Position numbers and translations under genes: made by a program | In this document: in pieces, positions 1-64,000 of the stretch | How the letters are laid out: each line of letters starts with the position of its first letter | Position numbering within the stretch: position 1 is the stretch's first letter | Notes under the pieces: model-generated | What the model saw: only the letters and a program-made list of their open reading frames with translations | Told to the model about the DNA's origin: nothing | Databases searched by the model: none | DNA from: Amycolatopsis sp. EV170708-02-1 | GTDB lineage: Bacteria > Actinomycetota > Actinomycetes > Mycobacteriales > Pseudonocardiaceae | Reading direction: 5' to 3' | Assembly (NCBI RefSeq): GCF_022479115.1 | Contig: NZ_CP092497.1 | Coordinates: forward strand, 7,254,001-7,318,000 | Length of the DNA: 64,000 nucleotides

Positions 1-186
1 CATGGTCAGCGCGTAGCCGAAGACGAAGGCGAGCGCCACCGCGAGGACGATCGTCGCCAGGTTGCCGAGGCCGAGCGCCGTACCGATGACCATGCCGAGG
101 ACCTCACCGATCGCACAGCCGGTGAGGCAGTGCAGGGTCGCCGACGCCGCCATCGACCAGCTCGCTCCATGCCGTGTGTCGTCCAT
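1..186 (-). CDS. DUF4396-type membrane protein, N-terminal part
   Basis: The minus strand reads an open frame that begins MDDTRHGASWSM and runs off the left edge, so only about 62 residues are visible. After a short polar start it becomes hydrophobic, with the pattern TLHCLTGCAIGEVLGM followed by a membrane segment, as in DUF4396 proteins, small membrane proteins often found with metal-handling genes. An in-frame ATG at 198 is also possible, but a G-run lies directly against it and it sits inside a dyad, so 186 is preferred. Function unknown; family call from recognised sequence pattern only. Confidence 0.6.
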   Translation of the reverse strand, partial: MDDTRHGASWSMAASATLHCLTGCAIGEVLGMVIGTALGLGNLATIVLAVALAFVFGYALTM

Positions 187-196
187 ACGCGCGACC

Positions 197-213
197 ATAC
201 CCCCTACCCGTAT
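197..213. promoter_or_regulatory. Possible CsoR-like operator
   Basis: The 17-bp stretch has ATAC and GTAT ends around C-rich then C-rich/T-broken halves (ATACCCCCTACCCGTAT on the plus strand). ATACCC/GGGTAT dyads of this kind are bound by copper-sensing CsoR repressors in actinobacteria. It lies directly upstream of the DUF4396 gene. No csoR gene is visible here, so this is a resemblance only. Confidence 0.3.
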
Positions 214-417
214 AAGACGCGCGCTGAACTCGCGCCGCCCGATCGCTCACCGTCACCCCCGTAGGCCGACTGGGTAATCGGCCCAGGTCGATGAACTCAC
301 TTCCGTAACCCTTTGCGCTCATCCGGTTGACCGGGGTAACCGGGGGCCCTAGTTTCGCCGGAGGTCTCCACCGCGCGTAGACCGATCGGCTGGTTCAGAT
401 GGTTCCGTGACTATGGG

Positions 418-1440
418 GTGGAGATGCGAGGGCCGACGAAGACGCTCGTCGTTGCCACTGTGCTGGCTTTGGGCATGGTGTTCGGGCTGGCCGGCTGCGG
501 CGGCGAAGAACCGGCGGGAATGGCGGCCAAGCCGATCCGGATCGTGTTCGTGCCGAAGGTCGCCGGCATCCCGTACTTCGAGGCGATGAACACCGGCGGG
601 CAGGCCGCGGCCAAGCAGCTCGGTGTCGAATGGTCCTCGACCGGTCCGGTCACGGTGGACCCCGCGGCGCAGGTCTCGATCGTGCGCGGGCTCGTCGACC
701 AGCAGGTGGACGTCATCGCGATAGCGCCGAACGACCCCAGGGCGATCGCGCCCGCGATCACCGACGCGCGAGCCAAGGGCGTGCACGTGATCACTTCGGA
801 CACCGACGCGCCCGGCACCGATCGCGAGCTCTTCGTCAATCAGGCGACCCCGGAGGGCATCGGCAAGGCGCTCACCGACGCGCTGATGAAGAAGATGGGG
901 AACGCGGGCAAGTACGCGATCGTCTCCTGCGGCGAGACCGCCGAGAACCTCAACGCGTGGATCGCCGTCCAGCGTGCCTATACCGCTACGGCGTACCCCC
1001 ATGCCCAGCTCGTCGAGACGGTCTACGCCGGCGAGGACAAGGACAACGCCACCGCGCTGGCCAAACAGCTGATGACCAAGTACCCGGACCTCACCGGCCT
1101 GGTCGGCGAATGCACGACGTCCGCGCCGGGCGTCGCCGAAGCGGTCCGCTCGCAGCAGAAGATCGGCCGCGTCTTCACCGTCGGCGTCGGGACACCGCAG
1201 GCGATCAAGCCGTACCTGCTGGACGGCTCCGCGTCGCTCTCGGTGCTGTGGAACGTCGAATCGCTCGGCTACCTCACCGCCTGGGCGGGCAAGCAGATCG
1301 CCGAGGGCAAGCAGCTCGGCCCGTCCAACAAGGTCAATCTCGAACTCCCCGCGATCAAGTACGAGGAAGACACGAAGACCCTCCTGCTGGGCGACCCGCT
1401 CCTGATCACGCGCGAGAACGTGGACCAGTTCAAGTACTGA
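418..1440 (+). CDS. Sugar ABC transporter substrate-binding lipoprotein (orphan)
   Basis: A 340-residue Peripla_BP_4 family protein. It has a lipoprotein signal ending in the lipobox LAGC at about residue 27, then the fold typical of ribose/autoinducer-2/rhamnose binding proteins: IVFVPKVAGIPYFEAM, VDVIAIAPNDP, VHVITSDTDAP. The start is GTG at 418; ATG at 424 is an alternative, with GGTGGAG immediately before it. No permease or ATPase lies next to it, so it may feed another transporter, possibly the related sugar ABC operon beginning at 6324. The ligand is probably a sugar or small polyol but cannot be named from sequence. Confidence 0.8.
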   Translation: MEMRGPTKTLVVATVLALGMVFGLAGCGGEEPAGMAAKPIRIVFVPKVAGIPYFEAMNTGGQAAAKQLGVEWSSTGPVTVDPAAQVSIVRGLVDQQVDVIAIAPNDPRAIAPAITDARAKGVHVITSDTDAPGTDRELFVNQATPEGIGKALTDALMKKMGNAGKYAIVSCGETAENLNAWIAVQRAYTATAYPHAQLVETVYAGEDKDNATALAKQLMTKYPDLTGLVGECTTSAPGVAEAVRSQQKIGRVFTVGVGTPQAIKPYLLDGSASLSVLWNVESLGYLTAWAGKQIAEGKQLGPSNKVNLELPAIKYEEDTKTLLLGDPLLITRENVDQFKY

Positions 1441-1441
1441 C

Positions 1442-2638
1442 TCACCGGCCCCGCCGGACGGCACCGGCCGCCGCGCCACCACCGATGATCAGGACCAGCG
1501 CGGTCAACCCCCAGCGCCGCTTCTCCTTCGTGCGGGCATGCGTATCGGTCTCCTCCGCCTCCTTCCGTTCCCGGGGCGCCGCCGAACGCGACGGCTTCCG
1601 CGCGGAGACGGGCGGCTGCGGCGCCACCTGAGGAGCGGAAGTGGGCGCCGGGCTCGACGACGACGGCGAGGAAGTCGGAGTCGGGCTGGGGGAAGACGAC
1701 GGACTCGGCGACGGCGGCGTAGAGGTGGGAGAAACCGTCGGTGTCGGTGTCGGCTTGGGTGGTTCAGGCTTGGGTGGTTCGGGCTTCGGAGGTTCGGGCT
1801 TCGGCGGCTCCGGCGCGGTGAGGCAGCCCGCGGCGTCCGAACCCGCCAGCGGCGGTCCCGAAAGCACCACGGTCACCTGCCCGCTCCGGTCCAGGCGATA
1901 GAGCACGCTGCGCCCGCCGATCCGGTTCGCCGTGGCGTACAGGGCGCCGTCGCGGCCGAGCACGACCGAGCCGTAGACGTCGGCGGGCGGGAAACGCGCG
2001 TCTTCGGCTTCACGGACCTTGCCGGACTCCGGGTCGATGGTGATCACGGCGCCTTTTCCGCGCCAGGTGGTGGAAACGCCGTACAGCAATCCGTTGTGGT
2101 ACGCGAAATCGTTGACGTCGTGGGCGAGCGTGATCGGCCTCAGGAACACCGTGCTGATCACCCGCAGATACCGCTCCCCCGGCGACAAGTCCACTGTGTA
2201 CAGTGTGCCGTTCCTAAGCAGGTACCAGGAATCCCCGCCGATCGCGCCGGCGGTCACCCCGGCGACGGGGCTCCACACCGGCAGCCGGTTCCCCGCGCGG
2301 GTGATCGGGCCGAGGTCCCGGGTCTTCCCGTCGCGGTCGATCGTCACCGCGTGCGCGCCCCGGCCGAGTCCTTCGGCGACACCGAAGACCAGGTCCCGTT
2401 TCGCGGAGTAGCCGAGCGCGTTGAGCCGGTAGCCCGGCTCGGTCACCCGCGACGTCGCCCCCGAACCGGCGTCGAGCCAGCGCAGCTTCGAATTCCCGTA
2501 CGACCCGGTCTCGGCCCGCACCACCAGACAGGACTCGGCGGCTCGCGCGGCCATCGGCGCCAGGAACGACGACGCCCCCACCAACCCGGCGACGCCCACC
2601 GTCGCCGCCGCCCGGGTCACCCGGTCCACAGTGCTCAC
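1442..2638 (-). CDS. Secreted/anchored Pro-rich hypothetical protein
   Basis: About 398 residues from GTG at 2638, placed 4 nt after the stop of the DUF4239 gene; the open frame extends upstream but only inside that gene. A signal peptide ends near AARAAES. A roughly 240-residue globular domain follows, with repeated beta-propeller-like strands (YSAKRDLVFGVA, GTLYTVDL, GALYATANRIGG) as in tachylectin/DUF6923-like domains. Then come repeats of PEPPK, a Ser/Thr/Pro-rich linker, and a C-terminal transmembrane helix (WGLTALVLIIGGGAAAGAV) with a basic tail. This is the layout of an actinobacterial cell-surface protein. Function unknown. Confidence 0.6.
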   Translation of the reverse strand: MSTVDRVTRAAATVGVAGLVGASSFLAPMAARAAESCLVVRAETGSYGNSKLRWLDAGSGATSRVTEPGYRLNALGYSAKRDLVFGVAEGLGRGAHAVTIDRDGKTRDLGPITRAGNRLPVWSPVAGVTAGAIGGDSWYLLRNGTLYTVDLSPGERYLRVISTVFLRPITLAHDVNDFAYHNGLLYGVSTTWRGKGAVITIDPESGKVREAEDARFPPADVYGSVVLGRDGALYATANRIGGRSVLYRLDRSGQVTVVLSGPPLAGSDAAGCLTAPEPPKPEPPKPEPPKPEPPKPTPTPTVSPTSTPPSPSPSSSPSPTPTSSPSSSSPAPTSAPQVAPQPPVSARKPSRSAAPRERKEAEETDTHARTKEKRRWGLTALVLIIGGGAAAGAVRRGR

Positions 2639-2642
2639 CGGC

Positions 2643-3407
2643 TCAAGAGATCCTCGCCAGCGCGGCGGTGAACGCGTCCGGCGGGATCCGCACCCCACCG
2701 CCGAACGGGTTCTGCAGCTGGTAGATCGCGAACAGCAGCAACGTGACCGTGCCGGCCAGGGTGGACACGATCACCAGATGCGCGGCCAGCCTGGTACCGC
2801 CGAACAGGTTGGGCAGCAGCGCCGAGACGAGGCTGCCGAGAATGAGCGCGAACCACACGACGCCACCGACCCGGCCGCCCACGACCGCGTTGAGGCGGTC
2901 CTGGCGGGCCTCGTACACCTGCCAAAGCTGCGTATTCGCCTCGGTCTTGCGCTCACGGAGCCAGTCGTCGTCCGACGGCGCCTTGTCCACCGCCTTGCGC
3001 AACCGGTCGAGCTGCGTCCAGCCGAGGTCCGGGAGGGTCGTCTGGCCCCCGGCCATCAGCGGCCACTCCTTCCGCTCGACCGTGGTGATGTACTCCGCGC
3101 TCAGCTTCCGCACCTCGTCCTTGACCTCGGTCCCCAGCGAATCGGCGGCCCAGACGGCGGCGACCAGGCTGTCCGCCTCGTGGTACGAGCCTTCGCGTGC
3201 CGCGCTCGCGGAGTCGAAGAGGGAGATCAGGATGAACGCGACCAGGACGGCGTGCAGGCCGCCGACGATGGTGAACACCTGGCCGGCGGCGTCGTTGTTG
3301 TCGGGCCGTCCTTCGTCCCAGCCGAACTTGCGGACGAGGTAGCCGACGAGCCCCGCGAGGGCCGCCGCGCCGACGACCCAGGCGATGCCGGTCAGGTAAA
3401 TACCCAT
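2643..3407 (-). CDS. DUF4239 (bestrophin-like) membrane protein
   Basis: A 254-residue protein with an N-terminal transmembrane helix, a second helix (VFTIVGGLHAVLVAFILISLF), a long charged helical section, and two helices near the C terminus (VWFALILGSLVSALLPNLF, LVIVSTLAGTVTLLLFAIY). This matches the DUF4239/bestrophin-like family, distantly related to anion channels. The start ATG at 3407 has AAGGA upstream. It is followed at 4 nt by the secreted Pro-rich gene, so the two are probably co-transcribed. Transported substrate, if any, unknown. Confidence 0.75.
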   Translation of the reverse strand: MGIYLTGIAWVVGAAALAGLVGYLVRKFGWDEGRPDNNDAAGQVFTIVGGLHAVLVAFILISLFDSASAAREGSYHEADSLVAAVWAADSLGTEVKDEVRKLSAEYITTVERKEWPLMAGGQTTLPDLGWTQLDRLRKAVDKAPSDDDWLRERKTEANTQLWQVYEARQDRLNAVVGGRVGGVVWFALILGSLVSALLPNLFGGTRLAAHLVIVSTLAGTVTLLLFAIYQLQNPFGGGVRIPPDAFTAALARIS

Positions 3408-3751
3408 TCGAGTCCTTCCAGGCGGAGACTGCTGAAACTAGTTCACGCTTCGCCGAGCGGAAAAGACCGGTTGAATCAATTCATACCAGCGGCGGACGAG
3501 CATAAGTCGATCATCACCGGCTCGGCCCAATTTCCCACGACTCGAAACCATTTCCGATACGCGCCGGAAAGGCCCGTCACCGGTCGGAGAGCGCCGCTTC
3601 ACGACCGAGTGATCGGCCACCACGAGACGTCACCGACCTCGCCACAGACCGGCATTTCGCGCAGCGTCGGCACCCGATCGGCCGCCGGTGAACGCGCATC
3701 CGGCCCAATCCGGCAAACAGGTGAACCTCTCCGTAGACCCGATCGAGCTGT

Positions 3752-3779
3752 TTGACCGGGCATTACCCCTTGCTATGTT
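3752..3779 (+). promoter_or_regulatory. Sigma-70-like promoter of the polyprenyl synthase gene
   Basis: TTGACC (3752-3757) and TATGTT (3774-3779) are separated by 16 bp, close to the vegetative consensus. They lie about 80 bp upstream of the TTG start at 3862. The rest of the 454-bp divergent region 3408-3861 shows nothing else I can support. Confidence 0.45.
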
Positions 3780-3861
3780 GACTTTGCGCCCGCCCCACTC
3801 GAATGGGTATCCGCGAATTGCGAAAAACTGCAGTTCACCGGGTCGACTGAAAGGGAGTCCG

Positions 3862-4887
3862 TTGACGACCATCGAGACCCATACCGGCGCCCGTCCCGCC
3901 GGCGAAGTACTGACCTGGAGCCGGAATCTTCTCGACCCGGCGCTGCGTGAAGCCGTCGACGGATTGCCCGAGTCGATGCGGCTCATCGCCGGTTATCACT
4001 TCGGCTGGTGGGACGAACACGGCCGTCCGTCCACTTCGGACAGCGGGAAGGCGCTGCGGCCCGCGCTGGCGCTGCTGTCGGCGCGGGCGGTCGGCGGGGA
4101 CGCCGAGCTCGCCGTCCCGGTGGGCGTCGCGGTGGAGCTGGTGCACAACTTCTCCCTGCTGCACGACGACGTGATGGACTCCGACACCACGCGGCGGCAC
4201 CGCCCGACGGCCTGGACCGTCTTCGGCACCGGCGCGGCGATCCTCGCCGGGGACGCCTTGCTGTGCCGGGCCTTCGAGGTGCTGGCCCCGTTCGGGCAGA
4301 CCGCGCTGCGGGTGCTCAGCACCGCCGTGATCGACCTGCTCGAAGGACAGAGCGCGGATCTGAAATTCGAGGAACTCGGTGACGTCGACACCGCCGAATG
4401 CGTCCGCATGGCCGAGGGGAAGACCGGCGCGTTACTCGGTGCGTCGTGCACGCTCGGCGCGCTCGCCGGGGAAGGGAGGCAGGATCAGGTCGACCGGCTG
4501 ACCGAGTACGGGAGGGCACTCGGGTTGGCGTTCCAGCACATCGACGATCTCCTCGGGATCTGGGGCGATCCGGCGGTGACCGGGAAACCGGTCCACTCCG
4601 ATCTCTCCAACCGGAAGAAGTCCCTGCCGGTGGTGGCCGCGCTCCACTCGGGGACGGACGCCGGGCGAGAACTGGATGCCTTGTACCGCAAGGAAAACCT
4701 CGACGCCGCGGAATTGCCCCACGCGGCGGAACTGGTGGAACGCGCGGGCGGCCGGACGTGGAGCCAGGAGCAGGCCGACGCGCTCCTGACCGGCGCGCTG
4801 CACCATCTCGCCGTCTCGAACCCGGTGCCCCGCCCAGGCGCCGAGCTCGCGGCCCTCGCGAAACTGGTGGTGCGGCGACGATATTGA
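3862..4887 (+). CDS. Polyprenyl (geranylgeranyl-type) diphosphate synthase
   Basis: A trans-prenyltransferase that condenses isopentenyl diphosphate with allylic diphosphates. About 341 residues from TTG at 3862, chosen because AAGGGAG sits 4 nt upstream; the frame stays open further upstream but that part does not look like the family. Both aspartate-rich motifs are present: LLHDDVMD (first, DDxxD) and QHIDDLLGIWGD (second). GKALRPAL near the N terminus is the conserved K/R diphosphate-binding region. Product chain length cannot be read safely; such genes supply precursors of carotenoids, terpenoids or menaquinone. No terpene cyclase is adjacent. Confidence 0.85.
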   Translation: MTTIETHTGARPAGEVLTWSRNLLDPALREAVDGLPESMRLIAGYHFGWWDEHGRPSTSDSGKALRPALALLSARAVGGDAELAVPVGVAVELVHNFSLLHDDVMDSDTTRRHRPTAWTVFGTGAAILAGDALLCRAFEVLAPFGQTALRVLSTAVIDLLEGQSADLKFEELGDVDTAECVRMAEGKTGALLGASCTLGALAGEGRQDQVDRLTEYGRALGLAFQHIDDLLGIWGDPAVTGKPVHSDLSNRKKSLPVVAALHSGTDAGRELDALYRKENLDAAELPHAAELVERAGGRTWSQEQADALLTGALHHLAVSNPVPRPGAELAALAKLVVRRRY

Positions 4888-4904
4888 AGGCGGGCGCGGT
4901 AAGG

Positions 4905-4933
4905 CAGGGGTGGGCGGGAAGAGCCCACCCCTG
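4905..4933. terminator. Bidirectional hairpin terminator
   Basis: A perfect 11-bp stem (4905-4915 with 4923-4933) and a 7-nt loop lies between the convergent polyprenyl synthase and CapA-type genes. There is no T-tract on either side, as is common for actinobacterial terminators. Confidence 0.65.
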
Positions 4934-4952
4934 TCCTCTCAGATCGGCGAGA

Positions 4953-6080
4953 TCAGCGGCCGGGGCGGGTCAAGCCCTTCTCACCGGCGCCACGGCTGAG
5001 CACGACCTCGTCGGTGGCCTTGAGCGCTTCCGCGCCGGCGTTCCCCGCCTGCCCCGCGGTCAGGTCGAGCAGCCGGATCGGCGGACCGAGCTGGACCAGC
5101 GTCGGCACGTATTCGGCCTTGTCGACCTTCCAGCGTTCACCGTCCCGCACGAACCGGAACCGCGCGGCGGCGCCCTGTTCGGTCGAGCCCTTCGGCTCCG
5201 AATGCCGGGCGACGCTGTTGCCCAGGCCGTAGGCGACCCATTTGCCGTTGATCTGCTCGAAGGGCTGCACGACGTGCGCGTGGTGGCCGATGATCAGGTC
5301 GATCGAGTCGTCGCCGAGGAGTTTCTTCGCCAGCGTGCGCTGTTCGGCGGTCGGGTCGTGCTGGTATTCGGTGCCCCAGTGCAGGCTCGCGAGGACGACC
5401 TGCGCGCCCGCCTTGCGCGCGGCCTTGGCCTCGGCGATCACGTCTTCGGCGTCGATCTGGTTGACCAGCCAGGGTTTGCCCGCGGGCACCTTGATCCCGT
5501 TGAACCCGTAGGAGAAGGAGAGCTGGGCGACCTTGACGCCGTTCACGTCGACGATCAGCGGCTTCTTCGCCTCTTCCGCCGAACGCGCCGAACCGGTGTG
5601 CTTGATCCCCGCTTCGTCGAGCTTGTCGAGGGTGCGGGTCGCGCCGTCCACCCCCTGGTCGATCGTGTGGTTCGACGCCGTCGAGCAGTTGTCGTATCCG
5701 GTGTCCTTGAGCGCGTCGACGATCTCGGGCGGCGCGCTGAACGACGGGTAGCCGCTGTACGGCCCGCCCTTCGGGGCGAGCGGGGTCTCGAGGTGGCAGA
5801 TGCCGAGGTCGGCCCCGGAGATCAGCGGTTTGATCCCGGCCAGCAGCGGCCGGTAGTCGATCTTGCCGTTTCCGTCCTCCTTCGCCTGCTCGGTCAGCGC
5901 GGGGTGGATCAGCACGTCGCCGGTGGCGACCACGGTGAACGACCCGTCCGGCGCCCGGCTCGCCGGTGGCGCTTCGGACGCGGCGGGCGGCGACTGTTGC
6001 TCAGGGGTGCCGCTGCACGCGGCGAGCACGACGGCGGCGCCGAGGAGGGCGGTGGTCTGGCGGACGCGGGAGCTGAACAT
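4953..6080 (-). CDS. CapA-family (PGA_cap metallophosphatase-like) lipoprotein
   Basis: A 375-residue protein with a lipobox (LAAC) near residue 21, then a calcineurin-like PGA_cap domain: VVATGDVLIHP, ICHLETPLAP, TASNHTIDQGV, VVLASLHWGTEY and LIIGHHAHVVQPFE hold the Asp, Asn and His residues expected for metal binding. The family includes CapA/PgsA of poly-gamma-glutamate synthesis, but stand-alone actinobacterial members have no proven substrate. GAGGG precedes the ATG at 6080. It acts outside the membrane. No capB or capC gene is nearby, so capsule synthesis is not supported. Confidence 0.8.
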   Translation of the reverse strand: MFSSRVRQTTALLGAAVVLAACSGTPEQQSPPAASEAPPASRAPDGSFTVVATGDVLIHPALTEQAKEDGNGKIDYRPLLAGIKPLISGADLGICHLETPLAPKGGPYSGYPSFSAPPEIVDALKDTGYDNCSTASNHTIDQGVDGATRTLDKLDEAGIKHTGSARSAEEAKKPLIVDVNGVKVAQLSFSYGFNGIKVPAGKPWLVNQIDAEDVIAEAKAARKAGAQVVLASLHWGTEYQHDPTAEQRTLAKKLLGDDSIDLIIGHHAHVVQPFEQINGKWVAYGLGNSVARHSEPKGSTEQGAAARFRFVRDGERWKVDKAEYVPTLVQLGPPIRLLDLTAGQAGNAGAEALKATDEVVLSRGAGEKGLTRPGR

Positions 6081-6256
6081 CGATTCCCTCGATCGGGTGA
6101 AGGTCCCTCCATCCTGCCTTACGCGCTGTAGGCGCGATACTCAACCGAAGTCAACAAGATCGATCGGACAAACTTCGGACAAGTTCCACAGGATCACTCG
6201 CGTTCCTGACCGGCGATTAGTGCGACCAGAGCCGATGATCGTGACCGGATCGCGCC

Positions 6257-6298
6257 TTGACGTCGCGAAGAAGTGTGTTTAGTAATACAAGTCACACT
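6257..6298 (+). promoter_or_regulatory. Promoter and operator of the sugar ABC operon
   Basis: TTGACG (6257-6262) and TAGTAA (6280-6285) are separated by exactly 17 bp. AGTGTG (6272-6277) and CACACT (6293-6298) form an inverted repeat around the -10 element, a position suited to repression. The FadR-type regulator encoded as the fourth gene of this operon is the obvious candidate ligand-responsive repressor. Confidence 0.5.
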
Positions 6299-6323
6299 CT
6301 TCCGCTGCGCACTGGGAGCATCG

Positions 6324-7348
6324 ATGTCCACAGCTTCGCACAGGTCCCTACCCTGGCGCATTGTTGGTTCTTGTTTGATTGCCGGTGTCGTAGTGGCCGG
6401 CTGCTCGCCCGGAAAGGAGGCCGCCGCTCCTCAGCAGCAGGCGCCCGCGAGCGGCAAGATCACCCTGTTCTACCTGCAGAAACAGGGCGACCAGCAGTAC
6501 TTCGTCGAGCAGGCGCAGGGAGCACAGGAGAAGGCGAAGGAACTCGGCGTCGAACTCAAGGTCGTCAACCTCGGGCAGGACGCCAACAAGGCGATCACCG
6601 AACTCGACGCCGCGGTCGCCCAGGGCGCCAACGGCATCGCGATCGTCGTCCCGGACCAGGCCATCGGCCCGCAGGTGCTCGACAAGGCGAAGAGCGCGGG
6701 CATCCCGATCATCGCCTCCGACGACGTGATCAAGGACGGCGCCGGGACGAAGTCGCCGTTCGTGGGCTTCAACGGCTCCCAGATGGGCGATTCGGTCGGC
6801 AAGGAGGCCGCGAAGCTGTTCAAGGCGGCGGGCTGGACCGCCGCGGACACCAAGATCATCAGCGCCTACAAGCAGGATCTGACGGTCTGCTCGGACCGGG
6901 TCACCGCCGCGAAGGCCGCCTTCGACAAGGAGGCAGGCGCGCAGGTGCCGGTGATCGAGGTCGGCACCGACAACACCCCGGTCGACGCGCAGAACCGCAC
7001 CGGCGCGGTGATCGGCTCGAATCCGGGCGTCAAGCACTGGGTGGTGTGGGGCTGCAACGACGAGAACGAGACCGGCGCCGTCACCGCGCTCGCGAACTCC
7101 GGCGTGCCCGCGGCCGACATCATCGGCGTCGGCCTCGGCGCGTATCTGACCTGCAAGGACTGGGCCGCGGGCAAGGACACCGGCAACAAGTCGGCGCTGT
7201 TCATCTCCGGCGCCGAGGTCGGCCGCACGGCGATCCAGCTGCTCGTGGACAAGGTGAAGAACGCCAAGGAGCTGCCCCGGAGACGATCGCGAAGACCCAG
7301 ATCGTCACCAAGGACAACTACAAGCAGGCCGGCGTCAACTGCATCTGA
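6324..7348 (+). pseudogene. Sugar ABC substrate-binding lipoprotein, frameshifted
   Basis: First gene of a sugar ABC operon. From ATG 6324 the frame gives a lipoprotein signal (lipobox VAGC) and a Peripla_BP_4 domain (ITLFYLQKQGDQQYF, NGIAIVVPDQAIG, GIPIIASDDVIK), resembling arabinose/xylose-type binding proteins. The reading frame is lost at the CCCC run 7275-7278. In the frame as given, the C terminus turns into Arg/Ser/Pro-rich nonsense that runs without a stop through the ATPase gene and into the permease. One extra C restores the natural ending PETIAKTQIVTKDNYKQAG and a stop at 7348, giving about 341 residues. Either a real mutation or a homopolymer sequencing error. Confidence 0.75.
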
Positions 7349-7368
7349 CCCCGCGTGGAGGCGGTTCC

Positions 7369-8901
7369 ATGGCCCTATCCGAACCCGCGGCGGTGCTGAC
7401 CGCCGAAGGGATCAGCAAACGGTTCTCCGGGGTGACCGCGCTCGACGGCGTCACCCTGGACTTCCGGCCCGGCGAGATCCTCGCGCTGATGGGCGAGAAC
7501 GGAGCCGGCAAGTCCACCCTGCTCCGGGTGCTCTCCGGCGACCACGGTCCCGACGACGGGCACCTGCTGATCGACGGCGCTCCCGTGACGTTCGACAGCC
7601 CGCGGGCCGCGATGGCCGCCGGGATCCGGGTGATCTATCAGGAGCCGGAGATCATCCCGCACGTTTCGGTGGCGGAGAACGTCTTCGTCGGCGAGCTGCC
7701 CGCGCGGGGACGGCTGGTCAACCGCCGGACCCTGCATCGGATGACACAGGAAGCGTTGCGGGAGTATGGATTCGAGGGCGTGCTGCGGCCGGAGACGCTC
7801 GGGAGCAGGCTCTCGCCCGCGCAACGGCAGCTGGTCGAGATCCTGCGGGTGCTCACCGCCGCGTCGCCGCCGAAGGTGATCGCGTTCGACGAGCCGACGT
7901 CGTCGCTGTCCGAGCACGAGGTCGACGCGTTGTTCGCGCTGATCCGGCGGCTGCGCGGCAGCGGGGTGGCGGTCGTCTACGTCTCCCACCGGATGAAGGA
8001 GATCTTCCAGCTCGCCGACCGGGTCGCCGTGCTGCGCGACGGCAGCCTGATCGGCGTCGAGGACGCCGCCTCCACCGACGAGAACCGCTTGGTGCGCATG
8101 ATGATCGGCCGCGATCTGTCCACTTTGGAGCGACGGGCCACACAGGAGACCGGCCGGGTGGTGCTACGGCTCGACCGGGTCAGCACCGACGACGTCACCG
8201 ACATCTCGCTCCAGGTCCGTGCCGGCGAGGTCGTCTGTCTCGCCGGGCTGGTCGGCGCCGGGCGTTCGGAACTCGCGCACGCGATCGTCGGCGATCTGCC
8301 GGTGCGCTCGGGAACCGTCGAACTCGACGGGAAGCCGTTGCGTGCCCGCACTCCCGGCGACGCGGTGAAGGCGGGGATCGGGTTCGCGCCGGAGGAACGC
8401 AAGACCGACGCGTTGCTGATGCAGCGATCCGTGCGGGACAACGTCTCCATCGCCGTCCTGGACCGGCTGCGCCGGTTCCGGGTGGTGCGGCGGGCCAAGG
8501 AACGCGAACTCGTCGCCGAATACGTACGCGAACTGCGCGTGCGGACGCCGTCGATGGAGCAGGAGGTCCGCAAGCTCTCCGGCGGCAACCAGCAGAAGAC
8601 GGTGCTCGCGCGCTGGCTCGCGCGGCGCCCGAAGCTGCTGATCCTCGACGAGCCCACCCGCGGTGTCGACGTCGGCGCGAAGGCCGAGATCTACCGGATC
8701 ATCGACGGTCTCGCCGCCGAAGGCATCGCGCTGCTGGTGATCTCGTCGGATCTGCCCGAGGTGCTGAGCCTCGCCGACCGGATCGTCGTGCTGCGCGCAG
8801 GCCGGGTCGCCGGCGCGCTCGACCGCGACGACGCGACCGAAGAAGCCGTGCTGACCCTGGCCATCCCCGAAACCGAAGACACCGAGGAGATCGCCTCGTG
8901 A
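7369..8901 (+). CDS. Sugar ABC transporter ATP-binding protein (RbsA/XylG type)
   Basis: A 510-residue tandem ATPase with two nucleotide-binding domains, as in RbsA, MglA and XylG. The first domain has Walker A GENGAGKST near residue 43 and Walker B VIAFDEPTSSLS. The second has signature LSGGNQQK and Walker B LLILDEPTRGVDVG, while its Walker A region is degenerate (CLAGLVGAGRSEL), as usual for this family. GGAGG lies 7 nt before the ATG. It is followed by the permease with a GTGA overlap. It energises import of the sugar captured by the preceding binding protein. Confidence 0.93.
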   Translation: MALSEPAAVLTAEGISKRFSGVTALDGVTLDFRPGEILALMGENGAGKSTLLRVLSGDHGPDDGHLLIDGAPVTFDSPRAAMAAGIRVIYQEPEIIPHVSVAENVFVGELPARGRLVNRRTLHRMTQEALREYGFEGVLRPETLGSRLSPAQRQLVEILRVLTAASPPKVIAFDEPTSSLSEHEVDALFALIRRLRGSGVAVVYVSHRMKEIFQLADRVAVLRDGSLIGVEDAASTDENRLVRMMIGRDLSTLERRATQETGRVVLRLDRVSTDDVTDISLQVRAGEVVCLAGLVGAGRSELAHAIVGDLPVRSGTVELDGKPLRARTPGDAVKAGIGFAPEERKTDALLMQRSVRDNVSIAVLDRLRRFRVVRRAKERELVAEYVRELRVRTPSMEQEVRKLSGGNQQKTVLARWLARRPKLLILDEPTRGVDVGAKAEIYRIIDGLAAEGIALLVISSDLPEVLSLADRIVVLRAGRVAGALDRDDATEEAVLTLAIPETEDTEEIAS

Positions 8902-9896
8902 CCACCATCGCCCACCCGGTGTCCCCGTTCCGCCGGACGGTGACCGCGATCGGCGTGCAGAACTCGAGCCTGCTGCTCACCCTGATCGCGCTGGTGATCC
9001 TGATGAGCTCGCTCAACGAGAACTTCTTCCGCACCAACAACCTGCTGCTGATCGGCAGCGCGATCACCATCATGGGCCTGCTGTCGCTGGTGCAGACACT
9101 GGTGATCATCCTCGGGGCGCTGGACATCTCGGTCGGCTCGATGGCCGGGCTCGCGTCGGTGGTGTCGGCGATGGTGTTCACCTCTACCGGGAGTTCCGCG
9201 GTCGGCACCCTCGCGGCGATCGGTGTCGGCGTGGTGTGCGGCCTGATCAACGGCATGATCATCATCTTCGGCCGGGTGAACCCGGTGGTCGCGACGCTGG
9301 CGATGCTGGCGACGTACAAAGGCGTCGCGCAGGTGATCTCGGACGGCAAGGCGCAGGGCTACACCGGCGCGGACGACCTGTTCATCTTCCTCGCCAAGGG
9401 CTCGATCGCGGGGCTGCCGACCCTGGTGTGGGTGTTCCTGCTCGTCGCGGCGGTGCTGCATTTCCTGTTGCGCTACACCGACATCGGCCGCAACATCTAC
9501 GCCATCGGCGGCAACGACACCGCCGCGCGCCTGGCCGGGATCAACATCAACCGTTACATCATCGGCGTCTACGCGCTGGTCGGCGTCGTCGCGGCGATCG
9601 CGGGGCTGCTGATCACCGCGCGCACCGGCTCCGGGCAGCCCACGTCCGGCTCCGAGGGGCTCGAACTGCTCGCCGTCACCGGCGCCGCGCTCGGCGGCAC
9701 GATGCTCAAGGGCGGCAAGGGATCCATCGTCAGCACCGTGCTGGCGGTGATCATCCTGGGCGTGCTCAACAACGGGATGTCCGGGCTCGGCGTCAACCCC
9801 TTCTGGCAGAACATGGCCACCGGGACGCTGCTCGTCGTCGCCGTCGTGCTCCAGCAGGTCCGCGGCGGGGAGCGCCGGGTCGGCCTGCCCGGATGA
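8898..9896 (+). CDS. Sugar ABC transporter permease (RbsC/BPD_transp_2 type)
   Basis: A 332-residue membrane protein starting at GTG 8898, overlapping the ATPase stop. It has roughly ten hydrophobic segments and the family landmarks LGALDISVGSMAGL, RVNPVVATLAM, GRNIYAIGGNDTAARLAGI and ALGGTMLKGGKGS. It is the single permease of the importer and would act as a homodimer with the tandem ATPase. Its stop overlaps the regulator start (ATGA). Confidence 0.93.
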   Translation: MTTIAHPVSPFRRTVTAIGVQNSSLLLTLIALVILMSSLNENFFRTNNLLLIGSAITIMGLLSLVQTLVIILGALDISVGSMAGLASVVSAMVFTSTGSSAVGTLAAIGVGVVCGLINGMIIIFGRVNPVVATLAMLATYKGVAQVISDGKAQGYTGADDLFIFLAKGSIAGLPTLVWVFLLVAAVLHFLLRYTDIGRNIYAIGGNDTAARLAGININRYIIGVYALVGVVAAIAGLLITARTGSGQPTSGSEGLELLAVTGAALGGTMLKGGKGSIVSTVLAVIILGVLNNGMSGLGVNPFWQNMATGTLLVVAVVLQQVRGGERRVGLPG

Positions 9897-10543
9897 CCCG
9901 GCATGCCCGGATCGTCGACGAGCTGGGCAGGCTGATCGTTTCCGGTGCCTTCGGGGCGGGGCGGCCGATCGTCCCCGAAGACATCGGCCGCCGGTTCTCC
10001 GCGTCACGCACCGTGGTGCGGGAAGCGTTGCGGGTGCTGGAAGCCAAGGGCATGGTCGTGGCGCGGCCGCGGGTCGGCACCTGGACGCGGCCGCCGGAGC
10101 ACTGGGACGCGATCGATCCGGACGTCATCGCCTGGCGGGCCGGCGGCCCCGAACGCGTCCGGCAGCTGGCGGACCTGCGCGAACTGCGGCGGGCGATCGA
10201 ACCGCAGGCCGCGGGAATGGCGGCGTGGCATCGCCGCCCGGACGAACTCGCGGTCCTCGTCGCGGCGCACGGGTTGCTGGAGGACGCCGCCGACGTCCGG
10301 GCTTTCCGTGAGGCCGACCGCGCCTTCCACACGGCCCTGCTCCGCGCGTCCGGCAATCCCTTGATCGCGCGCTTGCACGTGCCGGTCGTCGCGGCGCTGG
10401 ACGAGGTTCCCGGCGACGGCGTGCGGTCCGCGCATTCGCTGGTCCTGGCGGCGGTGCTCGGGAAGGACGCCGACGAGGCGGAATCGGCGACGCGGCGCTT
10501 GCTGGACATCGTGGCGCCCGATCGCCGAGTATCGCTGCCATGA
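9893..10543 (+). CDS. FadR/GntR-family transcriptional regulator
   Basis: A 216-residue regulator: N-terminal winged helix (RIVDELGRLIVSGAFGAG, IGRRFSASRTVVREALRVLEAKGMV) and a C-terminal all-helical FCD ligand domain beginning at about residue 85 (RQLADLRELRRAIEPQAA, FREADRAFHTALLRASGNPLI). The linker DAIDPDVIAWR is typical of FadR-group regulators of sugar and sugar-acid genes. The start ATG overlaps the permease stop. It probably controls its own operon through the inverted repeat at 6272-6298. Confidence 0.85.
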   Translation: MTRHARIVDELGRLIVSGAFGAGRPIVPEDIGRRFSASRTVVREALRVLEAKGMVVARPRVGTWTRPPEHWDAIDPDVIAWRAGGPERVRQLADLRELRRAIEPQAAGMAAWHRRPDELAVLVAAHGLLEDAADVRAFREADRAFHTALLRASGNPLIARLHVPVVAALDEVPGDGVRSAHSLVLAAVLGKDADEAESATRRLLDIVAPDRRVSLP

Positions 10544-10959
10544 CCGCGTACTCCAGGCTGGGCCTGATCGGTTTCGTCGTCGTGACGTTCTGGGTGACCG
10601 CCGCCTGCGGTTCGTCGCCCGACAGAACGACGGCGGACGGCACGGCCGGGGCGATCGCGAACGCGATGACCGACGGCGACAACCCCGCCCTGCTGGCGTT
10701 GACCTGCCCGCGCACCCCGGACAAACCGGCCGCTCCCGATGAGCTGGTCTCCGGCGAAACACCGGTCACCGTCGGCACTGTGGACCAGAAAGGGCAGGCC
10801 GCCATGGCCGTCCTGAACGACCAGCGGAACGAGAAACGCTCGTACGGCGCGTTTCTGGTGCAAGGCGACGACGGGAACTGGTGCATCTTCGGTTTCCGCA
10901 ACTGCCCGCGCGAGGTCAAGGTGACGAGCGTGAACTTCGTGACGGTCTGCCGCACCTGA
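10540..10959 (+). CDS. Small putative lipoprotein
   Basis: A 139-residue protein starting at an ATG that overlaps the regulator stop (ATGA). It has a signal sequence ending in TAAC, which fits a lipobox. The rest carries short cystatin-like/Mce-associated-type strands and paired cysteines (LTCPRT, NWCIFGFRNCPREV). I do not recognise the family with confidence. Its position as last gene of the sugar operon may be incidental. Confidence 0.6.
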   Translation: MTAYSRLGLIGFVVVTFWVTAACGSSPDRTTADGTAGAIANAMTDGDNPALLALTCPRTPDKPAAPDELVSGETPVTVGTVDQKGQAAMAVLNDQRNEKRSYGAFLVQGDDGNWCIFGFRNCPREVKVTSVNFVTVCRT

Positions 10960-10976
10960 TCTCGCGTGCGCAACGG

Positions 10977-11078
10977 CGTAACTCGCGTGCTTAGAGACGT
11001 AACTCGCGTGCTTGAAGGCCGCACATGTGAGTTACGCCTTCAAGCACGCGAGTTACGTCTTCAAGCGCCCGAGTTACG
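10977..11078. repeat. Clustered inverted repeats forming a 22-bp hairpin
   Basis: A unit beginning CGTAACTCGCGTGCTT occurs twice in direct orientation (10977-10992 and 10998-11013). It occurs again inverted at 11036-11057, with a degenerate inverted copy at 11058-11078. Copies 10998-11019 and 11036-11057 make a perfect 22-bp stem with a 16-nt loop. It lies between the convergent lipoprotein and dinB genes, so it can end transcription from both sides. Confidence 0.75.
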
Positions 11079-11081
11079 CTT

Positions 11082-12398
11082 TCAAGCCAGGCAGTCGCCG
11101 GGTTCTCCCCGGCGCAGCGCCGGATCCTCCTGCGGGAACGTTCGCGCCACGCCCGGCCCGCTGGATCGCGTCTCGAAGCGGACGGTCACCCGGCCGTGTC
11201 CGGCGCCCTGTACCCAGCCGGTGCCGAACTCGTCGTGCACGACGTCGTCCCCTGGCCGCCAGCTCGACGAGACCACGGGCGCCGGCGCGGGTGCCCGCTC
11301 GATCACCGGCACGTCCGAAACCGGAACGGAAAGCGTGAACAGCGGATCCTGATGCGGCACCGAAAGCCCGGACAACGCGACACCGGCCAGCCGCACGCCG
11401 CCGAATTCCGCCGGGTCGATCAGCAGCCGTTCCGCCATCGCGGCGAGCTGGTCGAATTCGTCGGTGGGCGAAGCCATCGTCTCCGAACGGGTCACCGTGC
11501 TGAAATCGGTGTGCCGCAGCTTCACCACCACCGTCCGCGCGACCCGGCCGGCGTTGACGAGCCGCCGGTGCGCGTGCACGGCGAGGTCGCGGACCTCGCG
11601 CCGCAGGCTCGGCAGGTCGATCAGATCCCGGTCGAACGTCGTCTCCGCGCTGACCTGCTTGAGCTCCGCGCGGTCGGATACCGGCCGGTCGTCGACGCCG
11701 GTCGCCAGCCGACGCAGGTCCCGCCCGACCACACTGCCCAAAGTGGACACCGCGTCGGCGTCGGAGAGCGCGGTCAGCTGCCCGAGTGTCCGGACGCCGA
11801 TCGCCCGCAGTTTCCCCTCCGCCACCGGGCCGATCCCCCACAGCACCCTGGTCGGCAGCGGAGCGAGGAAGTCGCGTTCGGTGCCCTGGTCGACGACGAG
11901 CAGCCCGTCCGGTTTCGCCAGATCCGAAGCGACCTTCGCGACCTGTTTCCCCGACGCCGCCCCGATCGACGCGACCAGGCCGACGTCGGAGCGGATGTGC
12001 TCCCGCAGGCGGGCACCGAATTCCCGCACCTCGTCCGACGACGCCCCGGCCAGTGACGGCGGCTCCGCGAAGGCCTCGTCGAGGGAGATCCGTTCCAGCA
12101 CGGGCGCGTAGGTGGCGACGAGGTCGAACACCCGGGTGCTCAGCAGTTCGTACAGTTTGAACCGCGGCGGGAGGATGACCCCGTTGGGCGGCAGCAACCG
12201 ACGGGCCTGCGACATCGGCATCGCCGATTTGATCCCGTGTTCCCGCGCCTGGTAACTCGCCCCGGCGACCACGCCGCGCGGGCCCGCGCCACCGACCAGT
12301 ACCGGACGCTGCGCCAGTGTCGGCCGGGTCAGCTGTTCACAGGAGGCGTAGAACGCGTCCATGTCGAGGTGGATGACCCACCGGTCATGCCCGCCCAT
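11082..12398 (-). CDS. dinB: DNA polymerase IV (Y family) with C-terminal extension
   Basis: An error-prone translesion polymerase of about 438 residues from ATG 12398, chosen because HLDMDAFYASCEQ must lie near the N terminus. Catalytic acidic residues are in HLDMDAF and ISLDEAF; the thumb/finger signature IGAASGKQVAKVASDLAKPDG is complete. A QDPLF element after the little-finger domain fits the beta-clamp binding motif. About 80 residues follow it, including PGDDVVHDEFGTGWVQG, like the Tudor-type tail of actinobacterial UvrD. It overlaps the preceding regulator by 14 nt, so it is translated as last gene of the exporter operon. Confidence 0.93.
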   Translation of the reverse strand: MGGHDRWVIHLDMDAFYASCEQLTRPTLAQRPVLVGGAGPRGVVAGASYQAREHGIKSAMPMSQARRLLPPNGVILPPRFKLYELLSTRVFDLVATYAPVLERISLDEAFAEPPSLAGASSDEVREFGARLREHIRSDVGLVASIGAASGKQVAKVASDLAKPDGLLVVDQGTERDFLAPLPTRVLWGIGPVAEGKLRAIGVRTLGQLTALSDADAVSTLGSVVGRDLRRLATGVDDRPVSDRAELKQVSAETTFDRDLIDLPSLRREVRDLAVHAHRRLVNAGRVARTVVVKLRHTDFSTVTRSETMASPTDEFDQLAAMAERLLIDPAEFGGVRLAGVALSGLSVPHQDPLFTLSVPVSDVPVIERAPAPAPVVSSSWRPGDDVVHDEFGTGWVQGAGHGRVTVRFETRSSGPGVARTFPQEDPALRRGEPGDCLA

Positions 12399-12708
12399 CG
12401 CCCGGCACCTCGAGAAGACGGTGCAGGGCCTTCGTGTACTCCTCGAACGCGGCGCGGCCACGCGTGGTCAGCTCGACCAGCGTCACCGGCGTGCGATGTT
12501 CGAAGGCCTTGGTGATCCCGACGTAGCCGGCGTCCTCGAGTTTGCGCAGATGCGTCGACAGGTTGCCCGGCGTCATGTCCAGCAGTTGCTGCAACCGCGG
12601 GAAGGTGATGCTGTCCCCCGGTCCCAGGCTCGACAGGGCCACGGTGACCCGCAGCCGCGCCTGCGCGTGGATCACCGGATCGAGCTGGGGCAGCCCGTCC
12701 TCGCTCAT
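12385..12708 (-). CDS. Winged-helix transcriptional regulator (MarR/ArsR-like, HTH_34)
   Basis: A 107-residue single-domain regulator starting at ATG 12708, which overlaps the preceding membrane-protein stop (ATGA). The helix-turn-helix is SITFPRLQQLLDMTPGNLSTHLRKLEDAGYV and the wing follows (KAFEHRTPVTLVELTTRGR). This is the PF13601-type group often encoded with small ABC exporters. It may bind the ACTTTGT dyad upstream of the exporter ATPase. Confidence 0.85.
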   Translation of the reverse strand: MSEDGLPQLDPVIHAQARLRVTVALSSLGPGDSITFPRLQQLLDMTPGNLSTHLRKLEDAGYVGITKAFEHRTPVTLVELTTRGRAAFEEYTKALHRLLEVPGDGRA

Positions 12709-13334
12709 CGCGCCCGCACCAGGAAGACCAGGGACGCCACCAGGAAGCCACCGCCGCCCGCGACGCTCAGCACGAGGAAGTTGTACGGTCCCCCGGCCAG
12801 CACGCTCGCCGCGCCGCACGCGATGATCCACACGCCGAGGCCGTACTGCAGCTTGCTCTGCCACAGCATTCCGCCGGCGAGGTACATCAGGCCGGTCAGC
12901 ATGAGCGCGGTCCCGGACCACAGCAACGGGATCAGCTCGGCGTCGAGGCCGAGCCGGATCAGCGCGGTGTTCACCACCGTCAGCCCGCCGAACGCGATCA
13001 TCCAGCTCCACCCGTACATCGCCCCGACGAGCCGGGACGGTCCTCGTACGCCACGGCTCGAGCGGATGCCGTAGATCGCGGAGTACGTCATGGCCCCGGC
13101 GAAGCCGACGACGGTGAGCACGGCGGCGGCCCACAGCGGCATCAGGGCGGTCGGCGGGGCGGAGACGTAGATCAGCCCGAAACCGAACAGCCACACCAGA
13201 CCCCAGACGCCGAGCAGCACGGCCGGATTCGGCCCGATCTCGCGCCGGGTCCGCTCCGACTGCGTGGCGATGAGCGCGAGCGACTCCTCGGGCGTCATCG
13301 GCCGCTCGTCGCCGTCCCGTTCATCCTCCACCAC
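12705..13334 (-). CDS. Multi-pass membrane protein of the exporter operon
   Basis: A 209-residue protein, taken from GTG 13334 (ATG at 13298 is an alternative). A charged N terminus of about 38 residues is followed by six hydrophobic segments in pairs (LLGVWGLVWLFGFGLIYV, LWAAAVLTVVGFAGAMTYS, YGWSWMIAFGGLTVV and others). No family is certain. Close coupling to the winged-helix regulator suggests a sensor or accessory role. Confidence 0.7.
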   Translation of the reverse strand: MVEDERDGDERPMTPEESLALIATQSERTRREIGPNPAVLLGVWGLVWLFGFGLIYVSAPPTALMPLWAAAVLTVVGFAGAMTYSAIYGIRSSRGVRGPSRLVGAMYGWSWMIAFGGLTVVNTALIRLGLDAELIPLLWSGTALMLTGLMYLAGGMLWQSKLQYGLGVWIIACGAASVLAGGPYNFLVLSVAGGGGFLVASLVFLVRAR

Positions 13335-13354
13335 CGGGGAAAACTAACACGGGT

Positions 13355-14086
13355 TCACAGTCTCGCCGTGTCGAGCCGGAACCTCGCCATCACCACGAGC
13401 GCGGGCACCACCAGCCACGCCGCGAGCACTCCGACGGCGGTCACCAGGCCCGTACCGCCGAGCACCGGCGCGCGGCCGATCTCGCCGAGCCAGTACGTCG
13501 GCATGAGGTGCCCGGCGGTGTTCATCCAGCCGGGCAGGACCTGCAGCGGGATCCACAGCCCGCCGAACATGCCCAGCGGCAGCATCAGCGCGCCGGTCAC
13601 CGCTTGGACGGTGTCTCCCTTGCCGAACAGGCCGATCATCAGGCCCAGCACGGCGAAGGGCAGCGTCCCGAGCCACAGCGTGCCGAAGATCGTGAGCCAC
13701 TGGCCGGTTTCGAGCCGGATGCCGCGGATCATCCCGGCCGCGAAGATCACCAGCAGGACGGGCAGGGCGACGAACAATCCGGCCGACACCTTGACCATCA
13801 GGTAGCCGGGCGCCCGCATCGGCGTCAGCCGCAGGGTGCGCTGCCAGCCGTCGGTGCGCTCGGTGGCGACGCGGGTGCCGGTGAACAGTGCGGCGGTCAT
13901 GGCGCCGTACGCGGCCATGTTCACCATGGTCACCGTCGCGGTCGAGATACCCGGAGCGATCTCGCGGGCGCCGAAGATGCCGCCGAACAACAGGAACATC
14001 GCCAACGGCATGCCGATGGTGAACAACGCGAACTGCGGGCTGCGGACGATGCGCTTGATCTCCAGCGCCAGATAGTTCAGGTTCAT
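13355..14086 (-). CDS. ABC-2 type transporter permease
   Basis: A 243-residue permease with six predicted membrane segments, starting NLNYLALEIKRIVRSPQFALFTIGMPL as in drug/antibiotic ABC-2 exporters. TERTDGWQRTLRLTPM is the usual cytoplasmic loop. Its ATG at 14086 overlaps the ATPase stop. It forms an exporter with the ATPase encoded just upstream; the substrate is unknown. Confidence 0.88.
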   Translation of the reverse strand: MNLNYLALEIKRIVRSPQFALFTIGMPLAMFLLFGGIFGAREIAPGISTATVTMVNMAAYGAMTAALFTGTRVATERTDGWQRTLRLTPMRAPGYLMVKVSAGLFVALPVLLVIFAAGMIRGIRLETGQWLTIFGTLWLGTLPFAVLGLMIGLFGKGDTVQAVTGALMLPLGMFGGLWIPLQVLPGWMNTAGHLMPTYWLGEIGRAPVLGGTGLVTAVGVLAAWLVVPALVVMARFRLDTARL

Positions 14087-14985
14087 CTCAAGGCTCCCTC
14101 AGCCGCATCGGCGGTGAGCGCGATGAAGGCTTCTTCCAGTCCCACAGCGGTGATTTCGATGTTCGCGGCGAGCGGGAACTCGCGCAGCAGGCCGCGGATG
14201 GCGGCGTCGGAGTCGGCACAGCTCAGTTCCGCGTGCCCGGCACGCAGCACGGCGCGCGAGACCCCGGGCAGCGCGGCGAGCGCGGCTTCGGTGGCTTCCG
14301 GGACGACGGCCCGCAGTACCCGTCCGGCGACCGCGGCCCGCACCTCGCCGACGGGACCGTCCGCGACGACACGGCCGTGCCGCATGAGCACGACGCGGTC
14401 CGCGTAATCCTCGGCCTCGGCGAGGTAATGCGTCGCGAAGAGGACCGTGCGGCCCGTCTCGGTGTACTCGCGCATGGACGCCCAGAACCGGCGCCGCCCG
14501 TCGACGTCCATGGCCGCGGTGGGTTCGTCGAGCACCAGCAGGTCCGGATCGCCGACCAGCGCGAGCGCGAACCGGACCCGCTGCTGCTCGCCGCCGGAGA
14601 GCTTGCCGCAGCGGCGGTTCGCGTACTCGGTGACGCCTGCCCGCGCGAGCACCTCGCGGACCGGCAGCGGATTCCGGTGCAACGAGGCGAACAGCCCGAC
14701 GAGCTCGGCGACCGTGGCGTCCCTCAGCAGCGTCCCGTTCTGCGCCATCGCGCCGACCATCCCCCGATCCATCGCCTCGGCCGCGCCGAGCCCGGCGACC
14801 CGGACCTGCCCGGCGTCCGGCCTGCTGAGGCCCAGCAGCATGTCGATGGTGGTCGATTTGCCCGCGCCGTTCGGCCCGAGCAGCGCCACCACCTCCCCTG
14901 GCGCGACCCGCACACTGACGTCTTCGACGGCCAGGACGTCACCGAAGCGCTTGACCAGCCCTTCGAGGCTGAACGCGTCCGCCAT
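14083..14985 (-). CDS. ABC exporter ATP-binding protein
   Basis: A 300-residue ATPase with ATG at 14985 and a GGGGGAG ribosome site. Walker A is GPNGAGKST, signature is LSGGEQQRV, and Walker B is LLVLDEPTAAMD with the switch His in FATHYL. It belongs to the DrrA/CcmA-like group of drug exporters. It is the first gene of a five-gene operon (ATPase, permease, membrane protein, regulator, dinB). Confidence 0.92.
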   Translation of the reverse strand: MADAFSLEGLVKRFGDVLAVEDVSVRVAPGEVVALLGPNGAGKSTTIDMLLGLSRPDAGQVRVAGLGAAEAMDRGMVGAMAQNGTLLRDATVAELVGLFASLHRNPLPVREVLARAGVTEYANRRCGKLSGGEQQRVRFALALVGDPDLLVLDEPTAAMDVDGRRRFWASMREYTETGRTVLFATHYLAEAEDYADRVVLMRHGRVVADGPVGEVRAAVAGRVLRAVVPEATEAALAALPGVSRAVLRAGHAELSCADSDAAIRGLLREFPLAANIEITAVGLEEAFIALTADAAEGALR

Positions 14986-15010
14986 GACTCTCCCCCTTCG
15001 AGCACTCTGA

Positions 15011-15045
15011 ACTACAAAGCTCACTCGCACTTTGTAACACAAAGT
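15011..15045 (-). promoter_or_regulatory. Operator/promoter of the ABC-2 exporter operon
   Basis: ACTTTGT (15029-15035) and ACAAAGT (15039-15045) form a perfect 7-bp inverted repeat with 3 nt between the arms. A further ACAAAG half-site lies near 15014-15019. On the minus strand TTACAA, 17 bp, TAGTTC can serve as a promoter overlapping the dyad. The operon's own winged-helix protein is the likely binder. Confidence 0.45.
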
Positions 15046-15068
15046 CCCCTGTCGTGGAAACCCCAGAA

Positions 15069-15123
15069 GTCCGTGAAGGCCTCCTTGAGGGACTCTGGGT
15101 CCCTCAAGGAGGCCTTCACGGAC
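15069..15123. terminator. 24-bp perfect hairpin terminator
   Basis: Arms 15069-15092 and 15100-15123 are perfectly complementary over 24 bp, with a 7-nt loop. It follows the secreted peptidase gene and precedes the exporter promoter, insulating the two. Confidence 0.75.
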
Positions 15124-15128
15124 TTGGG

Positions 15129-16685
15129 TTAGGCGGGCACCCGGGAGAGTGCCGCGTCGGGGGCCGAAGCGGGTGCCGGAGGCGGCACCGGGAGCGGCAG
15201 CGGCGCGCATTCGACGTCGGCCGTACGCCCCGGCTTGCGGTCGGGCAGTGCCCCGGTCGCCAGGTAGTCGGCGATCCGGTTGTCGACGCAGGCGTTTCCG
15301 CGCGGGGTGATGGCGTGGCTCGTGCCGCCCGGCTCACCGATCAGGCGAGCGCCGGGGAACCGGCTACGAACTTCGAGGCTGCCCTCGTACGGCGTCGCCG
15401 CGTCGAGCGTCTCGCCGATCATCAGCACACTCGGCACCTTCGAGCCGTCGACCTTCACCGGCTTGGCGGGCTTCGCCGGCCAGTACAGGCAGGGCGCGTT
15501 GAACCAGGCGTTCTGCCACGTGAAGTACGGCGCCTTCTCATAGGTGCGCCAGTTGTCGCGCTTCCACTGCTGCCAGCTCGGCGGCCACTTCACGTCGGTG
15601 CACTGGACGGCGAGGTAGACGGCGTACCCGTTGTCGTCACCGCGGCCGCCGAAGGCCTCGAACAGCCCCTTCATCGTCTGCCAGTCGCCCTTGTTGACGA
15701 ACTTCGCGAGCGCGTCGCCGAGCAGCGTCCAGCGCAGCTGGTAGTACGACGCCTGCTGGAAGACGTCGAGGAGCTCGTCCGGCCCGATGAAACCGCCCGC
15801 CGGGACGGCGGCCACCTTCTTCAGCTGCTCGTCGAACACCTGCTTCACCGCGGCCTGCGTCTTGCCGAGGTGGTAGACGCCGTCGTGCTGGGCGACCCAG
15901 CCGAACCAGATGTTCAGGTTGACGTCGAAGGCCACGTCCTGATTGAGGTTCGCCTGGTACCAGACGTTGCGGGGGTCCACAGTGGAATCGAGGACCATCC
16001 GCCGGACGTGCTGCGGGAACAGCGTCCCGTAGACCTGGCCGAGATAGGTGCCGTAGGAGTACCCGTAGAAGTTCAGCTTCTCGACGCGAAGCGCCTTGCG
16101 GATACTTTCCATGTCCTTGACCGTGTCGGTCGTCTTGATGTTCTCCAGCAGCGCGCGGCTGTTCTTCTCCGCGCACGCGTCGGCGTAGGACTTCGAGCGC
16201 TGCAGCCAGGTCTTCTCCAGCTGCCGCGTCGTCGGCACGTAGTTCGGCCGGTTGTAGTCCATGTAGTCCGGGATGCACGAAAGCGCGGGCTTGCTGGAGC
16301 CGACGCCGCGCGGGTCGAAGCCGACCCAGTCGTAGGCGTCGCCAGCGTGGTTCGGCACGCGAGTGCCGCGGGTGGCCAGCAGCAGCCCGGAACCACCGGG
16401 GCCGCCGGGGTTGGTGAGCATGACGCCCTGATACTGCGCCTCGGGCGTCTTGTGCTTGACGCGGCTGAGCGCGAGCTGGATCTTCTCGCCGCGCGGCCGC
16501 GAATAGTCCAGCGGAACGGACAGGTAACCGCATTCGGCGCCGGCGTTGATCAACGTCGGGTCGGTGCACGCTCCCCAGGTGATCGTCTCGACGGGCTGTG
16601 CCGCCTCCGCCGCGCCCGCGGGCGCGGTCACCGCGACCGAGGCGAGCGTGGCCGCGGTCAGCGCGGTGATGAGAACACGTCTCAA
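15129..16685 (-). CDS. Secreted alpha/beta-hydrolase, tripeptidyl aminopeptidase-like
   Basis: A 518-residue member of the SlpD/SlpE/TAP group of secreted exopeptidases. TTG at 16685 is the start, supported by GGGAG 5-6 nt upstream and by the signal peptide that follows directly (RRVLITALTAATLASVAV, cleavage near PAGAAEA). The oxyanion region is NPGGPGGSG, the nucleophile Ser is in GYSYGTYLGQ, the Asp is in GETLDAATP and the His is in GGTSHAI. The C-terminal TAP-like domain is present, ending in a Pro/Ala-rich tail. It probably trims peptides outside the cell. Confidence 0.88.
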   Translation of the reverse strand: MRRVLITALTAATLASVAVTAPAGAAEAAQPVETITWGACTDPTLINAGAECGYLSVPLDYSRPRGEKIQLALSRVKHKTPEAQYQGVMLTNPGGPGGSGLLLATRGTRVPNHAGDAYDWVGFDPRGVGSSKPALSCIPDYMDYNRPNYVPTTRQLEKTWLQRSKSYADACAEKNSRALLENIKTTDTVKDMESIRKALRVEKLNFYGYSYGTYLGQVYGTLFPQHVRRMVLDSTVDPRNVWYQANLNQDVAFDVNLNIWFGWVAQHDGVYHLGKTQAAVKQVFDEQLKKVAAVPAGGFIGPDELLDVFQQASYYQLRWTLLGDALAKFVNKGDWQTMKGLFEAFGGRGDDNGYAVYLAVQCTDVKWPPSWQQWKRDNWRTYEKAPYFTWQNAWFNAPCLYWPAKPAKPVKVDGSKVPSVLMIGETLDAATPYEGSLEVRSRFPGARLIGEPGGTSHAITPRGNACVDNRIADYLATGALPDRKPGRTADVECAPLPLPVPPPAPASAPDAALSRVPA

Positions 16686-16818
16686 GGTTTCTCCCTTTCC
16701 CTCCAAAGGTGAAAGCCCCGAAACCCTATCCACGTCCATGACCTGCGGAAGCCTTCCGGCGAAGGTCCCTACCAACGGCGGGTCCCGATCGCGGCAAACC
16801 GGGCAACCGGTTAATCGG

Positions 16819-16847
16819 TTGGGAGGCCGCGCTGGACTCGCTACGCT
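16819..16847 (+). promoter_or_regulatory. Promoter giving a leaderless leader-peptide transcript
   Basis: TTGGGA (16819-16824) and TACGCT (16842-16847) are 17 bp apart. The -10 element ends 7 nt before the ATG at 16855, so transcription would start at or beside that ATG. Leaderless starts of this kind are common in actinobacteria. Confidence 0.5.
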
Positions 16848-16854
16848 GTCGATC

Positions 16855-16887
16855 ATGATCTGCCGCATCCGCATGCGCACCGCCTGA
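16855..16887 (+). CDS. Putative regulatory leader peptide (10 aa) for macrolide resistance
   Basis: The short frame reads MICRIRMRTA and stops at 16887, 88 nt before the macrolide glycosyltransferase. RIR and RMR both match the +X+ (Arg/Lys-any-Arg/Lys) pattern on which macrolide-bound ribosomes stall, known from ErmDL-type leader peptides. It has no ribosome-binding site but fits a leaderless start. The frame is too short to be convincing alone; the case rests on promoter spacing, the motif and the gene downstream. Confidence 0.5.
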   Translation: MICRIRMRTA

Positions 16888-16944
16888 GACGGCGTGACCG
16901 CAGGGCCGCCCGCGATCGAGTGGCCCCTCTTCTGCGCGCCGTCT
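16881..16944 (+). promoter_or_regulatory. Alternative RNA hairpins, possible attenuator of the macrolide glycosyltransferase
   Basis: AGACGGCG (16887-16894) pairs perfectly with CGCCGTCT (16937-16944), enclosing an inner GGGCC/GGCCC stem (16903-16907 with 16922-16926). The GGCG of the first arm can instead pair with CGCC in the last codons of the leader peptide (16881-16884). The two states exclude each other, as expected for translation-coupled attenuation. Inference from pairing only. Confidence 0.4.
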
Positions 16945-16975
16945 GACGTCCCTTCACGGATCCGGACAGGACATC

Positions 16976-18148
16976 ATGCAGAACCAGCACATCGCCATGA
17001 TCGGCTCCACCGCGCCGAGTCATATCTATCCCTCGCTGGCGATCATCCGTGAGCTGGTCGCTCGCGGGCACCGGGTCAGCTACGCCGTGGGCGAGCCGCT
17101 CACCGGGTTGATCGAACCGACCGGGGCCGAGGTCGTCCCGCACCCTTCGATCCTCCCGCTCGGCGATCAGTCGGCGTGGCCGGAGGATCCGGCGTCGCAG
17201 ATGCGGGTCTTCCTCGACGAAGGCATCCAGGCGATGCCGGTGCTCACCGATTTCTACGACGAGAACCGCCCGGACCTGCTGCTGTACGACATCGGCGGGC
17301 TCCCGGCGCCGCTGCTGGCCAGGCGTTACGGCGTTCCGGCGGTGCAGCTTTCCCCGACGTACGTCGCCTGGGAAGGCTACGAAGAGGACATGGGCGAGAT
17401 GCTGACCGCGATCCGGACCTCACCGTCCGGAAAGGACTATTCCGCCACTTTCACCCGCTGGCTGAACGAGAACGGTATCGAGGCCGACGCCTGGGACTGG
17501 ATCTCCCATCCGCCGCAGGTGCTCGCGCTGCTGCCGAGGGCGATGCAGCCGAACGTCGAACGGGTGCCCTCGTCGGTCCGGTTCGTCGGCCCGGCGCTGG
17601 ACCCGGAACGTCTCGCCGACCGGAGCTGGACCCCGCCGTCGAACGGCAGGAAGGTCCTGCTGATGTCGCTCGGCACGGCGTTCACCGACCAGCTCGACCT
17701 GTTCCGCGCCTGCGTGGACGGGTTCCGCGATTCGGTATGGCACGTCGTCATCTCGATCGGCCAGACCGATCCGGCCGAGCTCGGGCCGCTGCCGGACCAC
17801 ATCGAGGTCCATCGGTTCGTGCCGCAGCTCGCGGTGCTGGAGGCCGCGTCGGCGTTCATCACGCACGCCGGCATGGGCGGCAGCACGGAATCGCTGTGGT
17901 ACGGCGTGCCGACCGTCGCGATCCCGCTGGCCACCGACGGCTTCGGCAACGCGGCGAAACTGGCCGAACTCGGCGTCGGTGAGCAGCTTGCGGCCGACGA
18001 GGTGACGGCCTCGACGCTGCGTGCCGCTGTCGAGCGAGTGGCCGGTTCGCCCTCGGTGGCCGCGCGGCTCGCCGAGGTGCGGGCCGAGACTCGCGGGAAC
18101 GGCGGCATCGACAAGGCGGCGGATGCCGTGGAGTCCTTCCTCGCCTAA
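16976..18148 (+). CDS. Macrolide glycosyltransferase (OleD/MGT type)
   Basis: A 390-residue GT1-family, GT-B fold enzyme that would inactivate macrolides in the cytoplasm by transfer of a sugar (usually glucose from UDP-glucose). It aligns well with OleD/OleI: HIAMIGSTAPSHIYPSLAIIRELVARGHRV holds the catalytic His (residue 16), LYDIGGLPAPLLARRYGVPA the partner Asp, and HAGMGGSTESLWYGVPTVAIP the UDP-sugar motif. AGGA precedes the ATG. It stands alone, without a biosynthetic cluster, so it looks like a resistance gene. It is probably controlled by the leader at 16855-16944. Confidence 0.88.
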   Translation: MQNQHIAMIGSTAPSHIYPSLAIIRELVARGHRVSYAVGEPLTGLIEPTGAEVVPHPSILPLGDQSAWPEDPASQMRVFLDEGIQAMPVLTDFYDENRPDLLLYDIGGLPAPLLARRYGVPAVQLSPTYVAWEGYEEDMGEMLTAIRTSPSGKDYSATFTRWLNENGIEADAWDWISHPPQVLALLPRAMQPNVERVPSSVRFVGPALDPERLADRSWTPPSNGRKVLLMSLGTAFTDQLDLFRACVDGFRDSVWHVVISIGQTDPAELGPLPDHIEVHRFVPQLAVLEAASAFITHAGMGGSTESLWYGVPTVAIPLATDGFGNAAKLAELGVGEQLAADEVTASTLRAAVERVAGSPSVAARLAEVRAETRGNGGIDKAADAVESFLA

Positions 18149-18151
18149 CCC

Positions 18152-18197
18152 CTCGTGAGTGGTAAGGACGGTTAGAACCGTCCTTACCACTCACGAG
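18152..18197. terminator. 22-bp perfect hairpin terminator
   Basis: Arms 18152-18173 and 18176-18197 are complementary over 22 bp with only 2 nt between them. It lies between the stops of the convergent glycosyltransferase and PLP-fusion genes. Confidence 0.75.
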
Positions 18198-18202
18198 ACG
18201 AA

Positions 18203-19927
18203 TCAGCCCCGGATCTCGTTCAGGTAGTTGTAGATCGTGTACCGCGTGACGTCGAGCTCCCCGGCGAGGTGGTCCACCGAGTCCTTGATGAGGAAGAACC
18301 CCGCCTCGTCCAGTTCCCGGACCACGGCCGCCTTGTGCCGTTTCTTCATCAGGTCCACCGGGATCCCGGCCTTCGCCACCGCGCGCCCGACCAGGAACCG
18401 CTGCAGGCTGTCGACGTCCGGCGGGAACGTCTCGGGTTCGTGCCCGTTGGCCTTCGGCGCGCCGTCGGACAGCCGGTTGACACACAGGCAGCCGATCGCG
18501 ACCCCGTCGGCGTCCCGCAGGAACAGCGTCGACGACCGGATCGCGCGCCCGTCGGGACCGTGGGTCTCGTAGTTCGTCAGATCCTGCGTGGTGCCGCGGC
18601 GGACCAGGCCCAGCAGCAGATCCGTCATCGGCCCGCCGACCGTCCGGCCGGTGAGGTCCCCCGCGATGGCGACGATCGAGTCCGGCAGCCTGCTCAGGTC
18701 GTGCAGCAGGACCTCGTTGCCCGGCCCCAGCATCGCCGCGAGCGCGTGCACCGCCGGGACGAGCGCGGTGAGCAGATCGCCCGAGGCCGCGGATGCGACG
18801 ACCGGCGTTTCGAAGACACGAGCCGGTTTCTTCAGCCGCTCCAACGCCGAACGCACCTGTTCCGCCGCGCTCGCCGGGGTGGACGCGTGCGGCGACAGCC
18901 GGACGTGTTCCGGCCGCACGGTCGCCGCGATCCCGGCGTTCGCCAGCGCGGAACCCACCTGTTCGGCCGCGTGCCCCGGCAGCGTGAAGGCGAGGATCCC
19001 GGCCCGCCGCTCGACGGCCGAAACCACTTCCCCGCCGGCGGATTTCACGACCTCTTCGAGCTCGCCGACCCGTTCGGCGATCCGCCCGGCGATGGCGCCG
19101 ACGCCCGCTTCCTCGACCAGTTCCAGCGCGGCCGCGAACGCGCCCGAGGTGATCGGGCTCAGGTTCGAGATCGACCACGCGGCCGCGGTGTCGTCCGCCG
19201 GATGGATCTCGTCGTCGAACAGGCCGGGGTCGCGGGCACCGGTCCAGCCGGAGAGGATCGGCTCCATCCGCTCCAGCGCGCGATCGGACAGCACGGCGAA
19301 ACCGGTTCCCCAGCCCGCCCGCAGCCACTTCTGCCCGCCGACGACGAGCACGTCCGCGACCTCCCACGGCGCCTCGGTCACGCCGAAGCCCTGGATCCCG
19401 TCGACCACGAGAAGCCGGTCCCCCACCACCTCGCGGATGGCCGCCAGGTCGGCGCGGTACCCGGTGCGGAAGTCGACCGCGCTCACGCTCACCAGCGACG
19501 TCTCCGGGGTCAGCGCCGCCTTGACCGCGTCCGCGGTGACGTTGCCCAGCGGCAGCCGTCGCACGGTCAGCCGTCCCGCCTGTTCCGCGCGGGCCCACGG
19601 ATAGGTGTTGGCCGGGAACTCCGCCGCCGACACCAGTGCCTCGCCACCCGGCGCGTTGAACGCGGCCTGGAACAAGCCGAGACTGGTGTGCGGCAACAGC
19701 ACCGTGTGGTCGGTGTCGCTGCCGGAAAGCCGCGCGGCGGCGGCCTTGGCCCTGGTCTCCTGCCGCATCAGGTCGTCCACAGTGGACGGACCGGCCTTCG
19801 TCGAGGCGTCGAGCAGGCTCGCCGTCGTGTCGAGCACGGCGTGCGACGGCGGGCCGAACCGGGCGAAGTCGAGGTACCCGGCCGGTTCGCCGAACTGCAG
19901 CAGGTACCGCGGCGAGATCCGCGTCAT
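18203..19927 (-). CDS. Class V PLP-dependent enzyme fused to a YheO/DauR-type regulator
   Basis: A 574-residue two-part protein. Residues about 15-370 are a class V aminotransferase/cysteine-desulfurase fold: [11 protein letters not shown] carries the Asp that pairs with the PLP ring nitrogen (about 176), and [14 protein letters not shown] the Schiff-base Lys (about 200). Residues about 383-485 are a YheO-like PAS domain ([37 protein letters not shown]). The last 55 residues are its HTH_22 ([31 protein letters not shown]). It is the last gene of an amino-acid ABC operon and overlaps the ATPase. It may sense or degrade an amino acid, as DauR does for D-arginine; the fusion makes enzyme and regulator one chain. 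Confidence 0.82.
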
Positions 19928-20697
19928 GCGAGGACCCTGGCCAGGAACTGCTTGGTCCGCTCGTGCTTCGGGGAGCTCAGGAGCTCCCCCGGCGGGCCGG
20001 TCTCGACGACCGTGCCGTCGGCCATGAACACCACCTCGTCCGCGGCCTCGGCCGCGAACCCCATTTCGTGCGTCACCACGACCATCGTCATCCCCTCCGC
20101 GGCCAAACTACCCATCACCGCCAGCACCTCGCCCACGAGTTCCGGATCCAGCGCCGACGTCGGCTCGTCGAACAGCATCAGCTTCGGTTTCATCGCGAGC
20201 GACCGCGCGATCGCGACCCGCTGCTGCTGCCCGCCCGAAAGTTGCGCCGGGTACGCGTCGGCGCGGTGCGCGAGACCGACCCTGTCGAGCAGGTCGAGCG
20301 CCTGCTCCCGGGCCTCCTCCAGGGGGACGCCGAGCACCCGCACCGGCCCCTCGACGACGTTCTGCAGCGCCGTCCGGTGGCCGAACAGGTTGAACCGCTG
20401 GAACACCATGCCGATGTCGCGCCGCTGCCGGGCGACCTCGCGTTCCTTCAGCTCGTACAGTTTGCCGTCGCGCAGCCGGAACCCGATCGGTTCGCCGTCG
20501 ACCCAGACCTGCCCGGCGTCGATCGTCTCCAGATGGTTGACACAGCGCAGGAAGGTGCTCTTCCCCGCGCCGGACGGGCCGAGCAGGCAGACCACCTGTC
20601 CTTTGTGGACTTCGAGGTCGATCCCGCCCAGCACCTCGGTGTGGCCGTAGCTCTTGCGGACGCCGACGGCCTTGAGCAGTGGCTCAGACACGTTCAC
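19924..20697 (-). CDS. Polar amino-acid ABC transporter ATP-binding protein
   Basis: A 257-residue GlnQ/HisP-type ATPase. Walker [11 protein letters not shown]-loop region [18 protein letters not shown], signature LSGGQQQRV, Walker [20 protein letters not shown] 20697 is the start, within the end of the permease gene (14-nt overlap). The FxLF and TSALDPE features place it in the polar amino-acid uptake group. Confidence 0.93.
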
Positions 20698-21598
20698 TCC
20701 TCACCAATGGCGCGGTGCGCAGGGCCTTGGCGGCGCGGGAGAACGCGCTCCGCGACCGGTCTTCGGAGTCGAAGGCGCGCTCCAGGTAGTGCTGTCCCAC
20801 CCCGGCAACGGTCACCACGACCATGTACCAGACGGCGGCGGCCAGCAGGGTCTCCATCACCAGCAGGTTGTTGGACGAGATGTTGTTGGCGGCGTGGATC
20901 AGTTCGGTCACGCCGATCACCGACGCCATCGACGTCCCCTTGAGCATGTTGATGAAATCGTTGCCGGTCGGCGGGATGATCACCCGCATCGCCTGCGGCA
21001 GCACCACGCGGCGCAGGGTCGCGCCCGGCGACATCCCGATCGACTTCGCCGCCTCGGTCTGTCCACTGTCGACACTGTTCAGCCCGGCACGGACGATCTC
21101 CGCCATATACGCGCTTTCGTTGAGCGCCAAGCCGAGCAGCGCGGCGGTGAACGCGGTGATCAGCACGTTGGTCTGCTCGTGCAGCAGGTAGCCGCCGAAC
21201 GGCAACGGGATCGAGATGAACTCGAAGACCAGCGCCAGGTTGTACCAGATCAGGATCTGCAGCAGCACCGGAAGCCCGCGGAACAGCCAGATGTAGCCCG
21301 CCGCGAACCAGCGCGCCACCGGATTCGCCGAGCGGCGCATCAATGCGATCACGATCCCGATGACGATCGCCGCCCCCTGCGCGATCACCGCGAGCAGCAC
21401 GGTGTTGAGCAGGCCGACCGCCATCACGCGGTACCACAGGAACTCGGGGACCGAATCCCACTGGATCTGCGCGTTGCCGAGCGCGATCCCGAGCAGGATC
21501 AGCAGCACCAGGATGATCGCGGCGCTGATCCACCGGCCCCAGTGTTTGCGCCGGACGATCGGCAGCGGCTCTGCCACTGACCGATCAGCTTCCGCCAT
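20684..21598 (-). CDS. Polar amino-acid ABC transporter permease
   Basis: A 304-residue HisM/GlnP-type permease. Five to six membrane segments; [16 protein letters not shown] and the EAA loop [29 protein letters not shown] are clear. The ATG at 21598 overlaps the binding-protein stop by 14 nt. It probably works as a homodimer because no second permease is present. Confidence 0.93.
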
Positions 21599-22553
21599 TG
21601 AGCTTCGCCTCCTTGAGCGCGCCCTGCTCGACGCCCCAGGCCTGGAGGATCTTGCCGTAGCCGCCGTCGGCGATCAGGGACTGCAGCGCCTTCTGGATCG
21701 ACTCGGCGAGCGGCTTGTTCTCCTTGTTGACGCCGATCCCGTACGGTCCGCCGTTGATGGGCTCGCCGGGGACGACCTCGAAGAACTTGCCCTCGCCCGC
21801 GGTCCGGGAGATGTAGACCGCGCTGGGCAGGTCGTTGAGGATGGCGGCGACCCGGCCGGTGCGGAGCTGGTTTTGGTTCTGGGTGTCGGAATCGGTCGCG
21901 GTGACGGTCAGCGCGGGCTTGCCCGCCTGCGCGCACTTGCCGTTCTGCTCTTCGGCGAACTTCTGGTGGCTGGTTCCCTGCACCACCGCGACGTTCTTGC
22001 CGCACAACGTGTCCGGCCCGGAGATCTGGTCGGGGTTGCCCTTGCGGACCATGATCGTGATGCCGGACGAGAAGTAGTCGACGAAATCGATCTGCGCTTG
22101 CCGGGTCTTCGTGTCGTTCATCGCGGCCATCGTGAGGTCGACCCGGCCGGACTGGAGGCTCGTGATCAGCGAACCGAACGCCATGTCCTGGTGGTGCACG
22201 GTGACGCCCAGCTTCTTGCCGATGGCCTTGGCGAGGTCGACCTCGTAGCCGATCGGGGTCTTGCCGTCGGCGGCGTAGAAGTTGTTCGGCGCGGACTGGA
22301 GATTCGAGGCCAGGTGCAGCATCCCGGCCTGCGTGTACTTCGCGGGCAGGGTGCCGGCGACGGCGGCGTCCTTCTGGACGGACTCGATCAGCGCGGTCGT
22401 GTCCGGGATCGCGGCGGGCGCGCCCGGCGCCGCGGGCTCCTGGCCGCCGGCTCCGTCGGGCCCGCCTCCGCAGGCCGCGGTGACGAGCGCGGCAAGGCCG
22501 GTGAGCACGGCCAAGCGCCAGGTTCGGTTCAGGGTGAGCGGCGTCGACGGCAT
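21585..22553 (-). CDS. Amino-acid ABC transporter substrate-binding lipoprotein
   Basis: A 322-residue SBP_bac_3 family lipoprotein (lipobox TAAC near residue 26). Family landmarks are TPIGYEVDLAKAIGKKLGV, LQSGRVDLTMAAMNDTKTRQAQIDFVDYF and GPYGIGVNKENKPLAESIQKALQ. It is the first gene of the operon with permease, ATPase and the PLP-regulator fusion. The ligand is a polar amino acid that I cannot name. Confidence 0.9.
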   Translation of the reverse strand: MPSTPLTLNRTWRLAVLTGLAALVTAACGGGPDGAGGQEPAAPGAPAAIPDTTALIESVQKDAAVAGTLPAKYTQAGMLHLASNLQSAPNNFYAADGKTPIGYEVDLAKAIGKKLGVTVHHQDMAFGSLITSLQSGRVDLTMAAMNDTKTRQAQIDFVDYFSSGITIMVRKGNPDQISGPDTLCGKNVAVVQGTSHQKFAEEQNGKCAQAGKPALTVTATDSDTQNQNQLRTGRVAAILNDLPSAVYISRTAGEGKFFEVVPGEPINGGPYGIGVNKENKPLAESIQKALQSLIADGGYGKILQAWGVEQGALKEAKLNGGS

Positions 22554-22601
22554 GACGGACCTCCACGGTGCCTCGGGTGGTCGCCGACGCTACAACTGCG
22601 T

Positions 22602-22627
22602 GTTGAAGAGGTCAACAGGCGGTTGAA
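22602..22627 (-). promoter_or_regulatory. Candidate operator upstream of the amino-acid ABC operon
   Basis: GTTGA (22602-22606) and TCAAC (22612-22616) are inverted with 5 nt between them. A further GTTGAA copy begins at 22622. Located 50-75 bp before the binding-protein start, this could be the site for the operon's own PLP/YheO regulator. Weak evidence. Confidence 0.3.
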
Positions 22628-22648
22628 TTCTTGTCTTGCTGATGTCAC

Positions 22649-22691
22649 GAAAGGGTCGTTCAGGACATTTTGTGTCCTGAACGACCCTTTC
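22649..22691. terminator. 19-bp perfect hairpin terminator
   Basis: Arms 22649-22667 and 22673-22691 are complementary over 19 bp around a TTTTG loop. It lies just after the GH8 stop and before the amino-acid ABC promoter. Confidence 0.75.
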
Positions 22692-22724
22692 CTGGCAGTT
22701 CAGTGCGCGGTCACCGCCGCCGGA

Positions 22725-23942
22725 TCAGACCGCGATGTAGTTCCCCGACAGGATGATCAGGACCTGCACGGTGATGCCGGTGCCGTAGTAGTCGTCAGCC
22801 TGCGGCGACCAGGACGTGACGCGGGTCCACAGCTTGTCCAGCCAGGCCTGGCTGCCCGGGTCGTTCATCGCCGCGATGGCGAACGACGCGGTGAAGCAGG
22901 GGTGCTCGCCGGACTCGCCCGAGATCTTGGCGCCCGACAGCGTGTAGCCCTGGTTGATCTTGGCGGGGTCGCCGCCGGTGGCCTGCTGGATCCAGGTGTT
23001 CATCTTCCGCACCTGCCCCTGCGCCGGGCTGCCCGACACGGTGATGCCGTCGACGCCGAGACGCCACGGGTCGCGGCAGGCGTTCCAGCTGAAGTGCTGC
23101 GGGTGGTCCTCCATGTAGTCCGCCGGAGCGGGCTTCGGCGTGGAGTTGGTGTTGACGACGAAGTCCGGGATCAGGCCGGTCTTCGGCGCGTACTGCTGCT
23201 GCAGCTGCGTGACCGCCTTCTCCTGCCGGGTCCGGACCTGACCCCAGAACGAGTCCCCAGTGGCCTTCTCGAACGCGCGAAGATGCCCCGGCATCCAGTC
23301 CGAGGAGCGCGAACCGTTGATGTACTTGCCGCTGTCGGCCCAGTCCGCCAGCCGCATGAACTTGGTGTCGGGGTTGACCTCGCTGCGCTTGATCGCCTTG
23401 ATGATCCGCAGCGCCTCGGCCTTGTAGTTGACCGAACCCCCGCTGCCCCAGACCTTGTCGGCGAGGAGCAGGCCGTAGGCGATCTCGAGGTCGCCGTCGG
23501 TCGCCGAGTCACTGCCGTTGACGCTCTTGCAGTTCGGATCCTGTTCGGCGGCGTGCAGGTCCTTGTCGATCACGGACGGGTGCGCCTTCACGAACTTGAG
23601 GATGCCGTCGAAGACCGTGCGCGCCTGCGGGTCCTTGGCGCCCATCATGGCCGCGATGGTCATGCCGTAGCCCTGGCCCTCGGCCACGAAGGCGTGGTCG
23701 GCGTCCGGCGCCTTGACCGCGTAGGTGCCCGCGCCACACTTGGTGGTCAGGAAGTTCTTCTTCCAGAAGTCGTAGTACTTGGCCAGCGCCGCGTCCTGCG
23801 CCGACTGGCTCGCCGACGGGCGCAGAACGCCCGGCAGGTAAGGGGTCCCCTGAGTGGTCACCGCGATGGCGGGGGCGGTCGTGGCGACCAGCCCGGCGGT
23901 CAGCGCGGCCGCGGCCAGCACTGTCCGAACGGTCTTTCTCAT
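22725..23942 (-). CDS. Secreted glycoside hydrolase family 8 enzyme
   Basis: A 405-residue secreted enzyme with a signal peptide (cleavage near APAIA). GH8 members cut beta-1,4 links in cellulose, chitosan or lichenan by an inverting mechanism. The catalytic acid Glu is in VAEGQGYGMTIAAMM and a conserved Asp is in SATDGDLEIAYGLLLAD. Further family landmarks are WMPGHLRAFEKATGD and HFSWNACRDPWRLGVD. There is no carbohydrate-binding module. Substrate cannot be decided between cellulose and chitosan. Confidence 0.88.
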   Translation of the reverse strand: MRKTVRTVLAAAALTAGLVATTAPAIAVTTQGTPYLPGVLRPSASQSAQDAALAKYYDFWKKNFLTTKCGAGTYAVKAPDADHAFVAEGQGYGMTIAAMMGAKDPQARTVFDGILKFVKAHPSVIDKDLHAAEQDPNCKSVNGSDSATDGDLEIAYGLLLADKVWGSGGSVNYKAEALRIIKAIKRSEVNPDTKFMRLADWADSGKYINGSRSSDWMPGHLRAFEKATGDSFWGQVRTRQEKAVTQLQQQYAPKTGLIPDFVVNTNSTPKPAPADYMEDHPQHFSWNACRDPWRLGVDGITVSGSPAQGQVRKMNTWIQQATGGDPAKINQGYTLSGAKISGESGEHPCFTASFAIAAMNDPGSQAWLDKLWTRVTSWSPQADDYYGTGITVQVLIILSGNYIAV

Positions 23943-24084
23943 GGCTCCTCCGGGAAACGTCGTTGGTGGCGGCGGCGCGTTCCGAGAGTGACATCCGGAT
24001 CAGGCAAAAACAAGAGAGTTAAGAAAGTTTCCTTACTATTACCTCAAATGACGCCTGTGTGACCGGTGCCCTAGCGTTGACACC

Positions 24085-24486
24085 ATGAAGATCGACCTGA
24101 GCGAACGCGGCGAAGCCTTCCGGGAATTCTGGACCGAACGGCAGCTCGCCACCCTGACCACCGTCCGCCCGGACGGAACCCCGCATGTCGTCGCGGTCGG
24201 GGTCACGGTGGACTTCGAGGCCGGGATCGCCCGGGTGATCACGTTCCGCTCGTCCAAGAAGGCCCGCCTGGTCAAGGAAGCGGGCGAAAACGGCATTCCG
24301 GTCGCCGCTTGTCAGCTCGACGGGCCTCGCTGGTCCACTTTGGAGGGACGCGCGGTATTGCGCGAAGACCCGGAGTCCGTGCGCGACGCCGAGAATCGCT
24401 ACGCCGCGCGCTACCGGCAGCCCAAGCCGAACCCGGAACGCGTGGTCATCGAGATCACCGTGACCCGGGTGCTCGGCAACGCCTGA
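24085..24486 (+). CDS. PPOX-class (F420/FMN) split-barrel flavoprotein
   Basis: A 133-residue pyridoxamine-phosphate-oxidase-like protein. FWTERQLATLTTVRPDGTPHVVAVGV is the usual first strand pair, and RVITFRSSKKARLVKE the phosphate-binding part. Small actinobacterial members of this type mostly bind F420. The substrate is unknown. Its stop codon lies inside the hairpin shared with the convergent TetR gene. Confidence 0.82.
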   Translation: MKIDLSERGEAFREFWTERQLATLTTVRPDGTPHVVAVGVTVDFEAGIARVITFRSSKKARLVKEAGENGIPVAACQLDGPRWSTLEGRAVLREDPESVRDAENRYAARYRQPKPNPERVVIEITVTRVLGNA

Positions 24487-24559
24487 AGGACGCTTTCCCC
24501 GCATCTCACGCGGTGAAGGACGCTTTCGCCGCGTCGCATGCGGTGAAAGCGTCCTTCAG
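24483..24559. terminator. Repeat hairpin covering both stop codons
   Basis: TGAAGGACGCTTTC occurs at 24484-24497 and again at 24514-24527, with its inverted copy at 24545-24558. Either direct copy can pair with the inverted one. The hairpin includes the stop codons of both convergent genes and so serves both as terminator. Confidence 0.7.
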
Positions 24560-25107
24560 CTCCCGCTCTGGCCGGCGAGCACCAGCCGCGTGTATTCGTC
24601 CAGGATCTCGCCGAGGTCGGTGAACTCGCCCGCCGAGGCCACCTGCTGGTAGCCGACCAGCAGCGCCAGCCCGAGCGAGGTCACGACCTCGGCGCGACGC
24701 CGGTCGGGGATCAGCTCGGCCACCACGCGCCCGACCGTCTTGACCCGGGCGTCGTCGACGCGTTTCTGCGCCACGCGAACGGTTTCGTCGTTCGCCGCCC
24801 AGGCGCGGATGGCCGCTTCCGCACGATGGCGGAGTCCGCGCGTCAGGCTCATCAGCGCGGCGAAGTCCGCCTCGGGGCCGCCGGAACCGAAGTCCAGTTC
24901 GCGCAGGATCCGCACCTGCCGCTGCGCCCAGAAGTCGAGCAGGGCGCCGACGAACCCGGGCCAGCCGCCGAAATGGTGGTAGAACGATCCGCTGGTGACG
25001 CCGAGGCGTCTGCCGAGCGCACCGACGTTGAGCCCGGCGAACCCGGACTCGGCGAGGATCTCCAACGCCGCGTCGAAGTACTGCTCGCGGCTGACCGTGG
25101 CCGGCAT
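24556..25107 (-). CDS. TetR-family transcriptional regulator
   Basis: A 183-residue repressor starting at ATG 25107, overlapping the acyl-CoA synthetase stop (TGATG). The HTH is FAGLNVGALGRRLGVTSGSFYHHFGGWPGFVGALL. The C-terminal ligand domain is all-helical. Co-transcribed with the synthetase, it likely represses that operon through the palindrome at 26702-26719 and responds to an acyl-CoA or fatty acid. Confidence 0.88.
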   Translation of the reverse strand: MPATVSREQYFDAALEILAESGFAGLNVGALGRRLGVTSGSFYHHFGGWPGFVGALLDFWAQRQVRILRELDFGSGGPEADFAALMSLTRGLRHRAEAAIRAWAANDETVRVAQKRVDDARVKTVGRVVAELIPDRRRAEVVTSLGLALLVGYQQVASAGEFTDLGEILDEYTRLVLAGQSGS

Positions 25108-26672
25108 CAGACGGCGCGCTCCCGCCCCTCCCAGTACGGGCGCCGCAGGGTGCGTTTGAGGATCTTGCCGGTCGCGTTGCGCGGCAACGCCTCCACGATC
25201 TCGACCGTCCGCGGGCATTTGTAGTGCGCCAGGCGTTCCCGGCAGTACTCGACGAGTTCTTCGCCGTCGACCCGCTCCCCCTGCGCCGGGGCGACCACCG
25301 CCTTGACCTGCTCGCCCCAGCGATCGTCGGGGATCCCGATCACGGCGACCTCGCCGACCGCGGGATGTTCGGCGATGACCCGCTCCACCTCGGGCGAATA
25401 GACGTTCTCGCCACCGGTGATGATCATGTCCTTCACCCGGTCTTCGATGAAGACGAACCCGCCGTCGTCGACCCTGCCGACGTCACCGCTGCGGACCCAG
25501 CCGTCGACGATCGTCTCGGCGGTCGCCTCGGGTTTGCCCAGATAGCCCGCCATCGCCTGATCGGTCCGGAACCACAGCTCGCCAGGGACGCCCGGTTCGA
25601 CGTCTTCGAGAGTCGCCGGATCGACGACGCGCATCCCCACCGCGGGCAGCACCGTGCCCGCCGACGCCAGCCGCTCCGGCCGGGCGGGGTCGCGATGCGC
25701 GTCCGGACCGAGCGTCGTCACCACCCCGGACAGCTCGGTCATACCGTAGACCTGCACGAACCGGGTGTCCGGCCAGGCCGCGAGCGCCTTGCGCAGCAAG
25801 GGAAGCGGCATCGGAGAAGCTCCGTAGCCCAGGTACTTCAACCGCGCGAACGCGGCGACGGCCCGCTCCCCCGCCTGCATGATGCCGGCGACCACGGCGG
25901 GCACCAGGAAAGCGTGCGTGACCCCTTCGGCGAGCGCGCCCAGCAGCGACTTGCCGTCGGGCTCGCGCGTCATCGTCGTCGGTTGCCCATAGTGGAAACC
26001 GATGATCGCGTAACAACTCCCGCCGACATGGAACAGCGGCATCGCCACCAGGTTGCGGTCGCCGTCGCCCATCGGGAACGCGGCCCCCGCGTTGCGGCTG
26101 TGCGCCAGCAGGTTCCGGTGCGTCAGGACGGCGCCCTTGGGGAATCCGGTGGTGCCGCTGGTGTAGATGATCAGCGCGCCGTCGTGTTCGTCGACCTCGG
26201 ATGCCATCCCGGCGGGCGTCGCGTCGGCCAGGAAGTCCTCGTACTGATCGTCTTCTCCGCCGACGACGATCACGCGCTCGACCGACGGCAGCCGATCGCG
26301 CAGCGCCTCGACGGCGGGCAGCAGTTCCGGACCGGCGAAGACGACCCGCGCGCCGCTGTCACCGAGGACGTACGCCAGCTCCTCCGGGGCGAGACGCCAG
26401 TTGACGACCGCGTTCGCCGCCCCGAGCGACGACGCGCCGAAGGTCACTTCCAGGCAGGCGGGCGTGTTCTTGTCGACGAAGGCGACCCTGTCACCTCTGC
26501 CGATTCCGGCGGCGGCGAGCGCGCCGGTGACGCGCCTCGCCCGCTCGTCGAGCTCGGCCCAGGTGAGCCGCCGCCCTGAGAACGAGAGGGCCTCCCGCTC
26601 GGGAATCGTCTTCGCCCAATGCGCGAAAAGTTCACCGAGAAGCCGCACATCCGGACGCGCGTCGTCGGGCAT
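25107..26672 (-). CDS. AMP-dependent acyl-CoA synthetase (FadD-like)
   Basis: A 521-residue ANL-superfamily enzyme that activates a carboxylic acid through an acyl-AMP to an acyl-CoA. P-loop LIIYTSGTTGFPKGAVLTHRN, adenine motif QVYGMTELSG, YLGKPEATAETIVDGWVRSGDVGRVDDGG, hinge IEDRVKDMIITGGENVYS and catalytic Lys in PRNATGKILKRTLR are all present. Chain-length preference is unknown. It is transcribed with a TetR regulator. Confidence 0.92.
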   Translation of the reverse strand: MPDDARPDVRLLGELFAHWAKTIPEREALSFSGRRLTWAELDERARRVTGALAAAGIGRGDRVAFVDKNTPACLEVTFGASSLGAANAVVNWRLAPEELAYVLGDSGARVVFAGPELLPAVEALRDRLPSVERVIVVGGEDDQYEDFLADATPAGMASEVDEHDGALIIYTSGTTGFPKGAVLTHRNLLAHSRNAGAAFPMGDGDRNLVAMPLFHVGGSCYAIIGFHYGQPTTMTREPDGKSLLGALAEGVTHAFLVPAVVAGIMQAGERAVAAFARLKYLGYGASPMPLPLLRKALAAWPDTRFVQVYGMTELSGVVTTLGPDAHRDPARPERLASAGTVLPAVGMRVVDPATLEDVEPGVPGELWFRTDQAMAGYLGKPEATAETIVDGWVRSGDVGRVDDGGFVFIEDRVKDMIITGGENVYSPEVERVIAEHPAVGEVAVIGIPDDRWGEQVKAVVAPAQGERVDGEELVEYCRERLAHYKCPRTVEIVEALPRNATGKILKRTLRRPYWEGRERAV

Positions 26673-26701
26673 GCCGGACCCCTTTCAGCTGGTCAGAGCC
26701 G

Positions 26702-26719
26702 CCATAGAGTGCTCTATGG
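26702..26719. promoter_or_regulatory. TetR-type operator upstream of the acyl-CoA synthetase
   Basis: CCATAGAG and CTCTATGG form a perfect 8-bp inverted repeat with 2 nt (TG) at the centre, 30 bp upstream of the synthetase start. Compact palindromes of this size are typical TetR sites, and the operon encodes a TetR protein. Confidence 0.55.
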
Positions 26720-26740
26720 TGACTCGGCGACCGGCAGGCG

Positions 26741-27946
26741 TCAAGCCACGAACAGGCTGAGCAGTCCCTCGACCGAGCGCACGATCACCCGGGCGGCGGC
26801 GCGTTCGGCGTGCGCGGCGTCGGCTCGTTCCGCCTCGTGCCGCCAGCGGACGAGCGCGTTTTCGGCCGCCGCGTGGATCTCGGCCGGATCCGCGTCGGGT
26901 TCGAGACCGAGCCGTTCGGTGGGCGCGAGTCCCTGCGCGCCGAGCAGCCGGACGGCTTCCTCCGCGCTCTCCCCGGACAACGCCGTGCGGCCACCGCGGA
27001 TGCCCGCGATGAGCCGCAGTTCCCGGAAGTCGTGCGCGGCCGCGGCGAAGCGTTCCACGCGGGCGGCCAGCCGATCACCATGCGGGAGAGGTTCCGCGGC
27101 GAGAAGGCCTTCCAAGCGCACCACCGCCGTGCGCGCCTTCAGTGCCTCGGCTCGCGCGACGAAACACCCCGCGAGCGTGTCCCTCAGGTCGCCGAGACCG
27201 CTGCGGTGCACGAGTTCCGCCGAGAGTTTCAGCCTGTTCTCGCAACCGGTGCGGATCAAGGTGATCGCCAGCCGGACCCCGTAGAGCCCGAACCGCGACA
27301 CCAGGTGTTTCCGCGATTCCGGCGAGACCCCCACCGGGAACGGATCGTCCACAAAGGAATCCACGGACAGGAGATACCGCTCCAGTTCCGGCCGGGAGAC
27401 CGACGCCAGCGCGCGCAGCACCTCGAATTCGTCGTCCCGCAACGCTCGTCCCGCGTAGCCCAGCTGTCCGGCGACCGCGATGACTCCCTGGAATCCCGCG
27501 CAATCCGGGTTCTCGCGCCAAGCGCGGCGGGCCAGCTGTTTCGCGGTGAGCAAGGCGTCGATCCGGCCCGCGCCGACCTCGTCCGCCCTGCCGAGCACGA
27601 GCACCGAGTTCACCGCCGTCTGCCGCGCGAACGCCGAACCGCCCACCGGCCGGGTGCCGGCGAGTTCGTCGGGTTCGAGATGGCGCACCAACCGCACCGT
27701 CGCGTCGACGTGTTCGGCGAAAGCCGGGGTGTCGAACAGATCGATCTCGCGCAAGGCCCGCGTCGGCCATTCCGCCAGCGCGGAGACCAAAGTGGACTTC
27801 CCGGTTCCCGGCGTGCCGATGAAGCCGACGCGCAGTGGTTCGTCCAGCCGCTCCAGGCATTCCCGCAGCATCGCCACCGCGTGCGGGCGGTCCCGGTAAT
27901 GCGCGGCGGCCTCGTTCAGCAGTTCCCGGACATCGAGAGTGGTCAC
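26741..27946 (-). CDS. iniC: IniC-like dynamin-family GTPase
   Basis: About 401 residues from GTG 27946, overlapping the iniA stop (GTGA). A P-loop GFIGTPGTGKSTLVSALAEW lies near residue 40, with a possible switch motif LFDTPAFAEH. A long helical C-terminal part (DFRELRLIAGIRGGRTAL and charged helices) follows, as in bacterial dynamin-like proteins. In mycobacteria IniA and IniC are envelope-stress GTPases induced by cell-wall drugs. The name rests on its place next to iniA and iniB homologues. Confidence 0.75.
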   Translation of the reverse strand: MTTLDVRELLNEAAAHYRDRPHAVAMLRECLERLDEPLRVGFIGTPGTGKSTLVSALAEWPTRALREIDLFDTPAFAEHVDATVRLVRHLEPDELAGTRPVGGSAFARQTAVNSVLVLGRADEVGAGRIDALLTAKQLARRAWRENPDCAGFQGVIAVAGQLGYAGRALRDDEFEVLRALASVSRPELERYLLSVDSFVDDPFPVGVSPESRKHLVSRFGLYGVRLAITLIRTGCENRLKLSAELVHRSGLGDLRDTLAGCFVARAEALKARTAVVRLEGLLAAEPLPHGDRLAARVERFAAAAHDFRELRLIAGIRGGRTALSGESAEEAVRLLGAQGLAPTERLGLEPDADPAEIHAAAENALVRWRHEAERADAAHAERAAARVIVRSVEGLLSLFVA

Positions 27947-29762
27947 GCCGACAGCTCCCGGCGCGGCGCGGCGCCGGTGCCGAGTGCCCCCGCCTTCCGG
28001 TGCAGGGCGGCCAGCCGGTCGATCTCCTTCTTGACCCGCTGGGTACGCCGGTCCCGTTCGGCGGAGCCGGCGATGATCAGTTCCCGTTGCCGCGTCAGCT
28101 CTTCCGAGAGCTGGTCGGACAGCGCGGCGAAATGGTCGCGCAGACGCCGCTGCACCTGACGGACCTCGTCCTTGATCTCCTTGCTGAACCGGATGAACAC
28201 GTCGTCGACGTGGCGCTGCGCCGCGGCCTTCGCCAGCGCTTGGCGGCGCTGCAACCGCATCCCGCCTTCGTCGCGGACGCTCTTGGTGGCGAACGCGACA
28301 CCGGCGCCGAGCGACACCGGGTTGATCAACGGCAGCCCGGCGAGACTGGTGACCAGGCCGAACATCAGCACGCCGCCATAGGAACCGCGCAAGCCGGTGA
28401 AGAGTTTCTGGCCGATCTTGAACCGCTCGATCTTGGGGGCGCCGACCTCGGGGATCGAGTCCACCCCGGACCCGGTCAGCGGCAGTTCCGGCGCGTGGCC
28501 GTAATGCGGCCCGAAGGTCGAAGCGACGGCTTGCGCGATCCACTCCGACCGGTCGGACACCCAGTTGTAGTTCGTCTCGACGGCCTCGGCGAGATTCTCC
28601 TCCAGCCAGGTCTGGAAATCCGGCCAGATCTGTACCGGGTCGCCCTCGTCGAAGGTGCGGTCGACATGCCGCACGATCACCCGGGTCCGCTCACGCAGGT
28701 CGTATTCGGCGTCGGAGATCAGATCGGTGATCTCGTCGGACAACATGTTCTGCCAGCGGACGTTCTGCCGCCGCAGTTCCTCGGTGCGCCGTTGTGCCTG
28801 GTGCAGCAGGGTGACCTGGTCGATGCCGTTGTCCTGCGAGACGGCGTTCAGCCTGGTCTGCAGCGTCTCGACCAGTTCGACCGCCGCCGCGCGCACACTC
28901 ACCGCGGCGGCGAGCGCGCGGGTGCGTTCGATCGGGCGCGCGGCCTGTTCTCCCACCCAGTTCAGGAGTTCCGGGAAGCCGGACCGTCCGTTGAGGGCGG
29001 CGTCACCGGACTTCGCGGCGGCTTGACGGACCGTCGCGGACACGGGGAAGACGTCGGCGACGACACCGGTCTCCGACAGCGCGGCCCGATTGCGGGCGGC
29101 TAGTTCCCGCCAGTCCGGGCTCGCGTCGATCTTGGTCAGTGCCAGCACCAGCGCCGGGCACCAGGTGCGGATATGCCTCGCCAGCGCGAGTTCGGCGGGC
29201 TGGAGTTCCTGTGTCGCGTCGGAGACGAGGATCACCGCGTGCGCGTCGGCGAGGACGTCGAGGGTGGCCGCCGTACGCGGGACCGGGGATCCCCGATCGC
29301 CGGGGTGTCGACGAGCACCAGCCCCGTGCCGAGGAGTTCGCGTGGCAGGCCGACTTCGACCCGGCGCAGCGAACCGGGCGGCCGGACCTCGAGTTCCTTG
29401 GCGAGATCGCCGACCGGCACGTTCTCCCTGGCGCGCCCGACCAGGACGGCGGCGGGGTCGGCGGCGTACCCGATCTCCGTGGGAACGGCGGGCGTACTCG
29501 CGTCCCCGACCGCGCAGACCGGCGCGTTCAGCAGCGCGTTGAGCAGGTAACCCTTGCCCTGTTTGGGAAAACCGACCACCGCGATCCGGGTGCCCGGCGC
29601 CCGCTGGTCCCGTCTGCGCCGGAGCCGTTCGGCCAGGTCGGCGCGACCGTGGGCGGCACAGGCGTCCAAGGTCTCGTTGAGCACGTCGAGCCAGGCGGGG
29701 CTGTCACGGGGATGCAGTGTTCCCTTAACCAAGCGCGGAATCAATGTGGCATGGGCCAACAT
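27943..29762 (-). pseudogene. iniA: IniA-like dynamin-family GTPase, frameshifted
   Basis: A gene of about 606 residues from ATG 29762, split by a frameshift at the C/G runs 29285-29294. The N-terminal frame gives RIAVVGFPKQGKGYLLNALL and VLVDTPAIG; the C-terminal frame resumes with RTAATLDVLADAHAVILVSDATQE, then VLALTKIDA (G4) and a membrane-interacting helical region (SYGGVLMFGLVTSLAGLPLINPVSLGAGVAF). One extra base in CCCC 29291-29294 (or 29285-29288) joins the halves. The P-loop has Gly where Ser/Thr should coordinate Mg2+ (GKG), which may affect GTP binding. IniA tubulates or fuses membranes under drug stress in mycobacteria. Confidence 0.75.
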
Positions 29763-29769
29763 GCCGTGC

Positions 29770-29801
29770 GGGCCCCGCGACCTGCTGCGGTCGCGGGGCC
29801 C
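29770..29801. terminator. Hairpin between iniB and iniA homologues
   Basis: A perfect 13-bp GC-rich stem (29770-29782 with 29789-29801) and 6-nt loop lies in the short gap after iniB. Because iniA follows in the same direction, it probably acts as a partial terminator or mRNA stabiliser that sets iniB above iniA. Confidence 0.6.
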
Positions 29802-29827
29802 TGACACAGAGCTGAAAAATGTTCAGA

Positions 29828-30934
29828 TCAGCCGATGTGGATGTCGTTGTTCGACGCGATGTCGCCGGTGCCGATGTTGACGTCGTTGAGGTTGCCGATG
29901 GTGTGGCCGATGTTGTTGCCGACCTCGGAAACCGTGTCGTGGACGTCGGAGACGCCCGCGTGGTTCGCGACGTTGGCGACCTCGTTGGCCACGTTGCCGG
30001 TCACGTCGCCGTTGTTGTGGGCGATGTTGTTGGCGATGTCACCGTTGCCGTAGTTGTTCGCGATGTCGTGCACCTTGGTGGTGACATCGGCGACGTCGAC
30101 GTGACCGATGGTGCTGGTCAGGTCGCCGACCTCGGAGAGGAAGTTCGGGGCGTCGCCCGCGACACCGTCGGCGCGCGGCAGGTCGCTGGTCAGGTCGCCG
30201 ACGGCCGGGACCGAGTCGACGGCGGGCAGGGCGGCGGCGTCGACGGCCGGGACGCCGTGGGCCACGTCGGTCGCGGTGTCGAGGGCACCGGTGGCGAGGT
30301 CGCCGGCCTGGCCGACGGAAGCGGCGTCGAGACCACGCGAAAGGTCGTCGGTCAGCCCGAAGCTGCCGACGGTGTTCTGCGCGAGGGCGGTCACGCCGGC
30401 GGCGGCGTTCGACACGTCGGTCACGTCGGAGACGGCCGGCACGGCGGACAGGCCGGGGACGTCGACCGGCAGGTCGCCGACGGCGGGCACGGCCGGGACG
30501 GCGGGCAGGTCACCCAGCTCCGGCAGACCCGGGACGGCCGGGACACCCGGGAGACCGGCCTCGGGCAGGCCCGGCAGGGCGCCGGCACCGGGGACGGCGA
30601 CCGGCAGGCCGGCGGTCAGCGCGGTGAGCTGGTCGATCGCGCCCTGGACACCGTCGGCGCACTCGCCGTCGGTGCCGTTGACGGCGTTCGTGACGCCGCC
30701 GAAGCCCGCCAGGTTGTCGGCGGTGGCCGCGGTGGCACCGGTGAGGTCGGTGGCGGTGCCGACCGGGACGAAGTCGAGCACCAGCGGGACGACCTCGTGC
30801 ACGTCGGCGGCGTTGATGTCGCCGAGGCCGGCGTCGGCCAGCACCTGCTGCGGGTTGTTGGCGAACGCCGCGCGGGCCGCGGTGTCGTTCAGCAGGTTCA
30901 GCGTGAAGTCGTGCAGGGTCTGGACGGAACCCAT
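29828..30934 (-). CDS. iniB: IniB-like protein with IniB N-terminal domain
   Basis: A 368-residue protein from ATG 30934 with AGGAGAG upstream. Residues 1-58 match the IniB N-terminal domain (TLHDFTLNLLNDTAARAAFANNP, LGDINAADVHEVVPLVLDFVP). The rest is low in complexity, rich in Gly, Ala, Val, Leu, Pro and Asp, with GLPEL/VPAVG-type repeats. The end turns into Asn-rich repeats (NNIAHNNGDVTGNVANEV). No signal peptide or membrane helix is evident. Mycobacterial IniB is a Gly/Ala-rich envelope-stress protein of unknown mechanism. It heads the iniBAC-type operon. Confidence 0.8.
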   Translation of the reverse strand: MGSVQTLHDFTLNLLNDTAARAAFANNPQQVLADAGLGDINAADVHEVVPLVLDFVPVGTATDLTGATAATADNLAGFGGVTNAVNGTDGECADGVQGAIDQLTALTAGLPVAVPGAGALPGLPEAGLPGVPAVPGLPELGDLPAVPAVPAVGDLPVDVPGLSAVPAVSDVTDVSNAAAGVTALAQNTVGSFGLTDDLSRGLDAASVGQAGDLATGALDTATDVAHGVPAVDAAALPAVDSVPAVGDLTSDLPRADGVAGDAPNFLSEVGDLTSTIGHVDVADVTTKVHDIANNYGNGDIANNIAHNNGDVTGNVANEVANVANHAGVSDVHDTVSEVGNNIGHTIGNLNDVNIGTGDIASNNDIHIG

Positions 30935-31024
30935 GAAAGGACTCTCCTGAGGGTCTAGGTCGGTGGGGCGCGCCCGGCGGCCGGAGGGCACGGCTGAGCG
31001 CAGGTCACCGAAGTTAGTGAGCCG

Positions 31025-31133
31025 GTGCCCATGGGCACATCGGGGATCACTCCTGGTCGTCGCTCACTCAGCCAATAGGGGATCGGTATGACATCGTTAG
31101 GGCGTTAGGGGCTTAACCGAGACGCACTCGGTT
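31025..31133. promoter_or_regulatory. Divergent ini control region with dyads and direct repeats
   Basis: The 295-bp gap between iniB and the Hsp70-like gene holds a perfect palindrome GTGCCCATGGGCAC (31025-31038). It also holds two adjacent GTTAGGG copies (31096-31102 and 31104-31110) and a hairpin with AACCGAG/CTCGGTT arms (31115-31121 with 31127-31133). These are candidates for the IniR-like regulator and for other stress regulators. No binding is shown. Confidence 0.4.
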
Positions 31134-31229
31134 GGGTTTAATGCCAACCCTCACCCGGATGGGTCAAGCCGTTCAGGTGAGTGGCCCTATTTGGTCCTTA
31201 GGGGCTGGTCAAGCGAAGGAGGATGCTCG

Positions 31230-32375
31230 TTGCCCTACGTCCTCGGCATCGATATCGCCTCGACCCGCACCACCGCCGCCACCTGCGTGAACTCCGGCGA
31301 CGGCTGGAGCGTGCCCGAGCCGTCGTGGCTCGGCGCGCGTGGCCCGGCGGCGGCGTCGGCGGTGTTCCTCGACGACGACGGCTACCTGCTCACCGGGGAC
31401 GCCGCGGTCGAGGCAGGCCGGTCCGCGCCCGCCCGCCTGCTCACCGGGTTCCACGAACGGGTCGGCGACGACGTCCCCGTGATCGTCGGCGGCGAGCGGT
31501 TCCCGGCCGAATCCCTCAGCGCGGTCCTCGTCGACGCGGCGGTGGATCAAGCGGCCGAACGCTTCGGGGAGAAACCGCACCACATCGTGCTCACGCATCC
31601 CGTCGGCTGGGGTTCGTTCCGCCGGGACCTGCTGCGCCGGGCACTGGCCGAAGCCGGATTCCCCCGTGCCGCGCTGGTGGCGGCGCCCGTCGCGGCGCTG
31701 CACGCGTACCTCGCCCCGCACGGCGACGTCACCGCCGGTGTCTGCGAATTCGGCCCGGACGGCGCGGTCGTCACGATCGCCGCCGCCACCGTCAACGGCT
31801 GGCAACCGATCAAAACGCTGGAGGGTGTCGACCCCACCGAGGCCGTCGGCAAGGTCTTCGAACTCGCGCACGGCGCCGGGGTGCCGCCGCAGGCGCTGGC
31901 GGGCATCGTGCTCTGCGGCGAGGCACCGCCGGTTCCCGGCCGGACACCGTGCCCCGTCTTCGTGTCGAGCGACCCGGTGCTGACGGTGGCGACCGGTGCG
32001 GCCAACATCGCCGCGCGACGTGACCTTCCTCAACCCGGCGGGGCGGGATCGCGCGCCGTCGCGACCGTCGAAACCACCCTGCTTCCCCGGGTCGACACGC
32101 CCGAAGAGCTCACCGAGCGGCCCGAACGGCCGCCGGTGGACATCACCCCCTTCCCCTTGCCAGAACGCACCGGGGCGGCGAAACTGCTCAGCCGGCGCAA
32201 GCCCCTCGTCGCCGGTGCCGCGGTCGTGGTGCTCGCCGCGACCACCCTGCTGCTCACCCTGACCACTCGAGAAGCCACCGCCGACAAGGGTCCCGAAGCC
32301 CCTCCCACCACTTCGAGTTCGTGCGCACCGCCCACCCCCGGCGCCACGCCGTCCACTCCCGAAGGTCGCTGTTGA
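31230..32375 (+). CDS. Hsp70-like (actin-fold) protein with C-terminal membrane anchor
   Basis: About 381 residues from TTG 31230, which has AAGGAGGA 6 nt upstream. The N terminus YVLGIDIASTRTTAATC is the phosphate-1 loop of the Hsp70/actin ATPase fold; IVLTHPVGWGSFRRDLLRRALAEAG and PVAALHAYL are family strands. The phosphate-2 region CEFGPDGAVVTIAA lacks the usual DLGGGT, so ATP hydrolysis is doubtful. There is no peptide-binding domain; instead a membrane helix (VAGAAVVVLAATTLLLTLT) and a short Pro/Thr/Ser-rich tail follow. It overlaps the IniR-like gene (TTGA), so the two are translated together. Confidence 0.75.
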   Translation: MPYVLGIDIASTRTTAATCVNSGDGWSVPEPSWLGARGPAAASAVFLDDDGYLLTGDAAVEAGRSAPARLLTGFHERVGDDVPVIVGGERFPAESLSAVLVDAAVDQAAERFGEKPHHIVLTHPVGWGSFRRDLLRRALAEAGFPRAALVAAPVAALHAYLAPHGDVTAGVCEFGPDGAVVTIAAATVNGWQPIKTLEGVDPTEAVGKVFELAHGAGVPPQALAGIVLCGEAPPVPGRTPCPVFVSSDPVLTVATGAANIAARRDLPQPGGAGSRAVATVETTLLPRVDTPEELTERPERPPVDITPFPLPERTGAAKLLSRRKPLVAGAAVVVLAATTLLLTLTTREATADKGPEAPPTTSSSCAPPTPGATPSTPEGRC

Positions 32376-34723
32376 ACGCACTGCTCGACAAGCCCGGCAT
32401 CATCCATCCGGGTGCCCGGCGCCTGCTCGACGAGGTGACCACCGCTCCGGAAGCCCCGGTGCGGGTCGCCGTCGTCGCCCCCGGCGGGCACGGCAAGACG
32501 CATCTGCTCGGCCTGCTCGGACGTCGCTACGCGGACGCCGGGATCGAGGCCCTGCTGATCGACGACGCCGACCAGCTCGACGACGACGAGATCGCGAAGA
32601 TCAAAGCGCGAGCGGAGGAAACGACGGCGCCCGTCGTCCTCGCCTTCCGGACCGCAGCACGGACGAAAGCGCTGCGCGCGCTCGCCGATTCCTTCGGCAG
32701 GTCGGTGCCCTTGGGGGCTTTCGGCGTCGACGACGTCCGGCGGCTCGTCGAGTACGCCGGCGGCGACGCGGCCACCGCGGCGGAGGTCCACGCCAGAACC
32801 GGTGGTGTGCCGGGACTCGTGGTGCGCGCGGTCACCGGACGGCTCGCGGACTTCCGCGGCGAACTGGAACAGCTGGACGACGACGTGCACCGCTACCTGA
32901 TCGCGGCGGAAGCGGGCGCCGGCCGGAATCTCGATCTTCTGGCCGCGCTCCTGAACCGGGATCGCGAAGGTCTGCCCGAGATCTTCGACAGCGCCAGGGC
33001 GACCGGTCTCCTCGGCGAGGACGACGTCCTGCTGCCGATCGCGGCCGAAGCCATCCGGGCCTGGGGTTCGCCGGGGCGACGGCTGACGGTGCTGCAGCGG
33101 CTGGTGGAACTCCAGCTCCGGGACGGGCTTCCGGTGCTGGACCTCGCCCGGTCGTTGCTGGGAACGGGAAGTTCGGGCGCGAGCGCGGCGGCGGCCTTCG
33201 AAGCGGCCGCACGCGAGGCGATGCCCGACGACACGAAACTCGCGGCGCGGTTCTACGAGGCCGCGTCCGAGGCCGGTGGGCGCGGCGCGGCGCTCACCGT
33301 CGGCTGGGCGCACGCCTCGGCGCTGGCCGGGGACCTCGACACCGCATTGCGGCTCGGTGACGGCATGCTCGGCAGCACGTCGGACACGGACGCCAGGGCC
33401 GCGGGCGCCGAAGTGGCCGCTACCGTGCTGGCGCATCGCGGCGAACTGGCGCACAGTGCCGAGCTGTACCAATGGTCCGGGCGGGCGGCGTCGAAGGCGT
33501 TCGCCGCGATCGCGTTGCTGGGCACCGGAAAACTCGAGGCCGCCCGGGGTGTGCTGGAAACCCCCGAGGTCCCGACCCTGTTCGCCGGAGCCGCCTCGCG
33601 GATGGCACGGGCGATCACCGACTCCGTGTCGGGTTGCGGCGCCGAGACCCTGTCCGCACTGCTGGGCGCGGCTTCGATGCTGGAATCGGCGGGCGCTCCG
33701 GCTCCGCTCCCGGACAGCCCGGCGGCCCTGGCGGCGTTGGTGGGCCTGCATTCCGGCGAACTCGCACTGGCCGAGTCGGTGTTGAGCCGCGCGGAGAACG
33801 GCCGGATCGGTGGCGACCTGCTCGCGAAGCGGCACCGGCTGCTGCTCGGCTGGGTCGCGATGACCGCGGGCGACCTCAAAACGGCCGCCGAGGCCCTGAT
33901 GCCGCCGGACGGCCTCGAAGCGCGCGACGAACTCTTCGCCGCCACCCTGCAGCTGGGCCTGGCACGGCGCGCGAGCGATCTTCCCGGCCTGCAACGCTCC
34001 TGGGACCGGGCGTATCAGGCTTCGATGCGCCAGCAGCCGGACCTGTATTCGCTGCTACCACTGGGAGAACTCGCGATCGCGGCCGCACGGGGCGGTGCGA
34101 GCGCCAAACTGGCCGGACAGCTGGAGCGGGCACACGCCGTGCTCGACGCGCTCGGCAATCCTCCACTGTGGACAGCCACCCTGCGCTGGCACGAACTGCA
34201 CGCCGCCATCACCGTCGAGGACCACGCGTCGGCCGGGGAACATCTGGCCGCGTTGACCGATTTCGCTTCCTGCGGCCGCTATCCCGCGGCCCTCGCCGCC
34301 GCCGCGACCGGCTGGCTCGCGGTCTTGACCGGAAACTTCGATCCGGAATCGATCACCGCGTCCGCGTCGGAACTGCACGAACTCGGGCTGTGCTGGGACG
34401 CTTCCCGGCTGGCCGGGCAGGCGGCGATCCGGACCTCCGACCGGAAGGCGATGGTCCAGCTGCTCGAAGCGGCCCGGCAGTTCCAAGGCCGGGCGCCGGA
34501 GCCCGTCGCGGCCACCGGGTTGAACGCCTTGAGCGAACGGGAACTGGAAGTCGCCCGCCTCGTCGTCGGCGGGCTGACGTACAAGCAGGCCGGGAGCGAA
34601 CTGTTCATCTCGGGGAAGACCGTGGAACACCATATGGCGCGGATCCGGGGGAAACTCGGGGCCGGGGACCGGCGGGAGCTGCTGGCGATGCTGCGCGAAC
34701 TGCTCGCGGCGGGCGAAGGTTGA
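32372..34723 (+). CDS. IniR-like LuxR-family ATPase regulator
   Basis: A 783-residue protein from TTG 32372, overlapping the Hsp70-like stop. A STAND-type ATPase domain comes first, with Walker A VAPGGHGKTHLLGLL and Walker B ALLIDDADQLDDDE. A long TPR-like helical region follows (residues about 270-690). A C-terminal LuxR HTH is complete (LSERELEVARLVVGGLTYKQAGSELFISGKTVEHHMARIR). Size, domain order and position beside iniB fit IniR, the mycobacterial regulator of iniBAC reported to respond to free trehalose. It likely activates the divergent ini operon. Confidence 0.78.
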   Translation: MNALLDKPGIIHPGARRLLDEVTTAPEAPVRVAVVAPGGHGKTHLLGLLGRRYADAGIEALLIDDADQLDDDEIAKIKARAEETTAPVVLAFRTAARTKALRALADSFGRSVPLGAFGVDDVRRLVEYAGGDAATAAEVHARTGGVPGLVVRAVTGRLADFRGELEQLDDDVHRYLIAAEAGAGRNLDLLAALLNRDREGLPEIFDSARATGLLGEDDVLLPIAAEAIRAWGSPGRRLTVLQRLVELQLRDGLPVLDLARSLLGTGSSGASAAAAFEAAAREAMPDDTKLAARFYEAASEAGGRGAALTVGWAHASALAGDLDTALRLGDGMLGSTSDTDARAAGAEVAATVLAHRGELAHSAELYQWSGRAASKAFAAIALLGTGKLEAARGVLETPEVPTLFAGAASRMARAITDSVSGCGAETLSALLGAASMLESAGAPAPLPDSPAALAALVGLHSGELALAESVLSRAENGRIGGDLLAKRHRLLLGWVAMTAGDLKTAAEALMPPDGLEARDELFAATLQLGLARRASDLPGLQRSWDRAYQASMRQQPDLYSLLPLGELAIAAARGGASAKLAGQLERAHAVLDALGNPPLWTATLRWHELHAAITVEDHASAGEHLAALTDFASCGRYPAALAAAATGWLAVLTGNFDPESITASASELHELGLCWDASRLAGQAAIRTSDRKAMVQLLEAARQFQGRAPEPVAATGLNALSERELEVARLVVGGLTYKQAGSELFISGKTVEHHMARIRGKLGAGDRRELLAMLRELLAAGEG

Positions 34724-34771
34724 GTTTCGTCGGCCGCCGGGCCCGGCGCGGCAGCCCGCGTGGAGGAGCCG

Positions 34772-35373
34772 CTATTCGCCGGTCTCCACGGGATAGACGA
34801 GGTGCGTGACCTTCTTGCCCTGGATGACCTGGGGATCGCCGAACTCCAGGGGAGCGGCGCCGAGCGTGTCCACGAAACGGACTCCGTCTCCGAGCATGTA
34901 CGGCACAAGGTCGACGCGGATCTCGTCGAGCAACCGTTCTTCCAGCGCTTCGCGGGCCACGACGCCCGGGCCCACGCCGACGTTCTTGTCCCCGCGACCG
35001 CCTTGGCCCGGTCGATGGCGGCCTTGACTCCGCCCTCGGTCACGAAGACGAACTCGGCGCTTTCGGGAGCCCAGCCTTCAGGCACCGAATGAGTGACCAC
35101 GAAGACCTGCACGCGCATGGGGTGCTGTCCGCCCCATCCGTCCATGCCGTCGAACTGGTTTCGCCCGACCACCAGCGCCCCATAGCCCTCGATCATGTCG
35201 CGGACATAGTCGGCGGACGCCTCGGCCACTTGGTACGACCGGCCCGGCGACGCGGTGGGCACCTCGACATCACCGGCCCGGCACCACGCGAACAGGTACT
35301 CGAACCCGCCGTTCTCCGGACCGGCGATGAAACCGTCCAGCGACACCGATGCCTGAGTCACCACCTTCGGCAT
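34772..35373 (-). pseudogene. RibD C-terminal/dihydrofolate-reductase-like protein, frameshifted
   Basis: A gene of about 200 residues from ATG 35373 (AAGGGA upstream). It starts MPKVVTQASVSLDGFIAGPENG, the standard opening of actinobacterial dihydrofolate-reductase-family proteins. It continues with YGALVVGRNQFDG and IDRAKAVAG. The frame breaks at the CCCC run 34990-34993; one extra base gives the expected DKNVGVGPGVVAREALEERLLDEI and DGVRFVDTLG to the stop at 34772. Single-base loss or sequencing error. The enzyme would reduce an unknown pteridine-like or other substrate with NADPH. Confidence 0.75.
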
Positions 35374-35490
35374 GAGAAATCCCTTCTGACGCACTGAATC
35401 GAGACTTCTCGACCGCTCGACACTGGCACCGTGACCGGTCGTTGTCCACTTCTCCCGTGCTCTACGACACGACTGTCGGAGGCGGGCTGT

Positions 35491-36321
35491 TCAACGACGC
35501 GGCCACGCGACGTCGTCGATGGCGAGCCAAGGCGCGACGGCCACGATCGACGGCGTGAGCCCGGTGAACGCCTTGACCTCACGGTGGAGGTGCGACTGGT
35601 CGACGTAGCCGCTCTCGGCGGCGACACCGGCGGCCGCATGACCGTTCGCGAGGAGGTGGGCGGCGTGGTCGAACCGCACCAGCCGGATGGCGCGTTTGGG
35701 GCTGATTCCGAGCTGGGACCGGAAGCGGGACCACAGGCGCTTGCGGTCCCAGCCGACCTCGCCTGCCAGGCTGTCGACCTGTACCCGCCCTCGGCTGGTG
35801 AGCGTCCGCCGCCAGGTGTGGGCGACCTCCGGTTCGACCGGCGGGCGGGCGCGCAGCCGCCGGCCGAGGACCTCGGCCGCGATGGTGAACCGTTCGTCCC
35901 ACGACGCGGCGGCGCGCAACCTGTCCTCGAACCGTCCGGCGTCGCGTCCCCAGACGTCCGCCAAGGGCGCCATCGTCCCGCCGAGATCGGGTGCCGCGTC
36001 GAACACCGCGGCCGCCACGTCCGGCTCCAGCCGGATCTGAAGACATTCGCCCACACGGCCACCTGCCCGCAGATCGCCGGGCGCGAGCCCGATGACAACG
36101 CTGCCCCGCTCGTGCCGGCCGCGGCTGTCGCAGACGATGCCTTCTCCCTCGCTCAGGTCGATGAGCAGGGTGACGGAGGGGTGCGCGACCATGGCGATGT
36201 CCACGGGGACCGGGACACGCTGGCGGAACCCGGCCATGCTGACGCCCGGCAGCCGATCCGACCGGCGCGGGACCGCGATGTCCATCTTCGTCCAGTCCGG
36301 TGGTGCCCCGGTCGACAACAT
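35491..36321 (-). CDS. AraC-family transcriptional regulator
   Basis: A 276-residue regulator with an N-terminal cupin-like sensing region and a C-terminal AraC DNA-binding domain: VQVDSLAGEVGWDRKRLWSRFRSQLGISPKRAIRLVRFDHAA followed by VAAESGYVDQSHLHREVKAFTGLTP. It reads towards the DHFR-like gene and may control it, but spacing (118 bp) suggests separate transcripts. Effector unknown. Confidence 0.85.
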   Translation of the reverse strand: MLSTGAPPDWTKMDIAVPRRSDRLPGVSMAGFRQRVPVPVDIAMVAHPSVTLLIDLSEGEGIVCDSRGRHERGSVVIGLAPGDLRAGGRVGECLQIRLEPDVAAAVFDAAPDLGGTMAPLADVWGRDAGRFEDRLRAAASWDERFTIAAEVLGRRLRARPPVEPEVAHTWRRTLTSRGRVQVDSLAGEVGWDRKRLWSRFRSQLGISPKRAIRLVRFDHAAHLLANGHAAAGVAAESGYVDQSHLHREVKAFTGLTPSIVAVAPWLAIDDVAWPRR

Positions 36322-36330
36322 ACGACCAGT

Positions 36331-37173
36331 CTAGGCATCGGCGGCCAGAGGCGGGGTGCCGCCGATCCGCTGCCGCGAAGTCCAGTCCAGCAGCAGTTCG
36401 CCGGTCGTCTCGGGTGCTTCGAACATGGGGAGGTGCCCGACGCCGGACAGCAGCTCGATCCGCGCGTTGGGGACCGCCTCGTACCGGTGCACCGACGACG
36501 GGTCCCAGCGGGGATCGGCAGCGCCGAAGATCGCCAGTACCGGGACGGTGAGGGCGGCGAGACGATCGGCCACGCCGCGCTCGGCGAGGTAGGCGACATT
36601 GCTGCGCGAAAGCGACCTGAACGCGTGGTACGAGGTGCGCTTGAAATCGGCGACCGTTTCGTCGGGCAGGTCTACTGGGCGAGCGGTCGTTGCCAAAATT
36701 CCCTTCCGGATCATGGCGTCCGAACGCCTCGGCCAGATCAGCCGGCCGAACGGCGGCCCCAGCAGGAGCCGAAGGATCAACGGCTGGGGAAGCAGCGCGT
36801 CGAGATGCGGGCCGCAGCTGATCAGCGCGACCGACCGCACCAGGTCGGGGCGCTGTTCGGCAAGGGCGGTGGTGACATAGCCACCACTGGAGTGCCCGAC
36901 GACGGCGACGTCACGCAGGCCGAGGTCGTCGAGAACCGCGGCCACCCGGCTCGCCTGCCCGGGCACCTCGTACGACGGCGGGGGCGGTGACTGGCCGCAG
37001 CCCGGGAGGTCGACCCGGATGACGTGGTGGTGACGGGCAAGTGCCGGGACCACCGGGCTCCACGAGGCACCCGAGGCGCCAGATCCGTGAATGAGCACCA
37101 GCGGCGGCGCCTCCCGCGGGCCGTCGTGCACCACGTGCATCCCGTGCGAATGCTCAACACCGTTCTCGCTCAT
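36331..37173 (-). CDS. Alpha/beta-fold hydrolase
   Basis: About 280 residues from ATG 37173. Oxyanion HGSGASGASW, nucleophile elbow VGHSSGGYVTTAL, acid Asp in IFGAADPRWDP, His in GVGHLPMFEAPE. It is an intracellular hydrolase without signal peptide. The substrate cannot be inferred. It ends 9 bp from the AraC-type gene and may share its transcript. Confidence 0.85.
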   Translation of the reverse strand: MSENGVEHSHGMHVVHDGPREAPPLVLIHGSGASGASWSPVVPALARHHHVIRVDLPGCGQSPPPPSYEVPGQASRVAAVLDDLGLRDVAVVGHSSGGYVTTALAEQRPDLVRSVALISCGPHLDALLPQPLILRLLLGPPFGRLIWPRRSDAMIRKGILATTARPVDLPDETVADFKRTSYHAFRSLSRSNVAYLAERGVADRLAALTVPVLAIFGAADPRWDPSSVHRYEAVPNARIELLSGVGHLPMFEAPETTGELLLDWTSRQRIGGTPPLAADA

Positions 37174-37704
37174 ACGAGGATGGTGCACGGCCGTCGACCA
37201 CCGGTCTTGGACAAATGTCGTCGCACGACCGGGCTCGTCCTCGACCCTGTGCGGCATGAGCGGACAGCCCGAATCGGCGGCGAGTCGTCTGCCGTCGCCT
37301 CGCTACCCGCCAACGGGCTGGACGATGTCCGGGCCGCCGGTGTGCGGCATAGGGACGTAGCCTCGCGCCGGCTCCGGCAGCGCCGCCGGCGACCTGTGGC
37401 CGCTTGCCACCATTCGGCATGCCAAGCCCTCTTGTTCCGCGACAGTCCCGATCTGGTCGAGCTCCGCCTCGGCCAGTGTGTCGACAGGTCGGCCTCGGAA
37501 GTCTCGTGGTCGCCCCGTAGCCGTACTCGGCGGCGATCGCCTGCCCGCGCCACCGACACTTCTCGGTCTTCCAGCGGTCTGGGGTAATCGCCGCTCACCC
37601 TCCCATTCGATCAACCGCACCGGTGACCGCGCCCGAGCATGAACAATCGGTCGTCACTGGCCCGTTCACGCTCCGCGCAAATTCGATTACGATCTCGATG
37701 GCAC
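37174..37704. other. Gene-poor interval
   Basis: About 530 bp between the hydrolase and the SOS-controlled HNH gene. Short frames occur on both strands, but none has a ribosome site, recognisable domain or native-looking codon use. Minus-strand fragments such as DTLAEAELDQIGTVAEQEGLACRM may be remains of a lost gene, which I cannot identify. Confidence 0.4.
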
Positions 37705-37727
37705 TCGAACGCCCGTTCGACTATGAT
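37705..37727 (+). promoter_or_regulatory. LexA (SOS) box overlapping a leaderless promoter
   Basis: TCGAACGCCCGTTCGA (37705-37720) matches the actinobacterial LexA consensus TCGAACNNNNGTTCGA at every fixed position. A near-perfect -10 hexamer TATGAT (37722-37727) follows at 1 nt, and exactly 7 nt separate it from the ATG at 37735. Transcription would therefore start at the ATG, with LexA covering the promoter. Confidence 0.8.
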
Positions 37728-37734
37728 CATCCGC

Positions 37735-38916
37735 ATGACCACTACTCTCGCTTATAACCCGAAAGCCGCTCGCTTTCTTGACACCGCGTTCGACGAAGAG
37801 CTTTCACTTCGGCGAACGCAGGGACGTCAGGTACGAGCGTTAGCCGACTTCGCCGCTCACGGTGGATCACGAAGATCCGTGACCGAGGAGGTCGCCTTGC
37901 GCTTCTCGGTCACCCACAATCACGCGTACCTGCTCGTCGAGACCTCGTGCGCGCTGGTCTCCCGCCTGCCGAACACACTGGCGGCGCTGGATCGTGGCGA
38001 TATCGACCTGTACAAGGCTTCCAAGGTCATGCAGCTGACCAGGGAAGTGTCGGACGAAGTCGCGGCACAGGTCGACGCCTGGCTGATCGATCGTCTCGCC
38101 AATCGTGATCCCGGCGCGATCCGGGGCTCGGTGAGACACGCCGTGCAGAAATTCGATCCCGACGGCTATCGCGAACGAGCGGCCAAGAAACGCGCGTTGC
38201 GGCATATCTCGTTGACACATGAAGACGAGACCATGTCCACGCTTTCCGGCCATCTTCCCACGGAAGTCGCCAGTTCCATCTACGCCTCGATGAGCCGGAC
38301 CGCGAAAGCCCGGCGGAACAAGGACAAATCCCGGACGCTCGACCAACATCGCGCCGACATCTTCGCCGAACGCCTCTTGGCCGAGGACGGGCACGGCAGG
38401 CCGCGTGCCCATATCCACGTCTATGTCGATTTCTTGACACTCGTCGGCGCGCGCGATGATCCCGCGACACTCGCCGGGTACGGGCCCATCCCCGACTGGC
38501 TGGTCCGCGAAATCGCCTCCGCCCCCGAGTCGACCTGGTCTCGCCTGATCACCGACCCCGCCACGGGTCAACTGCTCGAAGCGGGCGGCGACAAGTACCG
38601 ATCACCGGCGTCCTTGGCCCGCTTGATCAAGGCGAGGGATCGCGAGTGCACACAACCGGGCTGTCATCTGCCGGCCGAGGCCTCCGAGATCGACCATATC
38701 GTCGCGCGGGCCCGCGGTGGAAAGACCAATCATCACAACTGTCACATCCACTGCAAGAACCACAACCTGCTCAAAGAGGAGCCCGGCTGGTCGGCCGTGC
38801 CCACCGGCGACGGCGGCATGATCATCACCACGCCGAGCGGCCATACCTACGAGACAACGCCAGAGTCGTTCCACGAACCACGCACAGGGCCTGAGGATGA
38901 CGAAGCAGAGACCTGA
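37735..38916 (+). CDS. DUF222/HNH endonuclease-domain protein (13E12 family), SOS-controlled
   Basis: About 393 residues from ATG 37735 (ATG 37723 is in frame but overlaps the -10 element). The N-terminal DUF222 region (residues about 10-260) contains the usual EVALRFSVTHNHAYLLVETSCALV and DLYKASKVMQLTREVSDEVA. The C-terminal HNH nuclease motif is CTQPGCHLPAEASEIDHIVARARGGKTNHHNC with later HCKNHN. Members of this family in mycobacteria are known LexA targets. The gene is solitary; biological role unknown, perhaps in DNA damage or recombination. Confidence 0.88.
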   Translation: MTTTLAYNPKAARFLDTAFDEELSLRRTQGRQVRALADFAAHGGSRRSVTEEVALRFSVTHNHAYLLVETSCALVSRLPNTLAALDRGDIDLYKASKVMQLTREVSDEVAAQVDAWLIDRLANRDPGAIRGSVRHAVQKFDPDGYRERAAKKRALRHISLTHEDETMSTLSGHLPTEVASSIYASMSRTAKARRNKDKSRTLDQHRADIFAERLLAEDGHGRPRAHIHVYVDFLTLVGARDDPATLAGYGPIPDWLVREIASAPESTWSRLITDPATGQLLEAGGDKYRSPASLARLIKARDRECTQPGCHLPAEASEIDHIVARARGGKTNHHNCHIHCKNHNLLKEEPGWSAVPTGDGGMIITTPSGHTYETTPESFHEPRTGPEDDEAET

Positions 38917-39004
38917 GCTCGGAAACGGCTGGCCTCAAAGGCTCCCAAACGTCCATCCGAGGCCTTCGCGGCCCGCCAGGTCCGACGCCCGATGGCAGCG
39001 AACG

Positions 39005-40186
39005 TCAGGCCCGTGTCCCCAACGCCTTCAAGGCCGCCCTGACCACGCGGCGCGAAGGATCCTCGACCATCGACCTCACCGAATCGACCGGGACGGCATC
39101 AAGAATCCGAAGTGCCCCAACGGCTTGCGCTCGAACCCTGGCCGCGGGGTGCCTCAGCAACGGGTACAGCAGTTGCCCGTCCTCTTCCCGCCCCGACTCG
39201 GCGAGCCCCGCGATGGCGCCGAGAGAAGGGTTCGCACCGGAAACAGCCGACCGGTACCAGTCGACAGCGTCGACACCTTTACGCCGGGCGGCATCCCGTG
39301 CGAGCGCACGGATCAGCGTGGAACTGTCGTCCAGCAGGCCGGCGATTTCCTCCCAGTGGCCGAGGCGCGCGAGTCCGGTCAGCGCGCTGATCCGCACTTC
39401 GCCATAGCGGCAGGCGGCCAGCTTGCGCAGGACGTCCACCCGACCGGTCCACACGGCTTCGCGGGCGACGGCCTCACCGGCTCGGGCGCGGACGCCCTTG
39501 TCGGAGTTCGTCAGGGCAAGCCGAACCAGTTCGTCGATTTTGAGATCGCCACGCCGAGTCCTGACCTCGAGCACGAACCTCGGCACCGCGGAGTTCGCCG
39601 AGCACATCAGCTGTTCGAGCACCGCCACGGGGGCGTCGTAAGCGGCCGCGTACAGCTGCTGCACGCCGAAGCCCCCGCGACGACGGCGTCGCAGGTGAAG
39701 CATCGTTTCGGCGGCGGGCCGCAAATAGGTCGACGGATCATCGTGCAGCAGCCGGACGACACCCAGGCGGGCGACGTCACGGACCGGCGACGCCCAGTCC
39801 GTCATGCGCACCAGGAGGAACGGAAGCATCTCCGGGCGCGGATTCGCCAGCATCCTCGTGACCGCCAGCTCCCGGACCCGGCCGTTGCCGTGCGAAGCGG
39901 CGATCGCCGTCGTCAACGGCCCGGCCTCACCTGTCATGAGCCGGTGACCGGCGTCGACCAAGGCCCGCTGATACCGGCAGTACACGTCGAGCGTCACGAC
40001 GAGTGCCGGTGTCTCGGTGATCGTCGCGAAGGCGGCCGTGATTTCGGAGGCGTCGCCGGACTTGTCGACGCGCACGAGCGCATCGACGAGCACGCCGACA
40101 TCGTGTCCCCGGCTCTCCAGAGTTTCCTGGAGCGCCTCGGCCACAGACTTCCTTCTCTCGAAGATCACCTGGTGATCCTCCCCCAT
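39005..40186 (-). CDS. HEAT-repeat protein
   Basis: About 393 residues from ATG 40186 with GGTGGG upstream. The protein is a run of two-helix repeats such as GRVRELAVTRMLANPRPEML, SPVRDVARLGVVRLLHDD, KGVRARAGEAVAREAVW, GEVRISALTGLARLGHWEE and ARVRAQAVGALRILDAV. This is a HEAT/Armadillo-like solenoid for protein binding. No catalytic domain is seen. Partner unknown. Confidence 0.75.
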   Translation of the reverse strand: MGEDHQVIFERRKSVAEALQETLESRGHDVGVLVDALVRVDKSGDASEITAAFATITETPALVVTLDVYCRYQRALVDAGHRLMTGEAGPLTTAIAASHGNGRVRELAVTRMLANPRPEMLPFLLVRMTDWASPVRDVARLGVVRLLHDDPSTYLRPAAETMLHLRRRRRGGFGVQQLYAAAYDAPVAVLEQLMCSANSAVPRFVLEVRTRRGDLKIDELVRLALTNSDKGVRARAGEAVAREAVWTGRVDVLRKLAACRYGEVRISALTGLARLGHWEEIAGLLDDSSTLIRALARDAARRKGVDAVDWYRSAVSGANPSLGAIAGLAESGREEDGQLLYPLLRHPAARVRAQAVGALRILDAVPVDSVRSMVEDPSRRVVRAALKALGTRA

Positions 40187-40253
40187 CGCCCGCCCACCGC
40201 GCTCATCCTTTTCGCGGGTAGACGCCCGAACGCAGGGCGCGTAGGAACGGAGA

Positions 40254-41678
40254 ATGGCTGAGGAAAGGTCCAGACGAGTTTTCCTGTCCACGTCGGCCGC
40301 GCTCTCGGCGGCCGCCCTGTCATCGACGGCTCTCTCACCGGCCGCGGCCGCCGAGGTCCCGGCAGGCGCCGAGAAACCCGGCGAACGCCTCACCCCGCAA
40401 CGACCCGACGCGGAACTCCGGGCGATCCTCCGGGAGATAGACGAACACCGCATCGAGGCCACCGTACGCAGACTCGCGGCCTTCGGAACCCGGCACACGT
40501 TGTCGTCGCAAACCGATCCCGTCCGGGGAATCGGCGCCGCCCGCGACTGGATCCTCGCGGAGATGACGAAATCCGCGGAAAGGTCCGGCGGCCGGATGAC
40601 GGTCCAGCTGCAGTCGTATCTGCAGCAGCCCGCTCCGCCCCGGATCCCGGTCGCGACCACGATCACCAACGTCGTCGCCACCTTGCGCGGCTCCACGACC
40701 CCGGAGCGGGTCTATGTCGTGTCAGGCCACTACGACTCTCGGTGTTCGGATCCACTCGACGCGACGAAGGACGCGCCGGGCGCCGACGACGACGCCTCCG
40801 GAGTGGCCGTCGCGATGGAGCTTGCCCGGGTGCTCGCCACTCGCCGTCCGGCCGCGACCATCGTGTTCGCCGCGGTCGCCGGTGAGGAGCAAGGCCTGTT
40901 CGGCGCGCGGCACATGGCCACACTGTTCAAGACGGCGGGCACGAACGTGCAGGCGATGTTCACCAACGACATCGTCGGTTCGAGCCGGGCGGACGACGGG
41001 ACGCGGGACCCGCGCACGATCCGGTTGTTCGCCGAGGGCGTGCCGACGTCGGAAACGCCGGCGCAGGCCGACATCCGGCGCGCGGTCGGCGGGGAGAACG
41101 ATTCGCCCTCCCGTCAGCTGGCGCGGTTCGTGCGCTCGGTCGCGGAGAACGACGCGACCGGCATGACCGTGCGGGTCATCTACCGGCGTGACCGTTACCT
41201 CCGGGGCGGCGACCACATCCCGTTCCTGGAGCAGGGATATCCGGCCGCACGGTTCACCGAACCGCACGAGGACTACGCCCATCAGCACCAGGACGTCCGG
41301 GTGGAGAACGGCAAGCGGTTCGGCGATCTGCCCGAGTTCTGCGACTTCCCGTTCATCGCCAGGGTCGCGAGGGTGAACGCCGCGACGATGTGGTCGCTGG
41401 CGACCGCACCCGGCACCCCCGAAGACGTCCGGATCAGGACGAACCGGCTGACCAACGAGACGGATCTGGTGTGGCGGCGCGGAACAGACCCGGACCTCGC
41501 CGGCTACGAGGTCGTCTGGCGGGAGACGACGGCGGCCGATTGGGCGCATGCCGTCAGGGTCGGCGACACGACCGAGGCTAAGGTGGATCTGTCGAAGGAC
41601 AATGTGTTCTTCGGTGTCCGCGCGGTCGGGAAGAACGGTCACCGCGGTCCGGTCGCGTTTCCGACGCCCTTGAGTTGA
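40254..41678 (+). CDS. Secreted M28-family zinc peptidase (Tat signal)
   Basis: A 474-residue protein. A Tat signal ([17 protein letters not shown], cleavage near AAAAE) directs it outside in folded form. The M28 domain carries zinc ligands in [21 protein letters not shown] (with catalytic Glu), MFTNDIVG and a late His in [13 protein letters not shown] fibronectin-type tail ([27 protein letters not shown]) ends the chain. It is probably an aminopeptidase; substrate unknown. Confidence 0.88.
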
Positions 41679-41699
41679 CGACACCGAGCTGATGCCACG

Positions 41700-42290
41700 A
41701 TGACGGTCACCCCCGGCGACCTCGACGCCGCGATCACGAGTGTGGTCGGCGAACTGCGCCAGGCGTCGGGCCGTGACTGGTCGGCGGCACCGGGCACCGG
41801 CGAGCTGACCGCCTGGCGCACGGCCGAGCATCTCGGCGACTGCCTCATCTCCTATGCGGGCCTGCTGATCGCACGGCCGTCGACACCGCGTTTCGTCTGC
41901 TTCGAATCCGTCGCCGACCAGGCCGCGTCTCCGTCGGAGATGCTGGAGTTCGTCACGGTCGCCAGCGGCATCCTGGGCGCCACGCTCCGCACGGTGGCCC
42001 CGGATGTCCGCGCGTATCACCCGAGCGGCCGCGCCGACCTCGAAGGTTTCGCCGGGATGGGCTGTGTCGAAGTCCTGGTCCACGGCGAGGACATGGCCAG
42101 GGGACTCCGAGTCACTCTCGATCCGCCGCGCGACGTCTGTTCGCGGGTGCTCGCGCGAATGTTCCCGGAGGTGGACGTCGCCGGTATCGATCCCTGGACG
42201 GCGTTGCTGTGGGCGACGGACCGGGCGGAGCTACCGGGACGGCCGTCGCGCGCCGGGTGGCAATGGCGCGGCGCACCTCTGGACGACTGA
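41700..42290 (+). CDS. MDMPI/DinB-like fold protein (maleylpyruvate isomerase superfamily)
   Basis: A 196-residue four-helix-bundle protein. Metal-binding His residues are suggested by TAEHLGDCLISYAG and VEVLVHGEDMARGL, as in mycothiol-dependent maleylpyruvate-isomerase-like proteins of actinobacteria. It starts 21 bp after the M28 gene and may be co-transcribed. A mycothiol-linked reaction is the family expectation, not shown here. Confidence 0.72.
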   Translation: MTVTPGDLDAAITSVVGELRQASGRDWSAAPGTGELTAWRTAEHLGDCLISYAGLLIARPSTPRFVCFESVADQAASPSEMLEFVTVASGILGATLRTVAPDVRAYHPSGRADLEGFAGMGCVEVLVHGEDMARGLRVTLDPPRDVCSRVLARMFPEVDVAGIDPWTALLWATDRAELPGRPSRAGWQWRGAPLDD

Positions 42291-42342
42291 CCGTGCCCCG
42301 CCTGGCCGCACCTCACCGGGGCCGAGTCGTACAGCGGGACGT

Positions 42343-43041
42343 TCAGCGGGCCTTGAAGGCCACCACAGCGGCCTGAGCCCCGTTCCGCCACGCCACGGCA
42401 GGCTCGTCGACCGGCCCGCCCTTCAAGGCTCGCAGGTGCCACTCGGCGGGAGGATGCCATTCCGCCGAAGGCGAATCGCCGAACAGCCGGGCCCGTTCCA
42501 CCACCGCCGGGCCCAGCACCGGATCAGCCCTTGCCCGATCCCACCAGGCGCCCCAGGAGCCGTCGTCGCTCGCGGACGCCACGGCTTCCCCGTCTGGCAT
42601 GTCGTCCACATTGGCAACGAATCCGCCTGCCCGCACCAGTCCGGCGAGTTCGGCGTACAACGCGGTCAACCGGTCCGGTGGCAGGTAGTGCAATGCCATG
42701 ATCGCCAGAACGGCGTCATACCCGCTGTACGGCAGCGAGGCGGTCCAGCCCGGATCCCGCAGATCGGCCCGGACCACCTCCACCGAGGACGGCAGCGACG
42801 CACCGGCGATCGCCAGCATCACCGGGTCGAGATCGACCAGGGTGACCTCCGCCCCGGGTATCCGCGCGAGCAGGCGAGAACAGAGAGTGCCCGTGCCGCC
42901 ACCCACGTCCAGCACCCGCGGCGACGGTGCGTCGCGTCGCGTCGCGATCAGGTCGATCATCCGCTCGATCGCCTGCTCACGTCCTGGCTGATATTTCGCC
43001 ATGAGGCGATCCCAGCTGTCACTCCAGTCCCCAGTGGTCAT
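42343..43041 (-). CDS. Class I SAM-dependent methyltransferase
   Basis: A 232-residue methyltransferase. Motif I is VLDVGGGTGTLCSRLL, motif II VTLVDLDPVML, then ADLRDPG and YDAVLAIMALHYLPPDRL. The C-terminal part (SAEWHPPAEWHLRALKGGPVDEPAVAWRNG) is common in small-molecule methyltransferases of unknown substrate. A metal-regulator-like dyad lies at its start. Confidence 0.82.
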   Translation of the reverse strand: MTTGDWSDSWDRLMAKYQPGREQAIERMIDLIATRRDAPSPRVLDVGGGTGTLCSRLLARIPGAEVTLVDLDPVMLAIAGASLPSSVEVVRADLRDPGWTASLPYSGYDAVLAIMALHYLPPDRLTALYAELAGLVRAGGFVANVDDMPDGEAVASASDDGSWGAWWDRARADPVLGPAVVERARLFGDSPSAEWHPPAEWHLRALKGGPVDEPAVAWRNGAQAAVVAFKAR

Positions 43042-43066
43042 ATCGACAATGATAATCGATATCGTT
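43041..43066 (-). promoter_or_regulatory. Possible Fur/Zur-type operator before the methyltransferase
   Basis: AATGATA (43048-43054) and TATCGTT (43060-43066) form a near-perfect inverted repeat. TATCGA (43041-43046) and TCGATA (43056-43061) form another, overlapping one. The AT-rich AATGATAATC core resembles Fur/Zur boxes in an otherwise GC-rich sequence. No metal gene is near. Confidence 0.3.
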
Positions 43067-43177
43067 CAGTGGGCGCTGTGTCACGGACCGTCTCCAGGCA
43101 GTGAGCGAGGTACGGCCGATCGGCGCAATTTGACGACTGAAGCGTTTGCCACCACGGAGGCCGGGAACTTTTCCGGT

Positions 43178-43471
43178 ATGTCCAGATGGCGAACCACCAG
43201 TAGGAGCGACACCGCCGTGCGCGTCATCACCGGCATCGGCGCGCTGTTCGCTTTCATCGAGCTGCTGTACATGGTGATGGTGCTCGCGGGAGCCAACGCG
43301 GGCAACGGTTTCTACATCTTCATCCAGGCGCTGGCCAGGCCGCTGGCATTGTTCTGGCCGGGTCTCTTCCCGGTGAGTGACCCGAATCTCGCGGTCATCC
43401 TCGATTACGGCCTGGCCGCGGCGTTCTGGGTGGTCCTGGCGGGTGTGATCGCCCGTTTCGCGGCCCGCTGA
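43178..43471 (+). CDS. Small membrane protein (YggT-like)
   Basis: A 97-residue protein from ATG 43178. Hydrophobic segments VITGIGALFAFIELLYMVMVLAG, FYIFIQALARPLALFWPGLF and LDYGLAAAFWVVLAGVIARF suggest three membrane helices; spacing recalls YggT-type proteins. No function can be given. Confidence 0.6.
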   Translation: MSRWRTTSRSDTAVRVITGIGALFAFIELLYMVMVLAGANAGNGFYIFIQALARPLALFWPGLFPVSDPNLAVILDYGLAAAFWVVLAGVIARFAAR

Positions 43472-43516
43472 CCCCCTGCGGCGGCGATCGGCGTCCCGTT
43501 CGGCGACACTGGACGG

Positions 43517-44311
43517 ATGAGCGACGGCAGATGGTTCGACCTGAACCCGCTTCCCGAGCTGTTCGGCCTGGCCGCCGCCGGGCGGGCGCTGTTGCCGAAC
43601 GTGCCCGTGACCCCGGCCGCGATCCTGAAGACCGTGACCGAGCAGCTGGTCGGGCGGAGGCTGACGGCCAAGGTGGACGGGCACGACGTCGGTCTCACCC
43701 TGACGGGGCTCGACTACCAGGCCGACAGTCTCAGCCTGGCCGCCACCGGCCGGGTCGGCGATGTCCGGATCGTCGTCGAGGACGTCGACTGGCCGGAAAC
43801 CCCGCTGGAACGCATCACCGTGCTGGCGTCGAACGTCCGCCTCCGCTCGCTCCCGTCCCCCGCCGCCATCCCCGAACAGGTGAAGATGGCGATCCGCGTA
43901 TCCCCGGAAGTCCTCCAGGCCCGCGTGGCCGAGGTCCGGCCGGGCATCATCGTGACCCCCGGCGAGGACGGACATTTCCACATCCGCTGGGAAAAGCGGC
44001 CACGCTGGGGGCATCTCGCCCTGGAGTCCACTGTGGAGCACGACGCCGTCGTCCTCCGGCCGATGTCCGTCCACATCGGACGACGCCGATTCGGTCCGCC
44101 GTCCCGGCTCAAACCGATCGTGCTGCCGCTGCCCGAGCTCCCGCAAGGGATCCGGCTCACGGCGGTCGAAGCGCACGACGGTCACCTGGTCCTGCACGCG
44201 CTGGCCGAGGAGTGGCCGGAGAAGCTGTCCACCGTCCCGCTCGGCGACCTGCTGGGCTGGGTGACGACGGCGGTGACCACGTTGACCCTGCCGAGGCTAG
44301 TCGGACGGTGA
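43517..44311 (+). CDS. LmeA/DUF2993-like lipid-binding hypothetical protein
   Basis: A 264-residue protein without signal peptide or membrane helix. Beta-rich stretches (GRRLTAKVDGHDVGLTLTGLDYQADSLSLAA, VRIVVEDVDWPET) and the ending LPLPELPQGIRLTAVEAHDGHLVLHALAEEW resemble the DUF2993/LmeA group of lipid-binding proteins. The family call is uncertain. It starts 45 bp after the small membrane protein. Confidence 0.5.
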   Translation: MSDGRWFDLNPLPELFGLAAAGRALLPNVPVTPAAILKTVTEQLVGRRLTAKVDGHDVGLTLTGLDYQADSLSLAATGRVGDVRIVVEDVDWPETPLERITVLASNVRLRSLPSPAAIPEQVKMAIRVSPEVLQARVAEVRPGIIVTPGEDGHFHIRWEKRPRWGHLALESTVEHDAVVLRPMSVHIGRRRFGPPSRLKPIVLPLPELPQGIRLTAVEAHDGHLVLHALAEEWPEKLSTVPLGDLLGWVTTAVTTLTLPRLVGR

Positions 44312-44353
44312 CCGGCGATGGCCCTCGCCGCGGCGACGAGGGCCATCATCGGG

Positions 44354-45457
44354 TCAGCTGTGCAACGCGCCCTGCGCGACGCGCACCGCGGGCGCGGCAG
44401 GCTTCGCGACAGCCGCGGCGGTTTCCGCCTCGGTCACGGCGGCCGACCGCACGAGACCGGCCGACTTACCGCACACCTTCTTCTTCTCTTCCGTGGTCAT
44501 CTTCTTGCCGACGGTCCTGGTCTGGCCGACGACGCCGGGCGCCGGGCCCTCACCGCTGAAGTTCCAGACGTACCACTGGTGGTGGCCCCATCGGCGCTTG
44601 TCGTACCACATGTCGTACGAGCCGTAGCCCACCCGCATCACCGGAGAGCGGTCCAGGCCCGCCCAATAGCCCGGATTCACCTCGATCCGGGTCTCGACGC
44701 TCTCGCTGGTTTCCCAGCCCCACTCCTGGCCCCACGTGCGCTTGTAGGCGACCGTCCACTGGACGAGGAACTCGAAGCCCGCGCTCACGCTGAGCTCGTT
44801 CGACACCGTGTTCTTCCCGCTGCGGGTGTCGCGTTTCCCGATCACCTGGGTGATCTTGTTGGCACTGCAGTTGAAGACCGTGTCCACCCGGCCCCAGTCA
44901 CCGTAGAAATCCTGGCCGCGCTGGTCGACGTGGGCGTTGCAGGTCTTGGTGGCGCGGCCGCAGTCCTTGAGCAGTTCGGCACGGGACGGCCCGCGCGAGT
45001 ACACGACGGAGCTGCCGAGGTCGTTCATGTTCGACCCGTAGTTGCCACTGTCGTTGGCGTACCACTCCTGGCTGGCGCCCTGGTATTCGGCGTGCTCGTA
45101 CATCGTGATGTAGCAGTTGTTGAAGGTTTTGAACGAGGAGATCCGGTCGTTCCAGGCACCGAGGAAGCCGACGGTCTGGTTGGTCCCCTCGACGCACGGC
45201 GATCCGGTGACCGCGACACTCGCGCCGCCGAAGTTCGCGTGTTCGTAGAGCACGCTGATCACCGTCGCGGACGCGCCGACCTCGCCTGCCGACGCCGCCG
45301 CGAGTGACTTCTCGGCACTGTCGAAACACCGGAACGCTCCGGTGGCCGTGTCGGCGACACAGTGTTCGTCGCGCTGTCCGGCGTTCGCCGGGACACCGCC
45401 GGCGAGACACATCACCACAGCGGCCAGGAAGGCCGCCCCGAGTCTGTACTTGTGCAC
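44354..45457 (-). CDS. Secreted beta/gamma-crystallin-like protein, possible aerolysin-like C-terminal half
   Basis: About 367 residues from GTG 45457 (AGGGAG 7 nt upstream). A signal peptide ends near VPANAGQ. Two crystallin-type Greek-key motifs (ISVLYEHANFGGASVAVTG, ITMYEHAEYQGASQEWYAND) follow, as in I36 inhibitor and streptomycete crystallin proteins. Residues about 190-300 are rich in Ser/Thr, Trp and Tyr with alternating polar strands (NTVSNELSVSAGFEFLVQW, TSESVETRIEVNPGYWAGL), recalling the pore-forming strands of aerolysin/ETX proteins. Cysteine pairs suggest disulfides. Function unknown; the toxin-like reading is inference. Confidence 0.6.
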   Translation of the reverse strand: MHKYRLGAAFLAAVVMCLAGGVPANAGQRDEHCVADTATGAFRCFDSAEKSLAAASAGEVGASATVISVLYEHANFGGASVAVTGSPCVEGTNQTVGFLGAWNDRISSFKTFNNCYITMYEHAEYQGASQEWYANDSGNYGSNMNDLGSSVVYSRGPSRAELLKDCGRATKTCNAHVDQRGQDFYGDWGRVDTVFNCSANKITQVIGKRDTRSGKNTVSNELSVSAGFEFLVQWTVAYKRTWGQEWGWETSESVETRIEVNPGYWAGLDRSPVMRVGYGSYDMWYDKRRWGHHQWYVWNFSGEGPAPGVVGQTRTVGKKMTTEEKKKVCGKSAGLVRSAAVTEAETAAAVAKPAAPAVRVAQGALHS

Positions 45458-45588
45458 GTCTGAACTCCCTGAGGAAGACGGAAAACCGACCACGACCGGA
45501 TCGGCGTCACGAGTCCACCATCGGGAAACCGGCTTGCCCATGCAGAACGACCGGCAGACTGTTGTTCGCTTACCACTGACCGGGACGG

Positions 45589-46164
45589 CTAAACCGATTC
45601 GCCGCGCTCGCGCAGATATCGCGTGTGGTCGGCCTGCTGATGGACGTCGCCGGCGTAGAAGCGTTCCGCTATGCGGTGCGCTTCGGTCTCCAGCAGCTCC
45701 AGTTGCGCGAGGAGTTCGTCAGCCGGCCGTTTGGCGGCGAACCACCACGGCAGATTCAGGTAGGTCTCCACCGAAAGCGGCAGATCCGTGCGCGCCAACC
45801 GGGTGACGGCGTGCTGGACGTCCGGATTCGCCGCCCATCGCTCCGGCCGTGAAAGCAGGTCGTCGAGCACCTCGGCGATCCGCCGCACACCGTCCACAGA
45901 GGACCCGGGCATCCGTTGCGCCCGCTCGGTCACCTTGCCCACCAACGATTCGAGGTCCGCACGGAGCTGCCCGGCCTCGGCGACGGCGTCCGCCGAGACC
46001 AGCCGGACCCGCTCGGGCGGCGCGAGCAGGGCGAACACCGCGTACAGCCCCGCGACGACCAGCGGCCACAGTCCGCCGACGACGCCGGTCAGGTAGAGAG
46101 CCAGCCCGATCAGCCCGCCGACGCAGCCGGCGAGGTTCTTCGTGGAGCCGAGGTACCCGATCAC
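45589..46164 (-). CDS. Membrane-anchored hypothetical protein of the TelA operon
   Basis: A 191-residue protein from GTG 46164, overlapping the VWA gene stop (GTGA). Two membrane helices at the N terminus (LAGCVGGLIGLALYLTGVVGGLWPLVVAGLYAVFALLA) precede a helical cytoplasmic domain. It is the last gene of the four-gene operon beginning at 50022. No family recognised. Confidence 0.65.
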   Translation of the reverse strand: MIGYLGSTKNLAGCVGGLIGLALYLTGVVGGLWPLVVAGLYAVFALLAPPERVRLVSADAVAEAGQLRADLESLVGKVTERAQRMPGSSVDGVRRIAEVLDDLLSRPERWAANPDVQHAVTRLARTDLPLSVETYLNLPWWFAAKRPADELLAQLELLETEAHRIAERFYAGDVHQQADHTRYLRERGESV

Positions 46165-47783
46165 TGGTACCCGCGGATTTCCTGGAACACCTTGGGGAGC
46201 ACGTCGCCGCGTGCGTCGAACACGTTGCCACCGGTGCGTTTCGCGACCTCGCCGAGTTCGGCGGAGTCGCCTTCGCCGAAGATCACGGTGAACACCGGGA
46301 TCTGCCGCATCGCTTCCGGCAACGACGGGAACCTCAGCTGGAAGTCCGAGAACTTGGAGCCGTTCGCGTTCTGCCCGTCGGTCATCAGCACGATGGAATT
46401 GAAGCGGTCGGGGTCGCGCGCGACCAAGGGGCCCATGATGTCGTACGCGCGCTGAAGGCTGTCGTAGATCGCCGTGCCGCCGTTCGCGTCGAGGCCCTCG
46501 GCGAAACGCTTGATCTTGTCCAAAGCGGGTTGTGGATCGCCTTCCGGGACGGTGAACGTCTCCGGACTGCCGGGCACGGTGTCGAACGGCAGCATCGTGA
46601 CCTCTTCGCGGCTGCGGAACCGGCGGTACCGCCCGGTCAGCGAACCGTCGGCGCCGGTCAGCCCGATCAGCGCGGCGCGCAGCGACTCGATCCGGTCGCC
46701 CGACATGGAACCGGAGGTGTCGAGTACGTACAGCGTCCGCGACGGCCGCCGGATCTTGTCGAAGTAGGCGCCCAGCAACGCGTCGACCGCCTGCTGCGTA
46801 GCGGGGAACGGAAGCTCCACAAGGTCCTTCTGAGCGAACTGCTGCCCCAGCGGGACCCCGGGCACGACCGGGCGGCGTTGCGTGGTCTCCATGATCTTGC
46901 GCTGGGTGTCCGGCGTCCGCAGCCGCTCGGCGAGCTTGCGGTGCGCGTCCCGCGCGTCGGAGTTCGCGCTCTGCACCAACGTCAGCGGGTAGTCCGCGGT
47001 GACGACACCGTCGGAGGGATACACCAGCGTCAGCGGTTCGGGGAGTTTCCCGCTCGCGTTCATCGACAGCAGGACGGACTCGTAGTTGATCAGCCCGTCG
47101 ACCTTCTTGCCGGGGTCCTGCCCGCTCGCCCGTCGCTGGTAGGCCTCGGAAAGCCAGCCGGACGAGCCCGCCGACATCGCCTGCGCGCTGAAGAACTCGG
47201 TCAGTTTCGGCGTGACGGAAGCGATCTGCTGCGCGTCGATCGCGTTGCCCGCCCCCGCGAGCGCCGACGCCACCCCGACGAGCGCCGAGAAACCGGAGTT
47301 CGACGCGGACGGGTCGGTCATGCCGTAGGTGAAGGCCTTCTTCCCGGCCTGCTCGGCGATCTCGCCCCAGCCCACCGGCCGCCCCGTCCAGCCGAGCCGT
47401 TGCGCGGCCGACGCGGACAGCCCGAGCACCACCGGCGAGCTCATGATCTTCACTTGCTCGCCCAGCCGTTTCGCGGCCTCCGGAACCGCCGCCGGATAGC
47501 GGTTCGACGAGAACCAGACGGCGTCGTATTGGCCGTCCACCTTGCCGTTCGCCAGCGACTCGGTGCCTTCCAGTGTCCCGGTGAACTGGAACTTGACCTT
47601 GACCCCACTGGCCGCCGCCTCCTGTTCCAGCAGCGGTTGCAGATCGGCCAGTTCGCTGCCCGCGAGTACCCGCAAGGTGCCCGCTTCGGCCTCCCCCAGG
47701 CCCGTCCCGCCTTCGCTCGAATCGCAGGAAACCAGTGACAGCGCGCAGATCGCCGCCACCGTGAGCATAGCCCAGCGTTTCAC
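46161..47783 (-). CDS. Lipoprotein with solute-binding and VWA domains
   Basis: A 540-residue lipoprotein (lipobox LVSC at residue 20) from GTG 47783. Residues about 35-320 are a type 2 extracellular solute-binding domain (LRVLAGSELADLQPLLEQEA, YDAVWFSSNRYP). Residues about 345-535 are a von Willebrand A domain with the MIDAS motif DTSGSMSGDR, later ANGGTAIYD and VLMTDGQNANG. The protein faces the outside and could couple ligand and metal binding to protein contact. It overlaps the telA-like gene upstream and the small membrane gene downstream. Confidence 0.82.
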   Translation of the reverse strand: MKRWAMLTVAAICALSLVSCDSSEGGTGLGEAEAGTLRVLAGSELADLQPLLEQEAAASGVKVKFQFTGTLEGTESLANGKVDGQYDAVWFSSNRYPAAVPEAAKRLGEQVKIMSSPVVLGLSASAAQRLGWTGRPVGWGEIAEQAGKKAFTYGMTDPSASNSGFSALVGVASALAGAGNAIDAQQIASVTPKLTEFFSAQAMSAGSSGWLSEAYQRRASGQDPGKKVDGLINYESVLLSMNASGKLPEPLTLVYPSDGVVTADYPLTLVQSANSDARDAHRKLAERLRTPDTQRKIMETTQRRPVVPGVPLGQQFAQKDLVELPFPATQQAVDALLGAYFDKIRRPSRTLYVLDTSGSMSGDRIESLRAALIGLTGADGSLTGRYRRFRSREEVTMLPFDTVPGSPETFTVPEGDPQPALDKIKRFAEGLDANGGTAIYDSLQRAYDIMGPLVARDPDRFNSIVLMTDGQNANGSKFSDFQLRFPSLPEAMRQIPVFTVIFGEGDSAELGEVAKRTGGNVFDARGDVLPKVFQEIRGYQ

Positions 47784-48934
47784 GATGCCCCCTCGGCCGC
47801 CGCCGTCTCGTGAGACCGGCGCAGATGGTCTTCGGCCCGCCGGATCTCCCCGGACAGCGCCTCCACGGTCGCCGCCATCGTCGAGACGGCCCCCGCCTTG
47901 AATTCGTCGATCGCGTCGATGCTCCGGTAGATCCGCTCGAACGACTCGCGGATCGTCGCCACCGCCACCGCCGGATCGCTGCCGGCGCGCTGGATCTCGG
48001 CGCTGCGCAGTTCCAGCATCTCCGCGTTGGCCCTGATCAGCCCGTCGGTCGTGGCCCGCACGGCCTGGACCTCGTCGAGGACGTCACGCTGCCCGGCGAG
48101 CGCCCCGCTCACCACGAGCGCGACCCGCAGCGCCGCGACCGTCGTCGACACCGCCCGTTCGATCCCGCGGATCAGCTCGTCGTTGTTGCGCCGCACCAGG
48201 TCCAGCGCCAGGTAGCCCTGCGCGCTGACGGCGAGCTGGGTCAGCAGGTCCTGATGCCGCTGCCGGATCGGATGCAGCGCGTCGGCCCGCAAGGCCTTGG
48301 CTCGCATGGGGTCGGTGAAGTCGAAGATGCCGGCCTGGCGGTCGACGGCCGTGTCGACGGCTTCGGCGAACGCGGCCGCTTCCGACAGCTTGCCGAGCGT
48401 CGCCCACAGCCGTTCTCGTTCACCCTTGAGCGCGGCGTTGTCCCGTCGCAGGACGTCTTGCCGCGCACGCAGGTCCAGGACGAGCGCGTTCACCGGCTCG
48501 TTGGCCGCGCGATAGCGGTCCAGCGCCTTCTTCGCGCTGCCCGCGACCGGGATCAGGCCCATCAGCTTGCGGCCGGTGATCGGCAGCTTCGCCGGGTCGA
48601 TCTCCGCCACGGCCCGCCGGAGCCCGGCCAGGCTCACCGTCGCCTGGTGTTGCGGTGACCCGATTTCCGCGAGTGCCCGCGTCGACCGGTCCAGCAGCGC
48701 CCCGGCGACGGTCGCCGCCGCGCGCATGTCGGACTCGCCGACCGCGAGCAGTTCGTCCAGGACTCGCGTGAAGTCCGGCGACCGTACGTCGAGCGCTTCG
48801 AGCCGCCGGGCGAAATCTTCCGCGCGCTTCGTGACTTCAGCGTGCACCTCGGGCGCGAGGGTGACCAGGCCGGCCGCCCGCTCGGCCGGGATCGCCTCCA
48901 CCGGTTCGGGTGGAGTGAGCGTGAAATCGTCCAT
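47780..48934 (-). CDS. TelA-family (toxic anion resistance) protein
   Basis: A 384-residue cytoplasmic all-helical protein of the TelA family (PF05816), linked to tellurite and envelope-stress resistance. Landmarks are PITGRKLMGLIPVAGSAKKALDRYRAANEPVNALV, LDLRARQDVLRRDNAALKGERERLW and LALDLVRRNNDELIRGIERAVSTTVAALRVALVVSGAL. The ATG shares a base with the stop of the upstream binding protein (TGATG). Context with two extracellular solute-binding proteins and a VWA domain suggests a signalling or stress complex. Confidence 0.85.
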   Translation of the reverse strand: MDDFTLTPPEPVEAIPAERAAGLVTLAPEVHAEVTKRAEDFARRLEALDVRSPDFTRVLDELLAVGESDMRAAATVAGALLDRSTRALAEIGSPQHQATVSLAGLRRAVAEIDPAKLPITGRKLMGLIPVAGSAKKALDRYRAANEPVNALVLDLRARQDVLRRDNAALKGERERLWATLGKLSEAAAFAEAVDTAVDRQAGIFDFTDPMRAKALRADALHPIRQRHQDLLTQLAVSAQGYLALDLVRRNNDELIRGIERAVSTTVAALRVALVVSGALAGQRDVLDEVQAVRATTDGLIRANAEMLELRSAEIQRAGSDPAVAVATIRESFERIYRSIDAIDEFKAGAVSTMAATVEALSGEIRRAEDHLRRSHETAAAEGAS

Positions 48935-50022
48935 CAGTACTGCTTCTTCACCGCGTCGAGCAACCGCTCCAGCGTTTCGTACGACGGCGGCTCGACGGCA
49001 TCGACCAGATCCGCGGGCACCGGCGCCTTGGCCGCGGCGACGACGTCGGCGAACAGGCGCGGGTCCCCGGTGCGGAAACCGAAGGTGGCGGCGAGTTTCC
49101 CCAGTTCCGGGTCGGTCGCGAGCAGCCTGCCCACCTGGTCGCCGTTCGGTTTCAGCGGTACGAGCGTGTGCTTGGAGTACACCGTCGGCGCGGTGTAGAG
49201 CAGGCGCATGTCCGGCCGGATCGAACCGTCGGCGCGCACCAGCCTGTCGACGAACTGCGACTCGTAGATCAGCGCCATCGGCGTCTTGCCCATCCCCGCG
49301 GCGAGATAGTCCTCGAACGGGCCCTCGGTGCTGTTCTGCGTGTAACCCTGGTCGATGAACAGCTTCGACACCGCGGGCAGCACCTTCGCCTCGGCCTCCG
49401 GCGTGCTGACCACGTTGTTCCCGTTGGCGACGAAGGAAACGATCGACAGGTACATCGCCGCCGAGTTCGATTCGCGCGGGTCCGTGGTCGTGACCAGCAC
49501 GTTCTTGCGAGCGGGGAACGCGGTGTTGCCGGGAAGCTGGTCCCAGCGCGTGCCCTTCTGCGCGAGTTCGAGGTACTTCGCGATGTCGAGCACCTGGTAC
49601 TCGCCGGCTCCCTTGCGCACGATCCCGTTGGCGCTCAAGAGGTTCACGATCGGCTCGAAGGTCGCGACCGCCATCGGCGACTGGAACGGCGTGTGCACGC
49701 CGGTCACCTGATGGTCGCGCTGGATCCGCTGCGCGGCGGGCGACGAGGACGGGAACGCGAACTCGTACTTCCCGAGGTCCATGCTCGCGATCTGCCGCGA
49801 GCCGGCGGTGTCGACCTCGACCTTCAGCCCGTGCTTGGCGAACGCGTCCGCCACCCGCTTGTCGGAGAAGAAGGCGAGCTTCTCCGAACCGATGACCCCG
49901 CGCACCGTGGTCAGATCCGTGCCCTGCGCGGTGTTCTCGTCATCGCCCCGGCCCCAGACGATCACCACGGCCACGGCCAGCAGCAGCACCACGGCCAGGC
50001 CGATCGACAGACGGCGTTTCAC
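48934..50022 (-). CDS. Membrane-anchored extracellular solute-binding-like protein
   Basis: A 362-residue protein with an uncleaved-looking N-terminal anchor (LSIGLAVVLLLAVAVVIVW) and an extracellular two-lobe domain (VRGVIGSEKLAFFSDKRVADAFAKHGLKVEVDTAGSRQIA, DPRESNSAAMYLSIVSFVANGN). No transporter genes are linked, so it more likely senses a ligand for the TelA/VWA system. It is the first gene of that operon. Confidence 0.75.
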   Translation of the reverse strand: MKRRLSIGLAVVLLLAVAVVIVWGRGDDENTAQGTDLTTVRGVIGSEKLAFFSDKRVADAFAKHGLKVEVDTAGSRQIASMDLGKYEFAFPSSSPAAQRIQRDHQVTGVHTPFQSPMAVATFEPIVNLLSANGIVRKGAGEYQVLDIAKYLELAQKGTRWDQLPGNTAFPARKNVLVTTTDPRESNSAAMYLSIVSFVANGNNVVSTPEAEAKVLPAVSKLFIDQGYTQNSTEGPFEDYLAAGMGKTPMALIYESQFVDRLVRADGSIRPDMRLLYTAPTVYSKHTLVPLKPNGDQVGRLLATDPELGKLAATFGFRTGDPRLFADVVAAAKAPVPADLVDAVEPPSYETLERLLDAVKKQY

Positions 50023-50161
50023 CGGCCCACCCCCTCGTTCACGGGCTCGATCTTTCAGCCCGTTCGACTCTTTTGACGCGCGGGCGGACCATTTCGAAGT
50101 GAACGATCGATGAACGGAAGCCGTCGGTAGTTTCTGACGAAACGCTGGGAGATAAGGGAAA

Positions 50162-51583
50162 TCAGATCACGGACTGCTCCGAGACCGGCAGGCATACGGT
50201 GAACCGCGTGTCACCCGGCGCCGAATCGACCCGGAGATCGCCCTGATGCCGTTCGACGACGATGCGCCAGGAGATGTCCAGGCCGAGCCCCGTCCCCTGC
50301 CCGACCGGTTTCGTGGTGAAGAACGGCTCGAAGATCCGCTGCCGTACCTCCGCGGGGATGCCGGGCCCGGTGTCGCCGATCTCGACGTGCACGTGATCGT
50401 CCACCCTGGACGTCCGCAGGGTCAGCGTGCCCTCGCCGCCCATGGCGCCGAGCGCGTTGTCGATGACGTTCGTCCACACCTGGTTCAGCTCGCCCGCGTA
50501 CGCCGGGATCCTCGGGATCGTGTGGTCGTACTCCTTCACCACGCGGATCCCCGGCGCGATCTTGCCCGCGAGCATCACGAGGGTCGAGTCGAGGCCTTCG
50601 TGGACGTCGATCCACTGGTGCGGGGCGCGATCCATCTGGGAGTACTGCTTGGCCTTGCCGACCAGCACCGAGATCCGGGTGGTCGAATCCTCGATCTCGC
50701 CCATCAGCATCTCGGTCTCGAGCGCGTACGCGAGCCAGCGCACGGCGCCGTCGAGGAAGGTCTCGCCGACCGAGTCGAGCAGGCGATCCAGATCGGGCAC
50801 GGTCAGGCCCGCGCGGACGTAGATGTCGGCGAGATCCCAGCCCTGGTCGATGCCGTGGTCGTCGAACCAGTCGCCGATCTCGTCCTCGCGGTCGGCCTGC
50901 TGCATCGCGGTCAGCTTCGGCGCCGACGCGACCTGTTTGACCAGCTGCTCCTGGATGTCGAGCAACTGCTCCAGCAGCGTCGGGTCGACGTTCTTCTTCG
51001 CCAGCATCGCGAGTTTGTGCCGCATCCCGGCGACCCGCTCCCGCAGCGACGCCGTCGCGCGGACGGCGGCGGCCGCCGGATTGTTGAGTTCGTGGGTCAA
51101 CCCGGCGGACAGTTCGCCGAGCGCCAGCAGCCGCCGCCGCGAACCGATGACGGTGTCGCTGTTGCGCCAGCCGAGGTACATGCCCTCCAGCAGATGCGTC
51201 GCCATCGGGAACCAGCGGCGGAACTCGGTCGCGAACTCGGCCGCGGGCAGGGTCAGGAAGGTGAGGTCGCTGACCGCGTGCACCGAAGCGCCGTACGTGT
51301 GCTCGGTCTCCTGGTGCACGAAGAACTGCGTCGCACCGCAGTACGCGCCGCGCTGGTCGGACCGGATCGTCTCGACCTCGGTGCCCCCGACGAGCCGCGT
51401 CATCCGCAGCGCGCCCGACAGCAGGAGATAGAAGCAGGTGGCCGGTTCACCCTCGCGCATGACCGTGGTGCCGCCGGTGTACTGCTCCAGCACGGCGTGT
51501 TCGTCGATCCAGTCGAGCTGCTCCTCGCTGAGGTGCTCGAAGAGGAAGAGCCCGCGCAGTTCTTCCCTGGGCAGAACGCTCAT
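50162..51583 (-). CDS. Histidine kinase with N-terminal cyclic-nucleotide-binding domain
   Basis: A 473-residue soluble kinase from ATG 51583. A cNMP-binding fold comes first (LFLFEHLSEEQLDWI, GEPATCFYLLLSGALRM). The phosphoacceptor His lies in LGELSAGLTHELNNPAAAAV, with the ATPase boxes NQVWTNVIDNALGAM, VEIGDTGPGIP and GTGLGLDI. No membrane helix. It overlaps the response-regulator fusion gene (ATGA) and is surely its partner. Confidence 0.88.
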   Translation of the reverse strand: MSVLPREELRGLFLFEHLSEEQLDWIDEHAVLEQYTGGTTVMREGEPATCFYLLLSGALRMTRLVGGTEVETIRSDQRGAYCGATQFFVHQETEHTYGASVHAVSDLTFLTLPAAEFATEFRRWFPMATHLLEGMYLGWRNSDTVIGSRRRLLALGELSAGLTHELNNPAAAAVRATASLRERVAGMRHKLAMLAKKNVDPTLLEQLLDIQEQLVKQVASAPKLTAMQQADREDEIGDWFDDHGIDQGWDLADIYVRAGLTVPDLDRLLDSVGETFLDGAVRWLAYALETEMLMGEIEDSTTRISVLVGKAKQYSQMDRAPHQWIDVHEGLDSTLVMLAGKIAPGIRVVKEYDHTIPRIPAYAGELNQVWTNVIDNALGAMGGEGTLTLRTSRVDDHVHVEIGDTGPGIPAEVRQRIFEPFFTTKPVGQGTGLGLDISWRIVVERHQGDLRVDSAPGDTRFTVCLPVSEQSVI

Positions 51584-53235
51584 TGCTCCTCCAAGTACCG
51601 GTGGACCAGGGTGACCGCCATGGCGCCTTCGCCGACGGCCGACGCGACGCGCTTCACCGACGCGGCCCGGACGTCGCCAGCCACGAAGACGCCCGGGATG
51701 GACGACTCCAGGTAGTGCGGGTCGCGGTCCAGCGGCCAGCCCGGCGGCGGGCCGCCATCGGTGAGCAGATCGGGCCCGGTGCGCACGAAACCGTGGTCGT
51801 CCCGCTGGATCTCCGTGCCGAGCCAGTCGGTGCGCGGCGCCGCGCCGATGAAGATGAACAGATGCCCGGTGGGCACGGTCTCGGTCGCGCCGCCGTTCTC
51901 GCACAGGGTCAGCCGTTCGAGGTGATCGTCGCCGTGCGCCTCGACCACGGTGGTCCGGGTGCGGACGTGGATGTTCTCGATCCCGGCGATCTGCTCGATC
52001 AGGTAATGCGACATCGACGCTTCGAGTGACTGGCCGCGGACGAGGATGGTGACGTCGGCGGCGTGTTTGGAGAAGAACACGGCCGCCTGCCCCGCCGAGT
52101 TCGCGCCGCCGACGATGTAGACGTGCTCGCCCTTGCACTCGGGCGCCTCGGTCGCGGCCGAGCCGTAGTACACGCCGCGGCCGGCGAGCTCGGCGACGCC
52201 GGGAGCCTCCAGCGCCCGGTAGGTGACGCCGCTGGCCAGCACCACGGAATGCGCGGAGATCTCGGTGCCGTCGCCGAACATGACCACGCGCGCGGAGCCG
52301 CGGGCCTCCAGGCCCACGACGTCGCGGGCGGTGAGCACTTCGGCGCCGAACTTGAGCGCCTGCCGCCGCGCGCGGTCGGTGAGCTGCGCGCCGGAAACGC
52401 CGTCCGGGAAGCCGAGGTAGTTCTCGATGCGGGAGCTGGTGCCCGCCTGCCCGCCGGTCGCCTTGCGCTCGACGATGACGGTGCGCAGCCCCTCCGACGC
52501 GCCGTACACGGCCGCCCCGAGCCCGGCGGGCCCGCCGCCGATCACGATCAGGTCGTAGAACTCCTGGGTGGGCCGGGTGGAGAGGCCGACGGCGTCGGCG
52601 AGTTCGGGCCCGGACGGCTGGCGCAGCACCGTGCCGTCCGGGGTGACCAGCACCGGGATGTCGTGCGGCGCCGCGTCCGCCGCCTCGAGGATCCGGCGGC
52701 CCTCGTCGTCGTCGACGGAGTACCAGCGGTACGGCACCGCGTTGCGCGCCAGGAAGTCGCGCAGGTGGAACGACGGCGAGGAGTACCGGTGACCGATGAG
52801 CTTGATCTCGTCGACCGGCCGCTCCCCCACCGCGCGCCACGTCTCCACCAGCGCGTCGACGACCGGATAGAGCTTCTCCTCCGGCGGGTCCCACGGCTTG
52901 AGGAGGTAGTGGTCGACGTCGACGACGTTGATCGCCTGGATCGCGGCGTCGGTGTCGGCGTAGGCGGTCAGCAGCGCGCGGCGCGCGTTCGGGAACAGGT
53001 CCATCGCCTTCTCGAGGAAGACGATGCCGTCCATCTGCGGCATCCGGTAGTCGGCGAGGATCGCGGCCACGGCGTCGCCGCGCAGCTTGATCTCGCGCAA
53101 CGCGTCGAGGGCGTCGGCACCGGAATCGGCCCGGATGATCCGGTAGTCCTTTCCGTACCTTCGGCGCAGGTCACGGGCGACCGAGCGGGATACGGCGGGA
53201 TCGTCGTCGACGGTCAACAGGATCGGCTGGCTCAC
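51580..53235 (-). CDS. Response regulator fused to thioredoxin-reductase-like flavoprotein
   Basis: A 551-residue protein from GTG 53235. Residues 1-125 are a receiver domain with phosphoacceptor Asp in ILADYRMPQMDG and Lys in YLLKPWDPP. Residues about 143-215 look like a glutaredoxin fold but have SxxS where CxxC would be (GHRYSSPSFHLRDFL). Residues about 225-551 are a thioredoxin-reductase fold with FAD motif VIGGGPAGLGAAVYG and NADPH motif YIVGGANSAGQAAVFF. The usual CxxC redox pair is missing (ATEAPECKGEH). It may act as a flavin-based signalling output of the kinase rather than as a true disulfide reductase. Confidence 0.87.
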   Translation of the reverse strand: MSQPILLTVDDDPAVSRSVARDLRRRYGKDYRIIRADSGADALDALREIKLRGDAVAAILADYRMPQMDGIVFLEKAMDLFPNARRALLTAYADTDAAIQAINVVDVDHYLLKPWDPPEEKLYPVVDALVETWRAVGERPVDEIKLIGHRYSSPSFHLRDFLARNAVPYRWYSVDDDEGRRILEAADAAPHDIPVLVTPDGTVLRQPSGPELADAVGLSTRPTQEFYDLIVIGGGPAGLGAAVYGASEGLRTVIVERKATGGQAGTSSRIENYLGFPDGVSGAQLTDRARRQALKFGAEVLTARDVVGLEARGSARVVMFGDGTEISAHSVVLASGVTYRALEAPGVAELAGRGVYYGSAATEAPECKGEHVYIVGGANSAGQAAVFFSKHAADVTILVRGQSLEASMSHYLIEQIAGIENIHVRTRTTVVEAHGDDHLERLTLCENGGATETVPTGHLFIFIGAAPRTDWLGTEIQRDDHGFVRTGPDLLTDGGPPPGWPLDRDPHYLESSIPGVFVAGDVRAASVKRVASAVGEGAMAVTLVHRYLEEQ

Positions 53236-53260
53236 CGGATCAGCCTATTACGTTGGGGGC

Positions 53261-53989
53261 GTGCTGACCGAAGCCGAAGAAGTGATCCACGCCCGTACCG
53301 CCGTCGCCTGCGAGGCGGCCACCGCGGCGGGGCTTCCCGGCCGGTTCGAGGCCTGGCGTGAAGACGGCCTGCTGGCGGTCCTTGTCACGGCGCCGGACCT
53401 GCGGTTCCTGCGCACGATCTCCGGGATCACCGAGGAGAACCTGCCGCGTGCGGTGCATCTGGCCGGGGCGTCGTGCTGGGACGGCGACCCGCCGACGCTG
53501 GTGCTGCCGCCGGGCCTGCTCCCCCGCGACACCGGTCTCGTGCCCGCCGGTGTCCGTCCGATCGCGACGCTTCCGCTCACCGAGCTCGCGGCGTCGGACG
53601 CGGGCGTCGACACCTCACCCGACCTGGACGTCTTCCTCCGCGTCCTGCTCGACGGATACGAAAGCGGAGCCGCCGTGACGGCGTTCATGGCCGCCGAGCA
53701 CGCCGATCCGCGGATCCGGCGGTCGATGCTGGTCGAAGCCGGTGTGCCGATCTCCGCCGCGGCCCTGAGTTCGCACGGGCCCGGCGTCCTCCTCGGCGGC
53801 TCGGCCACCCCACGGGCGCACCGCGGCAAGGGAGCGCAGGCCCGGCTGCTCCTCCACGGCCTGGCCGAGGCCGCCCGTGAAGGGCACCGGTTCGCCGTCG
53901 CGACCGCGGTGGAAGGCTCGCCGAGCCTGTCGAATCTGCGCCGCGCCGGAGCCCGGGTTCACGCGCGGCAAGCCTTCAGGCTCGGGTGA
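53261..53989 (+). CDS. GNAT-family N-acetyltransferase
   Basis: A 242-residue protein from GTG 53261. The acetyl-CoA pyrophosphate-binding motif is ATPRAHRGKGAQARLLLHGL, followed by the last GNAT strands (RFAVATAVEGSPSLSNLRRAGARVHARQAFRLG). The N-terminal 140 residues are a degenerate second GNAT-like half. Its 3' end overlaps the convergent HdeD-like gene by 14 nt. Substrate unknown. Confidence 0.8.
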   Translation: MLTEAEEVIHARTAVACEAATAAGLPGRFEAWREDGLLAVLVTAPDLRFLRTISGITEENLPRAVHLAGASCWDGDPPTLVLPPGLLPRDTGLVPAGVRPIATLPLTELAASDAGVDTSPDLDVFLRVLLDGYESGAAVTAFMAAEHADPRIRRSMLVEAGVPISAAALSSHGPGVLLGGSATPRAHRGKGAQARLLLHGLAEAAREGHRFAVATAVEGSPSLSNLRRAGARVHARQAFRLG

Positions 53990-54530
53990 GTTTCCGCAGC
54001 CGGAAGGCCAGGACGAGCAGCATCACGCCGTACAGGAGGGCGTAGATCCCGACCAGGAGGGCGATCCCGTACGCGCCGGCGATCGGGTTGAACACGATCA
54101 CGATGCCCGCGATCAGGGAGAGCGCGCCCGCCGCGATGAGGAAGGCCTCGCCCTCGATCTGCTTGCGCAGCCGGATCGCCGCGACGATCTCGACGATGCC
54201 CGTGAAGATCGCCCAGAAGCCGACCAGGAGGGCCAGCACCAGCACCGTGATCCCCGGCCAGATCAGGACGAGGACACCGGCGATGATCCCGAACGCGCCG
54301 AGGACACCGTAGGCGGCGCGATGGGCGGCGTCACCCGGCCGGAAGGCCTGCATGATGCCGCCGATTCCGTCGAAGATGGCGTAGATGCCGTAGAGGATCG
54401 CGAGAGCCAGCACGGTCGTTCCCGGCCAGATCAGCGCGAGGATGCCGAACAGGATGGCGAAAACCCCGCGTACGGCGGCGAGCGGCCAGGCCAGGCGGGG
54501 TTCGACGACGGTGAGACCGACGAGAGGCAT
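53976..54530 (-). CDS. HdeD/DUF308-family membrane protein
   Basis: A 184-residue protein from ATG 54530. Six membrane helices in three repeats, each beginning with a pattern like RGVFAILFGILALIWPGTTVLALAILYGIYAIFDGI, as in HdeD acid-resistance proteins. Widespread in actinobacteria; role in stress tolerance is a family expectation only. Confidence 0.85.
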   Translation of the reverse strand: MPLVGLTVVEPRLAWPLAAVRGVFAILFGILALIWPGTTVLALAILYGIYAIFDGIGGIMQAFRPGDAAHRAAYGVLGAFGIIAGVLVLIWPGITVLVLALLVGFWAIFTGIVEIVAAIRLRKQIEGEAFLIAAGALSLIAGIVIVFNPIAGAYGIALLVGIYALLYGVMLLVLAFRLRKLTRA

Positions 54531-54632
54531 GCGCCGAGTATCGGAGCGTCCACGCGGGAGCGCGCGGCACGCCACCCGTTGGGGTGAGGCCGGTGCGCGC
54601 CGCGACCGCCATCACGGCGCGCACCGGGGTCA

Positions 54633-56786
54633 TCAGGGATAGGCGACGAGGTTGGCCACGTTCGATCCCGAGTTGGCCGGCCCGCCGCGGTCGTTGATCA
54701 CCCGGGCGATGGTCCCGTTCCCGCCGAGGGAGACGGCGACCATGCTGCGGAACCGGACGTTCGGGTTGTTCGGCACCTCGATCGCACGATCCGCCACCAC
54801 ACTCGGATTCACGTTGAAGTAGCAATAACTGCCGAGCCCATAGGCCTCGTGGTTCGTCACCGAGTTCGCCACCTTGTAGGCCGCGTAACCCCGCGTCGAT
54901 CCGTTCATCCAAGCGGCCTGATTCGGTGGGTCGTAAGGCATTTCGTTCTGGTAGAAGTACGTCCGGCCGCGTTCGCCGTTCCAGATCGTCTGGTACTTCT
55001 GGTAATGCTCGACGAAAAGGCCGTACATCGTGACGTCGTCGCCGTTGACGATCAGGCCCGTGTCGGCGGTGTTGGTGGTCCACCCGACCCCGCTGCCGTG
55101 GTCGGCGCGCCAGATCCACAGGTGGTCGCCGATGACGTCGTCGCTGTTGACCACCAGGCTGTTCGTGGCCTTGCCGACGCCCGCCCCGCCGACGCGGAAG
55201 AACACGTCGTGCAGTGAAGTCGGGTTGGCCGCGTGGTCCTGCGCGGAGTTCGCCGGGCCGACCTCCATGAGTGTGTTCGAGTTCGTGGTGCCCGCGTCGA
55301 TCAGCACGCCGGCGACTTTGACGCCGTCGACGTCCGCCACCGTCATCGCGGTGATGCCGTTGTCGGGGATCAGCGTCGCCAGGCCGAGGCCGAGCACGAC
55401 GGTGTCCGGCCGGGTGACGCGCAGCGTCTCGTCGAGGTGGTAGACGCCCGGCGTGATCAGGAGATCCTTGCCCTCGGCGAGGGCGGCGTTGATCTGCGAC
55501 GCCGTGGTGCCGGGCTTCGCGATGAAGAACCGGCTGATCGGCAGCGAAGCCCCTGGCTGACCGGCACCCCACGTGATCCCGGAGGCGTTGGTGCGCTTGG
55601 CAGGCACGAAGACCTGGTAGGCACCCGCGGCGTCGACGTAGAGGAACGGCTTCTCCCGCACGACCGGTGTCGTGTTCACGGTGGTGTACGGCGGATTGGG
55701 GAAGCTGGTCGGCGGTGCGCCGCCGACTCCGGCGAACACCATGTTCCAGTTGGAGCCGCTCCAGCTCCCGAACTGCGAGTTGCGCGAAATCCACTGCTGC
55801 TGCGAGCCGGACCGCACCTGACCGTCGACCTTCACGTCGGACATCCACCCGCCGCTGGACCAGCCGCCGTCGTCGAGCTGAAGATTGCCGCGGACGTGCA
55901 TGCGGCGGTACGGCGCGGCCTGCGAAACGGCCCAGCGATCGGTGCCGCCCGCTGGATTGACGGACAGGTTTTCCGCGCCACGCCAGAAGTTCTGCGTCGC
56001 GTTGCCCTGGAACCAGTCGGCCTCCGCGTGCACCGCGCCGTTGATCGTCACGTTGTCGGGAGACAGGCCGAGCCCCAGCACCTGCGTGTAGAACCCGACG
56101 TTCACGTCGACGTTGTACGAGCCCGGCTTGAACAGCAGCGCCTTCCGGTTCGTGCCGAACTGGCTGGTCTCTTGCTGCGAGAACACACTGTTCACCTGGG
56201 ACTGGATCGCCGACTGCGACATCCCCGGGTCGAAGACGAGCACGTTCGGCCCGAGATCGGGGTTCGCGGTGCCGGAGACCGGGGTGAGCCGGAAGGACTG
56301 GGCGCCAGTGCCGTTGCAGGAGTACTGCTGGAGCTGGGTGCTGTCCTGGGTCGAAAGACCGGGGATGTCCAGGCACTTCCCACTGTTGCGGCTCACGAAG
56401 TGATAGGCCCCGCCCGGCTCCTCGACCGGCAGCCACTGCTGGTTGTTCCCGCCGCCGTAGGCCCACAGGTGGATCAGCCCACCGTCGGCCGTCGACACTT
56501 CGGCGACGTCCCACACCTGCGCCGGGGCGTTGCGCGTGTTGACCCGGTAGTAGCCGCCCGAGGTGGGCTGGAACTGCCATTGCTGGGAAAAGGTCTGGTT
56601 GCAGGCGTACTGCTGGACGACCGTCCCGTTCGCCGTCCCGGCGGCGCGCGCGTCCACGCATTTCCCGCCGGAGGTCGACACGGTGTACCAGGTGTCGGGG
56701 ACGATGGCCGCCTGCGCCGCCGGAGCCGCCACCAACAGCGCTCCGACCAGGGAAAACAGGGCTATCAGGGCTGCTCTGGCCCTCAT
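54633..56786 (-). CDS. Secreted ricin-domain protein with beta-helix region
   Basis: A 717-residue secreted protein. A signal peptide ends near APAAQA. Residues about 30-170 are a ricin-B lectin domain with QxW repeats (SQQWQFQPTSGG, NQQWLPVEEPGG). Residues about 180-700 form a large beta-helix-like domain (LLFKPGSYNVDVNVGFYTQVLGLGLSPDNVTING, LLITPGVYHLDETLRVTRPDTVVLGLGLATLIPDNG, DHLWIWRADHGSG), similar to GH55/pectate-lyase-like enzymes and to streptomycete proteins misnamed adenylyl cyclase. Probably a glycan-active surface enzyme; activity unproven. Confidence 0.75.
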   Translation of the reverse strand: MRARAALIALFSLVGALLVAAPAAQAAIVPDTWYTVSTSGGKCVDARAAGTANGTVVQQYACNQTFSQQWQFQPTSGGYYRVNTRNAPAQVWDVAEVSTADGGLIHLWAYGGGNNQQWLPVEEPGGAYHFVSRNSGKCLDIPGLSTQDSTQLQQYSCNGTGAQSFRLTPVSGTANPDLGPNVLVFDPGMSQSAIQSQVNSVFSQQETSQFGTNRKALLFKPGSYNVDVNVGFYTQVLGLGLSPDNVTINGAVHAEADWFQGNATQNFWRGAENLSVNPAGGTDRWAVSQAAPYRRMHVRGNLQLDDGGWSSGGWMSDVKVDGQVRSGSQQQWISRNSQFGSWSGSNWNMVFAGVGGAPPTSFPNPPYTTVNTTPVVREKPFLYVDAAGAYQVFVPAKRTNASGITWGAGQPGASLPISRFFIAKPGTTASQINAALAEGKDLLITPGVYHLDETLRVTRPDTVVLGLGLATLIPDNGITAMTVADVDGVKVAGVLIDAGTTNSNTLMEVGPANSAQDHAANPTSLHDVFFRVGGAGVGKATNSLVVNSDDVIGDHLWIWRADHGSGVGWTTNTADTGLIVNGDDVTMYGLFVEHYQKYQTIWNGERGRTYFYQNEMPYDPPNQAAWMNGSTRGYAAYKVANSVTNHEAYGLGSYCYFNVNPSVVADRAIEVPNNPNVRFRSMVAVSLGGNGTIARVINDRGGPANSGSNVANLVAYP

Positions 56787-57054
56787 CAGGATCTCCTCCG
56801 CGTCATTCGGGCAGGGCGAGCTGAGGCGGAGCCCAGTGGAGACGCGGCGTAGCGGGCGGGGACCTCGGCGTCACGATGGTCGAAAACGTAACCGCGGTCA
56901 CACGCGGAGTCAATACACAGCTAAAAATAAGTCGCAAAGATGCAGGTCACCGGCGTTTGCCTGCCCAACGGCCGCATAGAGTGACCCCGCGTGAACCGCC
57001 TTCGCGGGCGGTGTAATGTATGGACACACGAGATGCGGAGAACAAATCCGCTCC

Positions 57055-57127
57055 GGGGCTATGGCGCAGCTGGTAGCGCACCTCACTGGCAGTGAGGGGG
57101 TCAGGGGTTCGAGTCCCCTTAGCTCCA
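57055..57127 (+). tRNA. tRNA-Ala (anticodon GGC)
   Basis: A full cloverleaf can be folded. Acceptor arm 57055-57061 pairs with 57120-57126 and contains the G3-U70 identity pair of tRNA-Ala. The D arm is GCGC/GCGC, the anticodon arm CCTCA/TGAGG with loop CTGGCAG, and the T arm AGGGG/CCCCT with TTCGAGT. The discriminator base is A at 57127. CCA is not encoded. Confidence 0.95.
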
Positions 57128-57138
57128 CAATACGAAAC

Positions 57139-57178
57139 ACCGCCCACCTGGCAGCTTGCCGAGGTAGGGCGGTTTTTT
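57139..57178 (+). terminator. Rho-independent terminator of tRNA-Ala
   Basis: A GC-rich stem (ACCGCCC...GGGCGGT with inner CCT/AGG pairs) is followed by six T at 57173-57178. It is the only classical T-tailed terminator I see in the window. Confidence 0.85.
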
Positions 57179-57481
57179 CGTTGCCCTAACTTCGAGAATC
57201 GGCGCGGCGAACTTCAGTTACTGTTCAGTAGGAGGAGCAAATCTCGAGCACGAGTCCCCAACCCCGCCAACTGGGTCACATAGTCTGCTCCAGCGATGTA
57301 ACCCGACCCGGTCGTTCTCCTCAGTAAACCGCATCATGCGGCCCCACCTACGCCGATCCGCTCGCCAAGCTCGGACAGGCTGACCACTATCCGCGTGGCG
57401 ATATCCGTGGAGTGACACAAGTCGGGAATCACGAAGTCTCGTCAGACCTGCTCGCTTCGCCCGCAGTGGCACCTTTGTGAC

Positions 57482-57932
57482 GTGGTCGGCCTGATGGAAA
57501 CGCTGATGCGTGACCCGACCGCCGGAGCAGAGAGTCTCGCCGACGCCGTGCGATTATGCGCCAACACTTGCCCGACCACACACTCGAGCGGCTTCTCCGG
57601 CTGTTCTCAGGCCGATTGCTCGGCAACGAGCGGATTCTCATCACAGAAGTTCTCCGTGTCGCGCACAGGGCAGACCCGCGGTGCCCTTATGGCGAGCGGC
57701 ACTGGTCGATGCGTCGACAGCGATTGCCGACCGTATAGAGGCGGCTGACCACTTGCGCAACTTTTCCTCTGCCGACGACACGACAGTAGCTCTCGTCGAG
57801 GCAAGACGGCGCGAAGCAACCGAGATCGAAACGAACACGATTCAAAAGCTGATCGGCTGGGTCAAAGCGGGCACTGGCCTGATTACTCTGCAGCCCCTCA
57901 CAGGTGGCCTTCGCGACGGCCGGGAGACTTGA
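57482..57932 (+). pseudogene. Decayed reading frame of unknown family
   Basis: Three successive frames each give protein-like sequence over adjoining stretches. They are VVGLMETLMRDPTAGAESLADAV, then RQHLPDHTLERLLRLFSGRLL and RILITEVLRVAHRADPR, then WRAALVDASTAIADRIEAADHL ending TIQKLIGWVKAGTGLITL at the stop 57932. At least two frameshifts are needed to join them. It resembles a helical protein of about 150 residues now broken. The rest of the 57179-58146 interval shows no gene I can support. Confidence 0.3.
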
Positions 57933-58146
57933 CGAAGCACAACCGATGTACGAGTCCTCCGGCGCTGTCCTTTGACCAGCCCATTGCAACTGAGCACACA
58001 TCCCGGCGGATGCCGTCCAACGGCGAATCCCAGGCGGAGCACGCTGCCGAGAGCTGATGTCGCAACTGAACCTTTCGGTGGCGATGGCGGTCGTCGTAGG
58101 TTCTGACCGCCATCGCGACGTCGGAATTCTGGCGCGGTGGCTGTAG

Positions 58147-61100
58147 CTAGCCTGAGCGGATACCGGACGCCGATTCTCCGCTGGCCGGGCTAGTGGCCAG
58201 CGGCCCAATGAGGTGGTCGGCGGCCAGACCGCCCCACAGCCGGCGGACTGCCGCGTCACCCGGAAGCTGGGTCTGCAGTCCTTGAACAAGAGTGGACGCC
58301 TCGCGCCTGCTCTCTTCGCCGATCAAACCTCGTTCTCTGAGCAGGGAGGCGCAGGCAACGATCCGCGGTGCTAGATCAGGGCTGTTGTCAAGTACTAAGC
58401 ACAGACCGGCGAGAACATCCGGTGGTGTATCGATCCTGGAGGTCGCGGCGACACACAATTCCAGTTGGGACATCGCCCACTCGTCATCCATGCCGTGAGC
58501 CAGCCCGCGTGGAGCCAACCATGAGCCGAACGCGGCAAGCACGATGGCACGCTCGTTTGAGGAGGCCACCCACTCATGTATCCACACCCACAGTCGGCGG
58601 AAACCATCCTGCAGGTGGTGGCCAGATCGCAACGAAGCAATGAGGTCGACGCCGCCGAGATGCCTAAGCCCAACGAGCAGCGCAGCGGGCGGAGCCGTGT
58701 CGAACAGGAAATGAGTGGCCGGGCCGGGCCTGTGACCGTCGGTCAGTTCGCGGATGATGACGCCGCCGATCAACCGGGCCAGATCCCGCCAGTCCCAGCG
58801 TGTGTCACGTCTGTCCTCGGTCAGGGCGCGCCGGTACAGAGGCTTGTATGCGACAACGAAGTCTGGCCGGATATGAGCGGAACCTGCCAGCAGGCCAGTG
58901 AAAAGGGCTTTCAAGTCGTATCCAGGCTGGTCGTGTTCGTGGTCGGCATCGATCACACGGTCGACGAGTTGTTGCGCGGCTGCTGGTCGGACGGCATGAA
59001 TGACTGGCAGGGAAAGCCCCTGGAGGGCAAACGCATGTGCCCGATGTCGGCCACGGACGCGTATCGGCCGCGCCACCATGTTGATCAGCCGGTCCAAGCC
59101 TCGCCGAGAAACTGCGACCGTGTCGTGCGCGTGGACCACTGTAAGCGCGAGCAACACGGCCTGCCCAGCCGGCGTATGAGAGGCCTCATCGACTAGCTCA
59201 TGTCCAAGCCAGTCAACGTCAAGGCTCTCGCGGTCCTCCGGCCAGTCGAAACGTCGCGAGACGAGGGCCCGAACGAGGCACCTCACCTGGGCTCGGTTGG
59301 GCAGGTGGTCGTTTGACAGCAGCTCACGCAGCGCACGGAACCACGCCTTCCCTGGTTGCACAGTGGGCTGCAGCGGGTGACCACTGTCGCGCCACGTCCG
59401 CATCATCTGGCGACTGCACAATGCGCTGACGCCCTCATCCCAGTCTTGGGCGAGCGCTTTGTCGGGCGACCGCACGAGTTCCTCGGCGCGCCGGACCGAC
59501 AGTCGCATCGCTTCGGGCAGCTCGGGTGGCCGTGGCGCGAGGGGGAACTGGTGAAGCGCTGGTTGGTGCGCTGCCAGCAACTCATGTGGGCTGATATCCG
59601 CGAGGTATGCCGCGACGAGCGGGGTGTCGGGCATTGTGGCCGACGCAGGTTCGACCACAAGGGAAGTATCGTCAATACTGGCCGACAGGGCCGCTGTCGC
59701 GTCATCCTTACCGGCTTTGTCAAGCTTCTCGCGAACGAGGCGCCGCTCTTCGGCTGCGAGTCGCGGCCACTGATTGCCCAGGAGTTTACAGTATTCCACC
59801 CGGACGGTCGCAGATCGGATGAAGTCGCGATTGCGCAGAGCGGCGAGAACGTCACTGCGCGGAGCGTCTGGCAAGGCAAGGAGCATCAGGCGCACGCGCG
59901 TTTGCAGGCCCAATTCTGGATAGTCAGAAGTTAGTTCTTCGACGATCTCGGGCCAGGCACACGGCTCGCTCTCGACAATATCGGTCCCGAGGTCGACCAG
60001 AGCAGCGAGTACGTCGGCGACAACGGCTGACTCGGTGGTCGGCCGCGCTCCTTCCCACGGGTCTCGCGCAAGCAGATGTGATCCATCGGTGATTGGAGCA
60101 GACCCATCGAGTTCGCGGGTGTACCAGTCGAAGAACAGTTTCAACGCGGGATGTTCGCCAGCTGGGTCATCCAGCGGGTATTCGTGGTGGTCGACGGCGA
60201 GATCGTCAGCGAGTTTGCGGGATATCTGACCGACGCTGGCGGCAAGGATGGAAAACAGCGGTTTACGAGCGGAAGGAGGCGTGTAAAGCCGCAGGTGTCT
60301 GATCGCCGGATACAAGGATTCGTCATCGAGGATTCGAGGACGAATGAAGTCATCTGCCGGATCGAAATGGAGGGCCAGCAGGCGACTGAGCCGACCGTAC
60401 GCGATCTCATTCTGCGCCTGCTCCCCGTCGGGTGTCGCGGCTGTCCGCAGCACCAGTTGGCCATACCAGGCCGGATAGCGGACGAGCCCGTGGCCGTCGA
60501 GCCGAGCGATGATGCGATGCATACCCTGGCCCAGCCAGGTTTCAGCAGCATCGCAGACCCGAGCTGCGTTGGCCTGATCGAGGCTGCATGCCGCTCGAAC
60601 CACATCTTCGTGCACGCGGACATTCGTCGTGGCGTTACCGATACCGATCAGCAGACGAGCAAACCCCTGAGCATCTTTGATGCAGTGGGCAATCCTGGCC
60701 AGGTAGCGCGACGGCGGCCACGGCGTTTGATCAAAAAGGTCTGTCGGATCCGGTGGACCCTTGAACAGGTCCTGGCCGGCCAGGAGTGACCACCACGCAG
60801 GGTCTACCAGCTCATTGAAGAATAGTGCCATACAGACCACGTTCCTCGGAATGAGGCTGGCGAGTTGGCTCGCCGCATCCGTCGCCGGAGGAGAGGTACG
60901 CAGCTCGTAAATCTTGTCGAGGACTAGATGAAAGTTCTGTTCGTAGCATGCCAACAGCGCGATGGTCACCTGACATACATTATTTGCTTTCTCCACCAAG
61001 TCCGGCGTCATGCTTCGCGGGACGCCAAGACCGTGGCGATGCGCATACTTGTGCAGATTAAGGTTCGACCACATCGGCTGAATGACTGACGGCAGATCAA

Positions 61101-61593
61101 GGTAGCGCGCCAGAAGTCGTTGCTTGCCCTTGTCATTCAGTTGTTTCAGTTCGGATTGCGCGTCAGCCGCGGACTTTTCTTCCGATGCGGCAAGCAGACG
61201 GGCGATGGGCAACGTGATCTCAACCATCGCACTCAGCATTTCACGTGCGTTGTGAAAAGCGTCGCCGACCGGGGTTAGCCGCCGATCATGCTCTGCGATC
61301 GCTTGCAGCATCGCGACGTAGTGACGAGCTGCCGCCGGCGCGACCTGCTCCAGTCGCCGGCGCACCTGCTCCTGATCTTCACTGAGCACGTTCGTCACGT
61401 CGAACTCTTGCCGTTTCGGCGGCCATGCCGGCGGTGCGGCGGTCCCGATGCTGAGTACGCTCGCGAATAAGGCACCCGCGGTCGAGGTACTGGTGAGGAA
61501 ACCCCCGAGATGGGAGCGCTCGACTTCATCCTCCCGCCACGGCTCACCGAGCGCAGGGGAGGTGGGCTGACATGGCCAGTCCTGCGTCCGCAT
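58147..61593 (-). CDS. Large protein of unknown function in the tRNA-Ala island
   Basis: 1148 residues from ATG 61593 (GAGGGG about 6 nt upstream); the frame is open slightly further but without a site. It is almost entirely helical, with no signal peptide, membrane helix, P-loop or recognised motif. Segments such as VRRRLEQVAPAAARHYVAMLQAIAEHDRR and EMLSAMVEITLPIARLLAA suggest a scaffold. Codon use and G+C are visibly less GC-rich than the genes before the tRNA, pointing to horizontal transfer. Its neighbours at the right edge are defence-type genes, so a role in defence is possible but not shown. Confidence 0.75.
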   Translation of the reverse strand: MRTQDWPCQPTSPALGEPWREDEVERSHLGGFLTSTSTAGALFASVLSIGTAAPPAWPPKRQEFDVTNVLSEDQEQVRRRLEQVAPAAARHYVAMLQAIAEHDRRLTPVGDAFHNAREMLSAMVEITLPIARLLAASEEKSAADAQSELKQLNDKGKQRLLARYLDLPSVIQPMWSNLNLHKYAHRHGLGVPRSMTPDLVEKANNVCQVTIALLACYEQNFHLVLDKIYELRTSPPATDAASQLASLIPRNVVCMALFFNELVDPAWWSLLAGQDLFKGPPDPTDLFDQTPWPPSRYLARIAHCIKDAQGFARLLIGIGNATTNVRVHEDVVRAACSLDQANAARVCDAAETWLGQGMHRIIARLDGHGLVRYPAWYGQLVLRTAATPDGEQAQNEIAYGRLSRLLALHFDPADDFIRPRILDDESLYPAIRHLRLYTPPSARKPLFSILAASVGQISRKLADDLAVDHHEYPLDDPAGEHPALKLFFDWYTRELDGSAPITDGSHLLARDPWEGARPTTESAVVADVLAALVDLGTDIVESEPCAWPEIVEELTSDYPELGLQTRVRLMLLALPDAPRSDVLAALRNRDFIRSATVRVEYCKLLGNQWPRLAAEERRLVREKLDKAGKDDATAALSASIDDTSLVVEPASATMPDTPLVAAYLADISPHELLAAHQPALHQFPLAPRPPELPEAMRLSVRRAEELVRSPDKALAQDWDEGVSALCSRQMMRTWRDSGHPLQPTVQPGKAWFRALRELLSNDHLPNRAQVRCLVRALVSRRFDWPEDRESLDVDWLGHELVDEASHTPAGQAVLLALTVVHAHDTVAVSRRGLDRLINMVARPIRVRGRHRAHAFALQGLSLPVIHAVRPAAAQQLVDRVIDADHEHDQPGYDLKALFTGLLAGSAHIRPDFVVAYKPLYRRALTEDRRDTRWDWRDLARLIGGVIIRELTDGHRPGPATHFLFDTAPPAALLVGLRHLGGVDLIASLRSGHHLQDGFRRLWVWIHEWVASSNERAIVLAAFGSWLAPRGLAHGMDDEWAMSQLELCVAATSRIDTPPDVLAGLCLVLDNSPDLAPRIVACASLLRERGLIGEESRREASTLVQGLQTQLPGDAAVRRLWGGLAADHLIGPLATSPASGESASGIRSG

Positions 61594-62219
61594 GGCTACC
61601 CCTCTGCCAGATCCTAGCGCGCCTCTCACGCACGACTTGGAGATGCTACTGCTGCGCGTTGGCAATTGACGAGCCGATCAGCCGCTCTGGCCTCAGATTG
61701 ATGATCGCCCGCCACAACGAAGAGCGCAGTCGCTCAATCGCCTGCGACCTGTAGACGCTACAACGCGCTGAGATATCGATGAGAAAACCGGTAAAGTGGG
61801 GCACGTCGGCGAATCCTCTTCGCACTATCGGACTGCCTGGCGCTGCAGTTGCCGGTCGCTTGGTCAGCCAACGCCGTCACCGGGGCCAACTGAGAGCGCG
61901 TCGGTGTCATACTTGACATCAGGCGCCCCGCCACCGACGCGATAACATTTCGCCCTGTCCGAACCACACCGAAGCCCGGCACACTCACACAATCAAGCCC
62001 CGCACACTCACGCAGCCAGAGCTTTGCGGCAGAGTCGCCCATGGCCGAACCGGTGCAACCGTCCGCCACCCGCACACATCGGCATGAGCGGACATCGATG
62101 CCAGACCGCTAGTCGAGCCACGGATCCCAAGTCCAACCCGGCGACGATGACTGGCACTGATGATCCGCAGACGGCATATGCTCGCGAGCATCGAACTAGA
62201 CGAATACTTTCCTCGACAC
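61594..62219. other. Non-coding interval in the island
   Basis: About 625 bp upstream of the large unknown gene and downstream of the STAS-like gene. Short frames on both strands look like chance. CACACTCAC occurs twice near 61980-62010 (in CGGCACACTCAC and CCGCACACTCAC). It must hold the promoter of the large gene, but I cannot pick one with confidence. Confidence 0.35.
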
Positions 62220-62789
62220 TTATACAGGCCTCTCGGACCACGAACCTGGAATCGTGTAAACGAATTCTTTTCCGCCCCTGTTGGCCGGAATGCTCTTTTC
62301 ACGCTTGAGCGTGCCGCTCGACACAAGGCGTTTCAAACGATTATTGACATTCTGCAGTGTGACCCCAAGACGTTCAGACAGCTCCCCTGCGCGAAAACTT
62401 CGCAAAGCAAAAGCTTGGCGATACGTCTCGTCAAGATGCTCTGGCGCACCTATCAAACGAATTTCACCACCATCCACAGTGGCCGCCATCAACTCGCGTC
62501 GATCAAGGCAGACCTGCATCGTCTCGAGAGTCTCCTCGTTGAGCCCCTGCAACAGCACGGCCGATACCGCGACATCACCGGCCGCGACCGCGGCGTAAAA
62601 CTTGCCGAGGAACTCGTCGGCGAAGCTGATGGTCATGGCATCGACGCCACCGAAGTCGATGACGACCTCGATGGCATCCGATCCAGCGGACGACTCGCAC
62701 TCCAATGACTCCCGCGCCGCCTTGGCGGTACTCCGGGTGGCGAGGAAGGATCCATGCTTGCCCACCCGGTAAAGATGTTGCGAACCCAT
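62220..62789 (-). CDS. STAS-like (DUF4325) protein with C-terminal winged helix
   Basis: About 189 residues from ATG 62789 (GGGAGG 7 nt upstream). The centre has the DUF4325 STAS-like signature VVIDFGGVDAMTISFADEFLGKFYAAV. The C-terminal part is a winged helix (FRAGELSERLGVTLQNVNNRLKRLVSSGTLKREK). DUF4325 proteins are usually encoded beside a GHKL ATPase, as here. The pair recalls anti-sigma/anti-anti-sigma switches, but with DNA binding built in. It likely binds the GTTTCA operators found before itself and in the CD-NTase divergent region. Confidence 0.75.
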   Translation of the reverse strand: MGSQHLYRVGKHGSFLATRSTAKAARESLECESSAGSDAIEVVIDFGGVDAMTISFADEFLGKFYAAVAAGDVAVSAVLLQGLNEETLETMQVCLDRRELMAATVDGGEIRLIGAPEHLDETYRQAFALRSFRAGELSERLGVTLQNVNNRLKRLVSSGTLKREKSIPANRGGKEFVYTIPGSWSERPV

Positions 62790-62802
62790 CACAAAGCCTC
62801 CC

Positions 62803-62825
62803 GGTTTCAATGAAACCATTGAAAC
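62803..62825 (-). promoter_or_regulatory. Three-part GTTTCA operator, copy 1
   Basis: Read on the minus strand there are two GTTTCA half-sites 3 nt apart, then 1 nt and the inverted half TGAAAC. The inner pair forms a perfect 15-bp palindrome (62803-62817). It ends 13 bp before the STAS-like start codon and lies between that gene and the GHKL ATPase gene. Confidence 0.6.
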
Positions 62826-62839
62826 ACAAGCCGCGAGAA

Positions 62840-63679
62840 CTAGTAAGGATGTACCCGCAAAGAAGCCCAGGTTCCCGCCACGTCGACATCGGCAGACACG
62901 CACGTCGGACGCCTCGAATCGCCACGGCCGACAACGCTGGCGAGACCTTTACCACTGCGGAGCTGAAGGCGAGCAAGACCGCCCTTCGGCACCGCCCGCC
63001 ACAGGTCGTTCAGACCATGGCCTCGCTCCTCCCGAGTGCCAGTCACCCCCGGCTCGAGCGCCGTCTCGAGAGCAGCTACGTCGTCGACCAGGATGTCGTC
63101 GGCCACGTTGTGGCCGAGGTGCGCACGCACCCCGATTCCGGTATCGCAGACCGCGAACTCGATACCAGGCAGACCACTCGTCGCCCCGGTATAGACCTGC
63201 GCCGCAACGAAAGCGCCGACACCGCTCCACCCGTGACTGATCGCGTTGTCGATCAGCTCACCGACCCCCGCGAAGTATCTCCGGCCGAGATCGCCGTAGT
63301 GCCTCGTGAGCATCCGCCCCATTCGCTCACCCAGCCGATCGGCTCCGCCAGGAGTCAAATGCGTTACTTCGAGCAGACGATCCGGCAGGTCCATTCGCGG
63401 CCCGCCCGGGAGTTCGCCGACTACGTCCGTACCCGGGGGCAGGCTGCTGATGACATCCAGGCGCTCGAGGTATGACGCGACATTGTGATCACGCGGCGTA
63501 ATCAGCCGCACCTTCTCCCCCCGCGATCCTGCTGCCCGAGCGAGCGACACGATCGCCGCGAGGTCCAGCGGCGACGCGAACGTGAGCCGCCGACTATCCA
63601 AGACCAATGAGCCGTTCTCCGGCTCGACTGGACAGAGACGGCGCAGCAGCGGCCGCCGGCCGACGAGCTCGATGCGCAC
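62840..63679 (-). CDS. GHKL (HATPase_c) ATP-binding protein
   Basis: About 279 residues from GTG 63679; ATG 63742 is an alternative but overlaps the operator. A non-catalytic N-terminal region (LVLDSRRLTFASPLDLAAIVSLARAAGSRGEKVRLITP) resembles a STAS domain. The GHKL ATPase follows, with N box FAGVGELIDNAISHGWSG, G1 box FAVCDTGIGVRAHLG and G2 box REERGHGLNDLW. There is no phosphoacceptor His, so it is a kinase- or anti-sigma-type ATPase. It is transcribed towards the STAS-like gene 50 bp away and away from the CD-NTase gene. Confidence 0.75.
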   Translation of the reverse strand: MRIELVGRRPLLRRLCPVEPENGSLVLDSRRLTFASPLDLAAIVSLARAAGSRGEKVRLITPRDHNVASYLERLDVISSLPPGTDVVGELPGGPRMDLPDRLLEVTHLTPGGADRLGERMGRMLTRHYGDLGRRYFAGVGELIDNAISHGWSGVGAFVAAQVYTGATSGLPGIEFAVCDTGIGVRAHLGHNVADDILVDDVAALETALEPGVTGTREERGHGLNDLWRAVPKGGLARLQLRSGKGLASVVGRGDSRRPTCVSADVDVAGTWASLRVHPY

Positions 63680-63735
63680 GGCGCCGATTCTTCCAGATCC
63701 GACACGCCGCGTGAGGGGTGCCGCGCCGGTTCTCG

Positions 63736-63757
63736 GTTTCATCTGTTTCAATGAACC
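63736..63757 (+). promoter_or_regulatory. Three-part GTTTCA operator, copy 2
   Basis: Two GTTTCA half-sites 3 nt apart (63736-63741 and 63745-63750), then 1 nt and the inverted half TGAACC (63752-63757): the same spacing as the copy at 62803-62825. It lies in the divergent region between the GHKL ATPase and CD-NTase genes, so it could control both. Confidence 0.6.
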
Positions 63758-63807
63758 CGGTGCACATGATCGACGGGCCGCGTGCCCAACGAAGGAGGTA
63801 CTCGGGC

Positions 63808-64000
63808 ATGGCCGGGGAGAGGAACGTCGACCACCAGGTCCTGGCGGCATTCGCCGTCACACGGGTCAACATTTCGAGCGACGACGCCGCGCAGCGCCGA
63901 GCGCAGGTGAATCACCTGCGGTTCCGGCTCGAGACCCACATCGCCGCGGCCCCGGACTACGACCTGGTCAAGCTGCGCGCGTCGGGCAGCACCGCCAAGG
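63808..64000 (+). CDS. CD-NTase (SMODS/CBASS-type nucleotidyltransferase), N-terminal part
   Basis: The frame starts at ATG 63808 with AAGGAGG 9 nt upstream and runs off the right edge after 64 codons. NISSDDAAQRRAQVNHLRFRLETHI and then APDYDLVKLRASGSTAK is the usual opening of DncV/CD-NTase proteins, with the GS of the nucleotidyltransferase site. Such enzymes make cyclic oligonucleotides after phage infection and activate an effector. The catalytic Asp residues and the effector gene lie outside the window. Confidence 0.72.
   Translation, partial: MAGERNVDHQVLAAFAVTRVNISSDDAAQRRAQVNHLRFRLETHIAAAPDYDLVKLRASGSTAK

Follow-up and report, generated by a model that had tools for sequence, protein, structure and literature searches.

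A candidate CapK/CapS-like kinase and repressor pair facing a CBASS operon in Amycolatopsis, with an operator conserved across actinobacterial loci

The window, that is, the whole stretch of 64,000 nucleotides that was analysed, occupies positions 7254001-7318000 of the 9.66-Mb single-contig genome (9,660,387 bases) of Amycolatopsis sp. EV170708-02-1. At its right end, a STAS-GHKL gene faces a CD-NTase gene on the opposite strand across a 128-bp gap and is followed by a gene for a STAS protein with a winged helix (STAS-wHTH). The features are as follows:

62220-62789, minus strand: CapS-like gene for a protein of 189 aa with a STAS domain (DUF4325) and a C-terminal winged helix (Pfam, hhalign, AlphaFold2)
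62825-62804, minus strand: putative operator 1, GTTTCA-ATG-GTTTCA-T-TGAAAC, lying after the kinase stop and before the STAS-wHTH start
62840-63679, minus strand: CapK-like gene for a protein of about 279 aa with a STAS and a GHKL kinase domain, GTG start (hhalign, predicted fold)
63736-63757, plus strand: putative operator 2, GTTTCA-TCT-GTTTCA-A-TGAACC, in the divergent gap that separates the kinase gene from the CD-NTase gene
63808-64000, plus strand: CD-NTase gene, cut by the window end, first of a divergent CBASS operon (SMODS above the Pfam cut-off)

A preliminary description had read this arrangement as a CD-NTase gene facing a GHKL ATPase gene that is followed by a DUF4325 STAS/winged-helix gene, and Pfam and profile matches bear out that order. 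The 62220-62789 protein scored above the Pfam cut-off for DUF4325 (E 8.5e-6) and for a winged HTH (HTH_24), and both domains aligned with CapS at a profile E of 7.3e-9 (hhalign). The top matches in a PDB profile search were CapS entries (9Z71 and 9Z72), covering the wHTH part only. An AlphaFold2 model was obtained with a pLDDT of 89.2, and its STAS domain lay near RsbS in a fold comparison; Foldseek returned no match to the model at E<=0.001, and the CapS entries 9Z71-9Z73 were absent among the matches listed by the fold search (structure library to 8 April 2026). The predicted phospho-acceptor S55, the counterpart of CapS S54, is present in 118 of 121 STAS-wHTH rows, and the candidate DNA-contact residues N147, K153 and G172-G173 align with CapS N145, K151 and G169-G170, with N147 and G172-G173 found in all 121 rows. 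Three proteins without the phospho-serine (P0009, P0018 and P0095; glycine in two, alanine in one) may for that reason be uncoupled from a kinase.

For the 62840-63679 protein, the sole Pfam match was a sub-threshold STAS_2, and a profile search against PDB sequences gave nothing relevant (best E 0.12). The protein aligned with CapK from residue 40 onward at a profile E of 1.4e-14 (hhalign). Foldseek alone placed gyrase B domains first among 19 matches at E<=0.001, and comparison of Foldseek's best 1000 chains by VIA-align identified SpoIIAB as the closest fold to the predicted structure, with SpoIIAB, UsfX and RsbW as the nearest set. The active-site asparagine N144, the counterpart of CapK N218, is kept in 120 of 121 kinase rows, and D178, G180 and G182 are also conserved. 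For this GHKL protein, a SpoIIAB-like protein kinase is more likely than a mere ATPase. Among the nearest named relatives is an A. thermoflava protein (85% to the window kinase). In PADLOC, the pair drew no more than short partial matches, the kinase to DrmA (E 2.5e-6) and the STAS-wHTH protein to SoFic (E 8.2e-4).

Extension of the sequence to the right, as the preliminary description had proposed, revealed an eight-gene CBASS operon past the window end (L002:5808-14228) encoding CD-NTase A, HORMA, TRIP13, CD-NTase B, E2-E1, JAB, PDDEXK-SAVED and TIR-SAVED. All eight genes have a Pfam match above cut-off and PADLOC matches, and CD-NTase A also exceeds the NCBIfam cut-off for CBASS_cyclase_a. 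The operon belongs to CBASS in that a CD-NTase stands with effector and accessory genes in one operon; it is composite, encoding two cyclases and a pair of SAVED effectors (PDDEXK and TIR), and we take it to combine type III-like and type II-like CBASS parts. The same gene order was seen in L047, where TIR-SAVED is cut by the stretch end, while the order is rearranged in L008 and the operon is present in part in L010. On the same strand as the pair, a gene at 58147-61665 (minus strand) encodes a protein of about 1150 aa that went unmatched in searches of Pfam (E 0.1), NCBIfam, PADLOC and PDB sequences.

Loci were chosen by similarity to one pair protein and not by neighbourhood, from genome contigs (23 loci), further genomes and one plasmid; at E<=1e-3 the two genes gave 262 and 192 relatives. 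After re-fetched copies (L048-L051, of L008, L026, L012 and L017) were dropped, 33 loci were examined, and 27 of them, the window included, carry an intact pair in which the kinase gene is directly followed by the STAS-wHTH gene. The kinase is broken or absent in L019, L025, L029 and L058, and in L056 and L057 the kinase is present and tblastn found no STAS-wHTH gene. In these last two, the related STAS-GHKL kinase genes (L056:2482-3737 and L057:7449-8716) precede a short gene that appears STAS-like by eye and has no detectable wHTH. Some of the 27 pairs are closely similar (L002/L047, L020/L021, L022/L023 and L027/L028). The pair is rare: of 394 genomes of the class, 3 had a STAS-wHTH match (one the window's own, one truncated), and a kinase match occurred in 4 of 297 genomes from the family to which the window belongs, with its own genome counted, and in 2 of 297 and 6 of 294 genomes of two other families (two of the six weak).

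The neighbouring operon is divergent from the pair in 27/27 loci. On the basis of Pfam, PADLOC and tblastn from scanned to unscanned loci, it is CD-NTase-led in eight (L002, L007, L008, L010, L013, L014, L016 and L047), L014 showing a CD-NTase alone beside transposase-like ORFs. In 18 loci the facing operon is one of ubiquitin-like conjugation, of multiubiquitin/ThiF/JAB types plus two of Bil type (L027 and L028); none of the small ubiquitin-like proteins of L009, L024, L026, L027, L054 and L055 reached a Pfam cut-off, and these loci were assigned by their ThiF, JAB or Bil neighbours; in L009, JAB and not ThiF exceeds the Pfam cut-off. Linkage to CD-NTases or other defence genes, which the preliminary description had named as a check on homologues, was thus found for 26 of the 27 pairs. 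In L053, the two facing genes (L053:5669-8228; 272 and 483 aa) matched nothing above the Pfam cut-off and nothing in PADLOC. The 272-aa gene adjoins the operator and the 483-aa protein ends in stretches that look hydrophobic by eye; we regard this as a candidate unrecognised immune operon.

Both putative operators share the three-part build that had been proposed for them, and GTTTCANNNGTTTCANTGAA has exactly two perfect matches in the 9,660,387-base genome, namely operators 1 and 2. The position given earlier for operator 2 (63736-63757) is correct, and that for operator 1 (62803-62825) was off by one, the site lying at 62804-62825, 15-36 nt upstream of the STAS-wHTH start codon. With two mismatches allowed, GTTTCANNNGTTTCANTGAA matched five further places in the genome, against 0 for the reversed control; in the window, its two matches compare with a shuffle mean of 0.10, two being reached in 1 of 100 shuffles. 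The outer 22-mer alone is less selective, matching operator 2 and two other genome places at one mismatch, and 62 places at up to two mismatches versus 51 for the reversed control. A search for sigma-70-like promoters found none in 62700-63900, and neither operator showed a promoter consensus.

The pattern TT(C/A)A-Nx-T(G/T)AA, with half-site letters taken from the window sites and the published CapS site, was then scanned in the 27 loci, in the 300 bases that precede the matched kinase start and in some 130 bases spanning the kinase/STAS-wHTH junction, with spacings of 0-25 left open. The N10 spacing was present in 54 of 54 control regions (27/27 divergent and 27/27 junction), so that the operator which the preliminary description had proposed to look for in homologues was recovered. 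An N1 pair, in which the inner third half-site is perfect, occurred in 14/27 divergent and 14/27 junction regions, and every other spacing in at most three loci. Across 200 dinucleotide shuffles, the N10 form averaged 0.07 and 0.105 of 27 (maximum 1 and 2), and the reversed control gave 0. The N1 pairs are nested in N10 sites with one half common to both, which accounts for the three-part build. This build is real, but the universally conserved part is the outer inverted pair, TTCA-N10-TGAA, within which the inner pair reads TTCA-N1-TGAA. The nested form is present in Amycolatopsis (L002, L007 and L047), Lentzea (L008), the Streptomyces loci and L015 (Actinobacteria bacterium OV320), is present in one of two sites in Micromonospora L010 and Salinispora L023, and is absent from the other Micromonospora loci, L024, L026, L052-L055 and the Janibacter plasmid L034. 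A conserved fourth half-site, which would make two interleaved wide palindromes, was considered and rejected: of the 28 three-part sites, 0 hold it perfectly and seven come within one mismatch.

In 14 loci (L009-L014, L016-L018, L022-L024, L027 and L028), with STAS-wHTH starts taken from the aligned predicted proteins, the junction site begins at -13 and the proposed start falls within its right half, which would fit a leaderless transcript or an additional effect on translation.

A comparable system is the CapK/CapS kinase-repressor switch, published in June 2026 (Chambers et al., EMBO J 2026; PMC13373217) and covering 443 loci. CapK consists of an N-terminal HTH followed by STAS and GHKL domains and is activated by ssDNA, for which the ssDNA-stacking W68 is needed; CapS is a proven repressor whose phosphorylation, with loss of the dimer, accompanies induction by DNA damage (PMC13373217). 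The CapS half-site is TTAA, arranged as a narrow (N1) palindrome at capS and a wide (N10) palindrome at the operon, which lies downstream of capS, and a two-dimer model was published for the narrow sites (PMC13373217). The words 'Streptomyces', 'Micromonospora' and 'actinobacteri' do not occur in the main text of that paper, and among the matches listed from open-licence PMC papers it is the only one that appears to describe such a pair. The window pair resembles CapK/CapS in its gene order, the STAS-GHKL kinase gene standing immediately before the STAS-wHTH gene, in the conserved phospho-serine, DNA-contact residues and kinase asparagine, in adjoining immune operons (CBASS, Bub-like and Bil for CapKS), and in having one site before the STAS-wHTH gene and one at the immune operon with spacings of N10 and N1. 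However, the kinase starts within its STAS domain and lacks the N-terminal HTH (about 279 aa versus 368 aa for CapK, at about 25% identity), the operon is divergent in all 27 loci instead of downstream of capS, the half-sites are TTCA/TGAA and not TTAA, and both places carry N10, which encloses N1 in roughly half of the loci, whereas the published system has N1 at capS and N10 at the operon.

In a maximum-likelihood tree built from 35 kinases, 16 actinobacterial rows and 16 CapK rows formed separate groups at 100/99 each (bootstrap not settled); the search for CapK homologues listed 120 of 361 matches. With the differences above, we place the pair as a CapKS-like sister branch and not as CapK proper. 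The L056 and L057 kinases join the actinobacterial side on long branches, and BLASTP matched the window kinase more closely with L057 (E 3.4e-12) than with even its best CapK row (E 2.0e-9). Since the partner genes of L056 and L057 have no detectable wHTH, this placement suggests that a wHTH partner may have been recruited twice.

VapK is an HTH-less STAS-GHKL kinase with F54 in place of CapK W68, and HTH-less CapK homologues served as queries for VapK in the methods of the same study (PMC13373217). The window pair shares with VapK/VapS (VapKSC) the HTH-less kinase and a STAS partner with a phospho-acceptor, but its partner has a wHTH and its neighbour is a CBASS or ubiquitin-like operon. CapW, a WYL-domain factor, and CapH/CapP, an HTH protein with a peptidase, are likewise local transcription regulators of CBASS-type operons (PMC13373217), but contain no kinase. 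The preliminary description had presented an ATPase and STAS switch that binds DNA as a control logic different from such regulators; the logic appears largely right, but its novelty is removed by CapK/CapS. That the pair may control the CD-NTase operon via a shared operator is well supported by conservation, both of linkage (26/27) and of the operator (54/54).

Taken together, the pair most likely represents a remotely related actinobacterial sister branch of the CapK/CapS switch, in which the STAS-wHTH protein acts as repressor at both promoters and is released by the kinase. The direct basis is the gene pair, the homology, the conserved phospho-serine and DNA-contact residues, the operator with CapS spacings and the immune-operon linkage; repression, phosphorylation and monomerisation are carried over from CapK/CapS. 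The STAS-wHTH protein would dimerise via its STAS domain and bind the two 22-bp operators, operator 1 fronting its own gene and operator 2 serving the kinase gene and the CBASS operon, such that the bound dimer would hold both promoters low. A signal of infection or damage would switch the kinase on, S55 of the STAS domain would be phosphorylated, and the phosphorylated dimer would dissociate and leave the DNA, allowing expression of the CBASS operon and of the repressor itself. The kinase and its DNA-binding partner thus probably keep the immune cluster off until phage or stress appears. This would extend CapKS-type immune control to Actinomycetota in a divergent form with its own operator. 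Several features sit less easily with a CapK/CapS relative: the missing HTH that defines CapK, the divergent operon, the separate kinase groups with the nearness to L057, and the lack of a promoter consensus at the sites, so that the sequence does not tell repression from activation.

A further such feature concerns the signal. Within kinase residues 1-22, a stretch outside the hhalign profile alignment, no aromatic is conserved (at most 14 of 121 in any column), whereas W68 is invariant in 17 CapK rows. As a refinement of the sister-branch reading, the same switch could be activated by a cue other than ssDNA, such as another nucleic acid, a nucleotide or a phage protein; we consider this conceivable but somewhat short of an even chance. 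By eye, the corresponding stretch of the Sphingobium CapK that lacks the HTH (L071) contains GGW, and VapK has F54 at the W68 place (PMC13373217); both speak for this refinement. Against it, the profile alignment starts at residue 40, so that the matching position was judged by eye, and ssDNA binding could rest on other residues. Because of the missing aromatic, the alarm signal sensed by the kinase can be put to a direct test.

The STAS-wHTH protein could instead activate from both sites, under positive or negative control by the kinase. There is no promoter match over the sites that would demonstrate blocking, and MarR-like wHTH proteins can activate; nevertheless, we consider activation unlikely, given the homology to CapS, a proven repressor (PMC13373217), and the position of operator 1 before the protein's own gene, where the site overlaps the proposed start in 14/27 loci, which fits blocking. 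The nearness of the kinase fold to SpoIIAB, UsfX and RsbW (among Foldseek's best 1000 chains) and of the STAS domain to RsbS would also suit classical partner switching, with the kinase as anti-sigma factor, the STAS-wHTH protein as antagonist and a sigma factor as output. This seems very improbable, since the STAS protein has its own wHTH with N147 and G172-G173 in every row, Pfam identified no sigma factor among the pair and the eight operon genes, and the operator lies in the control regions of both pair and operon; unlike SpoIIAB/SpoIIAA and RsbW/RsbV, the output here would be DNA binding by the STAS protein and not sigma-factor release. That the palindromes serve some unrelated regulator or simply follow from composition is hardly credible, considering their presence in every control region against shuffle means near zero and an empty reversed control, at spacings equal to those published for CapS.

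A more specific form of the sister-branch reading, which we offer as speculative and rather doubtful, is that of a separate actinobacterial lineage in which two CapS binding modes are overlaid in one composite site and the kinase reads a non-ssDNA signal. Because TTCA is directional, the wide and narrow pairs can be seen both to read TTCA..TGAA, to share one half and to point the same way; if the published two-dimer model holds, two repressor dimers would have to interleave. Such interleaving stays hypothetical because the fourth half-site is not conserved. Half-sites with a direction speak to an orientation that cannot be read from the self-complementary TTAA of the published system, and the two published CapS half-site spacings were recovered here from sequence alone. 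If the composite-site reading is true, one operator type would mark a class of immune operons, including unrecognised ones (L053); the operator can in any case be used to search for further immune operons.

Nine proteobacterial plasmid loci were fetched for comparison, of which L033, L066, L067, L068 and L071 were read; L069, which has no annotation, and L070, L072 and L073, where no complete kinase gene is annotated immediately ahead, were excluded. A narrow TTAA site precedes capS in L033, with wide sites after it. In L066, a wide site follows capS, and a narrow and a wide site with one half in common lie next to each other before it; L067 shows a narrow site ahead of capS and no other, and the same scan found neither form in L068. 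On the Sphingobium plasmid L071 (NZ_CP020540.1), an HTH-less kinase is followed by CapS and then a multiubiquitin operon, and this kinase belongs with CapK (E 2.6e-46 to 1.8e-37 among the matches listed). Between its capS and the multiubiquitin gene lies TTCAATGGTTTCATTGAA, the same 18 letters as the core of window operator 1, at this one locus in another phylum. The branch-specific N149-N150 of the recognition helix had been a candidate for dictating TTCA over TTAA and was discarded, since the Sphingobium CapS has S-T at these positions yet a TTCA site.

Finally, viral contigs contained no exact composite operator, and a scan of them for relatives gave 29 stretches that fit a pattern, of which 0 were confirmed. 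The kinase (62843-63676) matches phrog_3364 (E 5.6e-16), a phage protein family of unknown function, which means that phages carry relatives of the kinase.
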